Source: Endomicrobium sp. (GTDB lineage Bacteria > Elusimicrobiota > Endomicrobiia > Endomicrobiales > Endomicrobiaceae). From it: a stretch of 58,941 bases of DNA. The notes below the pieces were generated by a model that worked only from the letters and a program-made list of their open reading frames with translations, was not told the origin of the DNA and did no database searches. The stretch spans positions 1-58,941 of the forward strand of contig JAITOB010000023.1 in NCBI GenBank assembly GCA_031290155.1. Direction: 5' to 3'. Shown in pieces: positions 1 to 58,941 of this stretch (positions within the stretch are counted from its first letter, which is position 1; the number at the start of each line of letters is the position of its first letter). The position numbers and the translations under genes were made by a program.

Positions 1-461
1 GCGGGAATATAGATATAGAAGCTGGATATAAAATGAGTAGTGAGAAAGTGGATGTAAGGCCGTATGCTGGAATAAGAGCAGGGATAACGCATACAGAAGG
101 ATTTAAAGAAAGAGGAGAAGATGTATTAAGGTTGGAAGTAAAAGAGAATAATTATGTAAAGACGTTGTTAAGAGCGGGAATAGGGTTAAAAAAAGCAGGA
201 GAGGGATTTAGATGGAATATGTCAGTGGGAGTAGAAAGTATATTGACAGGAAGAAGAGCAGAAATAGAGAGTAAATTTGTTGATACGGAAGAAGTATTCA
301 AGTCGCGGAGCGTAGAAGAAGGGGCGCTGGCAGGAGAGGTGGATTTAGGAGCGGGGTATAATATAAGCGATAGTATAGAGATATACGCAAACGGAAGGGC
401 GGAAGCAGGAAGTAAACGCAGAAGTCTTTACGGCAATATAGGAGTCAGATACTCGTTTTAA
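1..461 (+). CDS. Autotransporter-type outer-membrane beta-barrel, C-terminal part (5' end outside window)
   Basis: The reading frame is already open at base 3 and runs to a TAA at 459-461, so this is the C-terminus of a larger surface protein. The translation is a series of short amphipathic strands (GYKMSSEKVDVRPYAGIRAG and onward) alternating with charged turns, and it ends in IGVRYSF. A terminal aromatic residue after a last strand is the usual signal for the BAM assembly machinery. This fits the autotransporter beta-domain, which anchors a passenger domain in the outer membrane; the passenger is not visible. Codon use is odd next to the neighbours: ATA, AGA, GGA and GTA dominate and third-position T is rare. 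The gene could be one of a multicopy barrel family. The passenger's role cannot be stated. Confidence 0.75.
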   Translation, partial: GNIDIEAGYKMSSEKVDVRPYAGIRAGITHTEGFKERGEDVLRLEVKENNYVKTLLRAGIGLKKAGEGFRWNMSVGVESILTGRRAEIESKFVDTEEVFKSRSVEEGALAGEVDLGAGYNISDSIEIYANGRAEAGSKRRSLYGNIGVRYSF

Positions 462-493
462 GAAAAAGGATTAAATAGTAAATAAGATAAGTG

Positions 494-516
494 CCGTCCA
501 TATTTTGTATGGGTGG
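494..516 (+). terminator. Weak hairpin after the barrel gene, possible terminator
   Basis: Bases 494-502 pair with 508-516 around a 5-base loop; two of the nine pairs are G-T wobbles. It lies 33 bases after the barrel gene's stop codon, where a terminator is expected, but no T-run follows, so the call is tentative. Confidence 0.3.
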
Positions 517-716
517 TCCTGTTGTCGATAATATTTATTTTTGATTTTGGCTGATTAAACAGAAATTGAGTATGAATTTGCCAGTATTGACAAAATAAAT
601 TCGCGTATAAATATTATTTTAAATCATTTAAAGTTCAATATGTTAAAAATATTGCGATTGCCTACAAATATATTTGCGCTGTGTTATAATAAAATCATAA
701 AAAAATTTAAAGATAT

Positions 717-746
717 TATAAATAAATGACTAGTCATTTATTTATA
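717..746. repeat. Perfect 30-base palindrome centred on CTAG
   Basis: Each base from 717 to 731 pairs with its partner from 746 down to 732, with no loop or mismatch. The core is ATGACTAGTCAT. The arms are AT-rich and no T-run follows, so it does not look like an ordinary intrinsic terminator. It could be an operator, a cruciform site or the scar of a lost element. Confidence 0.7.
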
Positions 747-972
747 TGCATTTGCTTTTTAATGTTATATTATTTTTATAGTGATTAAAATAACTGCACA
801 AACTTAAAATAGAAAAGACTTATTAGCATATCACGGCAATACAAGAAGACATTTTTAAATTTGTCATTGAAAATCTATCAAAAATAGCAAAATGCTGTAA
901 AAATTATGAAAAAATTGTAATTTTCTTGTAAGCTGAAAATCTTAGCAATCTTATTTCTAGGATATATTTTAA

Positions 973-2558
973 ATGCACGAATACCAATTACTTGGAATTA
1001 TGGCAATAGGATTTGCTCTTGCGCTTATGTTTGGATTTATAATGCAGAAATTGGGATTGTCTTCTATTGTCGGATATCTTTGCCGGGTTTTTAATAGGTC
1101 CTTTTTCTCCGGGGTTTGTTGCAAATTACGGTTTGGCATTTCAGCTTTCCGAGGCTGGCGTTATTCTTTTGATGTTTGGCGTGGGAGACTGCATTTAAGA
1201 TAGATGATCTCATAGCTATAAAAGACGTAGCTGTGCCTGGAGTGATTATACAAAGCACTGTGGTGCTCTTAAGAGTTTTAAATGATAACAATGCTATTAA
1301 CACTGTTCATGGACACGTAGTAGTAGGGTGGCTTGTTATAGGAGATATTTTAACAGTATTAATTCTTGTCGTTCTTTTCCAAACCTTTCAGTAATATTAT
1401 CCAATTTAAATACTGCCGCAGGAAGCGTAGAGATACTTAAAGAAATAGGAATTGCTTGTTTATTGTGGATTTTAGTTATGAGGGGGGGGGACAACTTGTT
1501 CCGTGGATTTTATCAAAAGTTATTAAAACACGTTTGCAGGAATTTTTTATTCTTACAATTTTGGTTGTAGCTTTTATAACAGCAATTCTTGCAGCTGTTG
1601 TATTTCAGGCGTCAATTGCTTCAGGAGCGTTCTTGGGCGGAATGGTTGTAGGCAAAAGTAAGGTAAGTTATCAGGCATGCGTGGATATTCTTCCTTTAAG
1701 AGATGCTTTTGCCGTTTTGTTTTTTCTTGCGGTGTCGGTATGCTTTTTTGATATAATATTCATAATTGAATACCCTCTGCTTATATAGGGTATTCTGTTA
1801 AAACTGCTCTTACTGTAGCTGCAGGATTATCGCAGATCGGAGAATTTTCATTTATATTGACAAGAGAAGCAAAAAGATTAAATTTTATCGGAGACGTTGT
1901 TTATAATACAATAAATGTGTGCTCTATAGTATCGATTACTTTTAGTCCGTTATTGTTTAAAAAAGTTCCAAGGATAGAAAATTTTATTCGTTCCAAAAAA
2001 AATTGTGGAAAATTTTGAATTTTATATCTGACAAAAAGGGAATAAAAATAAAAAAACTCGCAAAAATCTGCTCCCTACCGAAGAATATCTTGCGCAAAAA
2101 AAACGGCTATAGTTGTTGGTTATGGTTCTGCGGGTAAAAAAGTTACGCAGGCATTAATAAACCAAAGCGTGAAACCGATTATTATTGAAATAGATATAGA
2201 TACGGTAAACATCCTGAGCGCATAGGGACAAGTTGTAATTTACGGAGATTCTACAAAAAGATATTTTACTCACAGCAGGTGTGAAAAGCGCAAATTATTT
2301 AATTATAACGATTCCTTCTTTTAATATAACACTAGAAACCGCTTCGCTTGCTTCTTCCTTAAATCAAAAAACACGCATACTTGCAAGAGCGCGTTTCCCT
2401 CTTGAGGGAAAAGGACAATTTAACACAAGCAGGCGTCTCGGGAGCGGCTTTTGAAGAAGAAGAGGTTGCTTATGCCCTAACTTATTAATGATTTGGAACA
2501 ACAAAGTTTACTTGCAGCAGCTTCAGAACTTGCATCGTCGCCGGCCGACGAACAATAA
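973..2558 (+). pseudogene. CPA2-type monovalent cation:proton antiporter (KefB/YbaL-like), decayed
   Basis: Joined fragments in all three forward frames read as a CPA2 antiporter followed by a TrkA-N domain. The start is at 973, with a first membrane helix (IMAIGFALALMFGFIMQKLG). After a shift near 1085 the text continues as a second helix ending in AGVILLMFGVGLHF, then KIDDLIAIKDVAVPGVIIQ. A later segment reads ILPLRDAFAVLFFLAVSV, a hallmark of the family. From about 2096 a Rossmann nucleotide-binding domain appears (VVGYGSAGKKV) with an in-frame TAG at about 2223. The frame can be followed to a stop at 2556-2558. There are at least five frameshifts plus a nonsense codon, one at a 9-G tract (1482-1490). 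The intact protein would exchange K+ or Na+ for H+ at the inner membrane. No intact product is possible. Confidence 0.85.
1482..1490 (+). repeat. Run of nine G at a frameshift in the dead antiporter
   Basis: The antiporter reading frame before the run ends in LLWILVM, and the frame after it resumes one phase off as GGQLVPWILSKVIKTRL. A change of one base in run length would rejoin the two, so the homopolymer itself is the lesion. Confidence 0.85.
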
Positions 2559-2628
2559 TATCAATAATTTAGTATGCCCAGCGGATTTAATATCAAAACT
2601 TTTTTTCTAAATAATAATATCTTTTATG

Positions 2629-2672
2629 AACGTTAATATAAAGTTTTATTAATAAAACTTTATATTAACGTT
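2629..2672. repeat. Perfect 44-base palindrome without a loop
   Basis: Bases 2629-2650 are the exact reverse complement of 2651-2672, centred on TTAA. The arms begin AACGTTAATATAAAG. It lies about 70 bases after the dead antiporter and about 155 bases before the end of the opposite-strand phasin-like remnant. It might act as a bidirectional terminator between convergent genes, but the stem is almost all A-T. Confidence 0.8.
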
Positions 2673-2827
2673 TTGTAGCTTTATATTGATGATAAATATA
2701 GGTTAGAATATGGTATCCGTCTATAAATTAAATTATTAATTTGTCCGTATAAGAAAGAATGCCTTTTATTTTTTGCTTCTTTATGAGTTATAAACCCCAT
2801 TTTTTTACATTTATAGTTTCATATAGA

Positions 2828-3009
2828 TTATTTTGATAATTCATTTTTCGTTATTTCAGCATACTTTAGGGTTTTAGCAATAAATTTTTTACCTTCAATG
2901 GTTTCAATTCTATTATCTTTAACAAGTTTTTTTGACGCCTTTTCTGCTTTTTCTTTCCCTTAAATGCCAATCCTATACCCGCATAAACCGCTGTTTTAAT
3001 TTCCGATAC
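2828..3009 (-). pseudogene. Phasin-like small protein, frameshifted
   Basis: On the minus strand a first frame reads SEIKTAVYAGIGLAFKGK. After a one-base slip at a C/T-rich spot near 2960 it continues as EKAEKASKKLVKDNRIETIE and ends with ITKNELSK and a TAA at 2828-2830. The helical, lysine- and glutamate-rich text with an early glycine motif resembles short phasin/polyhydroxyalkanoate granule-associated-like proteins found in many bacteria. The expected start codon appears as GTA, so the start is degraded too. The family assignment is by eye and moderate; that the gene is broken is fairly clear. Confidence 0.5.
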
Positions 3010-3082
3010 ACAGCTGTCTCCCTTGTGAAATAAAATTAACAGTTCATTGCGCTATATTTTTTGTAAATATAAAGATATTATT

Positions 3083-3415
3083 TCAAATATGGAAAAATAT
3101 TATTTTTTCTGTAACTGCAGTCCCTGTCTTTATATCAGTGCCATTTAAAGTATAATATAATATTTTAGAGATTAAATTATCGGTATCAAAAACATAAACT
3201 TTAGAAAGATATGATTTTCTATTATTTATTTTAATTCCCGCTTTAGGAATACCGTTTACTAAAGTAACTTTTATCATTCTGTCAGGCGCATCTTTTAAAA
3301 TTAATTCATAATATCTGTTGTTGTTATACTTTATTTTGAAACCATATGCGTTTTTTTCAAAAGCGGTTATTTTATAGCGCTGTCCCTGTTTTGAGAAATT
3401 TTTAATAGTATGCAA
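3083..3415 (-). CDS. Small hypothetical protein, possibly a gene remnant
   Basis: This frame codes for about 110 residues, mixed alpha/beta in character and basic, with many Asn and Lys (YGFKIKYNNNRYYELILKD). It has no clear signal peptide or membrane segment. The only start that gives this length is TTG at 3415; the frame is open further upstream for only eight codons and has no ATG. A good Shine-Dalgarno-like GAGGAG sits about 25 bases ahead of the TTG, too far to serve it. I do not recognise the family. It may be a real small gene or the surviving C-terminus of a larger one; the pseudogenes on either side make the second reading plausible. Confidence 0.35.
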   Translation of the reverse strand: MHTIKNFSKQGQRYKITAFEKNAYGFKIKYNNNRYYELILKDAPDRMIKVTLVNGIPKAGIKINNRKSYLSKVYVFDTDNLISKILYYTLNGTDIKTGTAVTEKIIFFHI

Positions 3416-3580
3416 AATTGTTCTGTATTTATTATAACTCCTCTACTTTAAACAGTTATGAAATATTTTAAAACATATTATTCAATAATAAAAAAGAAAT
3501 ATTAAAAGCTTACAAAAAATTAAATTTATCAGCAATTACGGCATTCTATTTATACAGCTTATTTATTAAATTAAATACGT

Positions 3581-4651
3581 TTATAACAATACGCCCCCGC
3601 CTAAAACTATATCATCTTTATAAAATACTACGCTTTGCCCTGATGTGACAGCCATTTGCGGTTCATAAAATTCAACTTTTACTTTTGATGCTTCCTGTGG
3701 AATAATAACGGCTTTTGCCGGTTTATGCTGTTGGCGTATTTTGGCAGTTGCTTCAAAAGGCTCTTTTGCCGCTGGAATTGAAGTCCAATAAACTTTTTCA
3801 GCAGTAAGCGATGAAGAATATAAATCTTCTTTTTTTCCTACCGTTACGGTATTTTGTTTGGCTGAAATATTTATAACATATAACGGCTGCTTTGTTCCTC
3901 CGGGAAGTCCAAGACCTTTGCGTTTTCCTATTGTATAATTCCAAACTCCGTTATGTTTTCCAAGAATTTTCCCGTTTTTATCTACAATATTTCCAGAGTT
4001 TGCAGAAAACTGTAAAATATCGTTATAATCTCCGCAATAAAAATCTTGACTGTCTGGTTTTTCGGCTACCGGCAGATTTATTTTCTTTGCAACATTTCTC
4101 ACCTGCTCTTTTGTGTAAGAACCAAGGGGAAAAAAAGTTTCTGAAAGGGTTTTTTGTGCGAGTTTGTATAAAAAGTAAGTCTGGTCTTTATTTTGATCAA
4201 CAGCTTTGCAAAGCTGATACATATTAATAGAACTGTCAAACCTTATATTTGCATAATGTCCTGTAGCAAATTTATCAAAAGATACTCCCTTCATTTTAGC
4301 AGCTGCAGGAAGAACTGAGAATTTAATATAAGCGTTGCATCGTACGCACGGATTTGGCGTGCGTCCTTCTTTATACTCATTTTTAAAATTTTCAAGAACA
4401 ATTTTTTTGTATTCTTCGCTGCAGTCTATTATATGTGTGGGAATTTTAAGAAACTCAGCTGTTTTTTGCGCTGCTTTAATATCTTCATCTTCGGGACCAA
4501 AACAAGCGTTTGCGCTTTTAGTTTTAGGAACTTTAAGAGACTCGTCCCATATGGACATTATCGCCCCGGTTACTTTATATCCTTGCTTTTTTAATAAATA
4601 AGTGGCAACCGCGGAATCAACCCCGCCGCTTAACCCTATCAATATATTCAT
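3581..4651 (-). CDS. mnmA: tRNA-specific 2-thiouridylase MnmA
   Basis: This 356-residue protein thiolates uridine 34 in the anticodons of Lys, Glu and Gln tRNAs, using ATP and sulfur relayed as a persulfide. The N-terminal PP-loop motif SGGVDS lies at residues 8-13. The two catalytic cysteines are visible in TPNPCVRCN (Cys102) and DSQDFYCG (Cys206). TIGKRKGLGLPGG and a C-terminal beta-barrel domain complete the family's usual 350-370 residues. The start ATG overlaps the stop of hydE by four bases (ATGA type), so the two are probably translated together, hydE first. The coupling to hydE is unusual, but both depend on iron-sulfur or sulfur chemistry. No defect is seen. Confidence 0.96.
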   Translation of the reverse strand: MNILIGLSGGVDSAVATYLLKKQGYKVTGAIMSIWDESLKVPKTKSANACFGPEDEDIKAAQKTAEFLKIPTHIIDCSEEYKKIVLENFKNEYKEGRTPNPCVRCNAYIKFSVLPAAAKMKGVSFDKFATGHYANIRFDSSINMYQLCKAVDQNKDQTYFLYKLAQKTLSETFFPLGSYTKEQVRNVAKKINLPVAEKPDSQDFYCGDYNDILQFSANSGNIVDKNGKILGKHNGVWNYTIGKRKGLGLPGGTKQPLYVINISAKQNTVTVGKKEDLYSSSLTAEKVYWTSIPAAKEPFEATAKIRQQHKPAKAVIIPQEASKVKVEFYEPQMAVTSGQSVVFYKDDIVLGGGVLL

Positions 4652-5742
4652 TTTATCAACCTGCAGAACCCTTTTCCTGTTGACACAAATCTATTTATGG
4701 ATTTAATTTTATTCTCTATACAAAATCTGCAGTGCATCGGAGAACCTCCAAGACAAATTTTACCGGGATATATTTCATAATACTTTCTATAAGTAGTTTC
4801 AGTGGCATTCGGCATAACTACGTTTGCTCCGCTTTGTAAAGCTGTTAAACGTCCTTGCGGATCTAAAGTTTCCATTGCAGTTGTTGCGGGTATGTTAATA
4901 CCGGGCATAAGCAACCGCAGAATTGACATAATTCTAAGCGATAATTCAAATACATCCTTAGAATTTTTTTGCCGGATGTTTTCTTTCTTTTTTCCTGTAT
5001 CATTAGAGACAGAGTAAAGTTCTAACTTTATCGGAGTATCGGGATGATAAATAAACGGACCTATGCCTGCCATATCTACAGGTATTGATTTAAGATAAAG
5101 AATATCCTTCGCAATACTTTCCAGTGTCTGACCCGGAAGTCCTGCTATTATTCCTGAACCGGTTTCATATCCCAGCTTTTCAATATCTTCAATGCATCGC
5201 ATTCTATTTTTTAAACTCATTCCTGGATCAAGCTTGTTGTAAAGAGCTTCATCTGTAGTTTCAACCCTAAGCAAATACCTGTCAGCTCCGCTATCGCGGT
5301 ATGCTTTATATTCCTCAAAAGTTTTTTCTCCAATACTCAGGGTAAGGGCAACATCTAAATCTTTAACAGCCGAAATAATTTCTGTCATTTTTTCAACGGT
5401 ATAATAAGGATCTTCGCCTGACTGCAGAACAATTGTCTTATAGCCGTAACTTCTTGCTTTTTGTGCTGATTCTATGATTTCCCTTGGTTCTATTCTATAA
5501 CGTTTTAAATGATAATTATCTCTTCTTAAACCGCAGTATAAACAATTTTGCTTGCAGTAATTTGAAAATTCTATAAGCGCGCGTAAGTGGACTTCATCAC
5601 CGACATATTTTCTGCGTGTTTCATCTGCCGCAGAAAGAAGCATTTTTATATCTTTTGTTTTAAGAAGATATAATATCTCATTTTCATCTAATGTATGGAG
5701 TTGGATGGCTTTACCTAACACATCATCAATATTAATGTACAT
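4648..5742 (-). CDS. hydE: [FeFe]-hydrogenase maturase HydE (radical SAM)
   Basis: The protein has 364 residues with the radical SAM cluster motif CKQNCLYC (Cys63, Cys67, Cys70). The surrounding text (FSNYCKQNCLYCGLRRDN, TIVLQSGEDPYYT, IIAGLPGQT, GIGPFIYHPDTPI) is typical of HydE. HydE acts with HydF and HydG to build the di-iron subcluster of [FeFe] hydrogenase; its substrate is derived from HydG's organometallic product. A relaxed alternative is a PylB or BioB-like enzyme, but the GPFIYHPDTP block favours HydE. No hydF, hydG or hydrogenase gene is in the window, so partners must lie elsewhere. It implies hydrogen metabolism in an anaerobe. The mnmA start overlaps its stop. Confidence 0.9.
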   Translation of the reverse strand: MYINIDDVLGKAIQLHTLDENEILYLLKTKDIKMLLSAADETRRKYVGDEVHLRALIEFSNYCKQNCLYCGLRRDNYHLKRYRIEPREIIESAQKARSYGYKTIVLQSGEDPYYTVEKMTEIISAVKDLDVALTLSIGEKTFEEYKAYRDSGADRYLLRVETTDEALYNKLDPGMSLKNRMRCIEDIEKLGYETGSGIIAGLPGQTLESIAKDILYLKSIPVDMAGIGPFIYHPDTPIKLELYSVSNDTGKKKENIRQKNSKDVFELSLRIMSILRLLMPGINIPATTAMETLDPQGRLTALQSGANVVMPNATETTYRKYYEIYPGKICLGGSPMHCRFCIENKIKSINRFVSTGKGFCRLIK

Positions 5743-5990
5743 ATTGATGATGTAGCAATAAACAGAATCGTACGATTATATCGCCCAGCATATTAAAAAC
5801 TGCTTTGATCATCTTAATTGTATTTTTAACTGTACCTATTTAATAAGATATTTATTATATATAAAATTTTTTGACTTTTAATAAAAATATAATTTATTTG
5901 ATACCATAACAAATATCTTAGTTAATAAAAGACAGTTAAGAAATCCGCAGAACGTTTTACTTGTGTTTATAATATAAATAGAATATTTTA

Positions 5991-6933
5991 TTATATTTCT
6001 AATCCTAAATCTTTTACCATTTGTTTATCGTCAAGAATATCTCTTCCGTTTGCGGTAAGATTAACCGCCGGTCATCATACCATTTGCTCCGACTTGAAAT
6101 ATCCATAACTGCATACCTCGTAAATTTACTGCTCCGCCCAAGCAAATCATAATATCTGAGCTTTGAAGAATCATTCTAAAGACTGCTATTGTTTTTAAAA
6201 TTTCAATTGGAGTCATAGACGTTGAATGCTCTAGCGGTGTGCCCTTGATAGGTATTAAAAAGTTCATAGGCACGCTGTTAAGGCAGAGTTCCTTTAGAGT
6301 GAATGCTAAATCTATTTCGTCATTCAAACTTTCCCCTATACCAAAAGTCCTCCGGAACAAATTTCAACTCCAAATTTTTTGGCTCTTTTTATTGTATCAA
6401 CTCTTTCTTTATAACTATGTGTAGAGCACATATTAGGATAAAAATTTTCAGATGTTTCAAGATTGTGGTGCATTCTTTTTATATCTGCTTCTTTAAGCTT
6501 AAGAAAAGTTGCATCTGATATTCTTCCTATGGAAATCCCTAATTGCGACACTTTATTATGTTTTTAAACATTTTATAAAGTCTTTCTGTTCCAGCGTCGT
6601 CTAAAGAATTACCGCTTGAAACAATACCGAAACACCCTTACATTTTCCAATGCTTTATTAGAAACTTCTTTTCTCTCTTCGGTATCCACAAGAAGATAGA
6701 CGCCTATATTAGTTTTATTAAAAACTGACTGCGCGCAAAATTTGCAATCTTCGCTGCATTGTCCAGACTTTGCGTTTATAATAGAGCAGACTTTTACTTT
6801 ATTGCCTTTATATTTTTTACGTATTTTCGCAGATGCAGCGAGGAAATCCTCAATTTCAAAATAAAAAAGACTAAAAGCCTCGTTTTTTTGTAACCTGCTT
6901 TCCGTTTATAATCTCAACTACTAAATTTTTCAT
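5991..6933 (-). pseudogene. bioB: Biotin synthase BioB, multiply frameshifted
   Basis: A good ribosome site (GGAGGATAA) precedes an ATG at 6933, but the frame stops after about 20 codons at an A-run. The remaining text is found in other frames: SGQCSEDCKFCAQS with the radical SAM C-x3-C-x2-C cysteines, GISIGRISDATFLKLKEAD, MHHNLETSENFYPNMCSTHS, and a C-terminal part reading VPMNFLIPIKGTPLEHSTSM and ending LDDKQMVKDLGLEI with a stop at 5991. These match BioB, which inserts sulfur into dethiobiotin. At least four frameshifts break it. The organism must either import biotin or keep another copy. Confidence 0.9.
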
Positions 6934-6982
6934 TTATCCTCCGCTCTTTGGAATTCAATACAAATTTTATAATATACAGATA

Positions 6983-7019
6983 AAATGGTCAACCTTAAAA
7001 TATATAAGGTTGACCATTT
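6983..7019. terminator. 15-bp perfect hairpin between dead ldh and dead bioB
   Basis: Bases 6983-6997 pair without mismatch with 7005-7019 around a 7-base AT loop; the stem contains GGTCAACC. It lies after the stop of ldh and 50 bases ahead of the bioB start, both on the minus strand, so it may have ended ldh transcription. A U-run on the minus strand is weak. An operator is an alternative. Confidence 0.5.
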
Positions 7020-7075
7020 GCTAGTCATTAATTTAGCGGCATAGTTTAATTTTATATCTGCGAAAATATATATAT

Positions 7076-8053
7076 TTAGTTTAAAAATAGATTATATTCA
7101 GAATCCAATCGCTCTGATAACCTCTTTATTTTTTGCCGCAGAGCTTTGAAATGCTTTAAATCTGCTTCATTAAAGTTCACTTCCATTACTTGTCTTATGC
7201 CGGATCTGCAAACTATTGCAGTCCCGCTCAAATATGTATCGCTGACACCGTAATAATCTTCAAGCAAAGACGACACAAGCAAAATACTGTTTTGATTTTT
7301 TAAAATTGCGATTGATATTTTTGTAAGAGCAAGTCCTATGTCGTAAGACGTCTCGTCTTTTTTATTAATAATTTCATAAGCGGAATCTCTTACTTCTTCA
7401 AATATTTTTTGTAGCTGTTGTTTTCCATTTTCTTTATTGTGCGTCTCAAAGTAATCCTTAAATAAAACATCTCCGATCACTGCTGCGCTCCACACCGGAA
7501 ACTCGCTGTCGCCGTGTTCTCCAAAAATTGAGGCATAAGATATTTCTTGAATCAACATTTAATTGCTAATTGCGTGCTTATCAAATATCTGAGTCTGGCA
7601 GTATCAAGCGCGGTTCCTGAACCTAAAATCTCATACGACGACTTGTCTGAGATTTTATAGGTAATATAAGATAAAATATCTACAGGATTTGTAGTTACAA
7701 GTATAATAGCGTTTGGGGGGGGGTATTTTACAATCTGTGGAACAATTGATTTAAATATTTTCATATTGTTTTTTACTAGATCTATCCGTGTCTCTCCATT
7801 TTGTTGTCCTCTCCCTGCAGTTATAACGACCAAATCAGAATTTGCTGTTTCAGGATGGTCTCCAGCGTATTTTTCAGCGGGCGATACAAATGATACTCCG
7901 TGTGACAAATCCTTAGCTTCGCCCTCAGCTTTTTTTATTGTAGTCTACAAGAACGATTTCTCTTGTAACTCCGGCAATTATCATAGAATACGCATAGCGA
8001 ATACCAACATTGTCGCATCCTATAATTGAAAGTTTAGGCGATAAATTTTTCAT
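7076..8053 (-). pseudogene. ldh: L-lactate dehydrogenase, frameshifted
   Basis: The NAD-dependent lactate dehydrogenase family is clear from LVVITAGRGQQNGETRIDLV (the Gln in this loop is typical of lactate rather than malate enzymes), TTNPVDILSYI, LDTARLRYLIS and the catalytic histidine block FGEHGDSEFPVW. The start is ATG 8053 behind AGGAAAGG. The frame is lost in a 7-A run near 7932 and again around 7555-7570, where the N-terminal frame ends in LAIKC and the C-terminal frame restarts. A 9-G run (C-run in the coding strand) at 7715-7723 keeps phase but adds one proline codon beside KY-P-P. Pyruvate reduction to lactate is therefore probably lost. Confidence 0.9.
7715..7723 (+). repeat. Run of nine G inside dead ldh
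   Basis: On the coding strand this is a C-run giving the residues KYPPPNAI. Lactate dehydrogenases known to me usually have one residue fewer here (KY-x-P-x then the NPVD strand), so a three-base expansion is plausible. It does not shift the frame. Confidence 0.8.
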
Positions 8054-8153
8054 AAATTCCTTTCCTCTCATAATTAAATAATTTAAATAATATTTTCAGG
8101 ATAGCATATATTATTTACTTGTTAAATACGATTTGCTACAATCAGAATATAAT

Positions 8154-8558
8154 ATGAAGCGGCTTCTTTTTATCTTAACGTCTGTTTTTTTATTTTTAAC
8201 GTCGTGTTCAACTTTAGATTATCCAGTACGTGTACTGGGTTTTTCTGTTACAAAATTTGAAAATGAAAAAGTAGGAAGGTTTATTAAGATTTTTACGATG
8301 CAAAAAAGGGATTGTTTTAATAAAAGTCTCAATATAATAAAGGACCTTAAAGCAAGAATTACGCATAAAAATTTTAATAAAGGATATATAGTGGCTTTTG
8401 ATTTTTCAAAAAGCTTTAATTATTGTCTAGATTCAACTGAAGCAGCGGTTTTTATAACGAAAATTGACAATTCTAATGTGAAAGTTGAGGTTGTTTCTAA
8501 TAATAGTTTATTGGCGCGTATGCTGTCTGTTAAATTTTTTGAAATGCTTAAATTATAA
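8154..8558 (+). CDS. Small putative lipoprotein of unknown function
   Basis: The chosen ATG at 8154 gives a classic lipoprotein signal: MKR, a hydrophobic core ([12 protein letters not shown]), then the lipobox LTSC with Cys18. A mature chain of about 117 residues follows, with no family I recognise. It has a mixed basic character and a C-terminal stretch [20 protein letters not shown] that could be beta strands. An upstream TTG at 8133 would only add seven unconvincing residues. No Shine-Dalgarno is visible; a -10-like TACAAT at 8137-8142 with TTTACT 17 bases ahead would start RNA only a few bases before the ATG, so the message may be nearly leaderless. It ends 22 bases before eno. If secreted, the protein would be diacylated but, given the dead lnt, perhaps never triacylated. 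Confidence 0.65.
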
Positions 8559-8580
8559 AATTAAACAGGAGGCGTTAAAT

Positions 8581-9882
8581 ATGGCAAAAATTGTGAAAAT
8601 TACAGGAAGAGAAATTGTTGATTCGCGCGGAAATCCTACTGTTGAAGCTGATGTAAAACTTGACGACGGAACGTTAGGAAGAGCAGCTGTTCCGTCAGGA
8701 GCGTCAACCGGCTCAAGAGAAGCTTTGGAACTTAGAGATGGCGACAAAACAAGATTCTGCGGTAAAGGCGTACTCAAGGCGGTTGCAAATATTAACAATA
8801 TAATTGCGCCTAAGCTAGCAGATATTGAAATAACAAAACAACAAGAAATAGATGATATAATGATAAAGCTTGACGGCACTGATTTTAAGAGCAAATTAGG
8901 CGCTAATGCAATTTTGGGAGTGTCGCTTGCTTGCGCTAAAGCCGGTGCAAATTCAAGTAAACTTCCAGTATATGAATATGTAAGAAAAGTTTATAATATT
9001 CAAAGCAGTAAATATGTTTTACCCGTACCGCTTATGAATATTATTAACGGCGGAGAACATGCGGATAATAATGTTGATTTACAGGAATTTATGATAGCTC
9101 CCGTAAGCGCTCCTAACTTTCGCGAGGCTTTAAGAATGGGCTGCGAAGTTTTTCATAGTTTAAAAAAAGTTTTAAATGAAAAAGGTTATGTAACAGGGGT
9201 CGGCGATGAAGGAGGATTTGCTCCGAATTTAAAGTCTAACGGCGAGGCTCTGGAAGTAATATGCGAAGCTGTTACAGCAGCTGGTTATAAGGTCGGCAAG
9301 GACATTGTTTTTGCTTTAGACGTTGCGGCAAGCGAATTATATGAAAATAATAAATATACTCTTGAGGGCGAGACAGATAAAGTAAAAACCTCAAAAGGTA
9401 TTATTGCTTTTTATGAGGATCTTTTGAAAAAATATCCTGTGATATCTATAGAAGATGGGCTAAGCGAATCTGACTGGGACGGTTGGAAAACTTTAACTGT
9501 AGAACTGAAATCAAAGCTTCAACTTGTGGGTGATGATCTTTTTGTTACAAATACAAAAATATTTAAAGAAGGCATTGATAGAGGTATTGCAAATTCAATT
9601 CTGATAAAAGTTAATCAGATAGGTTCGCTTTCAGAGACTGTTGCAGCGGTTCAAATGGCTTATAAGGCGGGTTATACTGCAGTTATGTCTCACCGCTCAG
9701 GCGAAACAGAAGATAGTATTATTGCAGACTTAGCCGTAGCTCTAAACACAGGACAAATTAAAACTGGATCCGCATCAAGAACTGACAGAATATGTAAATA
9801 TAATCAGCTGTTAAGAATTGAAGAAGAGCTTGGTTCTAAAGCAAGTTATTTAGGAAAATCTGCATTTTCAAGTATACGATAA
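8581..9882 (+). CDS. eno: Enolase
   Basis: This cytoplasmic enzyme interconverts 2-phosphoglycerate and phosphoenolpyruvate in glycolysis. The start is ATG 8581, directly behind AGGAGG, giving 433 residues, the usual family length; the longer upstream frame overlaps the lipoprotein gene and is not used. Family blocks are all present: [15 protein letters not shown] at the N-terminus, [16 protein letters not shown] (mobile loop), [13 protein letters not shown] (general acid/base region), SIEDGL (Mg2+ ligands), [11 protein letters not shown] with the catalytic Lys, and [12 protein letters not shown]. With gapA and pgk in the same window it shows that lower glycolysis is kept. It is followed by an ftsB-like gene, a pairing seen in many bacteria. 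Confidence 0.98.
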
Positions 9883-10034
9883 CAATAAAGAATTAACATA
9901 TATTTAAACGACCAATATATTCTGTTTATGAATAAAATTATTTGAGATGCTCTGGAATGGAATGATTAATTTCAGATTACATACGTAAATTGATATTTCA
10001 AATTTAATCGAAGGACTGTTTTTGTTAGTTTTTT

Positions 10035-10304
10035 ATGAAGAAATTTAAAATTCGTTATGTAATTTTTACAGCAATTTTATTAATTTTAGCTTTCAATGAG
10101 GGAAATAGAACTCTTTTGAGGCGTTTTTTTGAACAGTATAAATTAAAGGAAAATATAAAAAGTGCATATTATCAGAATGATTTGTTAAAAAAGAGAATAT
10201 ATTATCTTGAAAATGAACCTTCTTATTTGGAGAAAATGGTGCGCAGTGAATTAAATGTTACAGCGCAAGATGAAATAGAGTACAGATTTAGTACGCCTAA
10301 ATGA
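10035..10304 (+). CDS. ftsB: FtsB/DivIC-like septum formation protein
   Basis: This 89-residue protein has a short basic N-terminus, one membrane helix (residues about 7-21, IRYVIFTAILLILAF) and then a coiled-coil-like segment rich in Lys, Glu and Leu (about 33-62). It ends in a conserved-looking LEKMVRSELNVTAQDEIEYRF block, which resembles the ARxxLGMVxPGE end of FtsB/DivIC proteins. These form the FtsQBL/DivIB-FtsL complex in the periplasm and signal septal wall synthesis. Position after eno supports the call, as eno-ftsB is a common pair. Short proteins of this kind diverge quickly, so the family name rests on architecture plus context. Confidence 0.75.
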   Translation: MKKFKIRYVIFTAILLILAFNEGNRTLLRRFFEQYKLKENIKSAYYQNDLLKKRIYYLENEPSYLEKMVRSELNVTAQDEIEYRFSTPK

Positions 10305-10344
10305 AGTCTGTTTTAATTTATTTATGACAGATTAAAGTGTCAAA

Positions 10345-12629
10345 ATGAAAATGCTGAAAATAATGACGTTTCTCATTTTTCTTTTGTATAAGGCTTTTGC
10401 GTATGCTGTTGATTTTATAACAGAATCAGATATTAATGACCAGTCTAAATGGCAGCAAATCTCTATAGAAAATCCAGGTGTTTTCTATAGAGATTTTTTT
10501 ATTTCTACAAGCGTTCCCGTTATAGAATTTCCCGGCGCCGTGGCTTTAAGAACTGATGACATAAACGTTTCAAAAACTCCTGCTAAAAATAATAATAGAT
10601 TTTTTAATTTTAACGGTTTTACAAATGATATTGTTAATATCGTAACTTTGAACAACATTATTCTTCAAGGCGGGATATGCGATATGCCGGGCGGAGCAGT
10701 TTATTTAATGGAGCAGCTTTTTTCTTGGAACGCTTACAATTGGCGCTGATACTTTGTTTAAAGATAACAGTTCAGTCGGCGGAGACTGCGGGGCGATTTA
10801 TTCCGGTTCAGGAACTGTGAAGTTTAATTCTTATATTGAGGCGGAAAATAACGAGGCATCCATAAACAGCGGTGTAGAATTTACTAAAAGTATTGTCATA
10901 AATGACGACTGTTATTTTAGGAATAATAAAGCTGTACAATTTGGAGGCGCTGGTGTATATGTATGGCATCATTTCGTCTATTTCAGCTTTAACAAGAGAT
11001 ACTGTATTTACAAACAATACGGCAGGTGGTATTAGCACGATATATATGTATACGGATTTATCTGATGTTTCTTCAACCGTTCTTACAACTGTCTGCAGAT
11101 AAGCTGAGAACTATAATTTTTGACGGAGGAATAATATGTAATGGCGAAAGAAATATTGTAAATAAAAATGGCATGGAAACTCTTGTCTTAAACGGGAGTT
11201 TTAATTTGCAAAACTTTAATTTAAAAGAAGGCGTTTTGGTTTTCGGTCCAGCATCCATGTTTACAGCATCTGACGTTGTTTTTTGCTTCCGGTACGTTTA
11301 TTAAAAATAATAATTCAAACGCGTTAAACATATCCACTTTAACTTCGTCGGCATTAATTTACCATGATATAAATTTATATGAGGATTCCTTAGATAAAAT
11401 TATTACAAATGTCGCTGATATGGAAGGTACAATAATCAAAATAAGTATTAACGGATTAGATCCTCAAAAAAACTTATAGTATTATTTCTTCAAGTTTAAT
11501 ATCAAAAGTCGCTGTATCTGTTGATAATAGTAATATTGAAGCTAAAAAGATGACAAGAGTTCATCCAAATATTATTTATGACACCAATAGCAGTGATATG
11601 TGGCAGGAAATTAGTTTGGAGGTTCAAGTAGATCAGCTTCATACTGTTAAAATTTAATGAATAATGAAATGCAGGCAGCGCTTTTTTGATACGATTTATG
11701 TCACAGCCGCAGAAGACTTATTTTATATATAGATTCTATAGATAATATGCAGGACACGGCAAAAAAAATGCTTTAACCGATTTATCCGGACATATTTATG
11801 CAAATATAATTACTATTCCATTGCTTAATGCGCCGCGAACAAATATTTTTTCAAGCCTTGAAAAAAGTTATTTTACAAATGACGGTAATCCTTGTAAAAA
11901 TAATATCTGGACACACTACTATACCGTAAATTATTTATATAAAGGCGATGAATGTTCGCCTGGAAATTTTAAAATTACAAATAACGGAGTTCAGTCCGGG
12001 GGTTTGATACTTTAGGATGATACCGTATTTTGGCATAACTATTGGCTTTGTTAACGCCGAAGCTCGACAAAATCAAGACGATGTCAGCATAGCGTGCTAC
12101 AATCTGGGAGGATACGGATCATATTTTTTAATAATGATTTTGAAGCAAAATTTATGATCATCGGCAGCCGATGGAATTATTCTTCTTTAAGGAAAATAAG
12201 ATATCTTAACAGAACGGCTGCAGCTGAATTTGAAGGCGATAGTTTAAATACATCTATGCAGCTTTTCTACAACTATTATGGCAATAATAACGAATTTAGC
12301 GAGCAAGGTTCACAAAGCGCCGATTTAACACTTTTTTCAAGCTTGTCATAATTGGTACTAACGCTAATTTAGGTTATCAGCTAAATAATGGTATAAATAA
12401 GAAGTTTAAATGTTATTCAGAAATAAAAACGAGCTTAGTTTTAGCTGGAAGAGCGGGCGTATTAAAGTATAGAAAATGATATTTTTAATACAGAATTCGG
12501 TTTTAGAGCATTGTATGATATTTTAACGTTTATATAAATATGAACAGCCTGCTTTCTTATAAACAAGCAGGCTATTACGCAAATACGGGTCTTAATTTAA
12601 AATTTACGACTGTTCTTAATGACTTTTAA
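10345..12629 (+). pseudogene. Autotransporter/adhesin, decayed
   Basis: It starts at ATG 10345 with a signal peptide (MKMLKIMTFLIFLLYKAFAYA). The text that follows is a repetitive, Asn- and Gly-rich passenger in the style of polymorphic outer membrane proteins (NNIILQGGICDMPGGAVYL, FKDNSSVGGDCGAIYSGSG, CYFRNNKAVQFGGAGVYV, TVFTNNTAGGIS). Near the end come barrel-like strands (NDFEAKFMI, STSMQLFYNYYGNNNEFSEQ-like text, ANLGYQLNNG) and a terminal GLNLKFTTVLNDF. The coding text hops between all three frames, with more than eight breaks and several stops. It would have been a surface protein secreted by its own barrel. Codon use here is T-rich and unlike the barrel gene at the window's start. Confidence 0.85.
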
Positions 12630-12752
12630 AACTAAAATAAAACAAAAAAATATAATAAATAATAACAGAATTATCCTTTAATAAGTTGTAAAATTAAGCC
12701 TGCATCGAAACATAAAATATTATGACATGTGCATAATCTTAATATCTCTTGA

Positions 12753-13850
12753 CTACATTTCACTATTTTTTATGTGAAAATTTTTGACTTCAGTAGACAC
12801 TTTGGCGTCTTTAATCAAGTTTTTAGTATAACATTTTAAAAAGTCGTCATAATTATTATAAATCTTAAATAATATTTGAGTGTTGTTAAAATTCCGTTTG
12901 CTGTTGTATCCACCGCGTTCTTTTTAATATTTAAAATAATAGCTGAGATTTTTTTGTTCTTCGCTTAGATTTTTAAAGCTATTGTGGAAAATCGTAAGAA
13001 TGTAGTATCTATCAATATCAATACTATTTATCTTTTTCATTACGTCAGAAATCAAATACCCATCAATAGGAATATTGTGCTTAATCTCTACCATTTCAAA
13101 AGCCTTGTTCTCTGTTGTACATATTTCTATATCTCCAAAACTGTGTTTATCAGATGAAGTATGGGCTTGTAAAGGAATAAGTTTTTTATCTTTATACCTA
13201 TCAAACTTATTAAACAATACTTCGTATATTGAATATATTGCAATTACAGGAAGTCTTGAACTTCTTTTTGTTTGAAAATGCTCTGTAAGCATTAAGAGAA
13301 TGGTATTTATATTTAAGTTCCTAGTATTTCCTCTTTTTTTGTTGTTCTGTCTTTTGAAATACAGTATCATTATTTGCAGTTAGTTTTCTTAAACTAAAAA
13401 ACAAAATAGACAAGATATTTTTTAGGATTTTGTTTGTCAGTTTCTGTTTGGTCAAGTATATTTAGAAAATCCTCTTCGAGTTTTTTATTACTTATTTTTA
13501 AGTTTCTACCTTCGGTTTTCATCCATTTAATTTTTTCTCTCGTAGATAGCGTCAAAAAGCATTTTCTTTATTTGCATACTTTGACTATCTTTAAAAAGGG
13601 TGATGTTATACGAGTATCTAGTACCCTTGCTGAGTAGCCATTAACAAAATCTGTTCTATGCAGACGAATATCTTGTTTAGGGGAAATGATTTTATTTAGT
13701 AGACTTGTAGTCTCAAAGCGGAAACCAAGGATTTGTTGTTTTCTATATTATCAATTAAAATATGTCTTCCCTAATGATATTTGGTAGATTGCTAGTGTCT
13801 AATTCAGTGGCTTCATTATATGCATTCTCTAAAACAACTCTCTCGTTCAT
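12753..13850 (-). pseudogene. Restriction-endonuclease-like partner of the adjacent methylase, decayed
   Basis: Fragments start at ATG 13850 (MNERVVLENAYNEATELDTS) and continue as SLLNKIISPKQDIRLHRTDF, NGYSARVLDTRITSPFLKDS, SDKHSFGDIEICTTENKAFE, MVEIKHNIPIDGYLISDVMK, then DDFLKCYTKNLIKDAKVSTE with a stop at 12753-12755. The middle fragment of 148 codons (12924-13370) is the longest open piece, and an in-frame TAA ends it before the last segment. The Asp...Glu-x-Lys pattern around FGDIE...VEIKH could be a PD-(D/E)XK nuclease core. Its ATG overlaps the methylase stop (ATGA), as expected for a coupled type II restriction-modification pair. The family may be the SacI-like group, but that is a guess. 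Specificity unknown; not functional. Confidence 0.6.
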
Positions 13851-14873
13851 AAAAATATTTCCTCATAGTTATTTGTTTTGGCTATTCTGTTTTCTGACAA
13901 CATAACATATTCAGGATTTATTTCTATACCCAAATAATTTCTTCCAAGGTTTTTAGCAGCAATACAAGTAGTCCCACTACCACAAAACGGCTCTAAAATA
14001 ATGTCCCACTTTGTTAGAAATAATTTTATTAATTCTTGTATTATGTATAAAGGATATACTGCTATATGCTTATTATTTTTAGTTATTTCCACAGGGCTTT
14101 CTATTAAATCTTTTTCATAGCATTGCCTGTTTTTATTATTGTAAATCCCATTCCTTCTAATCTGATTATTCCGACCACCGTCCATACCACCATAGGCTTC
14201 TTTATGAATACCACGAATTTTCATTCTAAAACTTTCAATTTTTCCAAGTTGAACTTTCCATATAACCTTTTCTAATTCACGCTTAGAATTTTCTTCTTCT
14301 GTTAAAGTAGATCGACTAATTATATCAAAATACTTTTTTCCTATTTTGGAAAAACTAGGAGTTATTTTTTCTATCTAAATAACTTAAATTACTCATTTAG
14401 TTTAAAACAGTAATTTTTTGTTTTTGCAAATATAAAAAGGCTCTGTGGATTGTATTAGTTTTCTATTCTCTTGTCTTGGAGTCGGATTTGTTTTTTTTGC
14501 CCAAGTAATTTGATTGATTAAAATAACTTTTTATCATTCAATACTTTAAGAGCAAATTTATGTGGTATTAGAGATAAATTACCATTTATGTATTTGGCAC
14601 CTAAATTAAAAACAATCACTCCTGTTGTTTTGATAACACGTGAGCATTCATTAAATATATTCAACACGTTATTTAGATACTCTTCTTCCGTTTCTTCATT
14701 GCCAATACCGCCACAACCTAATCACGTTGTTTATAACATGGCGGGGGAAGTAATTATCAAATCTATGCTATTACAGGTATGATCGTTAAAAAAGATAATG
14801 CGTCTGAGCAACGAAATTTATTCAACAATTTATCGATGTTAATTTTATCTATATGCAAATTTTCTATTATCAT
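13847..14873 (-). pseudogene. DNA (N4-cytosine or N6-adenine) methyltransferase, decayed
   Basis: The start is ATG 14873 (MIIENLHIDKINIDKLLNKF). After a frameshift the catalytic motif IV region reads SIDLIITSPAM, where the family has TSPPY, so the active site itself is altered. Next come EEEYLNNVLNIFNECSRVIK and TTGVIVFNLGAKYINGN, then, after more breaks, a C-terminal piece of about 125 codons with IRRNGIYNNKNRQ and the SAM-binding motif I EPFCGSGTTCIAA. Motif IV ahead of motif I is the beta-class order of amino-methyltransferases. The enzyme would have protected host DNA from the partner nuclease. At least three frameshifts or stops make it non-functional. Confidence 0.8.
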
Positions 14874-14917
14874 ACATTATTACCCTATTATGCTAATAAA
14901 TGCCGAATAAATCTCTT

Positions 14918-15432
14918 TTAAGCAATGTCATCTTTCCAAACTTTACATAACACTTTGGATAAACTGTCTATCTGTTAGTTTCTTACCTTTTTATTAAGTA
15001 AGGTACTTTTTAGAGTTTTTTCTTTTATACCCATTACAGTTGTTTTTCTTGTTCCTCTGCCTCTTGTTTTAGTTCATCGCCAACATAGGTTTCATCTCTT
15101 TCTAAAACAGCTTCAAATGCTTTAGATATGCCCCCTAGCAATACGAAAAACTAATCTCTATCTTTATATTATAAGATAAATACTTCTTTTCTGCTTATTA
15201 ATATGAGATTTATAGGATAGACCATTTCCTTAAATCTGTATCAGACTTTTTAAATATCGTATCATAAAATATTGAAAAATGGCTTTTACAGTTATTACAA
15301 TAAGAATTTCTAGGATATTTCATATGATATTTTTCTCAACAGCATCACATTTATGACATCCTATGCTATTTTAGTATCTTCTTTTCTTACTTCTCCCTTC
15401 GGAAATTTTTTGTTAAATTCAAAATCACTCAT
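14918..15432 (-). mobile_element. IS1595-family (ISXO2-like) transposase remnant
   Basis: On the minus strand, from ATG 15432, scattered frames give MSDFEFNKKFPKGEVRKED, then a zinc-ribbon-like piece (YCNNCKSHFSIFYDTIFKKS) with an Arg-Lys-Trp step, then KAFEAVLERDETYVGDE, which carries the DETYVG catalytic block of this family. A further frame reads TRGRGTRKTTVMGIKEKTLK. The family's protein is roughly 300 residues; only about the first 170 can be followed and no terminal inverted repeats were recognised. It lies directly upstream of the methylase remnant and may have helped bring in or break the restriction-modification genes. Confidence 0.7.
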
Positions 15433-15599
15433 TGCTAAATACCTCTTTATTTCGTATCTTGCAAGCGTATTTTAGTAATTTATTTGCAACTAATAATATA
15501 AATGTTTCATTGAGTATTTGATAAATAAACGTTTATTTTAAGGTAAAAGTTCTAGTTAAGAATTTTGTTAATTACAAAAGTAAACTAGCAGGCTTATTT

Positions 15600-17432
15600 T
15601 TATTCTTCATATTCGTTCTGTGAATTGCGTTTTCTTATAAGATGATTTAAAGTCTTTTTTCTTAAACGTACCGAAGCTGGAGTAATTTCAGCCAGTTCGT
15701 CCAGCGCAATATATTCAACTGCCTGCTCAAGATTCATAATTCTAGGCGGTATAAGTATAACGGCATCATCAGAGCCTTTGCTTCTCATATTGCTCAATTT
15801 TTTAAGTTTACAGGGATTTACAACTAAATCTTTTTCTCTAGAATTTTGTCCTATTATCATTCCTTCGTAAACTTCAGCTCCGGGCTTTACAAACAATTGT
15901 CCGCTGGTTTGAAGATTGTCCAGCGCATAAGCTGTAGTTTTTCCATATTCTTTTGCTATAAAAACACCGTTTATTCTTAAGTTTGAAATACTTACTTTTG
16001 GCATATAATCGTAAAAACTGTGATGTATAATGCCGTTTCCGCGCGTGCTTGTCAAGAACTCGTTTTTAAGTCCTATCAATGCTCTTGACGGTATTATATA
16101 TTCAAGATGTATTCTATTTCCGCCTTCATTTATAATGTTCTCAAGCTTTGCAGCTCTTTTGCCGACAAGCTCAAAAACTGCCCCCTGGTATTGATTTTCT
16201 ATGTCTAAAGTAAGTAATTCCATAGGTTCTAAAATTTTCCCGTCTTTTTCTTTATATATAACTTCAGGCGAAGAAATTGCAAATTCAAAACCTTCCCGGC
16301 GCATAGTTTCAATTAAAACAGTTAAGTGTAGTTCGCCTCTTCCTGAAACTTTAAATCTTCCTTCGTTGTCTAGCGTTTCAACTTTCAATCCGACATTTCT
16401 CTGAATCTCTTTTCCAAGACGTGCTTTTATGTGCCTGCTTGTTAGAAATTTACCTTCGCGCCCTGCAAAAGGCGAATCATTTACCAGAAAATCCATTGAA
16501 ACTATAGGCTCGTCTATGGCAAGTGGTGGCAGCGGCAATATATTATGAATACCGCATAGCGTATCTCCGACTTCAATGCTTTCAAGACCTGATATTGAAA
16601 CTATATCGCCTGCTCGCGCTTCGTCAACTTCCTGCTTGCCTAATCCGTAGAATTTGTCTATGCGTACTGCTTTTGATATTTTGGTGGATTTAATATTTTT
16701 ATAATTTACAATCGCTACAGGCTGTCCTTTTTTTACAATGCCGTTTAGAATTCGTCCTATCCCTACATTTCCTAAAAAATTGTTATATTCAAGCATTGTT
16801 AGCTGCATTTGAAGAGGTTTTTCAATATCTGCGTCCGGAGGCGGTATATACGACATAATTATCTTAAAAACAGGTTCTATATCTTTACCTTTTTCTCCCG
16901 CAACTGCACTTGCCCAGCCGTCGCGTCCCGACGCATACAAAATTGGAAAATCGAGCTGTTCGTCAGTTGCACCGAGTTTAATGAATAAATCTAAAACGTT
17001 ATACGCAACCGTGTTAGGCATTACATTAGGTCTGTCCATTTTATTTATGATAACAATAGGTTTTAAACCCAGTGAAAGCGCTTTTCTTAAAACAAAACGT
17101 GTTTGTGGCATTGGACCTTCAACAGCATCAACCATAAGTATTGCCCCATCAACCATTTTCAATATTCTTTCTACTTCGCTGCTGAAATCTGCGTGTCCGG
17201 GTGTATCTACTATATTTACAATGCTGCCTTTATAATTTACCGAAGCGCATTTGGCAAGAATGGTTATGCCTCTTTCTCTCTCAATAGGATTCGAGTCTAA
17301 AACCATATCTTGAAATTCATTATTTTTTACGTTAAATTGTCCAGAAAATTTCAATAGTGAATCCACTATAGTAGTTTTACCGTGGTCAACATGCGCGATA
17401 ATTGCAACATTTCTTATATCATCTCTTTTCAT
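15600..17432 (-). CDS. typA: Ribosome-associated GTPase TypA/BipA
   Basis: This 610-residue translational GTPase of the EF-G/LepA superfamily binds the 70S ribosome and assists large-subunit assembly and growth under stress. The G1 motif AHVDHGKTT is at residues 13-21, followed by RGITI (switch I), DTPGHADF (G3) and NKMD (G4). The later domains carry DNEGRFKVSGRGELHL and the C-terminal block RSKGSDDAVILIPPR, typical of TypA rather than LepA. Length equals the family norm. It stands alone on the minus strand and is read away from the HIT gene. A strong-looking promoter (17486-17514) precedes it. Confidence 0.97.
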   Translation of the reverse strand: MKRDDIRNVAIIAHVDHGKTTIVDSLLKFSGQFNVKNNEFQDMVLDSNPIERERGITILAKCASVNYKGSIVNIVDTPGHADFSSEVERILKMVDGAILMVDAVEGPMPQTRFVLRKALSLGLKPIVIINKMDRPNVMPNTVAYNVLDLFIKLGATDEQLDFPILYASGRDGWASAVAGEKGKDIEPVFKIIMSYIPPPDADIEKPLQMQLTMLEYNNFLGNVGIGRILNGIVKKGQPVAIVNYKNIKSTKISKAVRIDKFYGLGKQEVDEARAGDIVSISGLESIEVGDTLCGIHNILPLPPLAIDEPIVSMDFLVNDSPFAGREGKFLTSRHIKARLGKEIQRNVGLKVETLDNEGRFKVSGRGELHLTVLIETMRREGFEFAISSPEVIYKEKDGKILEPMELLTLDIENQYQGAVFELVGKRAAKLENIINEGGNRIHLEYIIPSRALIGLKNEFLTSTRGNGIIHHSFYDYMPKVSISNLRINGVFIAKEYGKTTAYALDNLQTSGQLFVKPGAEVYEGMIIGQNSREKDLVVNPCKLKKLSNMRSKGSDDAVILIPPRIMNLEQAVEYIALDELAEITPASVRLRKKTLNHLIRKRNSQNEYEE

Positions 17433-17485
17433 AAAATCATTAAAAATCGCCCCTGCAGCCAGGTCGTGTTTTTTTTGTCCTTATA

Positions 17486-17514
17486 ATTATACATCATTTA
17501 CTTATTTTTGTCAT
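17486..17514 (-). promoter_or_regulatory. Sigma70-type promoter of typA
   Basis: Read on the minus strand: ATGACA (17514-17509), a 17-base spacer, TATAAT (17491-17486). Predicted transcription starts near 17479, leaving a leader of about 47 bases before the typA ATG at 17432. Confidence 0.6.
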
Positions 17515-17582
17515 TAATTTTTAGCATATTGGATAAATTTTAGACCGCAACGCAGTATTATATATTAGAACTCCGCGCCTGA

Positions 17583-17612
17583 TTCGATATTTTCTTAAAA
17601 ATTTGATATAAT
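17583..17612 (+). promoter_or_regulatory. Possible promoter of the HIT-rpsU operon
   Basis: TATAAT at 17607-17612 is preceded by TG one base upstream (extended -10). A poor -35 (TTCGAT, 17583-17588) lies 18 bases ahead. It is divergent from the typA promoter and about 47 bases before the HIT start codon. Confidence 0.5.
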
Positions 17613-17658
17613 CCCGATGTACTTTATGTTTTTAACGCTATGCTTCATCGGACTGTAA

Positions 17659-18006
17659 ATGTCAGATAATTGTATTTTCTGTAAAATAAGTAAGGGAGAA
17701 ATTTCGTCTGATAAAGTTTATGAAGACGATAAAGTTTTTGCTTTTGGAGATATAAACCCGCAGTCACCGGTTCATATAATCATTATTCCGAAAAAACATA
17801 TAAGCGGTTTAAATGCGATATCCGAAGAAGATGAAATAATACTGGGGCATATTCAAATTGTTGCATCAAAAATAGCAAAGCAGTTTCCAGAAATGGATTA
17901 CGGGTTTCGCATAGTAAACAACTGCGGTAGTGACGGCGGACAAACGGTTTTTCATATACATTATCATCTTCTTGGCGGACGTGTCTTCAAATGGCCTCCG
18001 GGATAA
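17659..18006 (+). CDS. HIT-family (Hint) nucleotide-binding hydrolase
   Basis: This small protein of 115 residues has the histidine-triad motif HIHYHLL near the C-terminus (His99, His101, His103) and an N-terminal CIFC pair (Cys5, Cys8) that often binds zinc in the Hint branch. Family members hydrolyse AMP-lysine-type and other adenosine phosphoramidates. The start ATG 17659 gives the usual length. It lies 44 bases ahead of rpsU on the same strand, so the two are likely cotranscribed. No defect is seen. Confidence 0.93.
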   Translation: MSDNCIFCKISKGEISSDKVYEDDKVFAFGDINPQSPVHIIIIPKKHISGLNAISEEDEIILGHIQIVASKIAKQFPEMDYGFRIVNNCGSDGGQTVFHIHYHLLGGRVFKWPPG

Positions 18007-18049
18007 TATAAAACTAATCTTTCTTAAGAAAGGCGGTGTTTTCAAAGAA

Positions 18050-18256
18050 ATGGTCAACATCAAAGTACGCGAAGGTGAATCTATTGAAGAAGCTATTAGG
18101 CGTTTTAAAAGAGATTGCGAAAGGAACGGAATAATGCAGGAAATAAAAAAACGTGAATTTTATAAAGCCCCAAGCGTTTTGAAAAAAGAAAGAATTGCGG
18201 AAACGAAAAGAAAAATCCGCCGTAAAATGCTTAAAGACAATAGATGGACTAAATAA
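18050..18256 (+). CDS. rpsU: 30S ribosomal protein bS21
   Basis: The 68-residue, strongly basic protein begins MVNIKVREGESIEEAIRRFK and ends in an Arg/Lys-rich tail, as S21 does. S21 sits at the platform of the 30S subunit near the anti-Shine-Dalgarno of 16S rRNA and helps initiation. The ATG at 18050 was chosen because the S21 text starts there; an upstream extension of the frame overlaps the HIT gene. A Shine-Dalgarno-like AAAGGCGG lies rather far ahead. A terminator follows directly and the dnaG and rpoD genes lie downstream, recalling the classical rpsU-dnaG-rpoD operon. Confidence 0.95.
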   Translation: MVNIKVREGESIEEAIRRFKRDCERNGIMQEIKKREFYKAPSVLKKERIAETKRKIRRKMLKDNRWTK

Positions 18257-18271
18257 TTGAAATTTAGAATA

Positions 18272-18319
18272 AAAAAAGGAGTTATGTTTGGCCGTATTAC
18301 GGCATATAGCTCCTTTTTA
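18272..18319 (+). terminator. Rho-independent terminator after rpsU
   Basis: AAAAAGGAGTTAT pairs with ATAGCTCCTTTTT, one G-T wobble included, and encloses an inner stem GCCG/CGGC. A T-rich tail follows. It separates the abundant S21 message from the downstream NIF3-dnaG-rpoD genes, so partial readthrough could set their level. A 13-codon frame (ATG at 18283, stop TAA) spans the hairpin, but its GGAG is only two bases from the ATG. Confidence 0.75.
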
Positions 18320-18334
18320 TTTTAAGGAGTTAAA

Positions 18335-19291
18335 ATGAAATTAAAAGATATATACAAGTTTTTTATAAAAGAAGGAATTGAAGCGGACCCCCGGGGAATA
18401 AATATTGTTGAGATGGATTTATCAAAGCGCAAAACGGAATATAATGGACTTTCAGACCAAAAAAAAGAGAATTATGATATAGAAAGCCTTACAAATCCTT
18501 ATTACGATTCAAGAGTTCTTTTCGGAGATCAAAATGCCGATATTAAAACCGTTATGGCTGGCATAGATATAGAAACTCAGGAAATTCTGCTTGCAAAACA
18601 GCTTATAAATTTGGGAACTAAAATTGATTTAATCATTGCGCATCATCCAGAAGGATATGCCTACTCGACTTTTTATGGTGTTTTAGGAATGCAGGCTGAT
18701 ATTTTAAATAAACAAGGCGTTCCTATAAATATTACTGAAAAAATTGTTTCTGAAAGAATGAAAGAAGTGCAAAGAAGCGTGCTTCCTCAGAATAATGAAA
18801 GGGTTTTTGATGCCGCAAAGCTTTTAAATATACCTCTTATGACGGCGCACACTGTAGCCGATAACCATGTAGCTATATTTTTACAAAATGTTATCGATGC
18901 TTTACGTCCTCTATATTTAAAAGAAATTATTGAACTGTTAAATAAATATCCGGAATATCAGCATGCGTCAAAAATCGCTCATACGCCGCTTATTTTAAAT
19001 GGGAGCGATTATTCGCGCTGCGGTAAAGTGTTTGTAGATATGACAGGCGGTACAGAAGGACCTGTTGAATCTTTTGAAAAGCTTTCGGCTGCGGGAGTCG
19101 GCACAATAGTTGTTATGCATTTAAGTTCAAAAGCTTTAAAAGAAGCCGAGAAACATCGTATCAACATTATTTTAGCCGGACATATTTCGTCCGATAATTT
19201 AGGATTGAATCTTCTTTTCGATAAATTAGAGAAAAATTTTGGTGAACTTAAACTTATAGAATGTTCAGGGTTTAGAAGATTTAGAAGATAA
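18335..19291 (+). CDS. NIF3-family (DUF34) metal-binding protein
   Basis: This 318-residue protein has the NIF3/DUF34 signature blocks: IDLIIAHHPEG in the first half and ILAGHISSDNLGLN near the end. Their His and Asp residues would hold a di-metal centre at the interface of an oligomeric ring. The biochemical role of the family is not settled; GTP cyclohydrolase-like and metal-chaperone roles have been discussed. The start ATG 18335 follows AAGGAG. It ends two bases before dnaG. In many Gram-positive genomes a NIF3 gene sits just after rpoD, so linkage to the primase-sigma genes is not an accident. No visible lesion. Confidence 0.85.
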   Translation: MKLKDIYKFFIKEGIEADPRGINIVEMDLSKRKTEYNGLSDQKKENYDIESLTNPYYDSRVLFGDQNADIKTVMAGIDIETQEILLAKQLINLGTKIDLIIAHHPEGYAYSTFYGVLGMQADILNKQGVPINITEKIVSERMKEVQRSVLPQNNERVFDAAKLLNIPLMTAHTVADNHVAIFLQNVIDALRPLYLKEIIELLNKYPEYQHASKIAHTPLILNGSDYSRCGKVFVDMTGGTEGPVESFEKLSAAGVGTIVVMHLSSKALKEAEKHRINIILAGHISSDNLGLNLLFDKLEKNFGELKLIECSGFRRFRR

Positions 19292-19293
19292 AA

Positions 19294-21048
19294 ATGACAA
19301 TATCTGAAGATATAATTGAAAGAATAAGGCTTTCAAACGATATAGAATCTATTGTAAAAGAATATTTGCCGGATTTAAAAAGGACAGGTCGTAATTGGAA
19401 AAGCTGTTGTCCGTTTCATAATGAGAAAACACCTTCTTTTATAGTAAGTCCTGAAAAAGGAATTTTTAGATGTTTCGGGTGCAATATTGCCGGTGATGTT
19501 TTTAAATTTGTTATGCTGATAGACAATATGTCGTGGATTGAAGCTGTAAAAAAACTTGCAAAAAAAGCAAATATAGAAATCCAAGAAACAAAACAAGATA
19601 TAATAAAAACGTCCGAAAAATCTAAGCTGTTTGACGTTTTAGAAGGTTCGGCTACATTTTATCATAGATGCCTGCTTGAAAGTGCGAGCGCTAAAAAAGC
19701 GAGAGAATATTTTGAGAAACGCGGTATTAATCGCGAAACAGTAAACAAATTTAAGCTTGGATTTGCTCCTAAAGGACAACTTCTTCAGTCAGCTTTAAAA
19801 AAAGGATGCGGCAGTGAGGATCTTTTAAAGGCAGGTTTAATAAAAAAAACAGACAAGGGAACATTGTTTGAATATATGTCGGAAAGAATAGTTTTTCCGA
19901 TTTTTGACGTTCAAGGCAGAGTTGTGGCGTTTGGGGGAAGATCCATTACAAATCAAGATCCAAAATATTTAAATACCCCTGAAACTATTACTTATTCAAA
20001 GTCGTCAAATCTTTACGGATTGTTTCAAACTTTGCCTGAACTCCGTAAGGAGAGAAAAATAATTATTCTTGAAGGGTATATGGATGTCGTTATTCCGCAG
20101 CAATCTGGGATAGTGGGTGCGGTTGCCACTCTTGGAACTGCATTTACTCAAAATCATGCGAAATTAGTTTCAAGATATTCCGAAATTGTTATATTGCTTT
20201 TTGATTCTGATAATGCCGGTAGGGCTGCAACACAAAAGGCTCTTGAGATTTTGCTTGAAAACGGTATAGAATGTAAGGTATCCGCTCTGCCTGAAGGTAT
20301 TGATGCCGATGAGTATACAATACAATATGGGAAAGAAAATTTTTTAAAACTTATTGAAGACAGCTCTAAAAATGCAATAGATTTTATGATTGCAAGAGTA
20401 TATGATGGCTCGTTTTCAGGGAGTAAAAATAATTCTCCTGAAATAAAAGCAAAAGCTGTGCTGAATCTTTTAGATTTTGTAGCAAGAAGTTCTAATTCTA
20501 TAGTTCAAAGAGAATGTATAAAAAATATTGCGCAGCATATAAATGTTAATGAAGAAGATGTCTGGAAAGAGTTTAAAAAAAAGCAGCAGCTGAAGTTTAA
20601 ACGAGTTTTGCCGGATGCTAAAAGTTCAGCTTCTTTTTTTATAAATAAAAAAATTTCAATGTCTTTGGAAGAGAATCTTTTAAATCTCATTTTGGGCGAT
20701 AGAAATTATATTGAAAAAATTGATTCTGATTATTTCGAAGATTCAAGGTGTAAAAAGGTTTTTGAACTTGTAGCTTTGGGTTTAAGCGATGTCGAGATAT
20801 TAAATACATTATCCAATGAAGATAAAAGTTGGTTTTCCGAACTTGTATTGAATGCGGTAGAATACAGCAATATTGAAGAAGCTTTTATTATTATTTTAAA
20901 GGATATTGAATCATGCGGACTTAAAAATAAAAGACAAAAGCTTGAAAAAGAAATTCTTTTGATGAGTGAAGGAAAAAAAGAAAAGGACGAAAAAATTCTA
21001 GATGAATATAAAAAATTGACAGCTCTTTTAAAGGGCTCGAGGAAATGA
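19294..21048 (+). CDS. dnaG: DNA primase DnaG
   Basis: The protein has 584 residues and makes RNA primers at the replication fork. The N-terminal CHC2 zinc-binding domain is intact (CCPFH...CFGC: Cys39, His42, Cys60, Cys63). The catalytic TOPRIM domain follows with [11 protein letters not shown], the EGYMDVV glutamate and the LLFDSDNAG acidic pair. The C-terminal third is divergent and Lys/Glu-rich, as is common for the DnaB-interacting domain. The ATG at 19294 comes two bases after the NIF3 stop, with an AGAAGAT-type weak ribosome site inside the NIF3 end. It is one base ahead of rpoD, so tight coupling is likely. Confidence 0.97.
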
Positions 21049-21049
21049 A

Positions 21050-22774
21050 ATGGCAAAAAAAGATTCGTTTCAAGGATTAATTGACGTAGGCAAAGAACAA
21101 GGCTATTTGACTTATGAAGATATTAACAAAAATCTTTCGCAAAAATTTATGATTGCTGAGAAAATTGACAGCTTTTTTGTAACCTTAGAAGATTTGGGAA
21201 TTAAAGTCATAGATAACAAAGAATATCTTGCAGATAAAATTAAAAAAAATAATGGCGAAGCCGTAGAACAATCTGTAAAAGCTGCAAATGAAGAAGAAGA
21301 TATAAATCCTGTAAGGATGTACTTGAGTGAAATGTCAAAAGTTCCTTTGCTTGAAAGGTCTGTGGAAGTTGAACTTGCGAAAAACATAAGGGAAAATGAG
21401 AAGAAATTAAAGTTTATAGTTTTGGAATCTCCGCTTATCATAAAAGAAATAAGGAATTGGGAGACTCTTATAAGTCAGCAGGAAATGACCCCCAAAGAAC
21501 TTATGCCCAGAGGAAGAAAGTCGCAGGCGCAGTTAAGAGGAATGGGCATAAAAATAAAGACGGTAGTAAAAAAAATAAATAACATTGAAAATAATATTAA
21601 TGCTTTTGAAGAAAAAATAAAATTTAAATCAGTATCTTCTAAAGATAAAGAGAAGTGCCAGTCAAAAATAAAAGAATCGCATACGGAAATTATAAATCTT
21701 ATTATAGGTCTTAATCTCAATCAGGATAAGATTAAAAGACTTATTAATAAAATTAAGACCATTGCCCAGAAATTAAATGAAATAAAAGACGATTTAAGAA
21801 GATTTGAACGTAAATATAAAAATTCAATTTCAAAAGTTCAAATACTGTTTAAAAATTACGATTCCGGAAAAATTCCTGCAAATAATTTTAAAAAATATAC
21901 CGGTGTTTGTGTAAAAGATGCACACGAAGATATAGACAAGGTTAAAGCTCTCTTGGCAAGGCAGACTAATTTACAAGAAGGTTTTGCCATAACCCCGGAA
22001 GAAATGATTGAAACTGATAGAAAAATAAGAGTGCTTGAAGATGTTATACACAGAGATAAAATTAAGCTTATTGAAGCAAATTTCAGGCTTGTTGTTTCAA
22101 TTGCAAAGAAGCATGTTGGAATAAGTAATCTTGAGTTGTCAGATTTAATACAAGAAGGCAATCTTGGTCTTTCAAAAGCTGTAGAAAAATTTGAATGGAA
22201 AAGAGGGTTTAAATTCTCAACTTATGCCACGTGGTGGATAAGACAATCTATTAACCGCGCCATAGCAGATCAGGCAAGAACTATAAGAATTCCCGTTCAT
22301 ATGAAAGAGCTTATATCCAAACTTACAAAAATTAAAAAGAAATATCAGCAGGATATAGGCAGGGAACCCAGTATAGAAGAATATTCAAAAGCGTTAAATC
22401 TTTCTACCGATAAAGTAAGAAGAATACTTAAAATGATGCAAGAGCCAGTTTCTCTTGCAACGCCAATCGGCGAAGAGGAAGATTCTCGCCTTGAAGACTT
22501 TATAGAAGATCAAAATAGTCCAAGTCCTGTAGCTAAAACCCAGCAGTACCGGCTGCAGCTTGAACTTGAAAAAGTATTAAACACGCTGACACCGCGCGAA
22601 GCTGAAATTATAAGCCTAAGATACGGTATAGGCGTTGGTTATCCCAGCACTCTTGAAGAAGTCGGCAAAAAATTTGGCGTAACTAGAGAAAGAGTAAGAC
22701 AAATCGAAGCTAAAGCTATAAGAAAATTAAAGCATCCAAGCAGAAGTAAATCGCTGCGCGAATATTTGGATTGA
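21050..22774 (+). CDS. rpoD: Primary RNA polymerase sigma factor RpoD (sigma70)
   Basis: This 574-residue protein has the full layout of a housekeeping sigma factor. An N-terminal region 1.1-like helical domain comes first, then region 1.2 ([10 protein letters not shown]-like text at about residues 85-95, [17 protein letters not shown]). A long charged non-conserved insert spans about 140-290. Region 2 ([51 protein letters not shown]) and region 3 follow. Region 4.2 holds the helix-turn-helix [20 protein letters not shown] that reads -35 boxes. It starts one base after the dnaG stop. Promoter boxes proposed elsewhere in this window fit its expected TTGACA/TATAAT specificity. Confidence 0.97.
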
Positions 22775-22884
22775 TATCTTTTTATCAATATGGCATTGTT
22801 ATAAGCCGTGCAAAAACTGTGTCATAGGCTTTTAAAATATTGATATTAGATATGTGAATCACATTAAATTGACAACTGCCGTTA

Positions 22885-22908
22885 TTTAACTTAAACGTTT
22901 AAGTTAAA
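22885..22908. repeat. Perfect 24-base palindrome between convergent rpoD and vorA
   Basis: Bases 22885-22896 are the reverse complement of 22897-22908, centred on ACGT. It lies between two converging genes, where a bidirectional terminator is expected, but the stem is almost entirely A-T. Confidence 0.6.
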
Positions 22909-22935
22909 AGCAGCTTACAGTTTTAAAAAATAAAC

Positions 22936-23673
22936 CTATATCTTATCTTTTACTATTCCAAGAGGGAAAGATTTGATAAACTTTTCTTCAATCCATTTTA
23001 TAGATTCAATAGGAGTCATACCCCAGTCAACCGGGCAGTTTGAAAGAATTTCAACTAAAGAAAAACCTTTTCTGTCAATCTGGCATTGAAAGGCTTTTTT
23101 TACTGCTTTTTTAGATTTGATTATATTGCCGGGACTATGTATTGAAACTCTTTCCAGATATGTTGTTCCTTCTAATGTTGAAAGAAGTTCGCAAAGTTTT
23201 ATTGGATATCCTTCTCTTTTTGGATCTCTTCCGAAAGGAGTGGTTTCTGTTATTTGTCCTATTAGCGTTGTAGGCGCCATCTGCCCGCCAGTCATACCGT
23301 AGTTCGCATTATTGACAAATATAATTGTTATATTTTCTCCTCTGTTCGCTGCATGTATGACCTCTGCCATTCCTATTGCAGCTATATCCCCATCACCTTG
23401 ATAGGTAAATACAAATTTATCCGGGTTTGTTCTTTTTATTCCGGTGGCAACTGCAGGCGGTCTGCCATGCGGAGATTCTGTAACGTCAAAATTAAAATAA
23501 TCGTAAGCAAAAACAGCGCAGCCTACAGGAGCTACTGCGATGGTTTTTTCTCTTATTTCTAATTCGTCAATACATTCAGCGATAAGTCTGTGAACTACGC
23601 CGTGTCCGCAGCCCGGGCAGTAAGATAAAACAGCATCTTTTAAACTTTCTGGTTTTGACAATATTTTTTTCAT
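22936..23673 (-). CDS. vorA: 2-oxoacid:ferredoxin oxidoreductase, beta (TPP-binding) subunit
   Basis: The subunit has 245 residues and the thiamine-diphosphate motif: GDGDIAAIGMAEVIHAANRG then VNNANYGMTGGQM. It opens with the conserved YCPGCGHGVVHRL, whose cysteines bind the iron-sulfur cluster near TPP. The family oxidatively decarboxylates a 2-oxoacid with CoA and gives electrons to ferredoxin. The sequence is closest in memory to the 2-oxoisovalerate (Vor) and 2-oxoglutarate (Kor) types; substrate cannot be decided by eye. It is the last gene of the operon, separated from the alpha gene by 175 bases. Ferredoxin reduced here could feed the hydrogenase implied by hydE. Confidence 0.88.
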   Translation of the reverse strand: MKKILSKPESLKDAVLSYCPGCGHGVVHRLIAECIDELEIREKTIAVAPVGCAVFAYDYFNFDVTESPHGRPPAVATGIKRTNPDKFVFTYQGDGDIAAIGMAEVIHAANRGENITIIFVNNANYGMTGGQMAPTTLIGQITETTPFGRDPKREGYPIKLCELLSTLEGTTYLERVSIHSPGNIIKSKKAVKKAFQCQIDRKGFSLVEILSNCPVDWGMTPIESIKWIEEKFIKSFPLGIVKDKI

Positions 23674-23848
23674 AGATTCTTTTTGATAAGTAAAAGTAAA
23701 ATTAAGCTTGCTATTCTCTTATATAAACCTGCCATCCTTCGCCAAATCCGAACACTTATAAATAAACGCTAGTCAAAAAAATTTAATTTAAAACTATCGT
23801 CTATTTATATAAGACAATTATTGGCGGTTGTCATCAGCAATTCTGTTT

Positions 23849-24889
23849 TTAATTTTGCAGTTTATTAAGTATTTCCCATTCAGTAACAATCCCGCCGCCG
23901 GCTTTGCCTAAAAATTCCACTTTAGATGTTCCATTCACTGCAAGTTTTATGTCTTCAATCATTTGCCCGTGACTTAACTCGACAGATAAAAATTTTACAT
24001 TAATTTTTGCAAGTGAATTTATTATTTTAGACGGAAACGGGCATAAAGTTTTTGGCCTTAAAAGTCCGGCTTTAATCCCTTGCTTTCTTGCAAGTTTTAC
24101 TGCAGATTTTGCTATTCTTGACGAAATTCCGTAAGCTATTATAATAGTTTCGGCATCTTCTGTCATATATAATTCATACTTAACTTCGTTTTCTGATATA
24201 AGTTTATACTTTTCCTGAAGTTTAATATTATGCTTTTCTAAGGCGCCGTCCTCCATAAACAACGATTTAATTGATCTCGGGTTTCTGGATTTACAACCAT
24301 TGAGAAACCATTCTTTTTCAGGCAGATATTTTTTTTCAACTCTGTTAAATTCAACTGGCTCCATCATTTGTCCTATAATGCCGTCTGTAAGTATCATAAC
24401 AGGCGTCCTGTATTTTTCTGCTATATCAAAAGCGTCGTAAGATGTTTCATACATTTCTTGTGATGAATTCGGAGCTAATACAATTATTTTATAATCGCCG
24501 TGTCCTCCGCCCTTGACAGCCTGAAAGTAATCGGATTGTGAACCTGAAATATTGCCAAGTCCTGGTCCGCCTCGCTGCACGTTTACTATAAGCGCCGGAA
24601 CCTGCATTCCAGCCATATAAGAAATTGCTTCCTGCTTTAAAGATATTCCTGGAGAAGAAGATGATGTCATGCTTCTTGAGCCTGTTGCGGCAGCCCCCAA
24701 AACCATATTTGCCGCTGCGATTTCAGATTCAGCCTGAACAAAAACTCTTTTGAGATTTACCATTTTTCTTGAAAGATACGACGTTATTTCGTTTTGAGGC
24801 GTTATAGGATAACCAAAGTAAGATTTAAGTCCTGCTGTTATTGCACCTTCGCAGAGAGCAATATTGCCTTTCATAAGCTTTCTAATCAT
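23849..24889 (-). CDS. vorB: 2-oxoacid:ferredoxin oxidoreductase, alpha subunit
   Basis: The 346-residue subunit starts MIRKLMKGNIALCEGAITAG, then GYPITPQNEI, MTSSSSPGISLKQEAISYMA, NVQRGGPGLG and QSDYFQAVKGGGHGDYKIIV, the conserved core of Vor/Kor-type alpha subunits. It ends with the C-terminal transketolase-like domain (LLRPKTLCPFPSK, SVELSHGQMIEDI). Its ATG overlaps the stop of the ferredoxin-like gene (ATGA). Together with vorA and vorD it would form an alpha-beta-delta complex in the cytoplasm. A gamma subunit gene is not found next to it, although such enzymes usually have one. Length and motifs show no damage. Confidence 0.88.
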   Translation of the reverse strand: MIRKLMKGNIALCEGAITAGLKSYFGYPITPQNEITSYLSRKMVNLKRVFVQAESEIAAANMVLGAAATGSRSMTSSSSPGISLKQEAISYMAGMQVPALIVNVQRGGPGLGNISGSQSDYFQAVKGGGHGDYKIIVLAPNSSQEMYETSYDAFDIAEKYRTPVMILTDGIIGQMMEPVEFNRVEKKYLPEKEWFLNGCKSRNPRSIKSLFMEDGALEKHNIKLQEKYKLISENEVKYELYMTEDAETIIIAYGISSRIAKSAVKLARKQGIKAGLLRPKTLCPFPSKIINSLAKINVKFLSVELSHGQMIEDIKLAVNGTSKVEFLGKAGGGIVTEWEILNKLQN

Positions 24890-25095
24890 ATATCTTTATG
24901 AACCTCAATACAGACATCAGGACAGACCATATAACAAAAACCGCACCCTACACAAGTATTTTCTTTTGAAAAAACAGCCCAGTAGTAGCCAACCTTATTG
25001 AATTGTTTTGAAAAAGATATACATTGCTTTAAGCAGGCTTCTATACATAAACCGCATCCTTTACATTTTTCTGAATTAATTTTAATTGTAGGCAC
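24886..25095 (-). CDS. vorD: 2-oxoacid:ferredoxin oxidoreductase, ferredoxin-like delta subunit
   Basis: This 69-residue protein has two complete [4Fe-4S] motifs, CKGCGLCIEACLKQC and CVGCGFCYMVCPDVC. It would pass electrons from the TPP-containing core to external ferredoxin. The start is a GTG at 25095 (read MPTIKIN). The stop overlaps the alpha subunit start, placing it first in the operon. A free ferredoxin is the alternative, but position and overlap favour the delta subunit. Confidence 0.88.
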   Translation of the reverse strand: MPTIKINSEKCKGCGLCIEACLKQCISFSKQFNKVGYYWAVFSKENTCVGCGFCYMVCPDVCIEVHKDI

Positions 25096-25356
25096 GATGA
25101 GGTATTCTATGTTTTTTAAGAGATAAAGTCAATTTATAGCAGTATATTTATCATTATTTTTAATTTATTTATTTGCTGGTTAAATATTATCAATTGCTAT
25201 GTCATTCTAAATAATCTTTACATTACATTGTACGGTATTTTATCTTTTACATTTCTTATCCGTACTTTTTTATACTCTTTTTAAATTTGTTGTAATTATG
25301 TTCTAAATAGTAATATTATTATGCTATATTCAATTATGTATGATAAAATGTAATTT

Positions 25357-27891
25357 ATGAACAAGCTATCTTCTAAAATTGATGAAATATTAAACTTTGT
25401 ACAAAAACCTGCAAGATATATAAACAATGAACTGAATTCGCATCATGCCGATATGTCGGCAGATTTTTCTGTAGTTTTGTGTTTTCCTGATATATATGAA
25501 GTAGGCGCTTCTAATCTAGGACTTGAAATCCTTTATCATTTAGTCAATGAGAAAAAGCTTGCCCGCTGCGAGAGAGTATTTGCTCCCGACAACGATATGG
25601 AATTGCTTTTAAGAAAAAACAATCTCAGCCTGTTTTCGTTGGAGTCTAATAGTGATTTAAAAAATTTTGATATTTTAGGTTTTACAATTCAGTGTGAACT
25701 TGTTGCGACTAATATTATAAATATACTAGATTTATCAAATATTTCTATATTTTCAAAAGATAGAAAAAATGATGAGCCTTTAATTATTGCAGGAGGACCG
25801 GCATTAACTAATCCGGAACCTTTCTGCGATTTTTTTGATCTATTTGTTTTAGGCGACGGCGAAGAAGCGATAGAAGAAATAATAAAAGTACATAAAAAAT
25901 CTAAAAAAGCTAAGCTTTCAAGAATAGAATCCCTGAAAAATTTATCTAAAATAGAAGGCGTATATGTGCCGTCATTTTATAATGTTGAATATAATGATGA
26001 CAACACGATTAAATCGGTAACTCCGTTATCGGAAGATATAAAACCTGTCGTTAAAAAAAGAATTTTGAATCTTGACAGTGCGTACTTTCCGGAGAAAAAA
26101 ATAATTCCCTTTGTAGAAACTATTCACAATCGGTTAAATATTGAAGTTGCAAGAGGATGTCCAGGACAATGCCGTTTTTGTCAAGCGTCAAAATATTATT
26201 ATCCGTGGAGGCAAAAACCTCTTGAAAAATTAATAAATTTTGTAAAAAAAGGCATAGATTCTACCGGTTTTGAAGAAATTGCTTTTTCGTCTCTGTCGTG
26301 CAGTGATTATAAACATTTAGATAAGTTGTTAATTGAAACAAATAAGTTGTACGCTAAAACGAATCTTAATATTTCTCTGCCCTCTTTAAGATGTAACGAA
26401 AATTCTCTTAAAGTAGCTCAGTACATCAACAGAAACAAAAGACCTACGCTTACTTTTGCACCTGAAGCAGGTACTGACAGAATGCGCAATGTGATAGGAA
26501 AATATCTTTCTGAAAAACAAATAGTTAAAACTCTACTTGCTTCAAACGCTATGGGCTGGAAAGTTATAAAACTTTATTTTATGATAGGGCTTCCTACTGA
26601 AACTGATGAAGATATAGCAGGTATAGAACGCCTTGTAAAACTTATAAAAAGAGAAGCAAAGGGATTAAACTTTAATATTACAGTTTCGCCCTTTGTCCCA
26701 AAAGCACAGACGGCATTTCAATGGGCGCCTATGGAAAATCTTTTTGAATTAGAAAGGAAAATTATCCTTTTGAATAAATTACTGCCGGCGAAAGTTAAAG
26801 CGCATAATCATAAATCAAGCGTTTTAGAAGCTTTAATTGCAAAAGGGAGCAGGAAGATTTCGCCTTTAATTTATAAAGCATGGCAAAAAGGCGCGAGATT
26901 TGATCAATGGGCTGATAAGTTTTGTGATAGTATATGGAATGAAGCTATCGCTGAAAGCAGTGTTGATTTAAATTTTTATGCGCGCAGAAAAGTAAAATAT
27001 GACGAAATCTTGCCCTGGGAACATTTAAATTTCGGAGTATCAAAAGAAGCGTTATATGCTGAATACGTTAAAGCTATAAATGAAACTTCTGATTATAAAC
27101 AATATAGTAGCAGCTCCGTGTCTGAAAGCACTGGTATTAATAAAGTATCCAATGATATAATTAAAAATATACCGCTTGGTATTGATAATTTACCGGTTAA
27201 AAACTGCGTGAACATCAAGGCTTTAAATATTTTGCCGGTAATGCGGTTGAGGCTTTGTTTTTCAAAAAAAGAAGCGGTTAGATTTATATCTCATTTACAG
27301 CAGATAGAAGTATTCCGAAGAGCAACAAGACGTTCTGGACTCCCCGTGGCATTTACTTCAGGTTTTAGTCCGCGGGTCAAATCGTCTTACGGACCGCCTC
27401 TTTCTGTAGGTCAAGAAAGTTTAAGCGAATATATGGAGCTTTATTTTACGCAGAAAATAAGTGTTGAAGATGTAAAGCTTAAATTTTTAAATGTGCTACC
27501 CGAAGGTTTTAAATTGATAGATGCAAAAAGAATACCGTTAAATTTTCCAGCAATAGATATTTTGGCAAATATTGCAGAATATGAAATAAAAGATATAAAT
27601 ATTGCTCAGGGAGCAATTGATAAATTTTTATCTCAAGATAAAATCTTAGTAGAGAAAATAAAAAAGAACAAAATTATTGAAATAGATGTTAAGCCTTTGA
27701 TAATGTCTTTTAAAAATGAAAGCAGCGGTTTAAAGTTAAAATTGCGTTTTGGCAGCGGTAAAACTGTAAATTCCGAAATCATTTTAAAGAAATTGTTGGT
27801 AAGTCAAGAAATTTGTGAAAAAAAAATATATACTATAGAGAGAAGTAATCTATATATTGAAACGAAAAACGGGGAAATATATAAATTATAA
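25357..27891 (+). CDS. B12-binding radical SAM protein fused to DUF2344
   Basis: An 844-residue protein. The N-terminal part (about 35-230) resembles the cobalamin-binding-like domain seen in UPF0313/TIGR03960 radical SAM proteins (LCFPDIYEVGASNLGLEIL, IIAGGPALTNPEP, LGDGEEAIEEI). The radical SAM cysteines are Cys268, Cys272 and Cys275 in EVARGCPGQCRFCQ. A C-terminal DUF2344 domain begins near residue 628 (MRLRLCFSKKEAVRFISHLQ, SGFSPRVKSSYGPPLSVG). This fused layout is common in bacteria, usually next to rng and the rplU-rpmA ribosomal genes; its substrate is unknown to me. Here it is directly followed by rng, which is damaged. No lesion in this gene. Confidence 0.85.
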   Translation: MNKLSSKIDEILNFVQKPARYINNELNSHHADMSADFSVVLCFPDIYEVGASNLGLEILYHLVNEKKLARCERVFAPDNDMELLLRKNNLSLFSLESNSDLKNFDILGFTIQCELVATNIINILDLSNISIFSKDRKNDEPLIIAGGPALTNPEPFCDFFDLFVLGDGEEAIEEIIKVHKKSKKAKLSRIESLKNLSKIEGVYVPSFYNVEYNDDNTIKSVTPLSEDIKPVVKKRILNLDSAYFPEKKIIPFVETIHNRLNIEVARGCPGQCRFCQASKYYYPWRQKPLEKLINFVKKGIDSTGFEEIAFSSLSCSDYKHLDKLLIETNKLYAKTNLNISLPSLRCNENSLKVAQYINRNKRPTLTFAPEAGTDRMRNVIGKYLSEKQIVKTLLASNAMGWKVIKLYFMIGLPTETDEDIAGIERLVKLIKREAKGLNFNITVSPFVPKAQTAFQWAPMENLFELERKIILLNKLLPAKVKAHNHKSSVLEALIAKGSRKISPLIYKAWQKGARFDQWADKFCDSIWNEAIAESSVDLNFYARRKVKYDEILPWEHLNFGVSKEALYAEYVKAINETSDYKQYSSSSVSESTGINKVSNDIIKNIPLGIDNLPVKNCVNIKALNILPVMRLRLCFSKKEAVRFISHLQQIEVFRRATRRSGLPVAFTSGFSPRVKSSYGPPLSVGQESLSEYMELYFTQKISVEDVKLKFLNVLPEGFKLIDAKRIPLNFPAIDILANIAEYEIKDINIAQGAIDKFLSQDKILVEKIKKNKIIEIDVKPLIMSFKNESSGLKLKLRFGSGKTVNSEIILKKLLVSQEICEKKIYTIERSNLYIETKNGEIYKL

Positions 27892-27915
27892 AAAAAATTA
27901 AAATTAAGGTAACCA

Positions 27916-29340
27916 GTGAAAAAAGAAATAATAGTTAACAGAACATTTTAAGAAACACAAGTTGCTGTTCTTGAAAATGGAAGACTTTATGTTTAGTTTA
28001 TTGAAAGAAGAGAATCTAAAAAAATATTAAATGATATTTATAAAGGCAAAGTACAAAATATTGTACCTGCATTGGGTTCGGCATTTGTAGATATTGGTTT
28101 TGGTAAAAGCGCATATCTTAGTGTTGACGACATAATAGCGCAGTGCGATGAGAAAAACATTGAAAATATGATTACAACTGAACAAGACATTATGGTTCAG
28201 GTTTATAAAGAGCCTATAAATACCAAGGGACCTAAAGTAACGATGGATATTTCTCTTCCTGGAAAACTTTTAGTGTATATGCCTTTCAGCAGCAATGTAG
28301 GGATATCAAAGAATATTGAAGACAGGCAGGAATATGACAGATTAAAAAATATAGTTGCAAAACTCAAAAAAGATATTCCTGGAGGAATAATAGTGCGAAC
28401 CGAAGCAGAGGTCGCCACAGAAGCAGACCTTGAAAGTGAAATAAAATATTTAACAAGACTCTGGATGTCTATAGTAGAAAGGTTTAATAATTCAAAACCA
28501 ATGAGTCTTGTACATAAAGATTTAGGCGTTGTTTTTCAAACCATAAGGGATTATTTTTCAGATGAAGTTGTTCTTATGCATATAGACTCGCAAAAAGAAC
28601 TTAAAGATGTTATGGATTTTGTGAAAATAATGTCGCCTGAATTTCTTGACAGAATCGTTCTTTATGAAAGCAAAACGCCTATATTTAAAGCATACGGTAT
28701 TGCAGAGGAAATAGACAGGCTGCGTTCAAAAAAAGCAAAACTTCATTCCTGCGGATATCTTATCATACAGGAAGCGGAGTCTCTTTGCGCTATAGACGTT
28801 AACAGCGGAAAGTTTACGGCTAAGTCAAGTCAGGAAGATACTGCTGCTATTACAAATCTTGAAGCTGCAGAAGAAATTGCAAGACAGTTAAGGCTGAGAA
28901 ATATTGGCGGAATAATTGTTATTGATTTTATAGATATGAGAAAAGCATCAAACAGGCAAAAAGTTCTAGAAAAACTTCGTGAAGCTACAAAAGGTGATAA
29001 AGCTAAAATAAAGATATGGCCTATAACAAAGCTCGGTCTTATAGAAATGACAAGAGAAAGAAAAAGAGAATCATTATTTTCTCTCCTTAGCGATACATGT
29101 CCCGTTTGTCACGGGCTGGGGCTTGTTCTTTCAAAAGAATCTGTTTTTATTAATGTATGCGACGAAATAGAACAATTGAAAATTGGCGGTTTTGAAGGCA
29201 AAATAAAAATAAAACTAAGTTCGGATATCGTTGAATATTTTATGGAAAGAAAATCAAGGTTAAAAGAATTGTTTAATACTGAATTTGATATTAAAGCAAA
29301 TTCGGAAATACAGCGCGAAGAATATCAAATTATTTTTTGA
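27916..29340 (+). pseudogene. rng: Ribonuclease G/E with two early nonsense codons
   Basis: From a GTG at 27916 the frame reads VKKEIIVNRTF, TAA (27949-27951), ETQVAVLENGRLYV, TAG (27994-27996), FIERRESKKILNDIYKG and then stays open for about 448 codons to the TGA at 29338-29340. Both stops sit where family members usually carry a glutamate, so each may be a single G-to-T change. The open part has the S1-domain remainder (GSAFVDIGFGKSAYLSV), the catalytic DNase I-like core (AIDVNSGKF, IGGIIVIDFIDM with the metal-binding aspartates) and the zinc-link CPVCHGLG. RNase G/E trims rRNA and starts mRNA decay. A TTG at 28072 could start a 422-residue protein lacking part of S1. Recently dead or still partly expressed; I cannot tell which. 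Confidence 0.85.
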
Positions 29341-29357
29341 ATAAGAGTAGACTATAT

Positions 29358-29426
29358 TTGACAAAAACGGTGTAATTTTATACCCAAATATTATCTTCTA
29401 ATAAGATTAGAGTTTTAATATTTGGG
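29358..29426 (+). promoter_or_regulatory. gapA upstream region: -35 box followed by a two-storey hairpin
   Basis: TTGACA at 29358-29363 is a perfect -35 but the -10 is poor (TATACC with a 15-base spacer). Just downstream, 29383-29393 (CCCAAATATTA) pairs exactly with 29416-29426, and inside lies a second stem TCTAAT/ATTAGA with a 3-base loop. It lies 35 bases before the gapA start. It may be an operator or a leader structure; a terminator for rng is less likely since no T-run follows. Confidence 0.5.
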
Positions 29427-29437
29427 ACTTTAATTAG

Positions 29438-30469
<1,032 letters not shown>

Positions 30470-30507
30470 TTAAAATGAAGTTAAAGAATATAAGAATATA
30501 GAGTTGC

Positions 30508-30537
30508 TTGCCGATATGGTAAATTCAGTTATATAAT
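30508..30537 (+). promoter_or_regulatory. Possible pgk promoter
   Basis: TTGCCG (30508-30513), an 18-base spacer and TATAAT (30532-30537). A transcript would begin near 30544, some 70 bases ahead of the pgk ATG. Confidence 0.5.
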
Positions 30538-30614
30538 ACTTAAACAAGAAACAGCTAAAATTATTGTACAAAATAGATAATGTGGCAAAGTATTACTCCT
30601 GGGTGAGGTATTAA

Positions 30615-31865
30615 ATGAAAAAGACACTTAAAGATATTGACGTAAAAAATAAAAAAGTTTTAATTCGCGTAGATTACAATGTTCCGCTTGATGCAAATCT
30701 TAGAATTACAAATGATAAGAGGATTCTTGCTACCTTACCTACTATAGAGTATCTTTTAGAAAGTAATGCAGCAATAATTCTTATATCTCATTTGGGAAGA
30801 CCTAAAGGAAAAGTTGTTAAGGAAATGAGTTTAAAACCTGTTTCAGAACGTTTAAGCAAATTGCTCGGTAAGACTGTTAAGTTTATTGGTGGCGATTGTA
30901 TAAGTTCCGAGTCAAAAAAAGCAGCTGCTGATTTAAATCCCGGAGAAATACTTTTATTGGAAAATCTCAGGTTTCATTCTGAAGAAGAAGGTAAAAATAC
31001 TTCAGGTGAAAAAGATAAAGCCGTGATGGATATATTTGCAAAACAGCTTGCTTCAATGGGTGAAGTTTTTGTTCAAGATGCTTTTGGCACGGTGCATAGA
31101 TCTCACGCTTCAACCGCAGGCATTGTAAAATATGTTAAAGATGTTGCAGCAGGTTTTCTTGTTGAAAAAGAATTAAAATTTTTAGGTGGAGCGCTTGAAA
31201 ATCCCGCTAGTCCTTTCGTGGCAATTCTTGGCGGAGCGAAGGTGTCAGATAAAATAAATGTTGTAGAAAATCTTTTAAATAAAGTTGATTCTATTATAGT
31301 TGGCGGAGCAATGGCGTATACTTTTTTAAAATCGCAGGGTGTAAGCGCAGGAACTTCTTTAGTTGAAGATGACAAACTTGATTTGGCAGCAGAGCTTCTT
31401 AAAAAAGCTAAAGAAAGAAAAGTTGATTTCTTGCTTCCTGTTGATCACATAATTACTGATAAAGTCGATTTTGCAAATAAGCGTGTGCCAGAAGGGGCGG
31501 TAGTAAAAACTACAGTTGATGAAGCAATACCGGAAGAATTTATGGGTGTCGACGTAGGTCCGAAAGCAGTAGAAAAATTTTCTGAAATTATTAAAAATGC
31601 AAGGACTATAGTTTGGAATGGACCGCTTGGCATATTTGAAATAAATGAGTTTTCTAAAGGTACAGTTAAAATTGCAGAACTTGTAGCCGAATCGACTGAT
31701 AATGGGGCAGTATCCGTGGTTGGCGGAGGAGATTCTGTCGCTGCTATTAAAAAAGCCGGCGTAGATAAAAGAATAAGTCATATTTCTACCGGCGGTGGTG
31801 CGTCTTTAGAATTCCTTGAAGGTAAGGAACTTCCTGGAATTACAGCTCTTCCTGACTTAAAATAA
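30615..31865 (+). CDS. pgk: Phosphoglycerate kinase
   Basis: This enzyme transfers phosphate from 1,3-bisphosphoglycerate to ADP. Its 416 residues carry the N-terminal substrate site (RVDYNVPLD, HLGRPKG), LLENLRFHSEEE, the hinge region DAFGTVHRSHAS, the nucleotide site ILGGAKVSDKI and WNGPLGIFE, and the glycine-rich VVGGGDSVAAI with ISTGGGASLEFLEG at the end. The ATG at 30615 is behind GGGTGAGG. With gapA and eno it keeps substrate-level ATP production working although PTS sugar import is dead; import of phosphorylated or free sugars by another route is therefore expected. Confidence 0.98.
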   Translation: MKKTLKDIDVKNKKVLIRVDYNVPLDANLRITNDKRILATLPTIEYLLESNAAIILISHLGRPKGKVVKEMSLKPVSERLSKLLGKTVKFIGGDCISSESKKAAADLNPGEILLLENLRFHSEEEGKNTSGEKDKAVMDIFAKQLASMGEVFVQDAFGTVHRSHASTAGIVKYVKDVAAGFLVEKELKFLGGALENPASPFVAILGGAKVSDKINVVENLLNKVDSIIVGGAMAYTFLKSQGVSAGTSLVEDDKLDLAAELLKKAKERKVDFLLPVDHIITDKVDFANKRVPEGAVVKTTVDEAIPEEFMGVDVGPKAVEKFSEIIKNARTIVWNGPLGIFEINEFSKGTVKIAELVAESTDNGAVSVVGGGDSVAAIKKAGVDKRISHISTGGGASLEFLEGKELPGITALPDLK

Positions 31866-31902
31866 TTTAGTTCGTCATTATTAAATAAATTTAATTTGAA
31901 AG

Positions 31903-31930
31903 TTGTTTTTGGAATTATGAGATGTATAAT
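31903..31930 (+). promoter_or_regulatory. Possible promoter of the superoxide reductase gene with flanking inverted repeat
   Basis: TTGTTT (31903-31908), a 16-base spacer, TATAAT (31925-31930). An 8-base inverted repeat, GAAAGTTG at 31898-31905 and CAACTTTC at 31945-31952, brackets it. This could be an operator for an oxidative-stress regulator, which is speculation. Confidence 0.45.
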
Positions 31931-31966
31931 TTATAGTTCTATTTCAACTTTCTATTGGGGGTTGGT

Positions 31967-32410
31967 ATGAAAGGAATAGTTTGTAAGGTATGCGGATATG
32001 TGTCTCTTGACGGTAATAAAGAGCGTTGTCCTGTTTGTCATTTAAAAGATGTGTTTGAAGAGAGAGAAGATGCATATAAAATGCCGGACTTTAAAGCTTC
32101 TTCCGGAGAAACAGAAAAAAAACATATACCCTCATTTACAGTAGTAGAAGAATGCAGTTTAGTACCGGGAAAAGGATGTGTAGATGTTCATGTTAAAATA
32201 GGGGAAATCATTCATCCCTCTTTGTCGGAGCATCATATAAATGAAATAACTTTTTATATTAATAATAAATTTGCAGAACAAATTATGCTTACATCAGATA
32301 TAAATCCTGCGGCAGTTATTCATTTAAAAGGCGGTACAAAAGCCAAAGTTCAAGTTATAGAAAATTGTAATTTGCACGGCAAATGGTTTAATGAAGTAGA
32401 AATAAAGTAA
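31967..32410 (+). CDS. Superoxide reductase (neelaredoxin/desulfoferrodoxin type)
   Basis: The start ATG 31967 follows GGGGGTTGG and gives 147 residues. The N-terminus is a rubredoxin-like knuckle (CKVCGY...CPVC), and the C-terminal two thirds form the superoxide reductase domain. Histidine ligands are visible in KHIPSF and in HPSLSEHHINEI, and the axial cysteine with the last histidine in CNLHGKWF. The enzyme reduces superoxide to peroxide without making oxygen, the usual strategy of anaerobes; rubrerythrin next door would deal with the peroxide. The N-terminal spacing CxxC-x13-CxxC is rubredoxin-like rather than the CxxC...CC of desulforedoxin. Confidence 0.88.
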   Translation: MKGIVCKVCGYVSLDGNKERCPVCHLKDVFEEREDAYKMPDFKASSGETEKKHIPSFTVVEECSLVPGKGCVDVHVKIGEIIHPSLSEHHINEITFYINNKFAEQIMLTSDINPAAVIHLKGGTKAKVQVIENCNLHGKWFNEVEIK

Positions 32411-32494
32411 AAACTATAAGATAATAAATAAGAAAAATTTTAAATTTTATAGTGGGTGTGTAATTACAGTTGTAATTTATGGAGGTATGCTATT

Positions 32495-33073
32495 ATGGAA
32501 AAATCAGTTAAGGGAACGAGAACAGAAAAAAATTTATTAAAAGCATTTGCAGGGGAATCTCAAGCAAGAATGAGATATACATATTTTGCTTCACAGGCAA
32601 AAAAAGAAGGTTTTGAACAAATTTCTTCAATTTTTACGGAAACTGCTGATAATGAAAAAGAACACGCAGAAAGATTTTTTAAATTTTTAAAAGGCGGAAC
32701 TCTTGAGATTACAGGAACTTTTCCTGCCGGAGTTATTTGCAGTACTGTTAAAAATTTAAAATGTGCCGCTTCAGGTGAAAATGAAGAATATTCCAAAATT
32801 TATCCAGAAGCAGCAAAAATCGCAGATGAAGAAGGTTTCTCTGAAATAACCGAATGTTTTAGAAAAATTTCTATAGTTGAAAAACATCATGAATCAAGAT
32901 ATTTGAAGCTTGTTAATAATCTTGAAAATGACAGAGTTTTCAAAAAAGATACGGTTATTAAATGGAAATGCCGCAACTGTGGTTATGTATATGAGAGTAA
33001 AGAAGCTTTAGAAAAATGTCCGGCTTGTTTACATTCAAAAACTTATATGGAAGAGTTAGCCGATAATTTTTAA
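32495..33073 (+). CDS. rbr: Rubrerythrin
   Basis: The ATG at 32495, behind TGGAGG, begins MEKSVKGTRTEKNLLKAFAG and gives 192 residues. The di-iron four-helix bundle shows the Glu and His ligands (ETADNEKEHAERF, IVEKHHESRYL), and the C-terminal rubredoxin domain has CRNCGY and CPAC. Rubrerythrin reduces hydrogen peroxide with electrons from rubredoxin or NADH systems. An inverted repeat (AATTACA/TGTAATT, 32462-32477) lies just before the ribosome site and loosely resembles a PerR-type box. It follows the superoxide reductase gene by 84 bases; joint expression is likely. A terminator follows. Confidence 0.95.
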   Translation: MEKSVKGTRTEKNLLKAFAGESQARMRYTYFASQAKKEGFEQISSIFTETADNEKEHAERFFKFLKGGTLEITGTFPAGVICSTVKNLKCAASGENEEYSKIYPEAAKIADEEGFSEITECFRKISIVEKHHESRYLKLVNNLENDRVFKKDTVIKWKCRNCGYVYESKEALEKCPACLHSKTYMEELADNF

Positions 33074-33092
33074 AAAAAATATTTTGTTTTTG

Positions 33093-33141
33093 AAACAACC
33101 GGACTTGTGTACTTAAATGTGTGAATTAAGTCCGGTTGTTT
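33093..33141 (+). terminator. Strong hairpin after rbr
   Basis: A 14-bp perfect stem (33093-33106 with 33128-33141, containing CAACCGGACTT) encloses a 21-base loop. It starts 20 bases after the rbr stop. The tail is T-rich but interrupted by G. Confidence 0.65.
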
Positions 33142-33155
33142 GTTTGGAGTATAGA

Positions 33156-33856
33156 ATGCAACTGTTGAAGAAATAAGAAAACGTTTTGATAATGATGTTG
33201 AACGGTTTTCAAATCTTGATTCCGGACAAATTTCAATAATTGATACGAAAATTTGTTTAGATATTATTACTGAAGCTGCAAGAGAATAGTTCCTAATGTT
33301 GTAAATGTATTGGATATTGGCTGCGGTGCAGGAAAATCATACCTTGATGATGCTTTCACAAAGTACCGCATCTGTCTTGTACATTGCTGGATTTAAGTAA
33401 AAAAATGTTAGGCGGAGCATTTAAAAAAATTTCAAAACAAAAAAAATGCTGGGATTAGAACAATACAAAGTGATATTAGAACATCTGACCTAAATGTAAA
33501 TCATTTTGATATTATTTTAGCCGGCGCAGTTTTACACCATTTAAGAGATGATAAAGAGCGGGAATACACATTTAATAAACTTTATAAACTTCTTAAACCC
33601 GGCGGTTGTTTAATGATTGCGGATTTAGTAGCTCAGGATAATATGCTGCTTACCGAGTACACATTGGAAAAATATGCGGAATATTTGGAAAAAGCTGGAG
33701 GCGAAAATATGCCTCAGAAATACTTGATTATATTGCAAAAGAAGACACTCCAAGATCAATGAATTGCCAATTAAGCCTTATGAAAAATGCTGGATTAAAA
33801 GTATTGAAATATTACATAAAAATATGTGTTTTGGGGCTTTTGGCGCAGTAAAATAA
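33156..33856 (+). pseudogene. SAM-dependent methyltransferase, frameshifted
   Basis: The ATG at 33156 is one base out of phase with the first coherent text (ATVEEIRKRFDNDVERFSNL). A stop follows DIITEAARE. The text resumes as VVNVLDIGCGAG (the SAM-binding motif I), CTLLDLSKKML in another frame, IRTSDLNVNHFDIILAGAVLHHL (motif IV region), LLKPGGCLMIADLV and MKNAGLKVLKYYIKI, with a stop at 33854-33856. At least four frame changes are needed. It is a class I methyltransferase of unknown substrate; nothing in the text points to DNA or rRNA. It sits directly before hldD but shows no link to LPS. Confidence 0.85.
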
Positions 33857-33935
33857 TGCCAAATTGACAGGCGGAAGTATCTTTTCATACAATATGTTGT
33901 TCCATAAACGTTTAAAAAAGTATAAGAGGATTTTT

Positions 33936-34898
33936 ATGATAATATTAACAGGAGGCGCAGGTTTTATAGGCAGTTGTTTTCTATGGAAATTAAATAATGA
34001 AGGTATAAAAGATATTTTGGTTGTTGATCATCTTGATGAGAGCGAAAAATGGAAAAATTTAATAGGGAAACAATATTACGATTATATACAAAAAAGTGAC
34101 TTTTTTAATGCTGTAGTAAATAGACAAGTCCCCAAACCTCAAGCTGTTGTGCATCTTGGCGCATGTGCTTCAACAACATCTAATGATGCAAACTATTATA
34201 TAAAAAATAATTATGAATATTCTAAAATTCTTGCTTTATGGGCATTTGAACTAGGAGTTCCTTTTATTTACGCTTCGTCTGCCGCTACATATGGAAACGG
34301 AGAATATGGTTATGATGATGATATATCCAAAATAAAAAGTTTAGCGCCTTTAAACATATATGGTTTTACAAAACATATGTTTGATTTATGGCTTTTAAAT
34401 AACAATTATCTTGACAAAGCTGTTGGTATAAAATTCTTTAATGTTTTTGGTCCGAATGAATACCATAAAGGCGATATGAGAAGCGTGATTTGCAAAAACT
34501 ATGACAATGTTTGTAGTAAAGGATTAATCAAATTATTTAAGTCGTATAATAAGAATTATAAAGACGGAGGTCAGCTTAGAGACTTTGTCTATGTAAAAGA
34601 TGTTGCCGAGGCAATGTATTTTTTATTTAAAAATCCGTCAAAAACTGGGATATTTAATATTGGAACAGGGAAAGCTCGAACATGGAATGATATAGCAAAA
34701 TCTATGTTTGCGGCTATAGGCAAACATGAAGATATAAAGTATATGGAAACGCCTGATTATTTAAAATCAAAATACCAGTATTTTACACAAGCAAAAATTG
34801 ATAATCTAAAGAATGCAGGATTTAATAAATCTTTTATGGAACTTGAAGATTCAGTTAAAGATTATTGTTCTTATTTAAAAAATAAATCTTATTTATGA
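33936..34898 (+). CDS. hldD: ADP-L-glycero-D-manno-heptose-6-epimerase
   Basis: The last step of ADP-heptose synthesis for the LPS inner core. The ATG at 33936 follows AAGAGGA and gives 320 residues; an in-frame extension upstream overlaps the dead methyltransferase and is not used. The NADP-binding motif TGGAGFIGS is at the extreme N-terminus, and the SDR catalytic Tyr-x3-Lys is in YGFTKHMFD. GQLRDFVYVKDVAEAMYFL and GIFNIGTGKARTWND are typical of RfaD/HldD. It heads a run of LPS genes, and hldA follows after 21 bases. Confidence 0.94.
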   Translation: MIILTGGAGFIGSCFLWKLNNEGIKDILVVDHLDESEKWKNLIGKQYYDYIQKSDFFNAVVNRQVPKPQAVVHLGACASTTSNDANYYIKNNYEYSKILALWAFELGVPFIYASSAATYGNGEYGYDDDISKIKSLAPLNIYGFTKHMFDLWLLNNNYLDKAVGIKFFNVFGPNEYHKGDMRSVICKNYDNVCSKGLIKLFKSYNKNYKDGGQLRDFVYVKDVAEAMYFLFKNPSKTGIFNIGTGKARTWNDIAKSMFAAIGKHEDIKYMETPDYLKSKYQYFTQAKIDNLKNAGFNKSFMELEDSVKDYCSYLKNKSYL

Positions 34899-34919
34899 AA
34901 TTGTGATTATAGGATTAAT

Positions 34920-35903
34920 ATGCAACTGTTAAAACTTATCCATTTATTTAAAAAGCAAACTGTTTTGGTTATCGGCGATGCTATGGTGGATCAATTTGTA
35001 TGGGGAAAAGTAAAAAGAATATCGCCTGAAGCGCCTGTTCCTGTAATAGAAATTACAAAGGAAACGGCAGCTCTTGGCGGAGCAGCAAACGTTGCAAATA
35101 ATATAACAGATTTAGGCGGTAAAACATTTATTATAAGCGTAATAGGCAAGGATACTGCCGGCAACTCTGTAATTAAAATGTTTTCAGAAAAAAAAATAAA
35201 TTCGGATTATTTGATTTGTGATTCTAACAGACCTACAATTGTAAAAACTAGAATTATAGCCATAAGTCAGCAGGTTGTAAGAGTAGATAAAGAAATAAAA
35301 GGATTTTTTGAGCATAGCATTGAATCTAGAATTATAGAAAATATAGAAAAACTTGCTCCTCTAGTAAATGCTGTAATAATTTCCGATTACGGTAAAGGAG
35401 TTATAACTCCTAAAGTTTTGAAAAAAATAATATATCAGGCAAAAAAATATCATATACCTGTTACAGTAGATCCTAAAATAGAACATTTTAAAAAATATAA
35501 GAAAGTTACATTAATGACGCCAAATGAAACAGAAGCACTTGAAGGAATGAATGTAAAAAGTATAAAAATAGATGAGGATATAGCCGCGCTTGGCAGAAAA
35601 ATACTTAAAACTTTAAATTCAGATTCAGTCCTTATTACGCGCGGTGAAAAAGGAATGACACTTATTCAGTCTAACAATAGAATTGTAAATATACCCACAA
35701 GAGCAAAAGAAGTTTATGACGTTACAGGCGCGGGAGATACTGTTATTTCGGCAATAACCCTGGCGTTAGCTGCAAAAGCAGATTTCGTAAGCGCGGCGGA
35801 AATCGCCAATTTTGCTGCAGGTATAGTTGTTGGCAAACTTGGAACTACTACGACAAATTTACAAGAACTTGAAAAAACAATAAAAGATTTCTATAAAAAA
35901 TGA
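34920..35903 (+). CDS. hldA: D-glycero-beta-D-manno-heptose-7-phosphate kinase (kinase domain only)
   Basis: The 327-residue protein is a PfkB-type sugar kinase: VIGDAMVDQFVWGKVKRISPEA at the N-terminus, ALGGAANVANNI for the substrate lid, and VYDVTGAGDTV with the catalytic aspartate near the end. In enterobacteria this domain is fused to an adenylyltransferase (HldE); here the gene stops after the kinase, so HldC must be encoded separately. Its stop overlaps the kdsB start (ATGA), indicating translational coupling. Confidence 0.93.
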   Translation: MQLLKLIHLFKKQTVLVIGDAMVDQFVWGKVKRISPEAPVPVIEITKETAALGGAANVANNITDLGGKTFIISVIGKDTAGNSVIKMFSEKKINSDYLICDSNRPTIVKTRIIAISQQVVRVDKEIKGFFEHSIESRIIENIEKLAPLVNAVIISDYGKGVITPKVLKKIIYQAKKYHIPVTVDPKIEHFKKYKKVTLMTPNETEALEGMNVKSIKIDEDIAALGRKILKTLNSDSVLITRGEKGMTLIQSNNRIVNIPTRAKEVYDVTGAGDTVISAITLALAAKADFVSAAEIANFAAGIVVGKLGTTTTNLQELEKTIKDFYKK

Positions 35904-36622
35904 AAACAGCTGTAATTATACCATCAAGATACGGTTCAAGCAGATTTCAAGGCAAGCCTTTAGCATTAATAAAAGAAAAACCTCTCATCCAGCATACTTT
36001 GGAAAGGGTTAAAAAATGTAAAGAAATTGATTTTACAGCAGTTGCAACCGATAACAAACTCATTTATGATTTTGTAAAAAAATTGGATTTTAAAGTTTTT
36101 ATGACGCCTGAAAACTGTAAAAGCGGTACGGACAGAATTGCTTTTACAGCATCAAAATTTTTAAAAGACTGTGATATACTTATTAACGTACAGTGCGATG
36201 AACCTTTAATAGACCCAAAGCTTATAGACACACTGGCAGTTTTGTTGAAAAAAAACAAATATCTTAAATGTGCGACTGCGGCTTTTCCTATAACTGAAAA
36301 AGATGTTATAAAAAATCCTAATGTTGTTAAAGTTGTTTTTGATAAATACGGGTATGCATTGTATTTTTCTAGATATGCAATACCTTATAATAGAGACAAT
36401 ATAAAAACTAAATACTATAAACATATGGGCATATACGGGTACAAAAGAAAGTTTTTACTAGAATTTTCTAAAAGCAAAGTGTCGTTTTTAGAAAAAACTG
36501 AGAATCTTGAGCAGTTAAGAGTTTTAGAAAATGGTAAAAAAATTAAGGTTGTTGTTTCAAAGCAGGATTCTATTGGAGTCGACACTTTGGAAGATATAGC
36601 AAAAGTTGAGAAATATTTGTAG
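35900..36622 (+). CDS. kdsB: 3-deoxy-manno-octulosonate cytidylyltransferase
   Basis: KdsB activates Kdo with CTP to CMP-Kdo, which is then added to lipid A precursor. The 240 residues show the nucleotidyltransferase N-terminus (IIPSRYGSSRFQGKPLA), VATDN, CKSGTDRIA, INVQCDEPLIDP and the C-terminal ENLEQLRVLENG block that is nearly constant in KdsB. It starts inside the hldA stop codon. No defects are seen. Confidence 0.96.
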   Translation: MKTAVIIPSRYGSSRFQGKPLALIKEKPLIQHTLERVKKCKEIDFTAVATDNKLIYDFVKKLDFKVFMTPENCKSGTDRIAFTASKFLKDCDILINVQCDEPLIDPKLIDTLAVLLKKNKYLKCATAAFPITEKDVIKNPNVVKVVFDKYGYALYFSRYAIPYNRDNIKTKYYKHMGIYGYKRKFLLEFSKSKVSFLEKTENLEQLRVLENGKKIKVVVSKQDSIGVDTLEDIAKVEKYL

Positions 36623-36726
36623 ATGTTAAGTTGTTTTTACTTTTGGATCAATTTAAATAATCTTGCAGCGGTAACTATAAAATAAACAATAGAGGTTTTA
36701 TAATAAAGATTTTAAGGGAATACAAA

Positions 36727-37551
36727 ATGGAAAATAAACAGATAAAAATTAACAAAAATATTATTCTTGCTAATGATAAGCCTTTTGTTGTCATAGCAGG
36801 TCCATGCGTAATAGAAAGTGAAAAACAGGCTTTGACTTTAGCTGAAAACTTAAAAAAACTAACTTCTAAATTAAAAATACCTTTTATTTTTAAAGCTTCT
36901 TACGATAAAGCAAATCGTTCGTCAAGTTTTTCTTACAGAGGACCGGGTATTGAAGAAGGACTAAAAATTCTTGCCAAAGTAAAAAAAGAATTGGATTTAA
37001 GCGTTATTACAGATATTCATAACGAAACTCAAGCCACAAAAGCCGCTCAAGTTATAGATTTTCTGCAGGTTCCTGCATTTTTATCCAGACAAACAGATTT
37101 AATTAAAGCTTGTGCTATTACAGGCAAACCCGTCAATATAAAAAAAGGGCAGTTTTTAGCTCCCGAGGATATGTTTAACGTTATTAAAAAAGCTGAGAGT
37201 TTTGGCAGTAAGAATTTGTCTGTTACTGAAAGAGGAGTTTCTTTTGGGTATCATAATCTTATTGTGGATTTCAGGGGTTTAGAAATAATGAAACAGATGG
37301 GATATCCGGTAATTTTTGATGCCACGCATAGCGTTCAGCTTCCAGGCGGTTGCGGAACGTTCAGCGGCGGCAACAGAGAATTTGTTCTGCCTCTTTCAAA
37401 GGCGGCTGCAGCAGTAGGAATTGCGGCATTATTTCTTGAAGTTCATGAGAATCCGGATAAAGCTCTTTCAGATGGAGCAAACAGTATTGACTTAAAATGT
37501 TTTGAACAGTTGCTTAAATATATAAAGGTTATAGACGAGGCGGTAAAATGA
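36727..37551 (+). CDS. kdsA: 3-deoxy-8-phosphooctulonate synthase (KDO8P synthase)
   Basis: KdsA condenses phosphoenolpyruvate with arabinose-5-phosphate. It has 274 residues with IAGPCVIESE, IFKASYDKANRSS, TDIHNETQA, FLSRQTDL, NIKKGQFLAPEDM, ERGVSFGYHNL, FDATHSVQLPGG and LEVHENPDKALSDGANSI, all family-typical. A gap of about 100 bases separates it from kdsB, so it may have its own promoter, though none stands out. Its stop overlaps the start of the next small gene. Confidence 0.97.
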   Translation: MENKQIKINKNIILANDKPFVVIAGPCVIESEKQALTLAENLKKLTSKLKIPFIFKASYDKANRSSSFSYRGPGIEEGLKILAKVKKELDLSVITDIHNETQATKAAQVIDFLQVPAFLSRQTDLIKACAITGKPVNIKKGQFLAPEDMFNVIKKAESFGSKNLSVTERGVSFGYHNLIVDFRGLEIMKQMGYPVIFDATHSVQLPGGCGTFSGGNREFVLPLSKAAAAVGIAALFLEVHENPDKALSDGANSIDLKCFEQLLKYIKVIDEAVK

Positions 37552-37823
37552 AAGATTTAAAACAAGATTATGTTAAGAAAGTTAAACCACAATCCGAAAA
37601 AGTAAAAAGAACAAGTATATTGGAATCTAAAGATGATGAAAATAATATTTTATGGAAACCTACGTATAAGTGGTATGCGAAAACTGCCGGGATAGTGCTT
37701 GGAGTATTGGTTGTTGTGTTTTTTGTATTAAATATTGTTTTAAAGCCGTATATGAGATATATTAATCCTGATATTACTCCGTGGCTTAACAAAAACAATA
37801 AAAGTATGGCGGTACAACAGTGA
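37548..37823 (+). CDS. Small single-span membrane protein in the LPS operon
   Basis: This 91-residue protein has a hydrophilic, basic N-terminus (about 45 residues, KKVKPQSEKVKR) and one clear membrane helix (about 50-67, TAGIVLGVLVVVFFVLNIVL). A short tail follows with a YMRYINPDITPWLNK segment. It overlaps kdsA at its start and kdsC at its end by four bases each, a strong sign that it is a real gene expressed with them. I do not recognise a family. It could assist LPS or Lpt assembly at the inner membrane, but only the location suggests this. Confidence 0.75.
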   Translation: MKDLKQDYVKKVKPQSEKVKRTSILESKDDENNILWKPTYKWYAKTAGIVLGVLVVVFFVLNIVLKPYMRYINPDITPWLNKNNKSMAVQQ

Positions 37824-38356
37824 AAAATAAACAAAATTTAATAAAGAAAGCGAAAAATATTAAACTTTTAGCTTGCGATGTTGACGGTGTTTTAACACGA
37901 GGCGAAATGATAGTATTAAATAGCGGTGAAGAGATAAAAATATGGAACATCAAGGACGGAATGGGATATCATGAACTTTCAAATATATTTCCCAAAATTA
38001 AAACTGCGTGGATAACGGGAAGACAATCTGTTCAGGTTGAAAAGCGCGCAAAAGATATGAATATTGATTATATTATCCAAAAATGCATGAATAAGAAGCC
38101 GGCTTTGGAAACAATATTAGAAGAAAATAATTTTCAGCCGTCTGAAGCAGCCTATATTGGCGATGATATAGTAGATATACCTGTATTAAAAATAGCAGGT
38201 TTTTCGGTGTGTCCGCTGAATGCTTGTGAAGATGTAAAAAAATATGTCAAATATGTTTCAGTTTTTAACGGTGGCGAGGGTGTTGTAAGAGAGGTTATAG
38301 AACTTATTATGAAAGCAAAAGGCGAGTGGGAGAAATCTTTGGAAAAATATAAATGA
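37820..38356 (+). CDS. kdsC: 3-deoxy-D-manno-octulosonate 8-phosphate phosphatase
   Basis: A 178-residue HAD-type phosphatase that removes the phosphate from Kdo-8-P. The catalytic motif LACDVDGVLTRG has the aspartates at residues 20 and 22. ITGRQSVQVEKRAKDMNI, CMNKKPALE and YIGDDIVDIPVLKIAGFSVC follow, all diagnostic of KdsC. The start is a GTG lying inside the preceding gene's stop; the stop overlaps the lpxL remnant's ATG. This links Kdo synthesis to the lpt genes, as in the enterobacterial yrb cluster. Confidence 0.95.
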   Translation: MKNKQNLIKKAKNIKLLACDVDGVLTRGEMIVLNSGEEIKIWNIKDGMGYHELSNIFPKIKTAWITGRQSVQVEKRAKDMNIDYIIQKCMNKKPALETILEENNFQPSEAAYIGDDIVDIPVLKIAGFSVCPLNACEDVKKYVKYVSVFNGGEGVVREVIELIMKAKGEWEKSLEKYK

Positions 38357-39234
38357 GTGCGGGTTTTACAAAAATACGCAGAAAAATTTATTATTACTGC
38401 GCTTTTATTTTTTCAAAAATCGTTTTAGTCTTACCTTACAAGTTTTCAGTCGGAACGCTTAGTGCATTTTTTGGCAGAATCGCATATTATGTAACGCGAG
38501 ACGTCGCAGATATTGCAGTAAAAAATTTAAAAAAATGTTTTCCTGAAAAATCCGAGAAAGAAATAATAAAAATTACGAGAGAAATATTCTGCAACGAAAC
38601 GAAGAGTTTTTTGAACTTGCAAACTTTCCGCGAATGAATTCAGCTTTTATCAAAAATATTTCCAGCAGAGAAAAAGTTATCTTATTCAAGAAAGCATAAA
38701 TTTTGTAAGCGCTCATACAGAAACTGAGAAATAACAGTCGCGGCAGTTGTGGATTTTGGCGTTCCAGTAAATATTGTGGCGAAAAGATATATATTGATGA
38801 ATTTAACAATATGCTTATCGGATACAGAACGAGCAAGAACGTAAATGTTATTCTAAGAGATTTGCCAGACACGGAAAAAAACTCCTGAAGGCTTTAAAAG
38901 GGAAATTATTGCAATGCTTGTAGATCGGGATACAAAAGTGCCTGGAGTATTTATTGATTTTTTCGGAGAAAAAGCATGGACGCCTTCAGGACTTGCAGTT
39001 TTGGCTTTAAAATCTCTGGAGCAGATGTCCTTGGTGGGACTTGATCAGAGAATAGACAAATATAAACATAAAACAGTTGTAAAAGGACCAATAAGTATAA
39101 AAATCCGGAGATTTTGGCAAGGATGTTTAAAATCTTACGCAGAAGGCTTCGCTTGTGTGGGAAGAACATTAGACAATATCTGCAGCAAGTGGGTGTGGTT
39201 TCACGAGAGATGTAAAACAAGACCAAAAATGTGA
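38353..39234 (+). pseudogene. lpxL: Lipid A late acyltransferase (LpxL/HtrB family), frameshifted
   Basis: The first 94 codons are open and look like LpxL: an N-terminal hydrophobic region, then FFGRIAYYVTRDVADIAVKN and NLKKCFPEKSEKEI. After that the frame breaks, with FELANFPRMNSAFIKNI, YIDEFNNMLIGYRTSKNVNV and finally MLVDRDTKVPGVFIDFFGEK in changing frames. The last block matches the DQDxxxxGVFVDFFG core of the family. These enzymes add the secondary acyl chains to Kdo2-lipid IVA. The gene's ATG overlaps the kdsC stop, so it was once part of the operon. Lipid A may be underacylated unless another copy exists. Confidence 0.87.
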
Positions 39235-39318
39235 AATAGAAAGTTAAAAATATTTTTTGCCATTGTTATTTATTATCTGTAAAACTAATCTTGCTTTTTA
39301 GTATAAAAGAGTAAAAAT

Positions 39319-39846
39319 ATGAGTGTATATAAAAGATACGATATATTGTTTATATTAATGTTTTTTGCTTTTATGTTTTTTGGCTGCAGTAAAGATAAAG
39401 CTGTTATTGAAGCGCCTCAGCCTATGGTTGAACAGCTTATAGAGAAATTTACTATAACGGAAACGCATAAAGGAAAGCTTAAAATGATTCTAGAAGCAGA
39501 ATCTGCTGTTGCAAACGAAAAGAACAATCTTGTTCATTTAAAACTGCCCGTAATAAAGTTTTATGATAAAAAAGGCGGTTATATTTCAACGCTTGCTGCT
39601 GAAAGTGCCGATATATGTATGAAGACATACGATATTAAAACTGTCGGCAAGTGTACTATAGACACTAAACGTAGCGAACATCTGCAGACTAATGACTTAA
39701 TGTATAATGCGGAAAAGGATTTGGTTTACAGCAGTAATAATGTCAAGATTACAAAACCCGGTGAAACTGTGTACGGCACAAGTTTTGAAGCTGATACAAA
39801 ACTCGATAAAATAGTCGTTAAAAACCATAGGATTGTATTTGATTAA
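39319..39846 (+). CDS. lptC: LPS export protein LptC-like, predicted lipoprotein
   Basis: The 175-residue protein has a short N-terminus, a hydrophobic stretch ending in MFFGCSKDK, which reads as a lipobox with Cys23, and then a beta-rich domain (ITETHKGKLKMILEAESAVA, KTYDIKTVGKCTIDT, NAEKDLVYSSNNVKI). This is the LptC/DUF1239 pattern of a beta-jellyroll that forms the inner-membrane end of the LPS bridge. The presence of lptA and lptB immediately after supports it. Classical LptC has an uncleaved membrane helix; here the signal looks lipoprotein-like. Confidence 0.82.
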   Translation: MSVYKRYDILFILMFFAFMFFGCSKDKAVIEAPQPMVEQLIEKFTITETHKGKLKMILEAESAVANEKNNLVHLKLPVIKFYDKKGGYISTLAAESADICMKTYDIKTVGKCTIDTKRSEHLQTNDLMYNAEKDLVYSSNNVKITKPGETVYGTSFEADTKLDKIVVKNHRIVFD

Positions 39847-40519
39847 ATCAAGCTGTGCATTATTTGTTCTTTGTATATTTATCGTTATTTTTTTCGCCGA
39901 TATTATTTCCGGGAAAACGATTGTAAGCGGAGATATTATGGAAGTAAGAGATGACGGAGATATTGTTATTTCAAAAGGCAATTCAAAAGCTGTTAATAAT
40001 GTAAATATTATAACAGCTGATCAAATGACTTACAATAAAAAAAGCTCTGCTCTTTCGGCATATGGAAACGTAAAAATGGTGTCAGAGACGTATGACGGCG
40101 AATTTATTGAATCCTATGGAGAATCTGCGCAGCATAATCTAAATGATGAAAATGGAACATTTTGTGGATATAGTGCCGTAGTTAAATATTTCATGAAATC
40201 ATCAAAATCGCCGCTTATTTTAAATGCTAGGAAAATTTCTGTAGACAGAAAGCGGGAAGTTTTGAGCGCTTATAATTGTGTTGAAGTTATAACTTTGTCC
40301 GGAACGATTTATTCGGACAATGTTGTTTTTGATAAGAAGACTCTTGGAGTAACTTTTAAAAAAGACGATAAAAGACCGGTAGCAGATATTTTGTATGACG
40401 GCCGAAAAGGTATTTATGAAGCGGATGAAATGATTTTTTATAATTCCGATGATAATAAAAAGATAATTATGAGCGGTTCTGTTACGGGAAAAATTGAAAT
40501 GGAAGATAAAATACAATGA
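39839..40519 (+). CDS. lptA: LPS transport periplasmic protein LptA-like (OstA domain)
   Basis: About 226 residues with an N-terminal signal segment (LIKSSCALFVLCIFIVIFFA) and repeated OstA-type strands (GDIMEVRDDGDIVISKGNSK, ITADQMTYNKKSSALSAYGN, VEVITLSGTIYSDNV). LptA oligomers form the periplasmic bridge between LptC and LptD. No ATG fits; TTG 39839 is preferred because AGGA lies six bases ahead, with another TTG at 39833 two codons upstream. It overlaps lptC at its start and lptB at its end. It is a little longer than enterobacterial LptA, which is common outside the Proteobacteria. Confidence 0.82.
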   Translation: MIKSSCALFVLCIFIVIFFADIISGKTIVSGDIMEVRDDGDIVISKGNSKAVNNVNIITADQMTYNKKSSALSAYGNVKMVSETYDGEFIESYGESAQHNLNDENGTFCGYSAVVKYFMKSSKSPLILNARKISVDRKREVLSAYNCVEVITLSGTIYSDNVVFDKKTLGVTFKKDDKRPVADILYDGRKGIYEADEMIFYNSDDNKKIIMSGSVTGKIEMEDKIQ

Positions 40520-41235
40520 TACTTAAAACCGAAAATTTATTTAAAAAATATAAATACAGAATGGTGGTAAACGGTATAAGCATAAGCGTAAGAGAAGGTG
40601 AAATTGTCGGACTGCTTGGACCTAATGGAGCCGGGAAAACGACAACTTTTTATATGACTGTGGGTCTTATAAAACCTTATGACGGCAGTATTTATCTTGA
40701 CGACATCGAAGTAACAGACTGGCCTATGTATCGTAGAGCAAGAGCTGGAATAGGTTATCTTTCGCAGGAGCCTTCAATATTTAGAGGACTTACTGTTGAA
40801 GATAATCTTATGGCTATAGCTCAAATGCTGCCCGTTTCTAAGCTTGAACAGGAAAAAAAAGTCTGTTTGCTTCTTGCTGATTTCGGACTTACAAAGCTGC
40901 GCAAGCAGCTGAGCGTCACTCTTTCCGGCGGAGAGAAAAGAAGACTGGAAATAGCAAGATCTCTTATAACAGATCCAAAATTTTTACTTTTAGACGAACC
41001 CTTTGTCGGTATTGATCCAATAACTGTTGATGATATACAAAAAGTTATTAAAAAGTTAAAAGAGAGAGGGCTTGGTATTCTTATAACAGATCATAATGTA
41101 AGAGAAACTCTTGAAATTATTGACAGAGCATATATAATTTATGAAGGTAAAATTATGCTTGAGGGAAATGCGAGAAAATTACTTGAAAGCAGTCAAGCCA
41201 GAAAAGTATATTTGGGTGATAATTTTAAAATGTGA
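40516..41235 (+). CDS. lptB: LPS export ABC transporter ATP-binding protein
   Basis: The 239-residue ATPase has Walker A GPNGAGKTT at residues 35-43, the Q-loop in YLSQEPSIFRGLTVEDNL (a string characteristic of LptB), the signature LSGGEKRRLEIARSL, and Walker B with FLLLDEPFVGIDP. With the membrane subunits LptF and LptG, not present here, it powers extraction of LPS from the inner membrane. Its ATG overlaps the lptA stop. In most genomes rpoN follows; here a dead hpf comes next after 115 bases. Confidence 0.97.
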   Translation: MILKTENLFKKYKYRMVVNGISISVREGEIVGLLGPNGAGKTTTFYMTVGLIKPYDGSIYLDDIEVTDWPMYRRARAGIGYLSQEPSIFRGLTVEDNLMAIAQMLPVSKLEQEKKVCLLLADFGLTKLRKQLSVTLSGGEKRRLEIARSLITDPKFLLLDEPFVGIDPITVDDIQKVIKKLKERGLGILITDHNVRETLEIIDRAYIIYEGKIMLEGNARKLLESSQARKVYLGDNFKM

Positions 41236-41350
41236 TTACTTCTCAGTTTGAATGGATATTAATAAATTAGTATACTTTTTAAAGAGACATTTCTACTTAT
41301 TAAATAAACCAGATCTTTAAATATTTGTTTTTTATAGAAGGAGGAGCGAT

Positions 41351-41753
41351 ATGCAGATTAATATCACAGTAAGACATTTGAAACTGACAGATTCAATTGA
41401 CGCGTATATCTGTAAAAAATTGCAAAAGCTGGCAAATTTTTTTTAGGGCAAAAGAACAATCCCCTGATCTATATGCTTCAATAGATCTAACCATAGACAA
41501 ACTTGAAAAACAACTCAAAAAACAAAAAAAGAAATTCCAAAAGTCCGCAGAAAAAATAATTTAAAGGTTTTAAAAAATAAAAAACGCAATATCGAAGAAG
41601 TGTTTTCCTACGACACTATGGAAGATTCAAAAATGAAAATCTCCGAAAATAAGACGTTTTGACTTAAAACCTGTAGCAGTAGAAGATGCTATTAATGAAA
41701 TGGATACTCTTGGATACAGGGTCTATGTGTTTAAAGACGGCTTGAGCGGATAA
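41351..41753 (+). pseudogene. hpf: Ribosome hibernation promoting factor, broken
   Basis: The ATG at 41351 has an excellent ribosome site (AGGAGGAG), and the text MQINITVRHLKLTDSIDAYI is typical Hpf/RaiA. A TAG follows at KLANFF. The coding text continues in another frame (LYASIDLTIDKLEKQLKKQK), and the C-terminal domain of the long form reads DLKPVAVEDAINEMDTLGYR before a TAA at 41751-41753. Three or more lesions are present. Hpf silences 70S ribosomes or forms 100S dimers in starvation. Position between lptB and ptsN is the conserved one. Confidence 0.9.
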
Positions 41754-41804
41754 GATTAGCGTCCTGTGCTGTAATGAGAACGAATCAAAATAGGAGATAA
41801 AGCA

Positions 41805-42263
41805 ATGCAGATTATGGATTTTCTAAACCAGAGTTCGATTTTAGTGGATTTAAACTCAGCGGATAAAAAATCAGCAATAATTGAGCTTGTAGAAGTTTTA
41901 AAAGATACAAAAAAAGCAAAAAAAACTGATGAGATTATCAATGTTATTTTAGAGCGTGAAAAACTTGGCTCTACAGGAATCGGACAAGGCGTTGCAATAC
42001 CTCATGGAAAAACTGCTGTTGTACACGAACAAATGGGTGTATTAGGAATTTCTCGTAAAGGCATAGAATTTAATTCTCTTGACGGAGAACTGGTACATAC
42101 AATCTTCCTTTTGGTTGGTCCTGTAGAAATATCCGGCCAGCATTTGAAAGCACTATCTAGAATTTCAAGACTCTTTAAAGATAAGTTTTTAAGACAGGCT
42201 ATAAGAGATGCTGTTACGGCAGAAGAAGTTGTAAAAATAATACAACAAGAGGATTCCTATTAA
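41805..42263 (+). CDS. ptsN: PTS IIA-like nitrogen-regulatory protein PtsN
   Basis: The 152-residue protein is an intact fructose/mannitol-type EIIA domain: STGIGQGVAIPHGKTA has the phosphorylatable histidine (His67), followed by FNSLDGELVHTIFLLVGP and a C-terminal HLKALSRISRLFKDK. In other bacteria PtsN takes phosphate from the EI(Ntr)-NPr chain and controls potassium uptake and other processes. The HPr, EI and HPr-kinase genes nearby are all dead, so its phosphate donor in this organism is unclear. It lies five bases ahead of the hprK remnant and may act unphosphorylated. Confidence 0.93.
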   Translation: MQIMDFLNQSSILVDLNSADKKSAIIELVEVLKDTKKAKKTDEIINVILEREKLGSTGIGQGVAIPHGKTAVVHEQMGVLGISRKGIEFNSLDGELVHTIFLLVGPVEISGQHLKALSRISRLFKDKFLRQAIRDAVTAEEVVKIIQQEDSY

Positions 42264-42267
42264 TTTT

Positions 42268-43196
42268 ATGGATGTAAATACTCTTTTCAAGGAAAAGGGC
42301 AAAGATTTTAAACTTGAACTTCTGGCAGGTTCCGATGGGCTCAACAGAAAAATTACAATGCGCGACCTCAACAGACCAGGGCTTGCATTTGCTGGATTTT
42401 TTGAACATTTTCCATATAAGCGCGTACAGGTTATAGGATTAAGCGAGTATGAATATTTGATACGTTTGAGTTATGACGTACAGGTTGAAATATTAAGCAG
42501 GATATTTTCAAACAGAGATGCTGTATGTTGTATTTTAACTAGAGGATTTAAACCGACCGGTGCAATGATTAAAGTGTTTACTGGTTTAAAAGTGCCTCTT
42601 TTAAGAACAGAATTTGTGTTTTCTTCGCTTATGGGTGATTTGGCTTATTATTTTGACGGTAAACTCGCTTCTTCTATTAAAATGCATGGAGTTTTAACAA
42701 GCGTTTACGGACTGGGTATTTTATTTTAATCATAGGAAAATCTTCTATGGGTAAGTTGGAATGTGCTGTTGAACTTGTAAAAAGAGGATATAAATTTGTT
42801 GCAGATGACGTTGTAAATATCGTAAAACGCTCAGGAAATAATTTAATAGGGAGTAGTTTAGAAATTACAAAAAATCTTATAGAAGTAAAAGGTATAGGGA
42901 TAATCGATATTAAAGATATTTTTGGCATAGGCAATATTTTAGACAAAACTAATATAGAACTTGTAATAAAGTTTGAAGAATGGAAATATGTAAAAGAATA
43001 TGACAGGTTGGGAATCGATGAAACTTATACAGAGATTTTAAAAGTAAGAGTCCCTGAAGTAAGAATTCCCGTAGGACCCAGCAGAAATCTTGCGGTGCTT
43101 GTTGAAACTGCAAGTTTAAATCAGAGGCTTAAAAATAAAGGACATTTTACGGCAAGAGATTTAAACGATAGATTACTAAAAGAAATAAATAAATAA
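42268..43196 (+). pseudogene. hprK: HPr kinase/phosphorylase, frameshifted with a degraded P-loop
   Basis: The N-terminal half (42268-42729) reads as HprK up to GVLTSVYGLGILF and then hits TAA. One base later in phase the text goes on as IIGKSSMGKLECAVELVKRG, the Walker A region, and continues to a normal C-terminus (EVRIPVGPSRNLAVLVETA) ending at 43196. The usual motif is GESGIGKSE; here the key Ser after GK is Leu, so the nucleotide site is altered besides the one-base deletion in a T-run. HprK phosphorylates HPr at serine for carbon control. With HPr itself dead it has no substrate. Confidence 0.9.
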
Positions 43197-43199
43197 TGT

Positions 43200-44075
43200 A
43201 TGATAAATTTATATATAATCTCGGGAATGTCAGGCGCTGGAAAAAGCCAGGTTCTCAAAATCTTTGAGGATTTTGGTTTTGTATGCGTTGATAATATGCC
43301 TGTTCAAATGGTTTCTGATTTTGCTGGTATATGTATTAACAATCCAGATAAATATAGGCATGTAGCAATAAGTATAGATTCGCGTGCCGGTAAATCTCTC
43401 GAGTCTTTTACAGGTTTGCTTGCAGTATTGAAAAATAAAAAAATAAGCTATAAAGTTCTTTTTTTTAATGCTTCTGATGCGGTGCTTCTCAGACGTTATT
43501 CTGAAACTCGTCGTCGTCATCCTTTAGGACAATCAGTGCCTGTAGGAATAAAACTTGAGAGAAAAATTATAAACAAAATTTTTATGCTTGCGGATGAAGT
43601 TATAGATACCTCAAACTTAACTATTGGCGAACTAAAAAAATTGATTTCAATATTTACCGGCACTCGTCACTTTGGAAAACGATATTTAAATATTTCTGTT
43701 ATTTCTTTTGGATATAAATATGGATTGCCTAATGATGCGGATATAGTTTATGATGTGCGTTTTATAACGAATCCAAATTATGTGCACAATTTAAAGTTTC
43801 AAACAGGCAGAGACAAAGCTGTTAAAGAATATATAGAAAAACAGAAAGAATTTGCGCCTTTCTTTAATTTATTTTCAAAACTTATAAATATAACTCTTAT
43901 GGGGTATATTAATGAAGGCAAAAGCTACCTTACTATAGCTGTAGGCTGTACCGGCGGACGTCACAGATCAGTTTTTACCGCTGAGAAACTTGTAAAATTT
44001 TTAAAAAGTAAAAAATATAAAGTGAAACTTAATCACAGAGATATTTTACAAGATAGAGTCAATGCTCTTAGATGA
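43200..44075 (+). CDS. rapZ: RNase adapter protein RapZ (YvcJ family)
   Basis: The 291-residue protein has an N-terminal P-loop (GMSGAGKS, residues 9-16) and VCVDNMP, then SETRRRHPLGQ. The C-terminal RNA-binding domain contains GCTGGRHRSVFTAEKL. In enterobacteria RapZ guides RNase E to the GlmZ/GlmY sRNAs to tune glucosamine-6-phosphate synthase; in Bacillus the homologue affects competence. The gene is intact although its neighbours hprK and the PTS genes are dead. Start ATG 43200 lies three bases after hprK. Whether it still has RNase E/G as partner is doubtful, since rng is damaged. Confidence 0.95.
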   Translation: MINLYIISGMSGAGKSQVLKIFEDFGFVCVDNMPVQMVSDFAGICINNPDKYRHVAISIDSRAGKSLESFTGLLAVLKNKKISYKVLFFNASDAVLLRRYSETRRRHPLGQSVPVGIKLERKIINKIFMLADEVIDTSNLTIGELKKLISIFTGTRHFGKRYLNISVISFGYKYGLPNDADIVYDVRFITNPNYVHNLKFQTGRDKAVKEYIEKQKEFAPFFNLFSKLINITLMGYINEGKSYLTIAVGCTGGRHRSVFTAEKLVKFLKSKKYKVKLNHRDILQDRVNALR

Positions 44076-44114
44076 AATAACAGATTGTATCTTTTTATGA
44101 GGAGAATCTAAAAG

Positions 44115-44528
44115 ATGATTAAAATTGTTATTGCAGCGCATGGAGAATTGGCGCAGGAATTAGTAAATTCTGCAGAAATTATCGCGGGTAAAAGGTCTAA
44201 TTTATATGCTGTTAATAGAGATCTCAACGATAGTTTAATGCTTATGTATGACAGAGTGAACAGTCTTTTGAAAAGTATAAATGATAAGGACGACACTTGA
44301 TACTTACTGATATGCTTGGGGAACTCCCTGTAACGCGGCTCCAATGTGTAGAGCTTTTATACGGAAGTTCTTTCCGGAGTCAATCTGCCGATGGTATTAT
44401 CTGCTATATTTTCAAGTAAGAATACGGCGGAGTGCTTCAGATGTAGCTGAAAAAATTTTAATTGACGGGCAAAAAGCATAATAAATGTAAAGAAAGTCTT
44501 GCTAAAAAGTAAATTTATTTTTCTTTAA
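44115..44528 (+). pseudogene. Mannose-type PTS enzyme IIA, frameshifted
   Basis: The start (MIKIVIAAHGELAQELVNSA) with the active-site histidine in AAHGELA is intact, and the first 61 codons run to a TGA at DDT. Later frames give DDTLILTDMLG, GTPCNAAPMCRAFI, VNLPMVLSAIFSS and AEKILIDGQKS, the recognisable IIA order. At least three frame changes occur. It was the first of the sugar-specific PTS genes that follow rapZ. Confidence 0.85.
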
Positions 44529-44610
44529 TTTAAATAAAATTACATTTTTGATAAATATTGCGGCTGCGCTTTGACCGAAAAGCGAAAATAATTTAGTTTC
44601 AGGAATAAAA

Positions 44611-45126
44611 ATGTCTATAGTCTTAGTAAGAATAGATGACAGGCTCATACACGAACAAATAGTGCAAAGCTGGCTGAGAAAATGTAGGTATTGACACTGT
44701 GTTGGTTGTTTCAGGATGTTGTGGCTAAAGATGTGATGCAGCAAACGCTGATGACTATGGTTATGCCTGATAGTATAAAACTTTATATAAAAAATCTTAA
44801 GGATGGCCGCAAATGCTGTAATAAACGGGCAATATTCCAAAAAAGTAATGATTTTGACTATGAATCCGTCAGATGTATTATATATGATAGAAAATGCTGC
44901 TGTTTTTAAGTCCATAAATATCGGAGAGGGGGGGGATGCATTTTATAAACGGTAAAAGGCAGCTTTTATATAATTTCTATGTAGATGATAATGATGTGAA
45001 AATCTATATAAAATATGTTCTAAAGGTATAGAAATAGACGGTCGAGTTCTCCCCGGCGATACTAAAACCAGGATTGTTTCAGTAATTGAGAAAGAATATC
45101 AAGCGTTATCTAAGGCTGTAAAATGA
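44611..45126 (+). pseudogene. Mannose-type PTS enzyme IIB, frameshifted
   Basis: ATG 44611 starts MSIVLVRIDDRLIHEQIVQS, with the phosphorylated histidine context RLIHEQI. The frame breaks near 44690. Further parts are VLVVS, then NIG next to an 8-G tract, MHFINGKRQLLYNFYVDDND and KGIEIDGRVLPGDTKTRIVS, with a stop at 45124-45126. The G-tract at 44928-44935 lies exactly at one break. Confidence 0.87.
44928..44935 (+). repeat. Run of eight G at a frameshift in dead PTS IIB
   Basis: The text before is ...INIGE and the text after, MHFINGKRQLL, is in another phase. Seven or ten G would keep both in one frame, so the run has changed length by one base relative to an open gene. Confidence 0.82.
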
Positions 45127-45785
45127 GGAAAGTTAAATTTTTTTTTGAGTGGGATATTTTAAATTAGTTATAATCTTATTAATGTGCTGACAAGAAGATA
45201 TGAGTTGTATCGTAAAAAACTTAAAGACAATATAAATAATGCCGTAATTGCGGTAGGCGATGAATCTGAAGTTTAAAATATGGCAATACAATAAAAGTCA
45301 AAAGAACAAGGTCTGGATAATATTTAGTTTACGATAAATACAGAAGGACATCTTTAGTAGATCATTTCTTTGCGAACGATATAAAGCATAAAGATTGTAT
45401 GTTTGGATATTATGAAGAAAAGGCGATTTATACTGCTTTTACAAAAGGGGCTGCAATAATCCTTAAGAGAAGCGGTAAGGTTGGTGGAAAAGATGTTGAA
45501 ATTACAAAAGAAATATCACCGTGTTTAAAAACGGTTATAATGTTGCATATTAAATTAAAAATAATTCGTCTGAAGTTCTTGATGTTTCTTTTTCTTCGGA
45601 ACAAATTTTTGCTTTTTTATCAAAAACCAAAGATGATTTTTGTGATATAAAGTCAATTGATTTATTGAATTGAAATTTTCTGAAAAGGAACGATTTATTT
45701 ATTTATCATGTGGAAGCGATTTAAAATTCTGATAATGGATATGAAAAAAACTTATCAAGGAACAACGGCTGTCAGTTTTAAATAA
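45127..45785 (+). pseudogene. Fragment of a GH57 alpha-glucanotransferase/amylase C-terminal domain
   Basis: Scattered frames give YNLINVLTRRYELYRKKLKD, YRRTSLVDHFFANDIKHKDC, YEEKAIYTAFTKGAAIILKR, VGGKDVEITKEISPC and IKNNSSEVLDVSFSSEQIFA. The RRTSLVDHFF block and the following beta-sandwich text recall the DUF1926 domain at the C-terminus of GH57 amylases and 4-alpha-glucanotransferases. The catalytic barrel is missing, and the fragment is stuck between PTS IIB and IIC remnants. Family call from memory; moderate. Confidence 0.5.
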
Positions 45786-45794
45786 CGGATAATT

Positions 45795-45918
45795 ATGATT
45801 GAAAATATTGTTTGCTTGCGTTTATTGCGCCTTTATGCAGTGCGGACTTCCGATAGCCGGTTTTGGCATGGTAATATATAGTTTCAGGAATATAAAAGTA
45901 CAGTTTAAGAGAAGATAG
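45795..45918 (+). pseudogene. Possible tail of mannose-type PTS enzyme IIC
   Basis: About 40 codons (FACVYCAFMQCGLPIAGFGM, then VIYSFRNIKVQFKRR, stop 45916-45918) end one base before the IID start. The position and the LPIAGFGM block are compatible with the end of a IIC membrane subunit. If so, most of the gene has been deleted together with the front of the GH57 gene. Confidence 0.35.
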
Positions 45919-45919
45919 T

Positions 45920-46729
45920 ATGATTAAAATATATTCTAAAATGTTTACAAAATCTTTTTTATTCAATCTTTATGGAATTTTGAAAGAATACAGAACATCG
46001 GTTTCTTATTTGTATTGAAATCTTTTTTATGTAAAATTTATTTAAACAAAGATAGAAGAAAAGAAGCTGTTTTAAAGCATACAGTGTTTTTTAATACTTA
46101 TCCTTATACGGCAATGTAATAATTGCTATTGTTGCAAATAAAGAGAAAAAAATAGCTGAAAAGCGGTAATTATGAAAAATTTCAGAAGTAAATGAGATTA
46201 AAATACGATGGCAGCTCCTTTAGAGCCGCAATAGGCGTATTCGTTTTTTTTTGGGTACATTAGCCTTCAGCGGCGCTTGTAAGCATTTTTATGGTGGTGC
46301 TTTTTTCTAAAATACTGGATAAGTTTGAGATTTATAATATTCTGGTGTTGTTGGTGTTTTTTTGTTCTCTGTAATATTGTGCATATTCCATTAAGATATT
46401 GGTTTATGTTTATGAGTTTCAAACTTGATAAGGGCAGCATTCTTATACTGCCAAAAAGCTTGAATTTAAAATTTTGCGGGAAGTAGCGCGTTATGGAGGA
46501 CTTATATTTGCAGTTGCTGCCTTGTTGTAATATATAAAATTTTGGATTTTCATTAAACAAAGTATTTTTGGGAATTAATAAAGTATTTTTGGGAATTAAT
46601 ATTGACGATGCGTTTGTGTATGTTGTTTGCTTGGTCTTTCCAATTATGTTATCATGGAAGTTCGGCGCAACTTGTTTGTTCTACACTGTAATATTGATGT
46701 CTATTATAATAGCATATTTAGGAATATAA
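45920..46729 (+). pseudogene. Mannose-type PTS enzyme IID, decayed
   Basis: ATG 45920 starts MIKIYSKMFTKSFLFNLYGI; later frames give GFLFVLKSF, KEAVLKHTVFFNTYPYTAM, IIAIVANKEKKIAE, NTMAAPLEPQ and FWGTLRPS-like text, all in the order of the IID membrane subunit. The C-terminal frame ends VILMSIIIAYLGI with TAA at 46727-46729. There are many breaks, including a 21-base tandem duplication. The IID subunit helps form the sugar channel with IIC. Confidence 0.8.
46559..46600 (+). repeat. Perfect 21-base tandem duplication in dead IID
   Basis: Bases 46559-46579 are repeated exactly at 46580-46600 (unit begins AAAGTATTTTTGGG). The unit is seven codons long, so the duplication alone keeps phase. It looks like a recent replication slip. 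Confidence 0.9.
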
Positions 46730-46732
46730 AAA

Positions 46733-46992
46733 ATGAAAGAAAAAATTATTGTCGTTTTAAGAAAATGGGCTTGCACGCAAGACCTGCAGCCATGCTTGTC
46801 CAGACTGTAACAGGGTATAAGTCAACAGTAAAAATTTTAAAAAATGATTTTGAAGTTGATGCAAAAAGCATTACGGGCATTATGACTTTGGCTGCCGGAC
46901 ATGGGACTAAATTAAAATTTGTTGTTGACGGACCGGATGAAAATGAAGTTTTGGATGCAATTGAAAATTTATTTACAAGAATGAAAGATTAA
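46733..46992 (+). pseudogene. ptsH: PTS phosphocarrier HPr, frameshifted
   Basis: ATG 46733 starts MKEKIIVVLRK and then the frame is lost in an A-run; the rest, KKMGLHARPAAMLVQTVTGY to ENLFTRMKD, is one phase away. The active histidine (GLHARPAA) and the KSITGIMTLAAGHG region that carries Ser46 are still readable. It has one lesion only, so it is among the youngest pseudogenes here. A frame from further upstream could in principle start in the IID remnant but gives no sensible N-terminus. Confidence 0.85.
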
Positions 46993-47030
46993 ATTATAAC
47001 TCTTACAAGCTTATCAAATTAGAGGTGAAA

Positions 47031-48771
47031 ATGCTTAACAGGAAAAAATATTATTCTTAAAGGCGTTGCGGTATCGCCTGGAATTGCCATAGGTAAAGTT
47101 TTTCTTTTTGAAAATGATGATTACTGTATTATTTATAGGGAAATACCTAAAAATGCAATAGAAGCCGAAAAAAAAACGTTTAAATGATGCTATAGAAAAA
47201 ACTAAAGCTCAGCTTAAGATAATTTATAGTTAAATTAATGGTGTACTTGGTAAAAATTACGCTCAAATCGCAGACGTACATATCTTAATATTAGATGATC
47301 CGGTAATGAAAAGAGAGGTCGATAAACTTATAGAGAGCGGCGTTAACTCAGAATATGCTCTTTATAAGTTGTAGATAAAATTATGCGCTCTTTTGAAACA
47401 ATAGAGGACGATTACTTTAGAGAAAGAAGACTTGATGTTCAAGACGTAGTAAAAAAATTATAGGCAATTTAATTGATAAGCAAAATAAAACTATTACAGT
47501 GAGTTTAGATGAAGATTCAATCATTGTTGCGCATGCTTTAAGTCCCGAGGATACCGTTTATATGAGAGGGAAATTGTTTAAAGGTTTTGCCACTGATGTT
47601 GGTGGAAAAACTTCGCATACAGCTATTGTTGCACAGGGGCTTGAAATTCCGGCTGTTGTAGGTTTAAGGGTAATATCGTCGCAGGCAAGAACGGGAAATA
47701 TTATCGTTATTGACGGCAATAAAGGCGAGATTATCTTAAATCCAAATTTAGAAATCATAGTGAGATATAAAAAAGAATACGATATACAGTTTATAAAGAG
47801 AAAATATCTTGAAAAATTAAACGATTTGCCGTCCGAAACAACCGATCATTATAAAGTTTTAATTTATGCAAATATAGATCATCCGGATGAGGTGCAGTCA
47901 GTTCTAAAAAATGGTGCGGACGGCATAGATCTTTACAGAACGGAATGTATATATTAATCGTAACGGTATGCCTTCTGAAAAAGAACATTTTGATAAATAT
48001 TTTGAAATTGTGGAAAAAATATCGCCGCATCCTACAGTTATAAGGACGGTAGATTTAGGCGGCGATAAACTTACAAAAATGGGTTTTTTTAATTTAGGAT
48101 ATGAAGAAAATCCTTTCTTAGGGTTAAGATCTATAAGACTTTGTTTGAAGCATCCTAATATTTTTATAGATCAGTTGAGAAGTATTTTAAAAGTTTCGGC
48201 TTTCGGAAAAGTTAAACTTATGTATTCTATGATATCCGGGCTTAGCGAACTTCGAGAAGCTAATAATATTCTTGGAAAAGTTAAACAGGATTTAAGAACA
48301 GCGCATATAGCCTTTGATGAAAATCTGGAAGTAGGTACTATGATAGAAGTGCTATCTGTCGCAATGATAATAGATGCTATAGCAAAAGAAGTTGATTTTG
48401 TTTCAATAGGAACCAATGATTTGATACAATATGCTCTCGCTATTGACAGAGTAAATGAAAATGTAGCAAGCCTGTACGATCCTCTGCATCCTGCAATTTT
48501 AAGATATATTAAAATGATTATAGATGAAAGTCATAAAGCCGGAATAAAAGTCAGTATGTGCGGGGAAATGGCTGGAAACCCGTCTTATACGCTTATCCTT
48601 TTGGGGCTTGGACTTGATGAATTCAGCGTCTCGTTCAAACAGATGTCAGAGATTAAAAAAGTTATAAGAGGCGTTTCTTTTACAAATGCCAAAAATATTG
48701 CAGAAGAAGTTGTAAAATGTGTCGACAGAGATGAAATTTCAAAAATTATGGGCACTATTCAAATACAATAA
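47031..48771 (+). pseudogene. ptsI: PTS enzyme I (phosphoenolpyruvate-protein phosphotransferase), decayed
   Basis: The gene opens at ATG 47031 in the wrong phase for GVAVSPGIAIGKVFLFEND. After several breaks a long piece (47499-47957) has the phosphohistidine block VGGKTSHTAIVAQGLEIPAV; a second (47968-48771) has IRTVDLGGDKL, FLGLRSIRLCL, FVSIGTNDLIQYALAIDRVN and VSMCGEMAGNPSYTLIL, the PEP-binding domain, with a stop at 48769-48771. Text between about IFIDQLRSILKVS and KVKLMYSMIS looks shortened. EI starts every PTS phosphorelay; no sugar PTS can run on this gene. Confidence 0.92.
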
Positions 48772-48873
48772 AAGTTGAAAATTCTTTTGTTGTCATTGCC
48801 GACTTGATTTATATTTTGAATTTGGTGTTTTTTGTTGTGGTAAAAAGTAAAATAATGTTATGGGAAAATAACA

Positions 48874-50673
48874 GTGTCTAATATAAGAAATTTTTGTATC
48901 ATAGCTCACATAGATCATGGGAAGAGTACTCTTGCCGACAGACTGCTCGAATATACCGGTACAATTTCACGCAGAGAAATGAAAGAACAAATTCTAGACG
49001 ATATGGAGCTTGAAAGAGAAAGAGGGATTACTATAAAAGCCAAAGCTGTAAGAATGAATTATACTGATGATAGCGGCGAAAAATATGTGCTTAATTTAAT
49101 TGACACGCCTGGTCATGTAGATTTTACTTATGAGGTTTCAAGAGCTCTTGCCGCATGCGAGGGCGCAGTTCTTGTTATTGACGCTGCTCAGGGTGTGGAA
49201 GCTCAGACGCTGGCAAATACTATACTTGCAAAAAACGCAAAACTTAAAATTATTCCCGTGATAAATAAAATAGATCTGCCCACTGCCGATGTAGATGGCG
49301 CTTGTGAACAAATGAAAGAGGGACTTGAAGTTGATGTTGAACCCATACTTGCAAGCGCGAAAGAAGGAATAGGAATAAAAGAAATAATTAATTCTATACT
49401 AGTAAATATTCCGCCTGCAAAAGTAGTCGAAGAAAATCCATTGTCTGCTTTAATTTTTGATTCATTTTATGATTCTTACCGCGGTGTCATAGTGATTGTA
49501 AGAGTTTTTGACGGAAAAATTAAAAAAAGTATGAAAGTGAAATTTATGGCATCTGGCGCAGAGCATGAAGTTATTGAAGTTGGATATATGAAAATAAAAA
49601 TGATTGAATCAGACGAAATTTCATCGGGAGAAGTCGGATATGTGGTTGCTGGGATAAAAGATATACATGATATAAAAATCGGGGATACAATAACCGGATG
49701 TATAAATCCGACCAAATGTCCCCATGAAGGGTACAAAGAAATAAATCCTTTTGTTTTTGTAGGTTTGTATCCTAATAGTACGTCAGAGCACGATGATTTA
49801 AAAATAGCTTTGGAAAAGTTAAGACTTTCCGATTCTTCTTTTGTCTATTTTCCTGAAACTTCCGTAGCTTTAGGTTTTGGATTTAGGTGTGGTTTTTTGG
49901 GGTCGCTGCATTTAGAGATAGTCAAAGAGAGATTAGAAAGAGAGTTTGGTTTAAATCTTTTAGTTACAGCTCCAAATGTTGTATATAAGATAAAATCTAA
50001 AGGCAGACTTATTACAATAGACAATCCCGCAAGATTTCCAAACAATGCTGATATCGAAGAAATTCGGGAGCCTTATGTTGAAGCAACCATAATATGCCCT
50101 GCGGATTATTTGGGTGCTATGCTTGAATTGTGCCAAAAGCGAAGAGGAAAGCAGATATCTATGAAATATATGGATACCAAAATTGTGGTATTGAAATATC
50201 ATATTCCTCTTGCGGAAATTATTGTAGGTTTTTATGATGCTTTAAAATCGGTTTCAAAAGGCTATGCTTCTTTTGATTATGCACATATTGATCCTCTTGT
50301 TTCTGATTTGGTGAAACTTGAAATTATGATAAATTCGGAAGTTGTAGACGCTTTTACTGTTATAACTCATAAAAGCAAGGCTCAGTCTGCAGCCCATTAT
50401 CTTTCTGAAAAATTAAGAGGCATTATCCCAAGACATATGTTTGAAATACCTATACAAGTAAAAGTGAATAATAAAATAATAGCCAGAGAAACTATATCTG
50501 CAATGCGCAAGGATGTTCTTGCAAAATGTTACGGCGGCGACATAACAAGAAAACGTAAGCTTCTGGAAAAGCAAAAAGAGGGCAAACGTAAAATGAGACA
50601 ATTCGGCAGAGTGGAAATTCCACCGGAAGCCTTTGTGGCAATACTTAAAATAGATGAAAAAGATTTTATATAA
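48874..50673 (+). CDS. lepA: Elongation factor 4 (LepA)
   Basis: A 599-residue translational GTPase that acts on stalled or assembling ribosomes. The G1 motif AHIDHGKST is at residues 11-19, followed by RERGITIKA, DTPGHVDFTYEV and NKIDLP. LepA-specific text includes PEEAFVALLK-like ends: RVEIPPEAFVAILKID at the C-terminus, and QMKEGLEVDVEPILASAKEG. The start is GTG 48874. It heads an operon-like row with lepB, a common pairing. No defect is seen. Confidence 0.97.
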   Translation: MSNIRNFCIIAHIDHGKSTLADRLLEYTGTISRREMKEQILDDMELERERGITIKAKAVRMNYTDDSGEKYVLNLIDTPGHVDFTYEVSRALAACEGAVLVIDAAQGVEAQTLANTILAKNAKLKIIPVINKIDLPTADVDGACEQMKEGLEVDVEPILASAKEGIGIKEIINSILVNIPPAKVVEENPLSALIFDSFYDSYRGVIVIVRVFDGKIKKSMKVKFMASGAEHEVIEVGYMKIKMIESDEISSGEVGYVVAGIKDIHDIKIGDTITGCINPTKCPHEGYKEINPFVFVGLYPNSTSEHDDLKIALEKLRLSDSSFVYFPETSVALGFGFRCGFLGSLHLEIVKERLEREFGLNLLVTAPNVVYKIKSKGRLITIDNPARFPNNADIEEIREPYVEATIICPADYLGAMLELCQKRRGKQISMKYMDTKIVVLKYHIPLAEIIVGFYDALKSVSKGYASFDYAHIDPLVSDLVKLEIMINSEVVDAFTVITHKSKAQSAAHYLSEKLRGIIPRHMFEIPIQVKVNNKIIARETISAMRKDVLAKCYGGDITRKRKLLEKQKEGKRKMRQFGRVEIPPEAFVAILKIDEKDFI

Positions 50674-50687
50674 ATGCGGGGCCTATT

Positions 50688-51461
50688 ATGGAATTTAAGC
50701 TTTTTATTGCAGGTTGTATTCTTTTTATAGCAGCTATGATAATGCTTGCTGTAAAAAAGTATTTTAAAAGTCTTTTATCTCAAAAGCTTTTTAAAAATGC
50801 TTATTCTTGGATTGATACTGGGTGGACTTCTCTTATTATAGCGTCTTTTATTATGTTTTTCTTTATACAGGCTTTTAAAATTCCATCTGGCAGTATGAGA
50901 AATACTCTTTTAGAAGGCGATCATCTTTTTGTAAATAAATTTATTTATGGTTTTCATATTCCGTTTACAAGCCACGGTAAAAGGTACTTAGCTTTAAAAA
51001 ACGTAAATCGAGGCGATATAGTTGTTTTTCAATGTCCTCCTGAAGCTTTGACAATTTCTGAAAGAAAAGCTGGTATCAAGAAAGACTTTATCAAAAGATG
51101 TGTAGCTTTTGCAGGCGATGTGGTTGAGATAAAAGATAAGAAACTTTTTGTCAACGGAATCGGCGTTGACGACAAGTATGTAGTTTTTAATGATGTTAAG
51201 ATTTTTAAAACTTTTAATTTATTTAAAAACCTGCAGGAATATCAAAAATCCTGGGAGACTGGCAAATTTGCTTTAATTCCGGCAATTTTTGTAAGAGATA
51301 GTTTTGGACCTATTACTGTTCCGGAAGGGCAGTATATGATGTTGGGCGACAATAGGGATTTTTCTTTTGATTCACGTTTTTGGGGACCTTTGCCTGATAA
51401 ATATATAAAAGGCAAAGCGTTATTTATATACTGGCCGATTAATCGTTGGAGGATAATATGA
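50688..51461 (+). CDS. lepB: Signal peptidase I
   Basis: The 257-residue membrane protease removes signal peptides from exported proteins. Two N-terminal membrane helices (about 4-23 and 47-63) come before the catalytic serine in IPSGSMRNTLLEGD (Ser69). The general-base lysine is in KDFIKRCVAFAGDVVEI (Lys136), and the conserved GDNRDFSFDSRFWGPLP box lies near the end. It follows lepA by 14 bases, and its stop overlaps the next gene's ATG. Confidence 0.96.
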   Translation: MEFKLFIAGCILFIAAMIMLAVKKYFKSLLSQKLFKNAYSWIDTGWTSLIIASFIMFFFIQAFKIPSGSMRNTLLEGDHLFVNKFIYGFHIPFTSHGKRYLALKNVNRGDIVVFQCPPEALTISERKAGIKKDFIKRCVAFAGDVVEIKDKKLFVNGIGVDDKYVVFNDVKIFKTFNLFKNLQEYQKSWETGKFALIPAIFVRDSFGPITVPEGQYMMLGDNRDFSFDSRFWGPLPDKYIKGKALFIYWPINRWRII

Positions 51462-51889
51462 CTTGGAATGTTTGGATTATAATTGCAGTTACGCTTGTAA
51501 TTTTTGAAATATTGACTCCTTCTACTTTTTTCTTTATTTGTTTTTCTATAGGTTCTTTATCTGCGGCTATAGCTGCTTATTTTGATGTTTTATACAACGT
51601 TGAGTTGGCTGTTTTTGTAATAGCTTCGGCAATGTCCCTATATCTTATAAGACCTGTATTTAAAAAAATTATTGCTAAATCTAAAACTGTGTATTCAAAT
51701 ATTGACGCTCTTATTGGCGCTGAAGCGGTGGTTATTGAAAAGATAACACCTTTGAAAACAGGGTTTGTAAAAGTTTTAAGCGAAATATGGAGAGCTGAAT
51801 CTGATGTTGGACTTGAAGCCGGCGAAATAGTTAAAATAAAAGATATAAGCGGGACAACGCTTATAGTTAAAAAGGGGGGCACAATATAA
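51458..51889 (+). CDS. NfeD-family membrane protein
   Basis: The ATG at 51458, behind GGAGGATA, gives 143 residues; it overlaps the lepB stop (ATGA). Two or three membrane segments (WIIIAVTLVIFEILTPSTFF and onward) precede a soluble C-terminal OB-fold domain (LIGAEAVVIEKITPLKTGFV), the NfeDC pattern. Such proteins form pairs with SPFH/slipin proteins, and here the next gene is one. The pair probably acts in membrane quality control or raft-like organisation; the exact function is not established. Confidence 0.85.
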   Translation: MTWNVWIIIAVTLVIFEILTPSTFFFICFSIGSLSAAIAAYFDVLYNVELAVFVIASAMSLYLIRPVFKKIIAKSKTVYSNIDALIGAEAVVIEKITPLKTGFVKVLSEIWRAESDVGLEAGEIVKIKDISGTTLIVKKGGTI

Positions 51890-52848
51890 TGTTTATTGAC
51901 AGTGGCATATCAATGCTTGTTTTAGTTATTATGACTTTTGTATTTATTTTTATAGCAAGTTCTATAAAAATAATAAGGCAGTATGAGAAAGGGCTTGTTG
52001 AAACTTTAGGTAAATATACAGGTACAAAAGATTCTGGAGCGAATATAATTATTCCGATATTTCAAAGAATACTAAGGGTTGATATGAGAGAACGTGTTAT
52101 TGACGTTCCTCCGCAAAGCGTTATTACAAAAGATAACGTTTCTGTGGTTGTGGATGCCATTATTTATTTTCAGGTTACTGATCCTGTTAAGGTTGTTTAT
52201 AATATAGAAAATTTTGCGCTTGCCGCTTTAAAACTTGCTCAGACAAATTTAAGAAATGTAATTGGAGATATGGAATTGGACAGCACTCTTACTTCCAGGG
52301 AAAAAATTAACACTCAGTTGAGAGTTGTAATGGACGAGGCTACTGACAAATGGGGAGTAAAAGTTACAAGAGTTGAAATACAAAAAATTGATCCTCCAAG
52401 AGACATCACGGACGCAATGTCAAAACAAATGAAAGCCGAAAGAGAAAAAAGAGCCAATATTTTGGAAGCTGAAGGGTTAAGACAGGCGGCAATTCTTAGA
52501 GCAGAAGGCGCAAAACAGGCTGTAATTCTTGATGCTGAAGCCGTAAATGAAAAACAGGTTTTAGAAGCTACGGGAGAGGCTGAAGCAATAAGAAAAGTTG
52601 CAGAAGCTGAAAAATATAAAATTGAAATAGTCTATAATGCTATTCATGAAGGAATGCCGACAAATGATCTTATTGCTATTAAATATCTTGAAGCGCTTGT
52701 CAACGTGGCTAATGGTCGGGCAACAAAGATTTTTCTTCCGCTGGAAACTGCCGGTGTTACAGCTTCAATAGGAGGAATAGCCGAATTATTTAAAGATAAG
52801 AAAGACAACAATAAAGATAATTCAGCGCTGATAAAAACTGAGAAATAA
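51889..52848 (+). CDS. SPFH-domain protein (paraslipin/stomatin, QmcA-like)
   Basis: The 319-residue protein has one N-terminal membrane helix (MLVLVIMTFVFIFIASS), the SPFH domain (RQYEKGLVETLGKYTGTKDS, DVPPQSVITKDNVSVVVDAI, IDPPRDITDAMSKQMKAERE) and a long Ala/Glu coiled coil (ILEAEGLRQAAILRAEGAKQ). It assembles into large membrane-bound cages in related bacteria. The ATG overlaps the last base of the NfeD stop, typical for this gene pair. It is distinct from HflK/HflC because only one gene is present and the partner is NfeD. Confidence 0.92.
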   Translation: MFIDSGISMLVLVIMTFVFIFIASSIKIIRQYEKGLVETLGKYTGTKDSGANIIIPIFQRILRVDMRERVIDVPPQSVITKDNVSVVVDAIIYFQVTDPVKVVYNIENFALAALKLAQTNLRNVIGDMELDSTLTSREKINTQLRVVMDEATDKWGVKVTRVEIQKIDPPRDITDAMSKQMKAEREKRANILEAEGLRQAAILRAEGAKQAVILDAEAVNEKQVLEATGEAEAIRKVAEAEKYKIEIVYNAIHEGMPTNDLIAIKYLEALVNVANGRATKIFLPLETAGVTASIGGIAELFKDKKDNNKDNSALIKTEK

Positions 52849-52940
52849 CTGTGTTGTAAATTTGATGTGAGGGCAGGAGCTATTGTTTTTTTGTATACTG
52901 CTTGGCTTCACAAAGTGTTTGCGGGTATATTTATTGTTTT

Positions 52941-52968
52941 TTGACAAAAATATTCGTAAATGTATATG
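52941..52968 (+). promoter_or_regulatory. Promoter of hemW
   Basis: TTGACA (52941-52946), a 16-base spacer, TATATG (52963-52968). RNA would start near 52975, giving a leader of about 32 bases. Confidence 0.5.
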
Positions 52969-53006
52969 TCTTATAAAATTATAATATTAAAATTTTATCA
53001 AATAAA

Positions 53007-54137
53007 ATGTCAGGTTTGTACATACATATTCCATTTTGTAAACAGAAATGTTTTTATTGTAATTTCTTTTCTGTAAAATATGATATTGTTTTAGCCGATC
53101 AATATATCAATGCTTTAATAAAGCATGCAGAACAGTTTAATAATGAAAAAATACATTCAATATATATAGGCGGGGGAACGCCTTCCGTATTATCTTTAAA
53201 ACAAATACAAGCGCTCTTAGAGCCGCTGAGCGATATTTTTGACTTATCAGAGATATATGAGTTTACGTTTGAATTAAATCCCGAATCATCTTCAAAAGAA
53301 AAATTAAGTCTTCTTAAAAAACTCGGCGTTAACAGATTAAGCATAGGTCTTCAGTCGGTTGAAGATAAATCTCTTAAACTTTTGGGCAGGGCGCATAATT
53401 TTAAGATTTTTTGTGATGTTTACGATACGGCAAGAAAAGAAGATTTTAACAATATTAATATTGATTTAATATACGGTTTGCCAAATCAGACGGTTAAAGA
53501 CTGGGAAGAAGTTTTAGAAAAAGTTTCAATTTTTAACAGCGAACATTTATCTCTTTATCCGTTATCTGTAGAAGAGAATACGTTTTTTTGCAAAAACGGC
53601 ATTGCTGCAAACGATGATATTCAAAGAGATATGTATGATAAAGCTGTGAAAATGTTGGCAGACAAAGGATATTATCATTATGAAGTTTCAAACTGGGCTA
53701 AAAAACATAAAGAATCTTTTCACAATACAAATTATTGGCGGAATCTTGAATATATAGGTCTTGGCGCAGGAGCAGCAGGATACTTTGAAAGAATAAGATA
53801 TAAAAACATTGCAAACATAGAAAAATATATTAACTTATTTTTGCCATTTTGGGAAACAAAAAAGCAGTATTCTAAACAATACGGCGGATTGTCTTTTTCG
53901 GAAACGGAAAAAGAATATATAGACGACCGTCTTTATGAAACAGAAACTATTATACTTGGATTGAGACTTTTAAACGAAGGATTGGATATTAATTGCTTTA
54001 ATAATCCTAAACATAATATTGTACTTTTAAATTGTTTAAAAAATAAAACTTTAAAAAAACAAAACAATAGAATAATGTTTTCTAAAGAATATATTTTTGT
54101 CTCCAATCAGATTATTTCACAGTTTTTGGATAACTAA
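53007..54137 (+). CDS. hemW: HemW-like radical SAM protein (coproporphyrinogen III oxidase-like)
   Basis: The 376-residue protein has the radical SAM cluster motif near its start (IPFCKQKCFYCNF), then IYIGGGTPSVL, SIGLQSVEDKSLKLLGRAHN, NIDLIYGLPNQT and HYEVSNWAKKHKESFHNTNY, the HemW layout. HemW has been described as a heme chaperone rather than a true oxidase. In an anaerobe without other heme genes in view its role is uncertain. No Shine-Dalgarno is visible ahead of the ATG, but a promoter stands just upstream. Confidence 0.9.
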   Translation: MSGLYIHIPFCKQKCFYCNFFSVKYDIVLADQYINALIKHAEQFNNEKIHSIYIGGGTPSVLSLKQIQALLEPLSDIFDLSEIYEFTFELNPESSSKEKLSLLKKLGVNRLSIGLQSVEDKSLKLLGRAHNFKIFCDVYDTARKEDFNNINIDLIYGLPNQTVKDWEEVLEKVSIFNSEHLSLYPLSVEENTFFCKNGIAANDDIQRDMYDKAVKMLADKGYYHYEVSNWAKKHKESFHNTNYWRNLEYIGLGAGAAGYFERIRYKNIANIEKYINLFLPFWETKKQYSKQYGGLSFSETEKEYIDDRLYETETIILGLRLLNEGLDINCFNNPKHNIVLLNCLKNKTLKKQNNRIMFSKEYIFVSNQIISQFLDN

Positions 54138-54199
54138 ATAAACCACATAATTTGTTTAATGTCTTGCCTTATATGCAAACTACCCAAGCTGAGAATAAA

Positions 54200-54228
54200 T
54201 TGTAAAGCCGGTCAAATAATTATATAAT
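54200..54228 (+). promoter_or_regulatory. Promoter of secA
   Basis: TTGTAA (54200-54205), a 17-base spacer, TATAAT (54223-54228), the best-matched promoter in the window. Transcription would start near 54235, about 31 bases before the secA ATG. Confidence 0.65.
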
Positions 54229-54265
54229 CAAAAAAAAATAAACTATACATACGGGACAGTTAAAA

Positions 54266-56857
54266 ATGTTAAAAAATATTTTAAGCGCTATTTTTGGTTC
54301 TCAAAAAGAAAGAGATATAAAAGCTATAAAACCTATAGTTGAAAAAATAAATTCTTTTGAACTTTCTATAAAAAAACTTACGGATGATGAATTAAAAACT
54401 AAAACAATTGAATTCAGAGAGCGTCTTTCAAATGAAGAAATTCTTGACGATATTTTACCTGAAGCATTTGCATGTGTCAGAGAAGCTTCTATAAGAACAA
54501 TAGGATTAAGACATTTTGATGTGCAGCTTATAGGAGGATATATTCTGCATAAAGGTAAAATTGCCGAGATGAAAACCGGAGAAGGTAAAACTTTAGTTGC
54601 TACTCTTGCCGCCTATCTCAACGCTTTATCTCAAGAGGGTGTCCACATAGTAACGGTTAACGATTATCTTGCAAAAAGAGATAAAGAGTGGATGGGCGTA
54701 ATTTATGAAAAACTTGGACTTACAGTGGGTAATGTAGGACATGAAACAAACAATGAAGAAAGAAGAGCGGCTTATAACTGCGACGTAACTTATGTTACAA
54801 ATAACGAACTCGGATTCGATTATTTAAGGGATAATATGGTTGTTATAAAAGAACAAAGAGTATTGCGTCCTTTAAATTATGCAATAATAGACGAAGTAGA
54901 TTCAATTCTAATTGATGAAGCAAGAACCCCTCTTATTATTTCCGGAGCAGGCGAGCAGTCAACTGATAAATATTATGTTTCAAATAAAATAATTCCTATG
55001 CTTAAAGGTAGAAAAATTACAGAAAACGAAGAGATAAAAGCAAAATATGATGGTGTTGATTTAGCAAAAGGGTACGATTATGTTATTGATGAAAAAAATC
55101 ATTCCGTGGTTTTAACGGAACAGGGTGTGCAGAAAGCTGAAAAAATATTGGGAGTCAAAAATATTTATGATGATTTGCAATCAGAGTGGGTGCATCATAT
55201 AACTCAAGCTGTAAAAGCCCATAATTTATACCGCAGAGATGTTGAATATGTTGTAAAAGACGGCGAAGTTATAATTGTTGACGAATTTACTGGAAGACTT
55301 ATGCCGGGTAGAAGATGGTCTGACGGTCTTCATCAGGCGGTTGAAGCAAAAGAAAATCTAAAAATTGCAGAAGAAAACCAAACGTTAGCTACTATAACGT
55401 TTCAAAATTTTTTTAGAATATATAAAAAAATTGCAGGTATGACGGGAACAGCTTCAACTGAATCAGAGGAGTTTTGGGAAATTTATAAACTCGGCGTTGT
55501 TGAAGTTCCGACAAATAGTTCTATGATAAGAAAAGATTATGCTGATGTTATATACAGGACTGAAAAAGAAAAAGATAATGCAATAATTGATGAAATTGAA
55601 TCCTCTTGGAAAAAAGGACAACCCGTGCTTGTAGGCACGAGATCAATAGAAAAATCTGAAAAAATTGCAGGAATGCTTAGAAAAAAAGGTATTCTGCATC
55701 AGGTTTTAAATGCTAAGTACCATGAACTTGAAGCTAAGATTATCGCGGGGGCCGGTGCAAAAAGCGCTGTTACGATAGCTACAAATATGGCTGGAAGAGG
55801 AACTGATATTGTTCTTGGAGCAGGCGATGCTGTTCAAAATGGAGATGTTAAAAGACACGGCGGGCTGCATATAATAGGTACTGAAAGACATGAATCTAGA
55901 AGAATAGACAATCAGTTAAGAGGGCGCTCAGGCAGACAGGGAGACCCGGGCTCATCGAGATTTTTTCTTTCTATGGAAGATGAACTTATGCGTCTTTTTG
56001 GTTCTGACAGAATGTCTATTATGATGCAGAAACTCGGTTTAAAGGAAGGGGAAGATATACAGCATCCGTGGATATCAAAAGCTGTAGAGAGTGCGCAGAA
56101 AAAAGTTGAAGGAATGAACTTCGATACGAGAAAACAGCTTATAGATTTTGACAATGTTATGAACAAACAGAGAGAAGCTGTTTATAGATTGAGAAACGAA
56201 ATTATTGAGGGTGAAGATATAACAGCCACAATTAAAGATATGATAAATGAATCTATAGAAGAAAAAACTTTAGTCTGGGCTGCTGCTAAATATGCGCAAG
56301 AGTGGGATCGGACAAGCATAGGAGCATGGCTGTTTAGAACTTTTGGGATTGAATATAAAGTTGAAAATAAGGATGATATAAATTATCTTACCAGGGAATC
56401 TGTTCAGTTAAATATTGCTGAAAAAGTATTTGACGCATATGAAAAAAGAAAGATCCAGCTTACGCCGGAATTAATGTCTCATATACAAAGAATGGTGCTT
56501 TTACAGATGATAGATTCTTCTTGGAAAGATCATTTATATGAGCTTGACCAGTTAAGACGCGGTATCGGGTTTAGAGCTTATGCTCAAAAAGATCCAAAAA
56601 TTGAATATCAAAAAGAGTCTTTTATTTTATTTGAATCTATGATGAAACGAATAAGAGAAAATACAATAGAGTATATATTTAAAGTTCAAGTTGACGTAAA
56701 ACCGCATAATCAGGAACCGGTGAAAATAACTTCTGATTTTAAAACAAGCGAAAATAAAAATAAACAAATCGACTCTAAAAATTTAAATAAAATAGGAAGA
56801 AATGATCTTTGTCCGTGTGGAAGCGGAAAAAAATATAAAAAATGCTGCGGCGTTTAA
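54266..56857 (+). CDS. secA: Preprotein translocase ATPase SecA
   Basis: This 863-residue motor drives proteins through SecYEG. Nucleotide-binding domain 1 has Walker A MKTGEGKT (residues 102-109) and DEVDSILIDEARTPLIISG. The preprotein cross-linking domain follows, then domain 2 with GTRSIEKSEKIAG and TNMAGRGTDI, the QLRGRSGRQGDPG block, and the helical scaffold. The C-terminus ends in the zinc-binding SEC-C motif (LCPCGSGKKYKKCC), which in other bacteria contacts SecB or the ribosome. Length is normal. With lepB it shows that the export route is maintained. Confidence 0.98.
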   Translation: MLKNILSAIFGSQKERDIKAIKPIVEKINSFELSIKKLTDDELKTKTIEFRERLSNEEILDDILPEAFACVREASIRTIGLRHFDVQLIGGYILHKGKIAEMKTGEGKTLVATLAAYLNALSQEGVHIVTVNDYLAKRDKEWMGVIYEKLGLTVGNVGHETNNEERRAAYNCDVTYVTNNELGFDYLRDNMVVIKEQRVLRPLNYAIIDEVDSILIDEARTPLIISGAGEQSTDKYYVSNKIIPMLKGRKITENEEIKAKYDGVDLAKGYDYVIDEKNHSVVLTEQGVQKAEKILGVKNIYDDLQSEWVHHITQAVKAHNLYRRDVEYVVKDGEVIIVDEFTGRLMPGRRWSDGLHQAVEAKENLKIAEENQTLATITFQNFFRIYKKIAGMTGTASTESEEFWEIYKLGVVEVPTNSSMIRKDYADVIYRTEKEKDNAIIDEIESSWKKGQPVLVGTRSIEKSEKIAGMLRKKGILHQVLNAKYHELEAKIIAGAGAKSAVTIATNMAGRGTDIVLGAGDAVQNGDVKRHGGLHIIGTERHESRRIDNQLRGRSGRQGDPGSSRFFLSMEDELMRLFGSDRMSIMMQKLGLKEGEDIQHPWISKAVESAQKKVEGMNFDTRKQLIDFDNVMNKQREAVYRLRNEIIEGEDITATIKDMINESIEEKTLVWAAAKYAQEWDRTSIGAWLFRTFGIEYKVENKDDINYLTRESVQLNIAEKVFDAYEKRKIQLTPELMSHIQRMVLLQMIDSSWKDHLYELDQLRRGIGFRAYAQKDPKIEYQKESFILFESMMKRIRENTIEYIFKVQVDVKPHNQEPVKITSDFKTSENKNKQIDSKNLNKIGRNDLCPCGSGKKYKKCCGV

Positions 56858-56990
56858 AAGATGTTGTGAAAATCCAAAAAAGTATATTAGCAGATTTAAT
56901 TTTCCGCCATAATTTATTTTTAAGCGCGTTAGTCCGTAAGAGAATATAAAATGCAACATTCATTTTATAAATAACAAAGTTAAGATTTTT

Positions 56991-58535
56991 ATGTTGTATA
57001 AACAAAAAATTCAAAATATTGCACTTTGCATAATAACAGGTTTATTAACAATATGCGTATTCCCAAAATAAATCTGTTTTCTTTAGTTTGGGTGTCGCTT
57101 ATCCCCTCTCATTTTTGTAATAATTAAACCCGGATTAAAAACTTCTTTCTTTTACGGATTTCTTGCGGGGGGGGGGTTGTTTTTAACGCAGCAAGACTGT
57201 ACTGGATTGTGTATACGCTTAAGTTTAAACCGATTCGTAATAATCAGCAGTCAATTACTGCTGCTGTGATTTTATGGGCGTATCTTGCATTATATTGGGG
57301 TCTTTGGAGTTTATGTTTAAATTTTTTACAAAGAACTCTTGACAATATACTTCAAAGTACTCTGTATTCAAATATTTTTATAATTCTTTTAGGCCCATGT
57401 CTATGGTTTTACTTGAGTATATAAGGACATATTTTCTTACCGGTTTCCCATGGATGCTTATAGGATATTCACAGTTTGAGTTTACTGAAAATTATACAAA
57501 TATCTGAATTTACTGGCGTATATGGTGTTTCTTTCATTATAATATTTTGCAATTTATGTTTTTTTTGGATTTCAACTATAAAAGGAAATAAATATTTATA
57601 TACGGCTTTAATTCTCATTATTTCATTTTCAATGTTTGGATTATTAACAAGCGGAAAATTTAGATTTTTACGGCGATCAAGAGTTTACTGCGGCAATTGT
57701 GCAGCCTAATATTGATCAATACAAAAAATGGGATCAATTTTATAGAGGCGAAATTTTGTTTAATCTTGAAAAACATACTTTTGAAATTTCTAAAATAAAA
57801 GCAGATTTAGTTTTATGGCCGGAAACTGTCTTACAGGTTATATACCGGGAGATACCCAGCTTTACAGCAAAGCAAAACGCATAATAAATACAGCGGGCGG
57901 GTTTAATATTATAGGTTCTTTATATAATGATGAGAATAATAAATTGTTTAATGTTGTTTTAGCTTTTGAAAGCAACGGCGGTTATACGGGAGCGCATAAG
58001 AAAAAATCATCTTATTCCTTTTGGAGAATATATTCCCTATAGAGCTTTATTTTCAAAATTTTTGATATTTTAAACCAAATGGGTGATTTTGAAAAAGGAC
58101 AGGATACAGATATTTTTAACAATGGTAAAATATATGCAGGTTCAACAATATGCTCAGAAAATTTTTTTCCCTGATATTTCAAGAAAATTTGTTCTTTCAG
58201 GAGCAAAAGTTCTTACGAATCATACAAATGACGCATGGTTTTTTGATACGGCCGCTCCATACCAGCATTTTATGATGAATATATTCAGGGCTGTTGAAAA
58301 TCGTAAAACTGTAATAATTTCTGCAAATTCCGGGATTTCTGGAATTATTGACGCTTCCGGTTTAATTGTTGAAAGAACACCGTCATCTAAAAATGCTTTG
58401 GTTAGAGGTAAATTTCTGCAGAATGATTTTAAGACTTTTTATGTAAAATATGGGGATTTATTTGTAAAACTATGCTCGGTAGCGCTTATAATTTTAATAT
58501 TATTAATGCTGTATATCAGGTTCCGCGGAAAGTAA
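56991..58535 (+). pseudogene. lnt: Apolipoprotein N-acyltransferase, frameshifted
   Basis: From ATG 56991 the text reads IALCIITGLLTICVFPKINL, then SFFYGFLAG into a 10-G run, and resumes in another frame as VFNAARLYWIVYTLKFKP, YIRTYFLTGFPWMLIGYSQ, EFTGVYGVSFIII, the nitrilase domain AAIVQPNIDQYKKWDQ, DLVLWPETV, GAHKKxHLIPFGEYIPYRAL, ICSENFFPDISR and LTNHTNDAWFFDTAAPYQHF. The Glu (WPE), Lys and Cys (ICSE) catalytic residues are still readable, but at least six frame changes break the gene. Lnt adds the third acyl chain to lipoproteins. Its loss would leave them diacylated unless another enzyme exists. Confidence 0.92.
57167..57176 (+). repeat. Run of ten G at a frameshift in dead lnt
   Basis: The frame before the run reads FYGFLAG and the frame after it VFNAARLYWIVY is one phase off. 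Eight or eleven G would restore one frame across this point. Confidence 0.85.
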
Positions 58536-58635
58536 ATATATCCTATAATCAAGTTATAATAAAAATTTAAGAGCGTTGAAAACGTATCTATGAGAAGTAA
58601 ATTTATTATACTAATATAAAAAAGAGAGGGTTAAA

Positions 58636-58941
58636 ATGCTTGAGCAACAAAAAAACAGGATAGACACTTTAAGGAGGTCTCTTTAATATTGATTCAAAAG
58701 CGGATCAAATCAAAGAGCTTGAATCTAAAATATTAAATCCGGATTTCTGGAATGATAAAAATAAAGCTAAGAAAATTATGGTAGAACTTGACAATTTAAA
58801 TAATACATATAAGTTATGGCACAATATGAGCGTACGCGTTAAAGATTTAATAGATTTAAAAGAACTTGCCGCAATAGAAAAAGATGAGAATCTTTTAAAA
58901 GACGTTGAAGACGGCAGCAGAGAGCTTGAAAAAGAATTGTC
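58636..58941 (+). CDS. prfB: Peptide chain release factor 2, with programmed +1 frameshift (3' end outside window)
   Basis: From ATG 58636, behind AGAGAGGG, the zero frame codes MLEQQKNRIDTLRRSL and stops at TAA 58684-58686. Skipping one base (T58684) continues as NIDSKADQIKELESKILNPD, then FWNDKNKAKK and onward to the window end. This is the N-terminal helical domain of RF2; LRRSL-NIDSK aligns with LRGYL-DYDAK of Escherichia coli exactly at that gene's known recoding point. RF2 reads UAA and UGA and releases peptides. Gene expression would be autoregulated by frameshifting. The GGQ and tripeptide-reading parts lie beyond the window. An ordinary pseudogene lesion is less likely because the whole stimulator is present. 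Confidence 0.9.
58672..58686 (+). promoter_or_regulatory. prfB +1 frameshift signal: AGGAGG-TCT-CTT-TAA
   Basis: An internal Shine-Dalgarno AGGAGG (58672-58677) lies three bases before the slippery CTT (58681-58683) followed by the stop. Spacing and slippery codon are the canonical ones for RF2. The stop, however, is TAA where the canonical site has TGA followed by C. Confidence 0.85.

Follow-up and report, generated by a model that had tools for sequence, protein, structure and literature searches.

The prfB gene for release factor 2 (RF2) at the end of the stretch analyzed here has a TAA stop where the canonical RF2 frameshift switch has TGA. This raises the question of whether such a site is a working switch, a switch that senses something other than RF2 alone, or a switch on its way to being lost. 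The stretch, called the window below, is 58,941 nucleotides long and is the whole of contig C4 of genome G000, a 1.11-Mb assembly in 36 contigs from a termite-gut protist symbiont of the genus Endomicrobiellum (Elusimicrobiota).

The window carries a prfB recoding cassette with a TAA stop

A direct read of positions 58672-58687 gives AGGAGG-TCT-CTT-TAA-T, with RF2 going on in the +1 frame (NIDSKADQIKELE; Table 1), as the initial annotation had it. The gene has the early in-frame stop with its remainder in the +1 frame, and the Shine-Dalgarno (SD)-like hexamer, 3-nt spacer, and CUU U (AGGAGG TCT CTTT) expected of this family; the site is a prfB recoding cassette carrying TAA. It departs from the canonical form in that the stop is not one read by RF2 only (TAA, in a genome with an intact prfA) and in that the next base is T and not C. 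A UGA stop defines the canonical form of the prfB switch, not the family, and C after the recoding stop is common and not defining. UAA is readable by RF2 and is an accepted minority state at this site (PMC12421855). We consider it very probable that this is a classical RF2 autoregulatory +1 programmed frameshift site with the minority stop UAA, and we infer from its sequence that frameshifting occurs and is regulated here.

Table 1. Features of the window discussed in the text
Feature	Position	Strand	Observation
dnaG	19294-21048		ends in TGA
hldA	34920-35903		ends in TGA
kdsA	36727-37551		ends in TGA
ptsI (PTS enzyme I)	47499-47957 and 47968-48771		split by in-frame TAA
lnt (apolipoprotein N-acyltransferase), directly upstream of prfB	57011..58535	+	broken across three frames; not part of the switch
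GAGAGGG, putative ribosome-binding site of the short 0-frame leader ORF	58624..58630	+	from sequence, 5 nt before ATG 58636
0-frame ORF1 of prfB, 16 codons (MLEQQKNRIDTLRRSL)	58636..58683	+	relatives have homologous leader ORFs in this position
AGGAGG, internal SD-like stimulator	58672..58677	+	direct read
TCT, 3-nt spacer	58678..58680	+	spacing of the canonical cassette (PMC12421855)
CUU U, slippery sequence (CTT 58681-58683)	58681..58684	+	P-site tRNA-Leu would re-pair from CUU to UUU
TAA, in-frame stop (canonical: TGA)	58684..58686	+	with T at 58687, tetranucleotide TAAT
+1 frame ORF2 of prfB (RF2)	58685..58941	+	runs off the contig, resumes on G000:C24

The contig end falls inside prfB, and the initial annotation had suggested reading on beyond it for an intact RF2. 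We found that contig C24 starts with an exact copy of the last 119 nt of the window (an assembly overlap) and that the rest of RF2 follows there, giving a joined product of 361 amino acids in which the SPF and GGQ motifs are both present. TIGR00020 matches the part of RF2 in the window and, above the cut-off, the part on C24 (453 bits). A pseudogene prfB was ruled out.

Other genes of this genome are eroding. In lnt, TIGR00546 matches fall on separate ORFs and there are stops in every frame, and ptsI is likely a pseudogene.

RF1 and RF2 are both intact and RF2 is required

We found no second RF2 in G000, which has one prfB only; the other homologue, on C25, is prfA, encoding release factor 1 (RF1) with P-E-T and GGQ motifs, so loss of RF1 was ruled out. 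Since both genes are intact, RF1 and RF2 should each read UAA, in line with the earlier premise that RF1 could also terminate at this site. TGA ends 84 of 256 sampled ORFs (33%) in genomes with TAA at the prfB site and 90 of 330 (27%) in those with TGA, no clear difference in these small samples of partial loci, so the stop at the site does not visibly track stop codon usage. Because TGA stops are common and prfB is single, RF2 is required and must be made through this site; the annotation had argued the need for RF2 from dnaG, hldA, and kdsA, which do end in TGA, as do about a third of genes.

The initial annotation also proposed that RF1 is weak or scarce, in which case UAA would effectively be read by RF2 alone and the switch would work exactly as with UGA. 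In favor of this, Prince et al. argued that RF2 is perhaps the main reader of UAA in most bacteria (PMC12421855), and position 246 of RF2 (E. coli numbering) is Ala or Ser here, compared to Thr in K-12. However, all seven TAA genomes of the genus have an intact prfA that encodes the P-x-T and GGQ motifs, and TAG still ends approximately 15% of genes. These observations leave a weak or scarce RF1 unsupported, and we regard this reading as rather unlikely.

A tRNA-Leu(GAG) gene was found in G000. Two relatives, G013 and G043, have an intact 16S anti-SD CACCTCCTTT, and in G034, another TAA genome, the 16S locus contains the complementary string GGAGGTGAT; the 3' end of the 16S gene of G000 itself is missing from the assembly, and the anti-SD evidence is that of its relatives. 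The sole 16S piece in G000 (L309, G000:C15:1-900) is a contig-end fragment that looks chimeric, and a second 16S-like piece seems to follow it reversed.

We also observed a degraded GGQ-domain remnant with an in-frame TAA elsewhere in G000 (L004, G000:C10:46267-46401), which is probably a broken ArfB-like rescue factor; an open short version of this gene is seen in several family members.

TAA recurs within the genus at an otherwise conserved site

The initial annotation had called for a comparison of the prfB stop among relatives, and we read the start of prfB in 77 genomes of the family. CTTTAAT was found in seven of them, all in the genus of the window: G000, G004 ("Ca. Endomicrobiellum agilis"), G005 (basalitermitum), G006 (calonymphae), G011 (glyptotermitis), G025, and G034. 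Nearly all other family members have CTTTGA. The frame is fused in a few, among them G027 of the same genus (L070/L179) and G053 and G056 of sister genera (also L072 and L073). In G053 and G056 the fused junction gives Leu-Asn-Ile, which is what the +1 codons of a TAA site would encode.

Among the 37 site-bearing genomes of the genus, the middle base of the stop is A in 7, scattered on the tree, and G in 30, while CTTT, the last A of the stop, and a purine-rich hexamer are kept in all 37. Since TAA is present in 7 of these 37 genomes, it is not an isolated sequencing error, and an assembly error at the contig end was ruled out because TAA is found in seven separate assemblies and the site lies >250 nt from the end. 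T follows the recoding stop in 34 of the 37 sites, including all seven TAA sites; the tetranucleotide is TGAT in most of the Endomicrobiaceae, compared to TGAC in most other Elusimicrobiota matches, and U at this position is a family trait.

Over 341 Elusimicrobiota genomes, the pattern AGGRGGNNYCTTTAAYNNNGA gave 6 matches, five of which are prfB sites of this genus and the sixth of which lies outside prfB in an unrelated gene (glycosidase-like by eye). The TGA pattern was found in 57 of the same 341 genomes, and a reversed-pattern control gave scattered single matches only.

In most pairs from TAA lineages the dN/dS of RF2 is about 0.07-0.17, with 0.27 in the fast pair G025/G024, values by which RF2 in these lineages is under purifying selection. 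Because CTTT is invariant and RF2 is under such selection, the shift must still work and should not be decaying.

The stop codon has changed repeatedly

On an RF2 protein tree from which the site residue was left out, TAA needs five changes and a single TAA clade is rejected (p-AU 4e-85); a prfB+secA+prfA tree, built without a wrong secA ORF of G040, also needs five. A two-rate model was better than a no-reversal model (lnL -14.3 versus -19.6, in a small sample). The ancestor of G005, G006, G011, and G014 is reconstructed as TAA (0.98), so the TGA of G014 is likely a reversal, although two separate TAA gains may explain the same pattern. At TAA sites the +1 codon is AAT in place of GAT, which makes RF2 residue 17 Asn instead of Asp. 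Overall, the stop change in this genus behaves like a tolerated G-to-A transition, coming and going.

We saw no stronger SD compensating in the seven TAA genomes (AGGGGG in 3, AGGAGG in 2, AAGGGG in 1, and AGAAGG in 1). Five of the seven TAA sites have a spacer codon that pairs more weakly (TTY or TAT), which is suggestive but confounded by one clade. Separately, 21 of 42 Endomicrobiellum genomes lacked a recognizable rpoB, even some assembled into 2-4 contigs (e.g., G005, G006, and G011), so this gene could not serve as a tree marker; the region around rpoBC was probably missed systematically in assembly or binning.

These results bear on a further proposal of the initial annotation, namely, that the site is drifting toward loss in a decaying genome, which we took to mean lost regulation in a decaying gene or degenerate switch of a reduced symbiont genome. 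The broken lnt next door and ptsI, the fused frame of G027, and a weaker SD in some reduced genomes all fit this proposal. On the other hand, CTTT and the final stop base are invariant, RF2 is under purifying selection, G014 has likely reverted to TGA, and a TAA clade persists in Magnetococcales genomes of 3.7-4.6 Mb. Nor is TAA limited to the most AT-rich genomes, as GC3 in G004 and G034 is among the highest in the genus, which also leaves extreme AT bias unsupported as its cause. We thus find drift toward loss unsupported and improbable.

Predicted operation of a UAAU switch

In the classical mechanism that we favor, ribosomes would translate the 16-codon leader until AGGAGG pairs with the 16S anti-SD, straining the ribosome with CUU occupying the P site and UAA the A site. 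Slow release would allow tRNA-Leu to slip from CUU to UUU so that RF2 is made in the +1 frame, and fast release would let go a 16-residue peptide. That ribosomes make RF2 mainly by initiating internally, or by reinitiating after termination, at the shift site is highly improbable: in G000 an in-frame AUU (the second +1 codon) follows a strong AGGAGG at a distance of 10 nt, and that codon is ATT in five of the seven TAA sites, but it varies among sites (GTT, ATA, TTA, and others), AUU works poorly as a start codon, and such a start would leave CTTT without a reason for conservation.

With UAA, release by RF1 plus RF2 would compete with the +1 slippage, and the frameshift switch should report total UAA-release capacity. 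It should set RF2 lower than UGA would, with the negative feedback on RF2 retained. A feedback that sums RF1 and RF2, one of the options in the initial annotation, is plausible. Which factor closes the loop depends on the stop codon at the prfB site, and whichever factor dominates UAA release in the symbiont would decide between RF2 sensing and RF1+RF2 sensing. We tentatively propose, as one possibility, that the Endomicrobiellum switch has repeatedly turned from an RF2-only sensor (UGA) into an RF1+RF2 sensor at UAAU, with selection sometimes restoring UGA.

The stop context normally selected at prfB sites is the weak UGAC. UAAU is its opposite, since the case has been made that no bacterial stop signal is stronger (PMC5289835). 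RF2 output is therefore expected to be low, or the kinetics of release to be altered, and shifting at UAAU could be very low. This prediction from stop context is the one surprising element of the site. Cassettes with UAG, a stop read by RF1 only, still shift in E. coli (PMC5009743; PMC3521657), so the UAA site should function. The genus offers at least five UGA/UAA changes with a fixed slip site, and these are matched natural pairs for testing RF2-specific sensing (for example, G004 versus G043, G005/G006/G011 versus G014, and G000 versus G015/G032).

TAA sites outside the genus and comparison with known systems

The TAA variant of the prfB switch is already known and involves no new mechanism, because it has been published at 1.4% of motifs and in FSDB. 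In the survey by Prince, Lin, and Feaga (mBio, 2025), 1.4% of 8,164 prfB motifs, from several phyla, had TAA, 98.6% had UGA, and none had TAG, and the authors described TAA as not broadly fixed in clades (PMC12421855); CUU UAA C is an FSDB entry (PMC3500957). The rarity implied by the initial annotation was accordingly overstated.

We scanned a collection of 84,980 species genomes with a pattern that limited the base after the stop to C or T and obtained 49 matches, 23 of which have a real RF2 frame behind them. Four of these 23 are Endomicrobiellum sites with TAAT and all others are TAAC, within a pattern that took C or T only. The TAAC sites are in Magnetococcales (seven), Bacteroidota, Gammaproteobacteria (a Legionella species, Contendobacter, and the symbionts Serratia symbiotica of Cinara cedri and Thiodictyon intracellulare), a Comamonadaceae, Enterococcus timonensis, and one further bacterium. 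The seven Magnetococcales species group in a single clade (SH-aLRT 99), share 84-96% identity in RF2, and have full-size genomes, and prfA was intact in the three that were checked. Our additions to the published picture are the UAAU context, the repeated switching inside one symbiont genus, and a Magnetococcales clade that keeps TAA.

Compared to the UGA prfB switch (E. coli and approximately 64% of surveyed bacteria), the Endomicrobiellum site shares the SD-like hexamer, 3-nt spacer, CUU U, short leader, and +1 RF2 frame and differs in its UAA stop and in the U after it, where C is near-universal. It has the same stop substitution and cassette as the other TAA prfB motifs (PMC12421855; PMC3500957), but in Endomicrobiellum the sites read TAAT and are polyphyletic inside a single genus. 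The Mimivirus/Megavirus class I release factor gene, with CUU UAG C or CUU UAA C (PMC3521657), likewise has a non-UGA stop in an RF2-like shift motif, but it is an unrelated gene that encodes a eukaryotic-type factor and has a separate readthrough stop.
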